A program made the translations under genes and the position numbers. Positions 1 through 20,612 of a stretch of DNA of 20,612 bases are shown here, piece after piece. The stretch comes from a virus. The notes beneath the pieces are model-generated. The model saw nothing but the letters and a program-made list of their open reading frames with translations. It was not told where the DNA came from and made no database searches. Numbering within the stretch: the stretch's first letter is position 1; every line of letters starts with the position of its first letter. The DNA lies in the IMG/VR virus record IMGVR_UViG_3300027985_000101, positions 1 through 20,612 of that record. One strand, written 5' to 3'.

Positions 1-14
1 TAATTAAATCTCAA

Positions 15-410
15 TTAAACTTGTTTGCGAACAACAATACCGAGAGATTCAATCTCACCTACGGCAGTTGCAATCTGACCAGCATCGTGTGCAACATCGA
101 ACACTAGACCACCCTCGACAACGATAACGGGGCCACGTACAATAACTGCAACTTCAGTATCGGTAGCAGCAGCTACAGACTTGTTCTCAACAACGATTGC
201 GGCAGCTACTTCAGAGCCATCTACAGCATCCGGATCAGATACTGTGTATTTACCAGTAGCTGTGACTTTACCTAGGACAGAACCGTTAGACAGTTCGGTT
301 GCATCAGCAATATTTACAGTTACGACTTCGCGGCAGAATCCGTGCTCACGAGCATATTCGTGCTTAACTACGTTGCCCAGCAGGGGCTTACGGGTACTAA
401 TTAGTGCCAT
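15..410 (-). CDS. Head decoration (capsid-stabilising) protein, lambda gpD-like
   Basis: A 131-residue protein resembling the phage head decoration family (HDPD, lambda gpD type, usually about 110-120 residues). Such proteins bind the outside of the expanded capsid and stabilise it. The N-terminus (MALISTRKPLLGN) followed by an Ala/Val-rich beta-strand body with conserved-looking blocks (GSVLGKVT, AAAIVVENKS, VIVRGPVIV) fits this family. The ATG has an AGAGGAA ribosome-binding site. It is the last complete gene of the minus-strand head operon, 24 nt after the scaffold gene, and the major capsid protein would be expected just beyond the window's left edge. The call rests on the length, composition and position; no search was run. 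Confidence 0.8.
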   Translation of the reverse strand: MALISTRKPLLGNVVKHEYAREHGFCREVVTVNIADATELSNGSVLGKVTATGKYTVSDPDAVDGSEVAAAIVVENKSVAAATDTEVAVIVRGPVIVVEGGLVFDVAHDAGQIATAVGEIESLGIVVRKQV

Positions 411-434
411 TATTCAATTCCTCTTATTCAAAAA

Positions 435-845
435 TTACTTGGCAGATTTCTTAGCTTGGATAGCTTTCATCACGCCGCTAATCTGTTCTTCTTCCGGCTC
501 AACGTCATGGCCCATTTCAGCCAGACCTTCTACACCCTTAGCAATCTGAACAGCCTTCTCCAGCACAGCCATAACGCCAGCCAGTTCTTCTTGTTCAGAC
601 ATCTTCATCAGAGCTACGCCGAAAGATTCTTTATCTTCTACGCCCAGAACTTCGAAGTCAGCAGCCTTGACTACAAACTCAGCTTGTTTCTGGGCAGCTT
701 TCTCAGCCTCGAATGCGGCGAGAGATTTAGTCAGTTCTTCAATCTTGGACTCTTTCTCAGCTACAGCCTTTTCAATCTCAGCTTTCTGTTCTTCCAGAGC
801 CTTTTGAATAAGAGCTTCTACAGCACTCTTTTCAATCGTTTCCAT
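435..845 (-). CDS. Nested in-frame scaffold product from an internal start
   Basis: Inside the scaffold gene, in the same frame, an ATG at 845 is preceded by a strong ribosome-binding site (CAGGAG, 6 nt spacing), as good as those of the annotated genes. Translation from it gives a 136-residue protein that starts just before the predicted coiled coil and keeps the basic C-terminus. That is the size and makeup of a stand-alone scaffold. Lambda uses the same design, with Nu3 scaffold made from an internal start of gene C. The site is seen in the sequence; that it is used is inference. Confidence 0.5.
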   Translation of the reverse strand: METIEKSAVEALIQKALEEQKAEIEKAVAEKESKIEELTKSLAAFEAEKAAQKQAEFVVKAADFEVLGVEDKESFGVALMKMSEQEELAGVMAVLEKAVQIAKGVEGLAEMGHDVEPEEEQISGVMKAIQAKKSAK

Positions 846-1385
846 ATTATTCTCCTGTGTATCAGGGATGTTATTGTCGGCAACATTGCCTTTTTCAATA
901 TCGCTAACAGGTGCATCCCCGCCAGCATTCTTAGCTACGTAATTATCCAAATCAGAGATAATGACATTGCTAAAACTTGACAGAGATTTAACAACCTCTG
1001 CTACAATTTCTTTCTCATTTGCTTCAAGAGAATCCAGACCAGATTTCTTAGCTTTGGACAGTAGCTCTACTTTTCCGTAGAGGTCATGTTCCATCAGCTC
1101 AGCTTCATTCTCGATCATTTCTTCTTGAAGTTTCTCACCCGTATATCCAGACATGTCCTTTCCATAGCCAAGCATATTAGCTAAGAATTTCGCATCGTCT
1201 TCCCACATATAAAAGAATCTGGTTAGGAAGTCTTCCATAGACAGTGTGAGCTGTACATCTGATGCTTTGGTGATAAGGGTCTTATACATATTTGCACCGC
1301 CACCTTGGCTTTCATGGACAAGAGCTACATGTGCATCTGGACGGGAGAAGTCGAATTTGGTCAGCTTCTTCTTTGCTTTAATCAT
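435..1385 (-). CDS. Prohead scaffold / capsid assembly protein with XkdF-like N-terminus
   Basis: A 316-residue protein between the protease and the decoration protein, the usual place for a scaffold. Residues 1-45 (FDFSRPDAHVALV, then an Ala-Asn-Met-Tyr-Lys stretch) resemble the N-terminal segment often found with XkdF proteases. Residues 60-150 are acidic and helical. Residues 180-255 are a strongly charged Glu/Lys/Ala region with heptad character, typical of coiled-coil scaffolds. The C-terminus is short and basic (AIQAKKSAK), as in scaffolds that contact capsid protein through basic tails. Its start overlaps the protease stop by 8 nt, implying translational coupling. An internal start at 845 probably gives a second, shorter product, listed separately. 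The scaffold role is inferred from context and composition. Confidence 0.65.
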   Translation of the reverse strand: MIKAKKKLTKFDFSRPDAHVALVHESQGGGANMYKTLITKASDVQLTLSMEDFLTRFFYMWEDDAKFLANMLGYGKDMSGYTGEKLQEEMIENEAELMEHDLYGKVELLSKAKKSGLDSLEANEKEIVAEVVKSLSSFSNVIISDLDNYVAKNAGGDAPVSDIEKGNVADNNIPDTQENNMETIEKSAVEALIQKALEEQKAEIEKAVAEKESKIEELTKSLAAFEAEKAAQKQAEFVVKAADFEVLGVEDKESFGVALMKMSEQEELAGVMAVLEKAVQIAKGVEGLAEMGHDVEPEEEQISGVMKAIQAKKSAK

Positions 1386-1833
1386 CTAATGTCTCCACGT
1401 TAGCCATACATCCTACAGAAAGTCCGTTCCACTCTCCGTCCTTAACACCTTGCCAGAGTTCATCATCAGCAAACTTCCAAGTCTGTAACCAACTACCTGC
1501 TGGAACAAACTGATCACCAAGTTCAATATCTACAGGGATGATGTACGACTCAACAATCTTAGCCGTACCGTCATCAACCATGACAAGATGACCCAGATTG
1601 GCTTTCATACAGTTTTCATAGAAGTTGTAACAAGCGTCTTCAACTGTCTCACGATCATAGAAATCACCATGAGCATCGAAGTCTGTCTCATCCGACATTG
1701 CTTTCAATACAACAAACGTGGCTAGACGTTTCTCTGTATTAACCGCCTTAACAACTTCTGTTCGTTTAGTCTCACCAAAATGCTTCTCCAGAAATTCGGA
1801 GAAGGCTTTGACAATATTTTCTTTATCAAGCAT
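1378..1833 (-). CDS. Prohead maturation protease, XkdF family
   Basis: A 151-residue protein matching the putative phage serine protease XkdF family. The early block with Asp-Ala-His-Gly-Asp (residues 52-57) precedes a long helix, and the later part has the family pattern of a SYIIPVDIELG strand, then VPAGSW, a KFADDELWQGVKDGEW segment and GLSVG near the C-terminus. The enzyme would process scaffold and capsid proteins during prohead maturation. It starts at an ATG overlapping the portal stop (TAATG at 1833-1835) and its end overlaps the scaffold start, so portal, protease and scaffold are translationally linked. Catalytic residues cannot be assigned with certainty by eye. Confidence 0.8.
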   Translation of the reverse strand: MLDKENIVKAFSEFLEKHFGETKRTEVVKAVNTEKRLATFVVLKAMSDETDFDAHGDFYDRETVEDACYNFYENCMKANLGHLVMVDDGTAKIVESYIIPVDIELGDQFVPAGSWLQTWKFADDELWQGVKDGEWNGLSVGCMANVETLDD

Positions 1834-3278
1834 TACGCCTCTCCGTTATAATTTCCGTCAAGACTCTTAATCAGATCTTCCACCAGAGCATCATCTTGTT
1901 CAGCCAACTCCTTAGGACTTGCTTTAGCGGCCTCTTTATCTGCACTCTTAGTCATACCTATACGCTGAGAAATGGCTTGGTGCACATTGATGGGAGTATC
2001 CAAGAATGTACTGTTATCATCACGTTCTGGTAGATCAGCTCGTTTACGAATAGCATTCTCAAGAGTAGCGTCACTCGTGATGAATCCGGAGACATTTTGC
2101 AAGTACCCGCCCAGATCAGCCAGACTAGCTGCACCAATCGGTTTATGTACCAGCTTACAAGTCTTATCAGCATCCCAACCATTCAGCCTATACAGCTCAG
2201 GGATAGCCTTTCGGTTAAACTGTTCAGCAATAATCTCAAGGTATGCTTCAAGTGTCTGGATGAATGTTCCGATCTTATTGTCAGACAATGCAAACGAACC
2301 GCTTGAGGATGATCCCATCAGAATGAAGTCTGACAACATACTCTGTGCAATACGGTAGTCGTAACGCTCAATCACTTTAGATGTGTCAATTGAACGTGTA
2401 CCACGACTCGCTACAAGATCAAAGTTGAATAGCTCTTTGTTAGAAGTTTCGTCTGTATCACTTGGTAAGAACAAACAAGCCTGTTCATTATTACGTACGT
2501 TCGTACCAATACGAATAAACTCTTGGAATACAGCGTAACGATCAGGGTCTTCTGTCGGATCAGCCATAAAGTACTCCATCGGGATACGGAATACAGGCAG
2601 ACCATTCATTTCACGCTCAATACCAACTGCTTCGTAATACTCTAGCTTGGTTTTCTTATCCCAAGCATAGTAAGCATTCTTTAGAATAGAACGTCCAAGA
2701 GGATTGTTTCGTTCAGAGTCAGTGCGGAAATGTAGCAGACGAGAATATGGAATTTCAATATCTGTAGCAACCTTGGTTGTAAATCCAGCGATATTCAGTG
2801 GAGCCTGTTTAATCTGCTCCAGATTGCCTCGCTCATCAAACTTAAAACCAGTGATTGTTTTCTGAGAACGGGAAGGAAAATCCTTCCAGATGAAATTCCC
2901 TTTATAAACTTTGTAGGTGGGTTCGTGAAAGGAGAAGCCGTATTCAATGAATGACAAAATATCTGCTACCACTTGATCCCATGAACGTCCCATTCGCATG
3001 AATAGAGCATCACGGATAATATCAGCTTGAGCTTTGTCTGCATCATTGGCGTTAACACCTCCCACTGGTTCAATGTCCCACTCAACCTTACGAATGTATT
3101 GTTTAATCATCATAAGGGAGCCAGACACCAATGGGTCAGACTTCATCTTGTCGAATGTATTTAACGAATGGGGCCAGCGTAGTTCTGGAGCTAATTCATC
3201 ATCGACAATATTCTTCTGTGTGTAACGTAATCCGGTTCGACCAATTTCACGAGGAATTGTGGCTCGTTTTTCTGCCAT
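1833..3278 (-). CDS. Portal protein, DUF935 / Mu gp29-like
   Basis: A 481-residue protein with the pattern of DUF935 portals (Mu gp29 type, about 500 residues). These form the dodecameric ring at one capsid vertex through which DNA is packaged and to which the terminase docks. Visible marks are the N-terminal SGSLMMIKQYIRKVEWDIEP strand-helix, a FIEYGFSFHEPTYK segment near residue 110, a LHFRTDSERNNPLGRS block near 185, and an EREMNGLPVFRIP segment near 220. The C-terminal 45 residues are charged and probably disordered. The start has the ribosome-binding site CGGAGGAAAC. A strong promoter lies 50-80 nt upstream, so the gene opens its own operon. Confidence 0.85.
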   Translation of the reverse strand: MAEKRATIPREIGRTGLRYTQKNIVDDELAPELRWPHSLNTFDKMKSDPLVSGSLMMIKQYIRKVEWDIEPVGGVNANDADKAQADIIRDALFMRMGRSWDQVVADILSFIEYGFSFHEPTYKVYKGNFIWKDFPSRSQKTITGFKFDERGNLEQIKQAPLNIAGFTTKVATDIEIPYSRLLHFRTDSERNNPLGRSILKNAYYAWDKKTKLEYYEAVGIEREMNGLPVFRIPMEYFMADPTEDPDRYAVFQEFIRIGTNVRNNEQACLFLPSDTDETSNKELFNFDLVASRGTRSIDTSKVIERYDYRIAQSMLSDFILMGSSSSGSFALSDNKIGTFIQTLEAYLEIIAEQFNRKAIPELYRLNGWDADKTCKLVHKPIGAASLADLGGYLQNVSGFITSDATLENAIRKRADLPERDDNSTFLDTPINVHQAISQRIGMTKSADKEAAKASPKELAEQDDALVEDLIKSLDGNYNGEA

Positions 3279-3299
3279 TGTTTCCTCCGAAATATGTTA

Positions 3300-3316
3300 G
3301 GGCGAATGTCTCGCCC
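3300..3316 (-). promoter_or_regulatory. Hairpin in the 5' leader of the portal operon
   Basis: A perfect 6-bp GC-rich stem (GGGCGA / TCGCCC, 5-nt loop) lies between the promoter at 3328-3356 and the portal ribosome-binding site. It has no T-tract, so it is more likely an RNA-stability or processing hairpin than a terminator. Confidence 0.5.
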
Positions 3317-3327
3317 GTTATGTTGTT

Positions 3328-3356
3328 ATATTAGTGATAGGGGAGGGTGGTGTCAA
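3328..3356 (-). promoter_or_regulatory. Sigma-70-type promoter for the portal-protease-scaffold-decoration operon
   Basis: On the minus strand there is a consensus -35 TTGACA (3356-3351), a 17-nt spacer and -10 TAATAT (3333-3328). It lies between the end of terL and the portal start and points towards portal. This near-consensus layout suggests recognition by the host sigma-70 polymerase. Confidence 0.8.
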
Positions 3357-3416
3357 TACTTTGACGCTAAATAATTATTGACAAAATATTGACACTGTGA
3401 TTTCCTTATTAGAGTT

Positions 3417-3443
3417 TCAGAATAATTTCTGAGCGAATTCATC
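3417..3443 (-). pseudogene. Relic copy of the terL 3' end
   Basis: Just past the terL stop, codons reading D-E-F-A-Q-K-L-F-stop repeat the true terL ending N-E-F-A-Q-K-L-F-stop at 3487-3461. The two copies differ at five third or stop positions (GAG/GAA, TTT/TTC, TTG/TTA, TTT/TTC, TAA/TGA) but only one residue. The similarity weakly continues upstream (S-L-A-D against M-L-K-V-N). This pattern suggests a fragment of a diverged terL allele left by recombination rather than a recent tandem duplication. Confidence 0.6.
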
Positions 3444-3460
3444 TGCGAGGGAATTGTTTG

Positions 3461-4537
3461 TTAAAACAATTTCTGAGCAAACTCATTCACTTTAAGCATT
3501 GATGGGATTTTGAATTTTTCTGGTAACTTCTTACCGGAGACTAGCCAGTTGTAGGAGTCGCCTGTCGAATCGACGAGATCATCTTTTTCATTCCGTTTAG
3601 TACCGGTAAAACCTTCCATTTCAGCTAACCATACCTTATTCCACTCACCTTCTACTACATATACCATGCCGTTTTCAGATGCGTTGGAGAATGGCAGTAT
3701 ACGGTCAACTTTACTACCCCTCGCTGGGTGCTTCTTAACCTTATATCCATTCATAATCAATGGTCTTGCATAAGACTCGAATGCAACCTTACCAGCAGCA
3801 GATGGGTCAAGTGGAAGACCGATCATAACATTCTTACCATCTTGTTCTGCGTACTTGTGTATGGCCTTGGCTACTCCTGCTGGACGTTCTCTGAATTTAT
3901 CGGCATGTAGTACATAGAAGTTACCGTCTTCGCCAAGCCCCATTAGAGTACACGCTGTAAAGTCAGGATTTGGGTTCGCTTCCGACACAATGCTACTAGC
4001 TAAGTCATAACACCTCGTAACCTTAACAAGTTTTGGTACATCCTTTCGTTTAATAAACTCAACCCAATCTCGCTTGAAATAGCCTGACGCTTCCGGTACA
4101 GCAAACCAATTGCCATACAAAAGTATTTCACGGTCTGTACGGTTAAGGTTTTTAAGTGCTGTTAAGTAGTTAGGCTGCATTTTGACCAAAATTGGATTAT
4201 CTGCAATAGACGCTGATAAAAATGTGAAGGAAATCGGATCACAATCATTACCGTGCCGTGCCTTGAGTTCGTAAGGATCTTCTGCCCAATCCATATGACC
4301 ATCGGCATCCACAATAAACCACCGGATTTTACCTGACTTGCTTATATCAGCATAACCATCCGGTGTGAGATACCATCCTACGAAATCAAGTATCCATGAA
4401 TCAGGTTGTGGGTTCAGTGTACATTTAATGAATGAGTTGCCTTCAGCATTAGAACGTAGACGTGATAGCAAGTACATAAACTGATGCCGACTAAACTGAC
4501 CAAGCTCATCAAAATATATCAAATGTTCAGAACTGTT
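3461..4537 (-). CDS. terL: terL exon 3: Walker B and nuclease domain
   Basis: It encodes residues 149-506. It opens with N-S-S-E-H and runs into Walker B (LIYFDELGQFS). The ATPase coupling motif (CTLNPQPDSW) follows, then the RNase H-like nuclease with Asp in RCYDLAS, in LDPSAAGK and in DDLVDSTGDSY. No plausible start codon with a ribosome-binding site lies near its 5' end, so it cannot be an independent gene; read alone it would begin at a TTG with no Shine-Dalgarno. Confidence 0.85.
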   Translation of the reverse strand, partial: NSSEHLIYFDELGQFSRHQFMYLLSRLRSNAEGNSFIKCTLNPQPDSWILDFVGWYLTPDGYADISKSGKIRWFIVDADGHMDWAEDPYELKARHGNDCDPISFTFLSASIADNPILVKMQPNYLTALKNLNRTDREILLYGNWFAVPEASGYFKRDWVEFIKRKDVPKLVKVTRCYDLASSIVSEANPNPDFTACTLMGLGEDGNFYVLHADKFRERPAGVAKAIHKYAEQDGKNVMIGLPLDPSAAGKVAFESYARPLIMNGYKVKKHPARGSKVDRILPFSNASENGMVYVVEGEWNKVWLAEMEGFTGTKRNEKDDLVDSTGDSYNWLVSGKKLPEKFKIPSMLKVNEFAQKLF

Positions 4538-5451
4538 CGTTAGACAATTCCCGCCAAGAGGCTGCTTATAGTTTCCTATAAGTTCAGATCATATCACCAT
4601 CCCTTGAGGATGCTCCCCGTTTCGATAGCACTTGCTACCTACGTCATAAAGACTGACCGTTGAACCTTATTGCTGCGCAATCTTGGCTGCTGATTGGCTT
4701 GGGACAAGTCCTTTAGCGTTCCAGCAATTAGAGGAGTTATTCGACACACATTACTATGTGAAGGGGCATATCTACCCGAATATTCGAGACCTTGGTGGTT
4801 GTAAACGTCTTTGTCGGTATCGAGATAGGAGTATCGACAAGTGGCCCCAGAAGGGAAATCTATCCGCATCTGAGACTGTTTAACTTCCGCTCCAATCTTT
4901 TTATATAGTGCAGAGGCTTTGGTGAACACACCACCAGAACCTCGCAACTGTGTTGATGTTTTACGGAACACAATACCGTCCCAATTAGGGTCAGATATGT
5001 GTTGGAATACATCGTAAAGTAGGCCCATCGTTTTCGCTGAACCTGCTGCGATCTGTTAGCTTGTATTTCTACAAGTGTCGGACTATCTCATCATCCCAGT
5101 AGGATGCCGGACGCTAATGGCGTATTACATGGTACGCTTACCAAGCCGCCTAGTCTCTGCAAGTTCCCTCTAAGATCGTAGAGGGCTTCTCTCAGGATTG
5201 CCTCCGACACTACTCGGTAAGGTTTCCCTGATTTCATCCGGTTATTCGACAAGCATTACTGCTTGAAGGGGCCATTACTTTAACCCACCATAAAAGGTAA
5301 TCATCGCATTGTGATGCGACAGCAAGAACTCGTTTTGTTTAGGCAGTGGTCTGATTACGTTTGGATCAGTATAAGGCGTAACATCGAAATCAGACACGTC
5401 TATGTTTGCAATTATATCTTTGATATGGGGAGTTACTTCCTGTTCTTCCAT
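3461..5451 (-). CDS. terL: Terminase large subunit, interrupted by two group I introns (join of three exons)
   Basis: The DNA-packaging motor: an N-terminal ATPase and a C-terminal RNase H-fold nuclease that dock on the portal and cut concatemers. No single ORF covers it. Exons 5451-5283, 5048-4774 and 4537-3461 join to 56 codons plus 1 nt, then 275 nt, then 358 codons, a 506-residue protein of normal size. The joined product has a Walker A loop (YGGSAGSAKT, residues 54-63), Walker B (LIYFDE, Asp158-Glu159), a coupling motif (TLNP) and nuclease motifs (CYDLAS; DPSAAGK; DDLVDSTGD). The start ATG at 5451 follows AGGAG by 8 nt. An alternative ATG at 5455 leads to an early stop. Exon edges were chosen by reading frame, a U before the intron and a G ending it; a few nucleotides of uncertainty remain, mainly at intron 2. 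Confidence 0.85.
4538..4773 (-). ncRNA. Group I intron 2 in terL (ORF-less, about 236 nt)
   Basis: On the minus strand this stretch carries group I core elements. P1 forms from exon GGGU and the guide GCCC, with the U.G wobble at the 5' splice site. A P2 hairpin has a GUAA loop, a P-like AATTGCTGGAACG and a Q-like AATCAGCAGCCAAG follow, an R-like GTTCAACGGTCAGT and a P8-like CATCC/GGATG hairpin come next, then an S-like GATATGATCTGAAC and a P9 hairpin with a GAAA tetraloop. It ends in G before AACAG. Reading through from exon 2 reaches a stop at 4639. The alternative 3' end AACAG/TTCTG cannot be excluded. Confidence 0.8.
4774..5048 (-). CDS. terL: terL exon 2: rest of Walker A and ATPase core
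   Basis: It encodes residues 57-148. It completes the P-loop (AGSAKT) begun in exon 1, then carries the adenine-side helix (MGLLYDVFQHI), the FRKTSTQLRGSGG arginine-containing segment and the RYSYLDTDKDVYNHQGLEYSG strand that precedes Walker B in terminases of this type. At 275 nt it keeps frame with both neighbours. The previous codon is split 1+2 across intron 1; intron 2 falls between codons. Confidence 0.85.
5049..5282 (-). ncRNA. Group I intron 1 in terL (ORF-less, about 234 nt)
   Basis: Minus-strand group I core elements are clear. P1 pairs exon GGGU with intron GCCC and has U.G at the splice site. The P2 hairpin CAAGCA-GUAA-UGCUUG follows, then P-like CAGGGAAACCTTAC, Q-like AATCCTGAGAGAAGCC, R-like CAGAGACTA, a P8-like CATCC/GGGATG hairpin, S-like GAGATAGTCC and P9 CTTGTA-GAAA-TACAAG. 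It ends in G. Unspliced message meets TAA three codons into the intron. The splice falls inside the Walker A loop; joined exons give a good P-loop. It encodes no protein, so mobility would need an endonuclease made elsewhere. Confidence 0.9.
5283..5451 (-). CDS. terL: terL exon 1: N-terminus up to the P-loop
   Basis: It encodes residues 1-56 plus the first base of codon 57. It starts MEEQEVTPHIKDIIANID, then carries the adenine-binding Q motif region (RPLPKQNEFLLS) and the strand ITFYGG that begins Walker A. The ATG at 5451 has AGGAG 8 nt upstream. Its first 19 nt overlap the end of the GIY-YIG gene. Confidence 0.85.
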
Positions 5452-6377
5452 CCATTATACTCCTGATTAGTTACATAGTCTGAAAGAATGTCTTCACAAG
5501 TACCATCATGTGCGATACACTTGTAAACACCAAGCAGCCTCCATCCCTTATGCTTATAATGACGACCTTTCGGGTACAGATTGGTGATGCTACTTGGCTT
5601 TATACCATACTTTGCACTAAACTCCTCCTTATAGCCTTCAAACACAAGACCAGAATCATGTTCAAACTTGTATTTGTCCAATCGCTTGCGATCAACTATT
5701 GGTTCTCGGATAAGATTGTCTACTGTTCCGCAATACATCCAGTCTTTATATCTTGCATATTTACCATTAAAGAAGTCGCTGGCATGTCCGTTTCTTATAT
5801 CACGGTTTTTGCAAAAATTGAACCGTTTACCAATATAAAATTCTTCTGTCATGCAATTAAAGACTACATGTATCCTCTCATCGTAGAGGTTGCCTCCCCT
5901 CTTCTTATATCCTGTCTTATTCTCAGCAAAACTCTTAATGCCGTGCCTACGTCTGAAGTTTTGAACAGCGCTTTTAGAATAAAAGAACTTATCCGCTATT
6001 TCTTGATCAGGGACTTTTCCGAGGAGTTTTTGTGCTTTTAAGCAAATCCAAGTTTTTCTAATATGGCTATTCTTTGGTGGATCTTCTCCCCCATAGGTCA
6101 TATTAACTAAGATCCCACCGTCCTTTCGTATTCCATATTTGGCTATTTCAGATCGTTCCAAATCATATGCTGTGTCTTCGCAGTCTGTATAATGTAAGAA
6201 TTTCACCACTGGATCTTCTTGAGCCAATTCCATCTTTTTGAGTGTTCTTTGTAGGTGGATATTAGAGGAGCTTCCTTTTTTAAAGTGCTGATAAACCCTG
6301 TCACCAGAACCCTTGCCAATATACAAAGGAGTTTCATCCGAACGACAAATCATATATACATAATACTTACCTTCCAT
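5433..6377 (-). CDS. GIY-YIG homing endonuclease, free-standing, upstream of terL
   Basis: A 314-residue protein with an N-terminal GIY-YIG nuclease domain: YYVYMI (5-10), YIGKG (19-23), Arg27, Glu74 in the helix YDLERSEIAKYG and Asn92 in LVNMTYGGE. The rest has a helix-turn-helix-like segment (around residues 115-140) and further small repeats (FYIGKR) likely to bind DNA, as in phage homing enzymes. The start ATG overlaps the terS stop (TGATG at 6379-6375), and the stop lies 19 nt inside terL, so the gene sits without a gap between the terminase subunits. It probably drives spread of itself or of the nearby terL introns. The target is not known. Confidence 0.88.
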   Translation of the reverse strand: MEGKYYVYMICRSDETPLYIGKGSGDRVYQHFKKGSSSNIHLQRTLKKMELAQEDPVVKFLHYTDCEDTAYDLERSEIAKYGIRKDGGILVNMTYGGEDPPKNSHIRKTWICLKAQKLLGKVPDQEIADKFFYSKSAVQNFRRRHGIKSFAENKTGYKKRGGNLYDERIHVVFNCMTEEFYIGKRFNFCKNRDIRNGHASDFFNGKYARYKDWMYCGTVDNLIREPIVDRKRLDKYKFEHDSGLVFEGYKEEFSAKYGIKPSSITNLYPKGRHYKHKGWRLLGVYKCIAHDGTCEDILSDYVTNQEYNGWKNRK

Positions 6378-7117
6378 CACTCCTCCTTAGTAGGGAATAC
6401 AATCAGCGCATCCGGCTCATCCTCTACTTCATATTCTGCTTTATGATCTTCAAGATAGCGGTCAACACCCTTCTCTTGAATCTCTGGATTCTTTTTAACT
6501 TGTTCTTCTAACCCCGGTGTGAATACATGAATCTGATATTTAGATTCTTCTTCACCACCTTCAATCTTGTTAGGTTCCCAATCACCCGATTCATTCACTT
6601 CAACAGGCTTCAAATTAGGCAACAACTTATCAGATAGATATTTCGCAATAGATAACTTCTGCGCCAGTGTAATATCCTTAGGGTTCTTGACACCATATTT
6701 CCGTAGAACACCCACATCGCTCATAAGGACGGCGCTGAGCATTTCTACCGGATTGGCACCCATTGCATCGCAAACACTTTTGACAGTAATTCGGTTAGAA
6801 CTCGACTTCGGTCTCCCTCGCGGGTTTCCACTCTCACCATTACTCCAATTAATATTCCCCCGTGCTCTGCCGTTTACATCATCCACGGCATAATTCAGCA
6901 CACGGGGATCTTTAGGATTCTTCGTGAAGAATATCTTCCCTTCTGGACATTCAGCCGTAGGCGGGAATCGTGCCTGCCACCATTGCTCACCTTGCCAGAA
7001 GACAAACTTGCTAATAACGTCTTTGCTCAAACCCATCTGTTTGCCTACATCAATCTCTTGCAATGTGATATTATCCGGCAATGTATCTGGGTATAGATAA
7101 TTCTTTTTCTTACTCAT
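6377..7117 (-). CDS. Putative terminase small subunit
   Basis: A 246-residue protein directly upstream of the endonuclease and terL, where the DNA-recognising small terminase normally lies. The N-terminal third (LPDNITLQEIDVGKQMGLSK) could be a helix-turn-helix. The centre has GNINWSNGESGNPRGRPKSS, similar to the DUF5681 motif found in phage terminase-associated proteins. A helical region (LAQKLSIAKYLSDKLLPNL) and an acidic tail follow. I chose the ATG at 7117 (MSKKKNYLYP) over the upstream in-frame ATG at 7174, because the latter would place the first 19 codons inside a terminator-like hairpin. The ribosome-binding site is weak (AAAAGG, 13 nt away). The terS role is inferred mainly from position. 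Confidence 0.55.
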   Translation of the reverse strand: MSKKKNYLYPDTLPDNITLQEIDVGKQMGLSKDVISKFVFWQGEQWWQARFPPTAECPEGKIFFTKNPKDPRVLNYAVDDVNGRARGNINWSNGESGNPRGRPKSSSNRITVKSVCDAMGANPVEMLSAVLMSDVGVLRKYGVKNPKDITLAQKLSIAKYLSDKLLPNLKPVEVNESGDWEPNKIEGGEEESKYQIHVFTPGLEEQVKKNPEIQEKGVDRYLEDHKAEYEVEDEPDALIVFPTKEE

Positions 7118-7137
7118 AATTCTGTTTAAACCTTTTG

Positions 7138-7188
7138 AAAAAAGAAAGCCTGCTGGACATCCTCTGGTGAACATCCGAGACAGGCTTT
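7138..7188 (-). terminator. Terminator-like hairpin upstream of terS
   Basis: On the minus strand an 8-bp perfect stem (AAAGCCTG / CAGGCTTT, 28-nt interior that can partly fold) is followed by C and six T residues. It would end the transcript carrying the HNH gene, tRNA and structured RNA. It lies only about 20 nt before terS, and no promoter is obvious in that gap, so it may act as a partial terminator or a processing site. Confidence 0.6.
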
Positions 7189-7414
7189 GTGAAGGACATT
7201 TTATATGAACGTCTTATTGTAATCGCACAGGAGGATGTGCTTTGGAGGGAATCTGGTGCGGGTCTTTCCCCGCTGTATAGCTTGCGTAACTGGGGATTTC
7301 CAGAACTAATAACTGGCTCACGAGAGGCTACGCCAACTTCCTCTGATCAGGAGGCATGTCTTTTTACTAATCTTTACTATCTGATTTAGTAATAACTCTC
7401 AAATCACATGTAAA
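7189..7414. other. Non-coding, hairpin-rich stretch between tRNA-linked RNA and terS
   Basis: No credible gene. It is dense in short perfect stems: GCACA/TGTGC (7225-7240), GCGGG/CCCGC (7258-7273), CTGG/CCAG (7290-7303) and a GCC/GGC hairpin near 7329. Given the surrounding minus-strand transcription it is probably the 3' part of the structured transcript that follows the tRNA. I could not match it to a known RNA family. Confidence 0.45.
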
Positions 7415-7561
7415 CATTCTTAGGTGAGATCCCTGCTGATGTGCTGACCATACCGGAGGAATAGTCTGACCAGCACTCCACCTACCACATTGCTTCTACG
7501 ATGCTTGTTCCAACCAAGTCTTATGCACCGGAGCTGCCTCACAGGAATCTCACTGAGAATG
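7415..7561 (-). ncRNA. Unidentified structured RNA directly 3' of the tRNA
   Basis: Starting 4 nt after the tRNA CCA end, CATTCT plus GTGAGATTCCTG (7561-7542) pairs with CAGGGATCTCAC plus AGAATG (7435-7415). This gives a closing helix of about 18 bp with one G.U pair and a small internal loop. Inside are a GTGCTG/CAGCAC hairpin (7476-7441) extended by ACTATTCC/GGTATGGT, a CTTG/CAAG hairpin near 7514, and a GAG/CTC hairpin near 7535. No ORF fits. Strand is assigned from the neighbours; the fold would also form on the other strand. Function unknown. Confidence 0.5.
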
Positions 7562-7564
7562 TCT

Positions 7565-7641
7565 TGGTGGGTCTGTTCGGGTACGATCCGAAATCGCCAC
7601 GATTATGAGTCGCGTGTTTTAACCAATTAAACTACAGACCC
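7565..7641 (-). tRNA. tRNA with anticodon CAU (Met or, after modification, Ile)
   Basis: A full 77-nt cloverleaf is visible, including an encoded 3' ACCA. Acceptor GGGTCTG/CAGACCC, D-arm GTTT/AAAC with GG in the loop, anticodon stem CGCGA/TCGTG (one G.U pair) with loop CTCATAA, 5-nt variable loop, T-stem TTCGG/CCGAA. The anticodon loop and inner stem pairs match bacterial tRNA-Ile2(CAU) as well as elongator Met, so identity is open. The T-loop is unusual: ATCGTAC instead of TTCRANY, with A54 and T58 swapped relative to the standard T54-A58 pair. Confidence 0.85.
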
Positions 7642-7659
7642 TACAATATATGCGAGTGT

Positions 7660-8175
7660 CTAGTCTACGTCCTTATAATACTCTCTGTAGAATATTTTTG
7701 AGATAGTACAATGTGATACCCCGAACTTCCTTGCCAGAGCATGCATACCGTAGTCAGGGTGGCGGGGTATGCACTTACTGCGGATAAATCTAATCTCGTC
7801 CTCACTAAACTTAGAATTTACCTTTTTACAACCTTTTAAAACATTTATTAAACCATTTGAGTAAGCATGGTTAGTGTTTTCTCTGTGACTAACCCACTCA
7901 AGGTTCTCGACTTTGTTGTTTGTTTTATCACCATCTTTGTGGTTAACTACCGGCTTGTCATACTCATTCTCTATAAATGCATCCGCCACCAGCCTATGTA
8001 GTTTAAAGCATACGCTGACGCCGAGCCTCCCTCCGATTTTGGTTGCACATACCAAATAGCCCTTCTTATTTCGGTATTGCTTTAATACTTTATCTGTTCT
8101 TTTTGAGAACAACTGACCGTCTGAGGAAACAGAAAATAGATCCTCGTAACCTACAACATCCTTCCAGATAGTCAT
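7660..8175 (-). CDS. HNH homing endonuclease (NUMOD4 + HNH)
   Basis: A 171-residue protein of the phage NUMOD4-HNH type. The N-terminus (WKDVVGYEDLFSVSSDGQ) is a typical NUMOD4 domain. The HNH core follows: His60 in LHRLVADAF, VNHKDGDKTNNKVENLEWVS (77-96) and the HRENTNHA helix. A C-terminal helix-turn-helix (residues 143-163, ALARKFGVSHCTISKI) would add DNA specificity. The start has AGGAGG with 5 nt spacing. It is free-standing, next to the tRNA, with its own promoter and long leader. Its target is unknown; genes next to such enzymes are often the protected site. Confidence 0.88.
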   Translation of the reverse strand: MTIWKDVVGYEDLFSVSSDGQLFSKRTDKVLKQYRNKKGYLVCATKIGGRLGVSVCFKLHRLVADAFIENEYDKPVVNHKDGDKTNNKVENLEWVSHRENTNHAYSNGLINVLKGCKKVNSKFSEDEIRFIRSKCIPRHPDYGMHALARKFGVSHCTISKIFYREYYKDVD

Positions 8176-8238
8176 ACAATCCTCCTCTTGTATTCATTCG
8201 TAGTGAACCTTTTAAACTCATGTTCAGGAGCTAACGAT

Positions 8239-8283
8239 CCTAAGGTATTTCCGATTTATGGTAGCGGGCTAAATCGGCTTAGG
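8239..8283 (-). promoter_or_regulatory. Long hairpin in the leader of the HNH-tRNA transcript
   Basis: Two stacked perfect stems, CCTAAG/CTTAGG (6 bp) and CCGATTTA/TAAATCGG (8 bp), are joined by a one-sided 6-nt bulge and capped by an 11-nt loop. It lies between the promoter at 8327-8355 and the HNH start. It could control endonuclease translation or stabilise the message. It has no T-tract. Confidence 0.5.
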
Positions 8284-8326
8284 AATTCTGTATGAACGAT
8301 GTTGTTCCTATCGCTCTATGGGGAAG

Positions 8327-8355
8327 ATATTAGAGATAGATAATTCCTATGTCAA
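8327..8355 (-). promoter_or_regulatory. Sigma-70-type promoter for the HNH-tRNA transcript
   Basis: On the minus strand: TTGACA (8355-8350), 17-nt spacer, TAATAT (8332-8327). The hexamers and spacing are the same as those of the portal promoter at 3328-3356. It would make a leader of about 145 nt before the HNH start. Confidence 0.8.
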
Positions 8356-8389
8356 CCCCTTTACAATAGAATTTGGTAAATACCATAGT

Positions 8390-8710
8390 CTATATACTCT
8401 CACCGTTATATTGAGACTGGACATATTCAAACTCAACATCCATTCTAAGGTCACTACATTCCTCAACCATCTTGTCCATATTATTCCCTATACGTACAGG
8501 TTTCATGTCATAATACTCACCAAACCCTACTGACATATCAGAGTTCATATCACGAATACTGACCAAACATTTTGAGCACAAATCTTCTAATTCATTCTTT
8601 GGAAACCCCTCTACAACAGATTCTTTACAAATAGAATTTACTGTCGTGAATGTCGTAGCAGGTTTCTTTTTCTTATAACCAACGTAATTCCCACATGCTT
8701 TGCAATACAT
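8390..8710 (-). CDS. Small zinc-ribbon protein of unknown function
   Basis: A 106-residue protein that I do not recognise. It starts MYCKACGNYVGYKKKKP and has two Cys pairs, C3-x2-C6 and C45-x2-C48, spaced like a zinc ribbon, followed by an acidic C-terminal half. The start has TAGGAGA with good spacing, and a consensus promoter lies 90-115 nt upstream, so it is the first minus-strand gene after the divergent control region. That position, opposite the early plus-strand operon, would suit a regulator, but nothing proves it. Confidence 0.7.
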   Translation of the reverse strand: MYCKACGNYVGYKKKKPATTFTTVNSICKESVVEGFPKNELEDLCSKCLVSIRDMNSDMSVGFGEYYDMKPVRIGNNMDKMVEECSDLRMDVEFEYVQSQYNGESI

Positions 8711-8795
8711 AAACTTCTCCTACAAAATCTTTCACCGGAATATCCTCACAAGAATATATTTGATAACGACACACAGATACACAACACATAGGAGC

Positions 8796-8824
8796 TTTAT
8801 ATCAATTTCAACAAGCCATGTCAA
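8796..8824 (-). promoter_or_regulatory. Sigma-70-type promoter for the zinc-ribbon gene
   Basis: On the minus strand: TTGACA (8824-8819), 17-nt spacer, TATAAA (8801-8796). It faces the gene starting at 8710. Confidence 0.8.
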
Positions 8825-9210
8825 GAGATATTGACAAGTATTTGTCTAAACCTCTGGTGCGTTGCACCGAACACACAGACACAGTAATTGGTCACGAATC
8901 CTGACACAAGCTCTGACAAGGATAAAATAAAAGTGAGTGATAGCGAACAAGAATACCTATCTTGCTAGAATATTCTTACAAGAGATCTTAGCTAGAATAT
9001 TCTTGCTAGAATATCTTAATAATATAATTCTTTATTATTATATATTCTTATTACTAATATTATCTTGTAAGATTATCTTAGCTAGAATATTTAGACTAGA
9101 TATTCTGTCCTGTGTCGCTAAAGCGAAGCGTATCAAGAGTCGTATATCTGTGTCAAGCACTTTTTACAACAATCTCTAACAACCCTTGTGCGATCACTTT
9201 TGTGTTTCTT
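8825..9210. other. Non-coding divergent control region, AT-rich
   Basis: No gene is supported here. It contains a small palindrome GGTGC-GTT-GCACC (8856-8868), the AT-rich repeat cluster at 8961-9108, a palindrome TCGCT-AA-AGCGA (9115-9126), and several TTGTGT words. An ORF can be drawn through the repeats but it is low-complexity and lacks a ribosome-binding site. The position between divergent operons suggests promoter control, possibly also replication. Confidence 0.6.
8961..9108. repeat. Cluster of direct repeats built on TTRGCTAGAATATTCTT
   Basis: Four good copies occur at 8961-8978, 8987-9004, 9002-9018 and 9077-9093, and a weaker one at 9091-9108. The core AGAATATTCT is itself a perfect palindrome. 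TCTTACAAGA (8974) and TCTTGTAAGA (9063) form an inverted pair around a very AT-rich centre (9015-9065). The layout suits repeated binding sites for a regulator or replication initiator, or a DNA-unwinding element. Confidence 0.6.
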
Positions 9211-9229
9211 GTGTTGACTCTTTCAACAC
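9211..9229. promoter_or_regulatory. Palindromic operator candidate over an early promoter
   Basis: GTGTTGA-N5-TCAACAC is a perfect 7-bp inverted repeat. Its left arm contains part of the -35 box TTGACT of the promoter at 9214-9242, so a protein bound here would block it. Confidence 0.45.
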
Positions 9230-9242
9230 CTGTGACTACACT
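9214..9242 (+). promoter_or_regulatory. Upstream early promoter candidate
   Basis: TTGACT (9214-9219), 17-nt spacer, TACACT (9237-9242). The -10 box is weaker (4 of 6). It faces the early operon starting at 9387. Confidence 0.5.
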
Positions 9243-9302
9243 TGTGTCGGTGTGTTGTGTTCACTGTGTCTAGGCGTAGCCTAACTTATTTGAACAAATG
9301 TC

Positions 9303-9331
9303 TTGACACTATGCTCTAGATAGATTAAATT
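9303..9331 (+). promoter_or_regulatory. Downstream early promoter
   Basis: TTGACA (9303-9308), 17-nt spacer, TAAATT (9326-9331), 55 nt before the first plus-strand gene. A palindrome ATTTG-AA-CAAAT (9288-9299) sits just upstream of the -35 box and TAGGC-GTA-GCCTA at 9271-9283. Confidence 0.6.
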
Positions 9332-9386
9332 ACCAATACACACATACGAGCACACAGGATACAACTAGAACAATCTCGGAGGAATT

Positions 9387-9731
9387 ATGAGCAAACTGAC
9401 TAGACAAGACCTTGCTAACAATGTGGCTGAGTCTTGGAGAAAACAGTACGAAGTAGGCAACTTTGAGTGGAAATCCATTAGGCATGATGGTAAGACTCAA
9501 TCTGCTGAAGTAGTCTATAACAATTTGGTTAAACTTGGGGACAAACCAAACCCAGACGATATTGACAAAGTTATAGGAAACAAGTCTTGGACTGAACTCA
9601 CCTGTGATGAGTGTAGTGAGTCAGTTGATGAAGTCGTTTTAATAGGTAGAAATTTGTCTTATGAGAAATCTGAAGCATACGTGTGTTTAGATTGTCTGAA
9701 AAGGATTTGTGACAAATATTTAGGAGGATAA
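9387..9731 (+). CDS. Early zinc-ribbon protein, unknown function
   Basis: A 114-residue protein, first gene of the plus-strand early region, with a strong ribosome-binding site (CGGAGGAA). I do not recognise the family. The C-terminal half carries two Cys pairs (C73-x2-C76 and C100-x2-C103) that would bind zinc. The N-terminal half is helical (LTRQDLANNVAESWRKQ). As the first early gene it may be a host-takeover or regulatory factor, by position only. Confidence 0.75.
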   Translation: MSKLTRQDLANNVAESWRKQYEVGNFEWKSIRHDGKTQSAEVVYNNLVKLGDKPNPDDIDKVIGNKSWTELTCDECSESVDEVVLIGRNLSYEKSEAYVCLDCLKRICDKYLGG

Positions 9732-9733
9732 TT

Positions 9734-10024
9734 ATGCCAGCACTTGAGCAAGCACAATACGAGCTGAGAGAAGCCAATCGTAAGATTCTCTGGCTACAGA
9801 AATCCGTAGAACTACGTGGCTTAACCATTGCCGAACGTGATGCTAAGATTCTCAAGCTGAACAAAGCAATCAATCAGCGAGACATCCTAATCACTGATCG
9901 TGTAGCTGACATAGCTGCGCTACAATCTGAACTAGACGAGCTTAAGCTAAACATGCGGTCAAGAAGCTACCTACAAGACCTTCTGAGCGCGATTACGGAC
10001 GAGGAGGTAGATGCGGGTGTCTGA
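9734..10024 (+). CDS. Small coiled-coil protein
   Basis: A 96-residue protein predicted to be almost wholly helical, with heptad-like Leu/Ile spacing from residue 4 to 75 (for example QAQYELREANRKILWLQKSV and ALQSELDELKLN). It starts 3 nt after the previous stop, with TAGGAGGA as ribosome-binding site, and ends 14 nt inside the next gene. It probably oligomerises; function unknown. Confidence 0.75.
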   Translation: MPALEQAQYELREANRKILWLQKSVELRGLTIAERDAKILKLNKAINQRDILITDRVADIAALQSELDELKLNMRSRSYLQDLLSAITDEEVDAGV

Positions 10025-10304
10025 ACTAAAACAACGCTGTAAAGCTCTTGCAGACAGCTTGTACGAATTCTCTGGACAAGACTTCTCAGACAGGAACGTG
10101 AAGAGACATTTCCAGATGAAATTGCACAATGTTCTTGTTGCAATGAGACAAATGGGTGTGTATATTGTTCAACCTGAATTGTCGGTAAGAGATCAATTCG
10201 GACGAGAGATCAAGGCAATCTTCTCTGGTGTCAGTTTTGACATGAGTGATGAGATGCCGACATACAAGTTTGAACAAGCTATTTTGAATGGAGAGAAATT
10301 GTGA
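10011..10304 (+). CDS. Hypothetical early protein
   Basis: A 97-residue protein, not recognised. The start ATG lies inside the end of the coiled-coil gene and has GAGGAGGT as ribosome-binding site. It has a helical N-terminal half (SELKQRCKALADSLYEF) and a mixed second half (VYIVQPELSVRDQFGREI). Its stop overlaps the GTG of the next gene (GTGA). Confidence 0.7.
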   Translation: MRVSELKQRCKALADSLYEFSGQDFSDRNVKRHFQMKLHNVLVAMRQMGVYIVQPELSVRDQFGREIKAIFSGVSFDMSDEMPTYKFEQAILNGEKL

Positions 10305-10519
10305 CAAACACATTTGAACAAGAACTCCTATCCATAAAATGGAATCGGTGTGAAGGTGTCTTGGAACCACCTAAGACAAAGGTGTATGTCCTAACATCTG
10401 ACCTAACCATCCACAAGGCGTATCGTAAAGGCTATTCTGCCGGATATAATGGGATGGATTATTATGATACAACCACTGGCGAAAAGGTTGGTCGTGTGTT
10501 ATGCTGGGCTTATTGTTGA
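10301..10519 (+). CDS. Hypothetical early protein, GTG start
   Basis: A 72-residue protein starting at a GTG that overlaps the preceding stop as GTGA, with GGAG upstream, so it is probably translationally coupled. It has several aromatic residues (Trp, Tyr) and ends LCWAYC. No family recognised. Confidence 0.65.
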   Translation: MTNTFEQELLSIKWNRCEGVLEPPKTKVYVLTSDLTIHKAYRKGYSAGYNGMDYYDTTTGEKVGRVLCWAYC

Positions 10520-10538
10520 TTAGATATTGGAGACAGAT

Positions 10539-10721
10539 ATGAAGGAGATAGTTGAGAAAGGTTTAACTGTAAGACAGCTTGGTGATATGTACGGGTTTGA
10601 CAGGGAGATAAGGTTTCGTGTGTATTCTTGTGGAAGAACATCAGACTTCCCGTTGACAGATGATGATGTTGAATTTAATAAGGCAATCTGGGTTATATCA
10701 ATCCTGTCCGATTTAAATTGA
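10539..10721 (+). CDS. Hypothetical small early protein
   Basis: A 60-residue protein. I chose the ATG at 10539 (MKEIVEKGLTVRQLGDMYG) because GGAG lies 6 nt upstream; an in-frame TTG at 10527 has no ribosome-binding site. The segment TVRQLGDMYGFDREI could be a short helix-turn-helix, but the protein is too small to be sure. Confidence 0.6.
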   Translation: MKEIVEKGLTVRQLGDMYGFDREIRFRVYSCGRTSDFPLTDDDVEFNKAIWVISILSDLN

Positions 10722-10725
10722 TGGT

Positions 10726-10938
10726 ATGATTATGAAACGTAAGATTGATAACTACCGTGATTTGTTTGATGATGACTTCTTGGATATTGTTGTCCGAGAT
10801 GTTTTGCAGGAATATGTAGAAACACTACTTGAAGTTGGTTGTGAAAAGGGTGATATAGATGATGTGATGAAAGTGGTCAAACATTACTCTACTGTAGAAG
10901 AATATGAAGAATTTGTTAAGGAGATTGGTTATGAGTAG
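10726..10938 (+). CDS. Hypothetical small acidic early protein
   Basis: A 70-residue acidic, helical protein (runs such as YRDLFDDDFLDIVV and EEYEEFVKEIGYE). It starts at ATG 10726 or, 2 codons on, at ATG 10732; neither has a strong ribosome-binding site. The stop overlaps the next gene start (ATGAGTAG). Strong acidity is seen in some phage DNA-mimic or inhibitor proteins, but nothing specific supports that here. Confidence 0.6.
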   Translation: MIMKRKIDNYRDLFDDDFLDIVVRDVLQEYVETLLEVGCEKGDIDDVMKVVKHYSTVEEYEEFVKEIGYE

Positions 10939-11128
10939 ATATACAATCAATACACTTTGCGAGTGGTCAACACATAAAGAGGTGACCTGTGAAAACAGGT
11001 CAGTCTGGATTAAATGCCGTCCAGATAACTGGAAATACGAAAGTTTTACAAGTAAGCTTAAGCAAGCCTTGGGAGTATTAACCGGAAAATATGATGTTGT
11101 TGATTGGGGTGACCAAAATGAACCCTAA
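10931..11128 (+). CDS. Hypothetical small early protein upstream of the amidase stub
   Basis: A 65-residue protein. The start at 10931 is chosen over an upstream ATG at 10904 because AAGGAG lies 7 nt before it and it overlaps the previous stop. It is rich in Trp, Lys and Thr (CEWSTHKEVTCENRSVWIKC) and not recognised. Its last codons contain the ATG of the truncated amidase stub (AAAATGAACCCTAA), showing that it once directly preceded, and overlapped, the amidase gene. Confidence 0.65.
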   Translation: MSRYTINTLCEWSTHKEVTCENRSVWIKCRPDNWKYESFTSKLKQALGVLTGKYDVVDWGDQNEP

Positions 11129-11177
11129 GTATATCACTGTTATTACAGTAACCCCTAGCAGAGATCTTACATCATGA
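11118..11177 (+). pseudogene. Truncated amidase 5' stub (20 codons) in front of the homing endonuclease
   Basis: ATG at 11118 begins MNPKYITV, the same first eight residues as the intact amidase at 11775 (23 of 24 bases identical). It continues ITVTPSRDLTS, which still resembles an amidase N-terminus, then stops at TGA (11175-11177). That TGA overlaps the ATG of the HNH/AP2-type gene (ATGA). It looks like the original start of the amidase gene, cut off by endonuclease insertion, and now perhaps a leader peptide that couples translation to the endonuclease. Confidence 0.65.
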
Positions 11178-11770
11178 GAACAGTTTGCGGTGTTGGTGTT
11201 AACGATAGTAATGAACAAGTAAGAAAAACAGAGTGGGTTAACGGTAAGAGTGTAGTCATCTGGGAATGCCCATATTATAAGGTATGGTCTAGCATGCTAA
11301 CCAGATGCTATTCCAGCAAATACCACGAGAAGTATAAAACGTATATTAACGTACAAGTTTGCGATGATTGGTTAAGGTTTAGTAAATTTAAAAGCTGGAT
11401 GAGTACCCAAAAATGGGAGGGTCGTCACCTAGACAAGGATATACTATCTGTTGATAGACTCGGTAAGGTGTATTCCCCAGAAACTTGTTGTTTTGTACAT
11501 CCAAGGGTAAATGTTTTTGTTGTACAACCGTCAAAAGGGATATCTTGCTGGATAGACAAGCGTACTAACAAATATGTAGCATGTTGTACAAACCCCATCA
11601 CTGGAAAGAGAGAGTATTTTGGACGATTTTCTGATAGAAAAGACGCTATAGATGCGTGGTATTCAGCAAAACATCGATTCGCAATAGAGTTGGCAAACTC
11701 AGAATTTGTTGACGATGATCGAGTAAAAGATGCCCTCTGTGCATATTATGAAACCTACCACAGGAGATAA
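11174..11770 (+). CDS. HNH/AP2-type homing endonuclease inserted before the amidase
   Basis: A 198-residue protein of the phage endonuclease type with a Cys/Trp-rich core: CPYYKVWSSMLTRCY (32-46), VQVCDDWLRFSKFKSWM (60-76), the HLDKDIL motif (85-91) and VYSPETCCFVHPRVN (99-113). Residues 122-175 (GISCWIDKRTNKYVACC to DAIDAWYSAKHRF) look like an AP2 DNA-binding domain. Overall this is a free-standing homing endonuclease. It splits an ancestral junction between the 65-residue gene and the amidase, with duplicated amidase start sequence on both sides. Its stop is 4 nt before the amidase ATG, and its last bases supply the amidase ribosome-binding site. Confidence 0.8.
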   Translation: MRTVCGVGVNDSNEQVRKTEWVNGKSVVIWECPYYKVWSSMLTRCYSSKYHEKYKTYINVQVCDDWLRFSKFKSWMSTQKWEGRHLDKDILSVDRLGKVYSPETCCFVHPRVNVFVVQPSKGISCWIDKRTNKYVACCTNPITGKREYFGRFSDRKDAIDAWYSAKHRFAIELANSEFVDDDRVKDALCAYYETYHRR

Positions 11771-11774
11771 TGAC

Positions 11775-12227
11775 ATGAACCCTAAATATATCACTGTTCA
11801 CGCATCGGCCACTCAGAACGATCTCAGTGTTACAGTGGATCGTATTCGTCAGTGGCATCTGAACAGAGGTTTCTCCGATATTGGATATCAATATATAATC
11901 ACAACAGATGGTATCTTACACGAAGGTCGTCCGATAACCAAACAAGGTGCGCATGTCGCTGGTCATAACAAGGACAACATTGGTATATGTCTTGTTGGGG
12001 GCATTGACTCAACTGGTAAGTCTGTGAACAATTTTAACGAGTTCCAATTCGGAACTTTGCGGATACTTTTGCAAGACCTTATGTGGAAATACAACATCAC
12101 CAAAGATCGCGTCAAAGGACATCGTGACTGGAGTCCTGACTTAGACGGTGATGGTGTTATCGAGAAACATGAATGGTTGAAGGACTGCCCTTGTTTTGAT
12201 GTTAAGACTTTCTTGGAGGATATTTAA
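11775..12227 (+). CDS. Endolysin: N-acetylmuramoyl-L-alanine amidase, T7 lysozyme-like
   Basis: A 150-residue amidase_2-family enzyme that cuts the amide bond between N-acetylmuramic acid and the stem peptide in host peptidoglycan, releasing progeny. Zinc and catalytic residues fit T7 lysozyme (151 residues): His9 in YITVHASAT, Tyr38 or Tyr40 in DIGYQYI, His116 in GHRDWSPD, Lys136 and Cys138 in WLKDCPCFD. IGICLVGGID is also conserved. The region DLDGDGVIE between His116 and Lys136 is an insertion relative to T7. I chose ATG 11775 (CAGGAG, 9 nt upstream); the longer reading frame start would overlap the endonuclease gene. The stop overlaps the next start (TAATG). Confidence 0.92.
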   Translation: MNPKYITVHASATQNDLSVTVDRIRQWHLNRGFSDIGYQYIITTDGILHEGRPITKQGAHVAGHNKDNIGICLVGGIDSTGKSVNNFNEFQFGTLRILLQDLMWKYNITKDRVKGHRDWSPDLDGDGVIEKHEWLKDCPCFDVKTFLEDI

Positions 12228-12499
12228 TGTCACTAGGACTTGTAATAATTTGGTCAACATACGTCATTGTGAACATCATCTGGCAATTCGCTTTGTCACT
12301 AGCATTCAAGGCGGGCTTTATGGATCACCTGAAACATGATGATGTACGTTTGTTTGAGATTACCGTAGGGTATGCTACCCGTAAGAGTATTCCGGTTGAG
12401 AGTGCTTACAGGAAGTTCTCAATGGTTGGCCTGAACGTATGGGCGTTACCAATAGCTTGTGTTCTGAGTGTTTGTGTTGTAATCTATAGCCACATTTGA
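12227..12499 (+). CDS. Small two-helix membrane protein, holin candidate
   Basis: A 90-residue protein with two hydrophobic segments, about residues 4-28 (LVIIWSTYVIVNIIWQFALS) and 67-87 (VGLNVWALPIACVLSVCVVI), separated by a charged middle. Its ATG overlaps the amidase stop, so the two are co-translated. Size, two membrane helices and coupling to the endolysin fit a holin that lets the amidase through the inner membrane. The long middle segment and lack of a charged C-terminal tail are not typical, so this is inference. Confidence 0.7.
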   Translation: MSLGLVIIWSTYVIVNIIWQFALSLAFKAGFMDHLKHDDVRLFEITVGYATRKSIPVESAYRKFSMVGLNVWALPIACVLSVCVVIYSHI

Positions 12500-12519
12500 A
12501 TTAGGAGGGAATATATTTG

Positions 12520-13335
12520 ATGAACCATAATGCGACACGCAACTTTGATAATGAGTACTTGCGTGTATTGCGAGATGTACTTGTGTATGGATCTGATTCA
12601 CCAGATCGGACAGGAACAGGTCGTAGGCGACTATTCAGTCAAACCATGAAGTTCGATATTGCTGGTGAATTCCCTTTCTTGACTACAAAGAAAGTCAATA
12701 CAAAAGCTATTATTAATGAGTTGGTCTGGATGGTTGCTCTAGGATCTACTGACGTTAATTGGCTGAACGAACAAGGGCACACATTCTGGGATGAATGGAA
12801 GCTAGAAGATGGTACAATCGGTAAAGGGTATGGAAAACAGTTTCGTGATTGTAAAGGCGTTGATCAAGTTAAACGTGTAATCAAATCTCTGAAAGAAGAC
12901 CCTTACGGATCACGTCATGTGATCAGTCTATGGCAACCGGATGAGATTGATGATATGGCGCTACCACCTTGTCACGGTGTCCATATCCAATTCTTCGTAG
13001 AGGACGGTGATAAGCTGAGCTGTCAAATGGTTCAGCGTTCGGGAGACATGTTCTTGGGCGTACCATTTAATATTGCTTTCTATAGCCTGCTGACACGTTT
13101 GATTGCGCAACTAACAGGAATGTATGCCAAAGAGCTTGCCCTGACGATTGTAGATGCACACATTTACTTGAACCACATTGACCAAGTTAAAGAACAACTT
13201 ACAAGGAAACCCAAACCGTATCCTTACGTGCTGATATCGCCACATGTTAAGGATATTGATGATTTCCGATTAGAGGATGTAGAGATTCTTGGCTACGATC
13301 CGCATCCAGCAATCAAGGCACCTATTAGTGTGTGA
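12520..13335 (+). CDS. thyA: Thymidylate synthase
   Basis: A 271-residue folate-dependent thymidylate synthase (dUMP to dTMP with methylene-tetrahydrofolate). It contains the N-terminal SPDRTGTGRRRLF phosphate-binding arginines, FPFLTTKKV, the active-site Cys151 in LPPCHGVHIQFF, the QRSGDMFLGVPFNIAFY motif and DAHIYLNHIDQ. Length is close to the bacterial enzyme (264) and T4 td (286). I use ATG 12520 with AGGAGGG 10 nt upstream rather than the TTG one codon before. Unlike T4 td it has no intron. The ligase gene follows after 10 nt, so both likely support phage DNA synthesis. Confidence 0.96.
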   Translation: MNHNATRNFDNEYLRVLRDVLVYGSDSPDRTGTGRRRLFSQTMKFDIAGEFPFLTTKKVNTKAIINELVWMVALGSTDVNWLNEQGHTFWDEWKLEDGTIGKGYGKQFRDCKGVDQVKRVIKSLKEDPYGSRHVISLWQPDEIDDMALPPCHGVHIQFFVEDGDKLSCQMVQRSGDMFLGVPFNIAFYSLLTRLIAQLTGMYAKELALTIVDAHIYLNHIDQVKEQLTRKPKPYPYVLISPHVKDIDDFRLEDVEILGYDPHPAIKAPISV

Positions 13336-13345
13336 GGAGGTATAG

Positions 13346-14221
13346 ATGGCGGCTAATCTAAAGCCCATGCTCGCTGTGGAAGTCGATTTTGACAAATTGC
13401 GTTATCCTTGCTTAGTTTCACCTAAGCTAGACGGTATTCGTGTTGTAGTGAGGGATGGCCTTGTGCTGTCCCGCTCACTTAAACCAATTCGTAACAAATA
13501 CGTACAAGAGTTGTTCTGTCACTTAGAAGGGGTTGATGGGGAATTGATTGTTGGTGATCCCACCGCACCGGATGTGTTTCAAAAGACCACCTCTGGCGTG
13601 ATGAGTGCTGAAGGAACACCTGATGTTAAGCTGTACGCATTTGATCTTTGGAACAGACCATCTCTACCGTACTATGAGCGACAAGTACAGTTAGACAAGC
13701 TGGTAAGACAAGAATCTGATCTTGTCATTGTGCGGTCATTTCATGCTGAAGATGTTGATGAGGTGATGGAATACGCTGACAACTTTGTTAGTGAAGGCTA
13801 TGAAGGGATTATGATTCGTGATCCCATGACCAAATACAAATATGGACGATCCACTAAGAACTCGCAAGAGCTTTTGAAATGGAAGCCTTTTGTTGATGAC
13901 GAGTTCGTTGTGATTGGGTTCACGGAACGTATGCACAATGCAAATGAAGCTAAACGGAATGCTCTTGGTAATCTTGAACGATCATCTGCAAAAGATGGTC
14001 TTGTCCCGACAGGTATGCTTGGTTCATTGGTGCTCCAGTGGCAAACTGGCACCTTTGAGTGCGGAACAGGATTCACTGATGAACAACGAAAAGAGATATG
14101 GAATAACCAAGACCTCTATCTTGGTAAGCTGGCTAAAATTCGCTATCAAGAGATTGGGGCTAAGGATAAACCGCGCTTTGGAAGTTTTCAGGGCTTTAGA
14201 AGTCCAGACGATTTGAGCTAA
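13346..14221 (+). CDS. ATP-dependent DNA ligase (short phage type)
   Basis: A 291-residue ligase with the nucleotidyltransferase core and OB fold. Motif I is SPKLDGIR, with Lys27 the likely adenylated residue. DGELIVG near residue 65 is motif III, LYAFDLW near 96 is IIIa, EGYEGIMIRDP near 155 is motif IV and LLKWKP near 175 is motif V. The C-terminal half (EFVVIGFTERMH to the FGSFQGFRSP end) is the OB domain. It would seal nicks during phage replication and repair, using ATP. Ribosome-binding site GAGGAGGT. It ends its operon: a terminator follows 11 nt after the stop. Confidence 0.93.
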   Translation: MAANLKPMLAVEVDFDKLRYPCLVSPKLDGIRVVVRDGLVLSRSLKPIRNKYVQELFCHLEGVDGELIVGDPTAPDVFQKTTSGVMSAEGTPDVKLYAFDLWNRPSLPYYERQVQLDKLVRQESDLVIVRSFHAEDVDEVMEYADNFVSEGYEGIMIRDPMTKYKYGRSTKNSQELLKWKPFVDDEFVVIGFTERMHNANEAKRNALGNLERSSAKDGLVPTGMLGSLVLQWQTGTFECGTGFTDEQRKEIWNNQDLYLGKLAKIRYQEIGAKDKPRFGSFQGFRSPDDLS

Positions 14222-14231
14222 CACGTTCTAA

Positions 14232-14253
14232 GCCGCCTTCGGGCGGTTTTATT
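14232..14253 (+). terminator. Rho-independent terminator after the ligase gene
   Basis: CCGCC-TTCG-GGCGG stem with a UUCG tetraloop, followed by TTTTATTTT. A classic intrinsic terminator on the plus strand. Confidence 0.92.
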
Positions 14254-14267
14254 TTGTCTAAAATATG

Positions 14268-14296
14268 TTGACACAACATCAATGCACAGCTATAGT
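14268..14296 (+). promoter_or_regulatory. Sigma-70-type promoter for the second early operon
   Basis: TTGACA (14268-14273), 17-nt spacer, TATAGT (14291-14296), directly after the terminator and 36 nt before the next gene. Confidence 0.85.
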
Positions 14297-14331
14297 GTAG
14301 GAAATCGAACAACGAGGAGATAACAAGACAC

Positions 14332-14529
14332 ATGCGTAAATTTAAGTACACAGAAACAAACGGACTAACCCTTGAAGAATACATTGTTACTGAACAAGAG
14401 ATTCTGGATAAATACTTTAAGACTTGGGCCGAAGCTATGTGGCAGGAAAATCCTGATCCATATTTCATTACGGTAGACTCTTGTATCGAAGATTGGTGCC
14501 TTACAAAGAATGCGGAGGAAATTGTATGA
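14332..14529 (+). CDS. Hypothetical small protein
   Basis: A 65-residue acidic protein, first gene after the promoter at 14268. It is not recognised. The ribosome-binding site GAGGAG is 13 nt from the ATG. The stop overlaps the next start as ATGA at 14526-14529. Trp and Cys residues cluster near the C-terminus (DSCIEDWCLTKN). Confidence 0.65.
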   Translation: MRKFKYTETNGLTLEEYIVTEQEILDKYFKTWAEAMWQENPDPYFITVDSCIEDWCLTKNAEEIV

Positions 14530-14966
14530 ACACGGCACTGCTGATCGTAGACAGTTTTGACCAAATAGATTTTGACCAATTCAATCGTATCCGAAGTCGT
14601 GGCAAAGGATCTGCCCTCTGTGATCGTGACAACTATCGCGTAATGATCTTTGACACGGAATATCTAAAACAGAAGCCTCTACGAACATTCTGTTGCGGAA
14701 CACGTTTTGACATGGTAGAGGTGGCTGGTGATGTGTCCAGCTCAAATTGGGCATACCTTATTAGCCGAACTCGTGGTAAGATGATGCTGACACAACCTTT
14801 TGTTGATAATTCTGTTCAGCTTTATCAGAACAGGCTTGTGTGGCAAGATCGTGTATACGACTTTGGTAATGTTACACATGAAATGTTTGATGAATTTGTG
14901 TCAGACCTTTCGGCATTGTATTTTGGTGACACAATTGTGTTAGTAGACTTGGAGGAAATTGTATGA
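14526..14966 (+). CDS. Hypothetical protein
   Basis: A 146-residue protein, mixed alpha/beta by eye, not recognised. The start at 14526 (MNTALLIVDSFDQID) is preferred over an upstream ATG at 14481 because of GGAGGAA 7 nt upstream and the ATGA overlap with the preceding stop. Its own end repeats the same junction: GGAGGAAATTGTATGAAC recurs at 14951, giving the same LEEIV-type C-terminus and another ATGA overlap. Confidence 0.7.
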   Translation: MNTALLIVDSFDQIDFDQFNRIRSRGKGSALCDRDNYRVMIFDTEYLKQKPLRTFCCGTRFDMVEVAGDVSSSNWAYLISRTRGKMMLTQPFVDNSVQLYQNRLVWQDRVYDFGNVTHEMFDEFVSDLSALYFGDTIVLVDLEEIV

Positions 14967-15244
14967 ACGCAATCCAGACTAAACAAATCAGTGAACACAA
15001 GTTCAAACGTGTTTGGGAACAAACTCCTGCACATAATCGTTCCTACCGATTCAATGTGAACACAGAATGTTACACTATAACATGTGTACGTGACGGGATG
15101 ATCTATACTCAAGAATTTTACATGGATAAGTTGGGAGATGAGTCTGTCATAGATGGTAACAAGCTGGTGACGTGTAATCGAAAGGATTACACTAAGACAG
15201 CCACTGGACGAAGAATCTTTGAAATGCTATATAAGGAAGATTGA
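14963..15244 (+). CDS. Hypothetical protein
   Basis: A 93-residue basic protein (MNAIQTKQISEHKFKRVW), not recognised. The ATG overlaps the preceding stop and has GGAGGAA upstream. The opening Ser-Glu-His-Lys-Phe-Lys-Arg-Val resembles ISKSKFERVKNH in the gene at 15949, so the two may be distant relatives. Confidence 0.68.
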   Translation: MNAIQTKQISEHKFKRVWEQTPAHNRSYRFNVNTECYTITCVRDGMIYTQEFYMDKLGDESVIDGNKLVTCNRKDYTKTATGRRIFEMLYKED

Positions 15245-15245
15245 T

Positions 15246-15488
15246 ATGAAACAACTTGGTGAGTTATCTCTGCAAGAATACACCACACTGAAAAATATGG
15301 GCATGTTGTTCGAGATGTATCCTGATGCAACTGGTCATGTTGATGACGATTTACAGGCAGTACGTGTAGACGCATATACCAAAGCCGATTGGAGTGTAAC
15401 TAAACAAGTGGGTAGGGCTGTCCTACCGAGAGTTAAGACAGTGTTCTTCTACGACATCATAGATCAAGAAGCGGAGTATGACTGGTGA
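15246..15488 (+). CDS. Hypothetical small protein
   Basis: An 80-residue acidic protein, not recognised. ATG 15246 with AAGGA upstream is preferred over an earlier ATG at 15219 that overlaps the preceding gene. The stop overlaps the next GTG start (GTGA). Confidence 0.65.
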   Translation: MKQLGELSLQEYTTLKNMGMLFEMYPDATGHVDDDLQAVRVDAYTKADWSVTKQVGRAVLPRVKTVFFYDIIDQEAEYDW

Positions 15489-15943
15489 AACTGAAATACG
15501 GCAAAGTGAAATTCGGCTATAAAGATTCTTGGTCAGCAGAGCCTGTCTTGTCTGAGATCATTGCTGACTGGCTAAAGAACTTTCGCAATGTGTTGTGGGA
15601 GAAACGCGTAGGGTGCCCACAACAAGTTCTAGATTTAGTGTATCCAGATCACGATCATTTTAACTATACTGACGAACAAATCAAACAAGGTTTAGTTAAA
15701 TGGTTTGAGATGATCGACGATATGATCTATGCCTTTGAGAATATTGAGCCGGTATATTCTGGCGAATGGGTAAATGGTGAAGGGCACGGTGATATAGATG
15801 AACATGGACACACAAGATGGAATAAACAACCTTCTGATCCAGATGCGTATAGACAACATCGTGACTTGTGCGACAGACATCACCAACGTGTAAAGAAGGG
15901 CCGTCAACTATTCACTGAACATTATGACAGTTTGTGGTGGTAA
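15485..15943 (+). CDS. Hypothetical protein, GTG start
   Basis: A 152-residue protein starting at a GTG overlapping the previous stop. The C-terminal half is unusually rich in His and Asp (GEGHGDIDEHGHTRW, RQHRDLCDRHHQRVKKG), which could bind metal. It has many Trp residues. No family recognised. Confidence 0.68.
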   Translation: MKLKYGKVKFGYKDSWSAEPVLSEIIADWLKNFRNVLWEKRVGCPQQVLDLVYPDHDHFNYTDEQIKQGLVKWFEMIDDMIYAFENIEPVYSGEWVNGEGHGDIDEHGHTRWNKQPSDPDAYRQHRDLCDRHHQRVKKGRQLFTEHYDSLWW

Positions 15944-15948
15944 CTTAT

Positions 15949-16173
15949 ATGAAAAAGAAAACAATCAGCAAAAGTAAATTTGAGCGCGTAAAGAATCACC
16001 CGAAGGCTTGTTGGGAAGATGCTTACGTCACAGATGATTTTGCAAAATATGTCAGGTCGTTCTTTCTACAAGATTGTGGTGGACGATTCTTGTATGCACA
16101 TATCTTAGAAGTCAAACCATCAACAGGACCAAACGAGTATTGGTGCAGAATTGATATGAGGACACTATTTTGA
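15949..16173 (+). CDS. Hypothetical small basic protein
   Basis: A 74-residue protein with a Lys-rich N-terminus (MKKKTISKSKFERVK). I chose ATG 15949; an in-frame GTG at 15934 overlaps the previous gene and is possible. The ribosome-binding site is weak. No family recognised. Confidence 0.6.
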   Translation: MKKKTISKSKFERVKNHPKACWEDAYVTDDFAKYVRSFFLQDCGGRFLYAHILEVKPSTGPNEYWCRIDMRTLF

Positions 16174-16346
16174 TACAGCTCTACAAGCAAACAGATATTC
16201 TCACAGTATATCTACACGCGAGTATGCTGGTAAAATACCCAGAGGCATTCTATCAGCAGAATGGCGTGTGGAAGAGTTATGTGCTGTATGATTCTGAGTT
16301 TGGGGAATATCGGATTGAGTTTATGTTTAAAGGCAAGGAGTGGTAG
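16170..16346 (+). CDS. Hypothetical small protein, TTG start
   Basis: A 58-residue frame fills the gap between two genes exactly. It can start at TTG 16170, which overlaps the preceding TGA, and runs to TAG at 16346, 2 nt before the next ATG. The sequence (YKQTDILTVYLHASMLVKYPEAF and later YVLYDSEFGEYRIEF) has normal protein composition with aromatic residues. A later ATG at 16224 would give 40 residues. Function unknown. Confidence 0.5.
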   Translation: MIQLYKQTDILTVYLHASMLVKYPEAFYQQNGVWKSYVLYDSEFGEYRIEFMFKGKEW

Positions 16347-16348
16347 AT

Positions 16349-16729
16349 ATGAACTGGAAAGGTTACGTACAAATCATCCCGACAGATGATCAGGTGAAAC
16401 GTCTGGAACAAGCGATTAAGAGGGCTGATGATTTCGTGAAGAACACTGATGAACAGGCTAAAATTATCAGCAATAGTGTTTACACAGAAAAGCGCAGGTA
16501 CTGGATCTTTTGGCAGAAATCTGTTGAAATGATTGATCAATATAAAGTCAATAAAGATTCGCCGTTAGGTGTTAGTTGGTTCGTTTGGACAGATGACGAC
16601 TACTTCTATCTAAATGATATCTACGAGATTATGAAAGATATCCAGCAAATGATTCAGGCAGGAAGTCCGTTGTATTTGGATAATAAGATGGCGAAGGTTT
16701 GGAATAAGATATTGACGGAAGGTATTTGA
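16349..16729 (+). CDS. Hypothetical protein
   Basis: A 126-residue protein. ATG 16349 has AAGGAG 9 nt upstream, inside the previous gene. The N-terminal 50 residues are helical and charged (DDQVKRLEQAIKRADDFVK), and the centre is aromatic-rich (RRYWIFWQKS, WFVWTDDDYFYLNDIYEI). No family recognised. Confidence 0.68.
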   Translation: MNWKGYVQIIPTDDQVKRLEQAIKRADDFVKNTDEQAKIISNSVYTEKRRYWIFWQKSVEMIDQYKVNKDSPLGVSWFVWTDDDYFYLNDIYEIMKDIQQMIQAGSPLYLDNKMAKVWNKILTEGI

Positions 16730-16768
16730 AATGGTTTAATGGTGGGAATTTGACGGGAGGAGATTACA

Positions 16769-17302
16769 ATGAAATATTGGACAGGTGTGGGTAGCAGAGA
16801 AGTACCACCTAAATTCGCACTCTATATGCAAAGCATTGCCATCAGAATGAGTAATGCTGGTTACACACTACGATCAGGTGGAGCAGGCGGTAGTGACACA
16901 ATCTTTCAGAAAGAGGTTGACCCAGATCTTACACAGATTTGGATTCCTTGGAAGGGTTTCAACAAGTTTTGTAAAGACGGGAATCATATTGTGATTTCAG
17001 ACAAATCGTTCAACATTGCTCGTGAGTTTTATTTGGACACAGGGATCATTCCTTGGTTTGATCGAATGAAACAAGGTGCCCAGAAACTACATGCACGAAA
17101 CTATTTCCAAGTTGTCGGTAAAGAAGGTCTTGGTGAACCTAAGTCAGAAGTGTGTATCTACTATGCTGAAATGAATGGTAATGAACCTAAAGGAGGTACA
17201 CGGTCAGCAGTGATGGTTGCTAGATACTTTGGTATCCCGTGTTATAATTTGGGGATTAGTTCTGACTTGGATAAGTTGGATAGATATTTGGACGGGATTT
17301 GA
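16769..17302 (+). CDS. SLOG-fold (DprA/YspA-like) nucleotide-binding protein
   Basis: A 177-residue protein with the Rossmann-like SLOG layout seen in DprA N-domains, YspA and related phage proteins. It opens with a glycine motif TGVGSREVP (5-13), then TLRSGGAGGSDTIFQKE (33-49), where the GGA-G-SD signature binds phosphate or nucleotide, and near the C-terminus PKGGTRSAVMVARYFGIPCYN. Such phage proteins are thought to bind nucleotides or DNA; the exact ligand is not known. Ribosome-binding site GGGAGGAG. It ends the operon, with a terminator just after. Confidence 0.8.
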   Translation: MKYWTGVGSREVPPKFALYMQSIAIRMSNAGYTLRSGGAGGSDTIFQKEVDPDLTQIWIPWKGFNKFCKDGNHIVISDKSFNIAREFYLDTGIIPWFDRMKQGAQKLHARNYFQVVGKEGLGEPKSEVCIYYAEMNGNEPKGGTRSAVMVARYFGIPCYNLGISSDLDKLDRYLDGI

Positions 17303-17310
17303 TTTTAATG

Positions 17311-17330
17311 GGAGCTTTGGCTCCTTTTCT
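17311..17330 (+). terminator. Rho-independent terminator
   Basis: GGAGC-TTTG-GCTCC stem followed by TTTTCTT, 8 nt after the SLOG gene. Confidence 0.85.
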
Positions 17331-17333
17331 TGC

Positions 17334-17362
17334 TTGACTAACCGAATGTATCAAAGTAAAAT
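17334..17362 (+). promoter_or_regulatory. Sigma-70-type promoter for the helicase operon
   Basis: TTGACT (17334-17339), 17-nt spacer, TAAAAT (17357-17362), directly after the terminator and 27 nt before the helicase ATG. Confidence 0.82.
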
Positions 17363-17389
17363 ACAAACTTAATATCTTAGGAGGAACGT

Positions 17390-18625
17390 ATGAACACGCA
17401 AGATCAACAAAAGGCTATCGACCTAATCAATCAAGGTAAGAATGTCTTCGTAACAGGGTCAGGCGGAGTAGGTAAAAGTTGGGTTATCCGACAGATTGCA
17501 GATATGAACAGCATCCTCGTAGCACCAACAGGTGTGGCTGCAATCAATATTGGCGGAGCCACTTGTCACAGTGTTTTCTCACTACCATTCGGTCTGGTAG
17601 CAGCAGGTGACGAGTTCAAGATTAGTACGGGAGCACGTAAACTGTTCAGTAGTGGTAAAGTCAAACGGATCATTATTGATGAAGTGGGGATGTTACGTGC
17701 TGACTACCTTGATCTTATCGACAAGAAACTTAAACTGATCTGCCGAAACAAAGAACCTTTTGGCGGAATTCAGATGGTAGTTGTTGGGGACTTCTACCAG
17801 CTCGAACCAATTGTCTCAGAGGATGAGTTGGAATACTTCCGAGAGAAATACAAATCACCATTTGCATTCTCAGCTAAGTCTTGGAAGTTTAACACTGTAG
17901 AACTAACAGAAGTGAAGCGTCAGTCAGATACTACACAGATTGATCTTTTGAATACTATCCGCAAGGATACAGACGATAGTGATGTGAGCCTTGAACAGAT
18001 TGTCCAGATGGCAAAACCTTACGAGAATTGTTCAGAGACACTACATCTATGTGCGTATAACAATGATTCAATCAAGATTAACAAGTATTGGTTCACACAG
18101 ATTGATCAACCGGCATTCACATATACAGCTAATTACACAGACAATTGGGGAAAGCAACATCCTGTACCAGAGAAGGTTATGGTGAAGAAAGGTTCAAAGG
18201 TATTGATCTGTGCTAATGACGTGAACAAGCAATATGTAAATGGTGATCGTGGTGTAGTGGTAGATTACACACCATACTCTGTAGTTATCAAATTAGATGC
18301 AACAGGACATCTTGTTGAAGTGGAAGAACATACATGGGAAAAAGTGAAATACTCTAAAGTGGGCGGTAAGATCAAGAAAGATGTTGTAGGAACATTCTCT
18401 CAGATTCCCTTACGGATGGGTTGGGCTGTAAGTATTCACAAGAGTCAAGGCATGACACTGGATAAAGCGGCTATTGATGTTGGTAAAGGATGCTTTGGTC
18501 ACGGACAGTTGTATGTAGCTTTGAGTCGTATCAAGGATCTGACACAACTATCGTTTGTACGCAATATTGATATTGATGATCTAATTGTCCGAGAGGAAGT
18601 GAAGGAGTTTTATGGGCACGAATAA
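17390..18625 (+). CDS. SF1B DNA helicase, PIF1/RecD/Dda-like
   Basis: A 411-residue ATP-driven 5'-3' DNA helicase of the PIF1/RecD2/Dda class. Motif I (Walker A) is GSGGVGKS at residues 23-30, motif Ia APTGVAA near 45-51, motif II IIIDEVG with DE at 97-98, and motif III VVGDFYQLEPI near 135. The UvrD_C_2-like end contains AVSIHKSQGMTLDKA near 350 and GQLYVALSRI near 380. It is about the size of T4 Dda (439). It probably aids fork start or restart in phage replication. Ribosome-binding site AGGAGG. Its end overlaps the next gene by 14 nt. Confidence 0.93.
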   Translation: MNTQDQQKAIDLINQGKNVFVTGSGGVGKSWVIRQIADMNSILVAPTGVAAINIGGATCHSVFSLPFGLVAAGDEFKISTGARKLFSSGKVKRIIIDEVGMLRADYLDLIDKKLKLICRNKEPFGGIQMVVVGDFYQLEPIVSEDELEYFREKYKSPFAFSAKSWKFNTVELTEVKRQSDTTQIDLLNTIRKDTDDSDVSLEQIVQMAKPYENCSETLHLCAYNNDSIKINKYWFTQIDQPAFTYTANYTDNWGKQHPVPEKVMVKKGSKVLICANDVNKQYVNGDRGVVVDYTPYSVVIKLDATGHLVEVEEHTWEKVKYSKVGGKIKKDVVGTFSQIPLRMGWAVSIHKSQGMTLDKAAIDVGKGCFGHGQLYVALSRIKDLTQLSFVRNIDIDDLIVREEVKEFYGHE

Positions 18626-19355
18626 ACTTTCAGAAGAAGACCTGCTAGAGTTATCTTCGGCAAGGAAATTGAAACAGGAAGCATACAAGTTACAGCAACA
18701 GGCTAGTAATATCGAACGAGGTATTTTCTCAAGATATAGGAGTGAAGATACAAAATATCTTACATTTGACATCTTGAGAGATATACATGAAGCGATCTAT
18801 GATACGATTGATTTAGAGGATGTGTCTAAGGTTGATCTTATCTCTGAGGTTATGGAAGCACATGAAGAAACTTTTGACACATACACAAAGAGTAAACACA
18901 AAGAGTTCCCGTATGAGTTTGGATCTAAATTGTTTGAACACTTCTTAGATCACCCTGTTCAGAAGAGATTGTATCGTAAAGGTTGTGTCTCAAAGAAGGG
19001 TATGAAACAATCCAATACACCTAGTAAACATGTTGAATATGTATGGGGAGTGAAGATGAATTATCTTACAATGATTGAGTTGAAGAAGCTCAGGGAAGAG
19101 TTTGAGAAGAATAAGCTAGAAGCTAAAGCTCGTATGGATAACATCGAAGCAAGTGTTGATACAGTGAAAGAATGGTTGATTGAACTGTCTAAACAGGACT
19201 CAAAACTAGAAAAGAAAGTGCAGGCTTACTTGTATCGGCTAGAAGGTATGAAGCACAAGGATGTGGCAGAGATTATGAATATTGGTGAAAGCACTAGCAG
19301 AGCTTACTATAATCAAGTGAGTGAGCTGATCTCTCAGCGAAATATCTTAGCGTAA
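18612..19355 (+). CDS. Hypothetical coiled-coil protein with C-terminal sigma-4-like HTH
   Basis: A 247-residue basic, helical protein, not recognised. Residues 1-45 are helical (LLELSSARKLKQEAYKLQQQ), residues 155-205 look like a coiled coil (MIELKKLREEFEKNKLEAKAR), and the last 40 residues form a helix-turn-helix like sigma-70 region 4 (AYLYRLEGMKHKDVAEIMNIGESTSRAYY). It is translationally coupled to the helicase (AAGGAG, 14-nt overlap). It may be a DNA-binding transcription or replication factor, perhaps acting on the large non-coding region that follows. Confidence 0.72.
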   Translation: MGTNKLSEEDLLELSSARKLKQEAYKLQQQASNIERGIFSRYRSEDTKYLTFDILRDIHEAIYDTIDLEDVSKVDLISEVMEAHEETFDTYTKSKHKEFPYEFGSKLFEHFLDHPVQKRLYRKGCVSKKGMKQSNTPSKHVEYVWGVKMNYLTMIELKKLREEFEKNKLEAKARMDNIEASVDTVKEWLIELSKQDSKLEKKVQAYLYRLEGMKHKDVAEIMNIGESTSRAYYNQVSELISQRNILA

Positions 19356-19363
19356 AGTTAGCG

Positions 19364-19436
19364 TTCTTAGCGCTTTTTTTGTAAAATTCCCTATAATAAA
19401 TATTATCCAATTTCTTCACCAAGAAAGCGCTAAGAA
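19364..19436. repeat. 16-bp inverted repeat after the last gene
   Basis: TTCTTAGCGCTTTTTT (19364-19379) is matched by AAGAAAGCGCTAAGAA (19421-19436), 15 of 16 bp, around a 41-nt AT-rich loop. The left arm also contains AGCG...CGCT followed by seven T, which could act as a weak intrinsic terminator for the plus-strand operon. Confidence 0.55.
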
Positions 19437-19450
19437 ATTCTAGTAAGAAA

Positions 19451-19480
19451 GAGGGAAATATACACACAAGTGTTTCCCTC
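19451..19480. repeat. Hairpin 1 (GAGGGAAA / TTTCCCTC)
   Basis: An 8-bp perfect outer stem with an inner CAC-ACAA-GTG. It is followed 2-12 nt later by CTTAACAAGAC. Confidence 0.6.
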
Positions 19481-19594
19481 CTCTTAACAAGACTATTCTG
19501 TTCAGACTTCTGTGCTACACCTTCTGATCAGAATCCAGACAAGACTCCTGTCAGAATATTCAGCACAGATCTATGAACACAATGTCCTAACAAG

Positions 19595-19630
19595 AAGGGA
19601 AGAAATATTACATATTTATATTCTTCCCTT
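19595..19630. repeat. Hairpin 2 (AAGGGAAGAA / TTCTTCCCTT)
   Basis: A 10-bp perfect stem, extendable by 3 bp past one bulged A. It is flanked on both sides by CCTAACAAGA (19586 and 19632), the same word that follows hairpin 1, so the two hairpins look like copies of one module. Confidence 0.65.
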
Positions 19631-20039
19631 TCCTAACAAGACATCCTAGCTACAACTCTTAGCTACATCCTGTGTGTCCATTCTCTGTGCTATTCCAGCA
19701 CAAATCTCTACACAAAACCATCTAGCTAAAATCTCCTATCAAAATACAGCAACATAGCCAAAGGCAGCTTGTATAGACACCTCTAACACCCATCTATGTC
19801 TAAACTTACCCTGACAATACCTCTAGGCTGTATATCTAGCCCCTACCTCTATCCTAAATCCACAGCAAGAACAATACAAGATACAATACACGCAATAGAA
19901 GAATATTATTACATGACAATAACGTGATTAAGGATGTCTATGTGTATGGGGTTTCTATAGATAATCATAGTCCCTATGTTATTGCTCAGATTTGCTATCT
20001 CTAAGACTGTTTTGGTCTATAGTGTAGGCTAGATAGTCT

Positions 20040-20489
20040 GGTCTGGAACGTAGATGATACGTGTGGTCTGGATGATCTAGGCTGAAAATCTGGTGAAAAT
20101 ATTTCTACTAAAAATTTGGTCTGGGATTTCAGGCTGAATCTTCTGTCTCGGCTTCGGTCAGAAACACCCCTCCCCATATTTTGACAATAACTCTTGAGGT
20201 CAATTTCGCCAGTAGCTCATTAGGTGTTTAACACACCCATCCCGCCCCAATTCGATCCTGTTAGAATGTCCCAAACAGACCCCGCCACAACCTCCTACCA
20301 GCCTGTCCGGGCGGTATATAGCGTGTGTATATGTAGGTCAGCATAGGATCTTGCTACAACGTCTCTCAGGCTGATTCGTGTTGCCAGCATATTCTGTCCC
20401 TATTCCTGATCGAATTATTCAGGCTGTACCTATCCTGCAAAGGATCCCTATTCAGGCTGGATCGTATGGTCTGAATGTATAGGCTGGAT
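20040..20489 (+). repeat. Dispersed RGKCTGRAT repeats
   Basis: The AGGCTGRAT form occurs at 20079, 20131, 20368, 20421, 20454 and 20481 (also 19825), and the GGTCTGRAT form at 20040, 20065, 20118 and 20468, all in the same orientation, with one or two mismatches. The repeated direct orientation suggests protein-binding iterons or repeated promoter parts. Confidence 0.5.
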
Positions 20490-20551
20490 TATGTAACGAT
20501 ATAACATAACAGGAAAGTGTAATAGGCATTACATTCTATTGGGATTATTTG

Positions 20552-20596
20552 TGTGGATAAGTCTGGGGATAAAGTCTGTTAATAAGATGGGGATAA
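20552..20596 (-). promoter_or_regulatory. DnaA-box cluster
   Basis: On the minus strand there is a perfect consensus box TTATCCACA (20560-20552) and two one-mismatch boxes TTATCCCCA (20572-20564 and 20596-20588). Starts are 12 and 24 nt apart and all have the same orientation. An AT-rich stretch (20490-20550) lies next to them. This is compatible with host DnaA binding at a phage origin. Confidence 0.5.
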
Positions 20597-20612
20597 GAGT
20601 GGGGGGCTTGGC

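Follow-up and report, generated by a model that had tools for sequence, protein, structure and literature searches.

The window, by which we mean the whole 20,612-nucleotide stretch that was analysed (IMG/VR record IMGVR_UViG_3300027985_000101), comes from an uncultured phage contig and carries a large terminase gene (terL) on its minus strand at 5451-3461, divided among three reading frames with two spacers between them (Table 1). Joining the exons (5451-5283, 5048-4774, and 4519-3461) yields a protein of 500 residues. Walker A (GGSAGSAKT) and Walker B (IYFDE) are both present in the 500-residue version, and Pfam matches to Terminase_6N, Terminase_6C, and Terminase_3, obtained with a 506-residue version, place an RNase H-like nuclease domain behind them, so that the protein has the makeup of a TerL. 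A related terminase was found by tblastn in 1,393 phage records, every one below 60% identity, and the best rows, at ~42% identity, came from Felix O1/Suspvirus-type phages. The nuclease domain (window 3461-4519) also gave a phmmer match to the head-binding domains of P22-type tailspikes (E 3e-5), a likeness that we regarded as due to chance.

Table 1. Coordinates of the terL exons, the two introns, and the adjacent endonuclease gene in the window.
Feature	Position	Strand	Length	Basis and remarks
Free-standing GIY-YIG homing endonuclease gene	5433..6380	-	315 residues	PHROG 314 homing endonuclease, E 6e-13
terL exon 1	5283..5451	-		ATG at 5451; 3' end ...TATGGTGGGT, phase 1; open frame MEEQ...ITFYGG(S)
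Group I intron 1	5049..5282	-	234 nt	Rfam RF00028, 80.1 bits; interrupts Walker A, YGG^SAGSAKT
terL exon 2	4774..5048	-		3' end ...GAATATTCGGGT, phase 0; tblastn to homologous terminases
Group I intron 2	4520..4773	-	254 nt	Rfam RF00028, 59.2 bits; at Walker B, HQGLEYSG^IYFDEL
Intron 2 3' tail	4520..4555	-		Hairpin GAAUUGU...ACAGUUC and UGAACAUUUG, then the true 3' splice site
terL exon 3	3461..4519	-		IYFDELGQF... to stop; remaining ATPase domain and nuclease domain; Pfam Terminase_6C

Both spacers have the properties of group I introns. In a covariance search with Rfam RF00028, for which the gathering cut-off is 50 bits, intron 1 was matched at 5292-5059 (80.1 bits, E 3e-19) and intron 2 at 4814-4565 (59.2 bits, E 6e-13). 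In each case, the 5' exon ends in GGGU and can pair with an internal guide GCCC, the exon U facing the guide G, and the final intron base is a G, at 5049 and 4520, respectively. The core helices of both are kept by compensatory change; in the consensus fold of the intron 1 clade, two-sided compensatory changes were seen in 22 of 38 pairs (10 introns, with a change in at least one sequence). Neither intron contains an endonuclease ORF. The closest intronless relative, L031, is 63% identical, forms a single open frame over residues 8-493, with its alignment to exon 1 beginning at residue 8, and has both sites empty. Its FFGGSAGSSKT, against FYGGSAGSAKT in the spliced product, confirms the intron 1 junction at GG^SAGS.

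Read without splicing, exon 1 reaches a stop directly after YGGLK, and no ATPase domain would therefore be made unless the introns were removed. It can soundly be argued that DNA packaging would depend on two ribozymes. These results uphold most of the initial annotation, which had read the three frames as parts of one TerL (here joining into one terminase with Terminase_6N and Terminase_6C) and the spacers as two group I introns with a U before and a G at the end of each, had placed intron 1 at 5282-5049 across Walker A and intron 2 at Walker B, and had held that the ATPase is not made from the unspliced gene; the covariance scores, the comparative pairing, and the empty site in L031 all agree with it, and the Walker B position fits once the end of intron 2 is corrected as described below.

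The GIY-YIG gene lies directly upstream of terL and overlaps its start, and its product is weakly similar to solved GIY-YIG proteins. It sits between terL and a gene at window 6377-7174 whose PHROG, 4114, is also that of the gene immediately preceding terL in L031; in that intronless locus, no endonuclease lies between the PHROG 4114 gene and terL. Relatives of the GIY-YIG gene are found upstream of terL in L032-L035. Among a small, hand-picked set of related loci with an upstream ORF, which are not phylogenetically independent, the gene immediately preceding terL was a homing endonuclease or endonuclease-like gene in 9 of 10 loci with introns but in 1 of 9 without them (Fisher p = 0.001); of these nine, eight were assigned by PHROG name and L035 because its protein resembles that of the window. 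L039, which has introns at both Walker sites, gave no endonuclease match upstream of terL. The association is support, not proof, for a homing in trans that may have operated here. An ORF-less intron beside a free-standing endonuclease gene (window 5433-6380, PHROG 314) is the arrangement of a collaborative pair. Homing in trans by free-standing endonucleases is known for T4 mobE and I-TevIII, where an intron lacking a working endonuclease likewise lies beside a separate endonuclease gene (review PMC3984707). The pair in the window differs in that it places a GIY-YIG enzyme beside terL, with cleavage that is putative here.

From these features we infer that terL is spliced in the cell. In the mechanism that we propose, the gene would be transcribed as a single RNA carrying two independently acquired group I introns, each of which would fold as a ribozyme, pair its guide GCCC with the exon end GGGU, and excise itself in the usual two guanosine-dependent steps, leaving the three exons joined for translation into the 500-residue terminase. 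The upstream GIY-YIG endonuclease probably cuts intronless terL alleles, and this cutting would spread or maintain one or both introns in trans; we favor such homing by a modest measure. The introns might otherwise act as a regulated switch, in which splicing, or skipping of exon 2 between the similar guides, delays the terminase until late infection. Both 5' splice sites and guides do match (GGGU/GCCC), exon skipping has been reported in the phage SIOphi, which has two introns (PMC11878797), and skipping of exon 2 here would end the protein at YGGYIF. However, no switch is necessary for the introns to persist, since homing could account for their persistence, and we consider regulation of this kind unlikely.

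A tree was built from 26 phage introns. Intron 1 was placed in it together with an intron of Klebsiella phage phiKp_21, Vibrio terL introns that occupy other motifs, and a Vibrio polymerase intron; closest to it were those from phiKp_21 and those lying at another Vibrio terL site. Intron 2 grouped with the intron of L003 and a Vibrio DNA polymerase intron. A single clade of introns 1 and 2 (with L003) was rejected (AU p = 0.0006), indicating that the two introns were acquired separately. Over the first 32 nt from the guide onward (P1-P2), 27 of 32 positions are identical between them, the guide GCCCC included, as would be expected if intron 2 were a within-gene duplicate of intron 1. The cores nevertheless fall in separate clades whose union is rejected under the model used for the whole intron, which makes a duplication very unlikely. 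The 5' module alone may have been exchanged between the introns. A broader proposal is that introns of different ancestry converged on or exchanged one 5' guide module (GCCCCUUCA...GUAAUG...GUCGAAUAAC), both reading GGGU exons, that the two persist at the ATPase motifs through the action of the upstream GIY-YIG enzyme, and that cross-pairing makes exon 2 skipping an off-switch for the terminase; taken as a whole, we think it improbable.

A DNA-pattern scan found the shared P1-P2 module only in L003, L028, and L029. The match of intron 1 to L028 is 32 of 32, a figure biased by the pattern used to find L028. Neither L028 nor L029 has an intron above the Rfam cut-off, though both look like introns with an insertion, which is probably the reason for their low scores. 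In L028 (~896), the intron lies in what is probably a DNA polymerase gene, has the same guide module, follows a GGGT exon end, and contains an internal ORF; in L029 (~1532, reverse strand), an intron with the same guide module and exon end lies in what is probably a ribonucleotide reductase gene.

The 3' end of intron 2 was the one limit that had to be moved. The initial annotation had started this intron at 4773, as we do, and ended it at 4538, for a length of 236 nt and a product of 506 residues. Ending the intron instead 18 nt farther downstream, after ...GAACAUUUG (4520), gives HQGLEYSGIYFDELGQFSR in the protein; L031 reads HQGLEYSGVYFDEL at this site with no interruption, and HQGLEYSGVYFDELGRFSR across the junction. 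An end at 4538 preserves the frame and also has G as its last base, but it inserts NSSEHL between EYSG and IYFDEL, six residues that are absent in L031 and the other homologues aligned across the site. Moreover, the 4538/4537 site is part of a hairpin loop within the intron, and this hairpin also occurs in related introns before a UGAACAU-like motif: a hairpin is found at the matching place before the inferred splice site in the introns of R16F, TS9, VPMCC14, 424E50-1, L006, and L004, and most tail hairpins of related introns are followed by such a motif. The end at 4520 permits a P10 pairing (AUAU/AUAU). We thus hold the earlier end to be highly improbable, and with it the six additional residues.

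Intron 2, ending at 4520, has a counterpart in L003. This contig, from another metagenome, has the last part of exon 2 followed by intron 2 and exon 3, and its intron at site 2 scores 69 bits against RF00028. The two introns differ at 33 of 254 positions with no indels; most pairing in the tail hairpin and in P2, P5, and P9 persists through one- or two-sided changes, but in the register used L003 no longer forms two of the P2 pairs. That the three reading frames stem from a decayed terL pseudogene, or from assembly frameshifts where the phage contig is defective or misassembled, is scarcely credible, as both interruptions score as group I introns, the 220 differences from L003 in exon 3 lie mainly (160 of 220) at third codon positions, and L003, from its separate metagenome, shares the structure of site 2. 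Judged on comparative grounds, the window very probably contains a functional terL with two group I introns, 5282-5049 and 4773-4520, although an intron defective in splicing could look the same in sequence.

Other phages were already known to carry several introns in terL, and the window adds a well-supported new case; the view that two introns in one terL are uncommon could not be maintained. Vibrio phages VnaP (ON212104), vB_VpaM_R16F (OP793884), 1.187.O, and 1.193.O have terL genes annotated as fragments, as does Brochothrix A9. In these Vibrio phages, as in the window, group I introns split terL (three or four there), one of them adjoins Walker A, and a separate endonuclease or endonuclease-like gene lies directly upstream. 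However, the Walker A intron of R16F and VnaP is at a nearby but different position, the other Vibrio terL introns are at CNPD, YDNP, and DPGAAG motifs with none found at Walker B, and the terminases are only ~30% identical to that of the window. Two IMG/VR contigs, L036 (3300043122_000070) and L039 (3300037502_001669), resemble the window in that group I introns lie close to each of the two Walker motifs of terL, but their terminases are ~43% identical over exon 3, their intron sequences differ, and they carry no annotation. Bastillevirinae terL genes have one to three group I introns, as in SIOphi, for which TerL splicing was shown in vitro and in infected cells; unlike the window, these phages have Gram-positive hosts, a mean intron of 802 nt, and many intron-internal endonucleases (PMC11878797). 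Jug phages have terL in 2-3 fragments with short group I introns averaging ~206 nt, splicing backed by metatranscriptome reads, and, like the window, endonuclease genes upstream of terL, but they are huge Bacteroides phages (PMC12363816).

The window adds a clear metagenomic case to a pattern that these comparisons sharpen: short group I introns without ORFs, from different lineages, have settled again and again at Walker A and Walker B of terL, usually next to a free-standing homing endonuclease gene. A consequence for annotation is that an intron-split terL is missed or truncated where terL is used as a phage marker.

Several further observations were made in the window and in related records. 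Two free-standing HNH endonuclease genes are present in the window, one at 7660-8175, just beyond a tRNA-Met gene (7565-7641), and one at 11174-11770. In Aeromonas phage vB_AdhM_TS9 (L020, ~2150-2500), terL is annotated as hypothetical proteins and is interrupted by a group I intron at HQGL^QYSFVGFDEL, preceded by GGGT, with an apparent second intron right after GFDEL. In the Klebsiella phages phiKp_21 and Muenster (L009 and L011, ~2950-3220), a tRNA gene seems to be split in its anticodon loop, after CAT, by a group I intron; the site reads GGCCCCTTAGCTCA...GACTCAT, intron, AATCGTTTGG...GGGGCCACCA, and a tRNA-Asn is annotated just downstream in the records, at 3338-3421.
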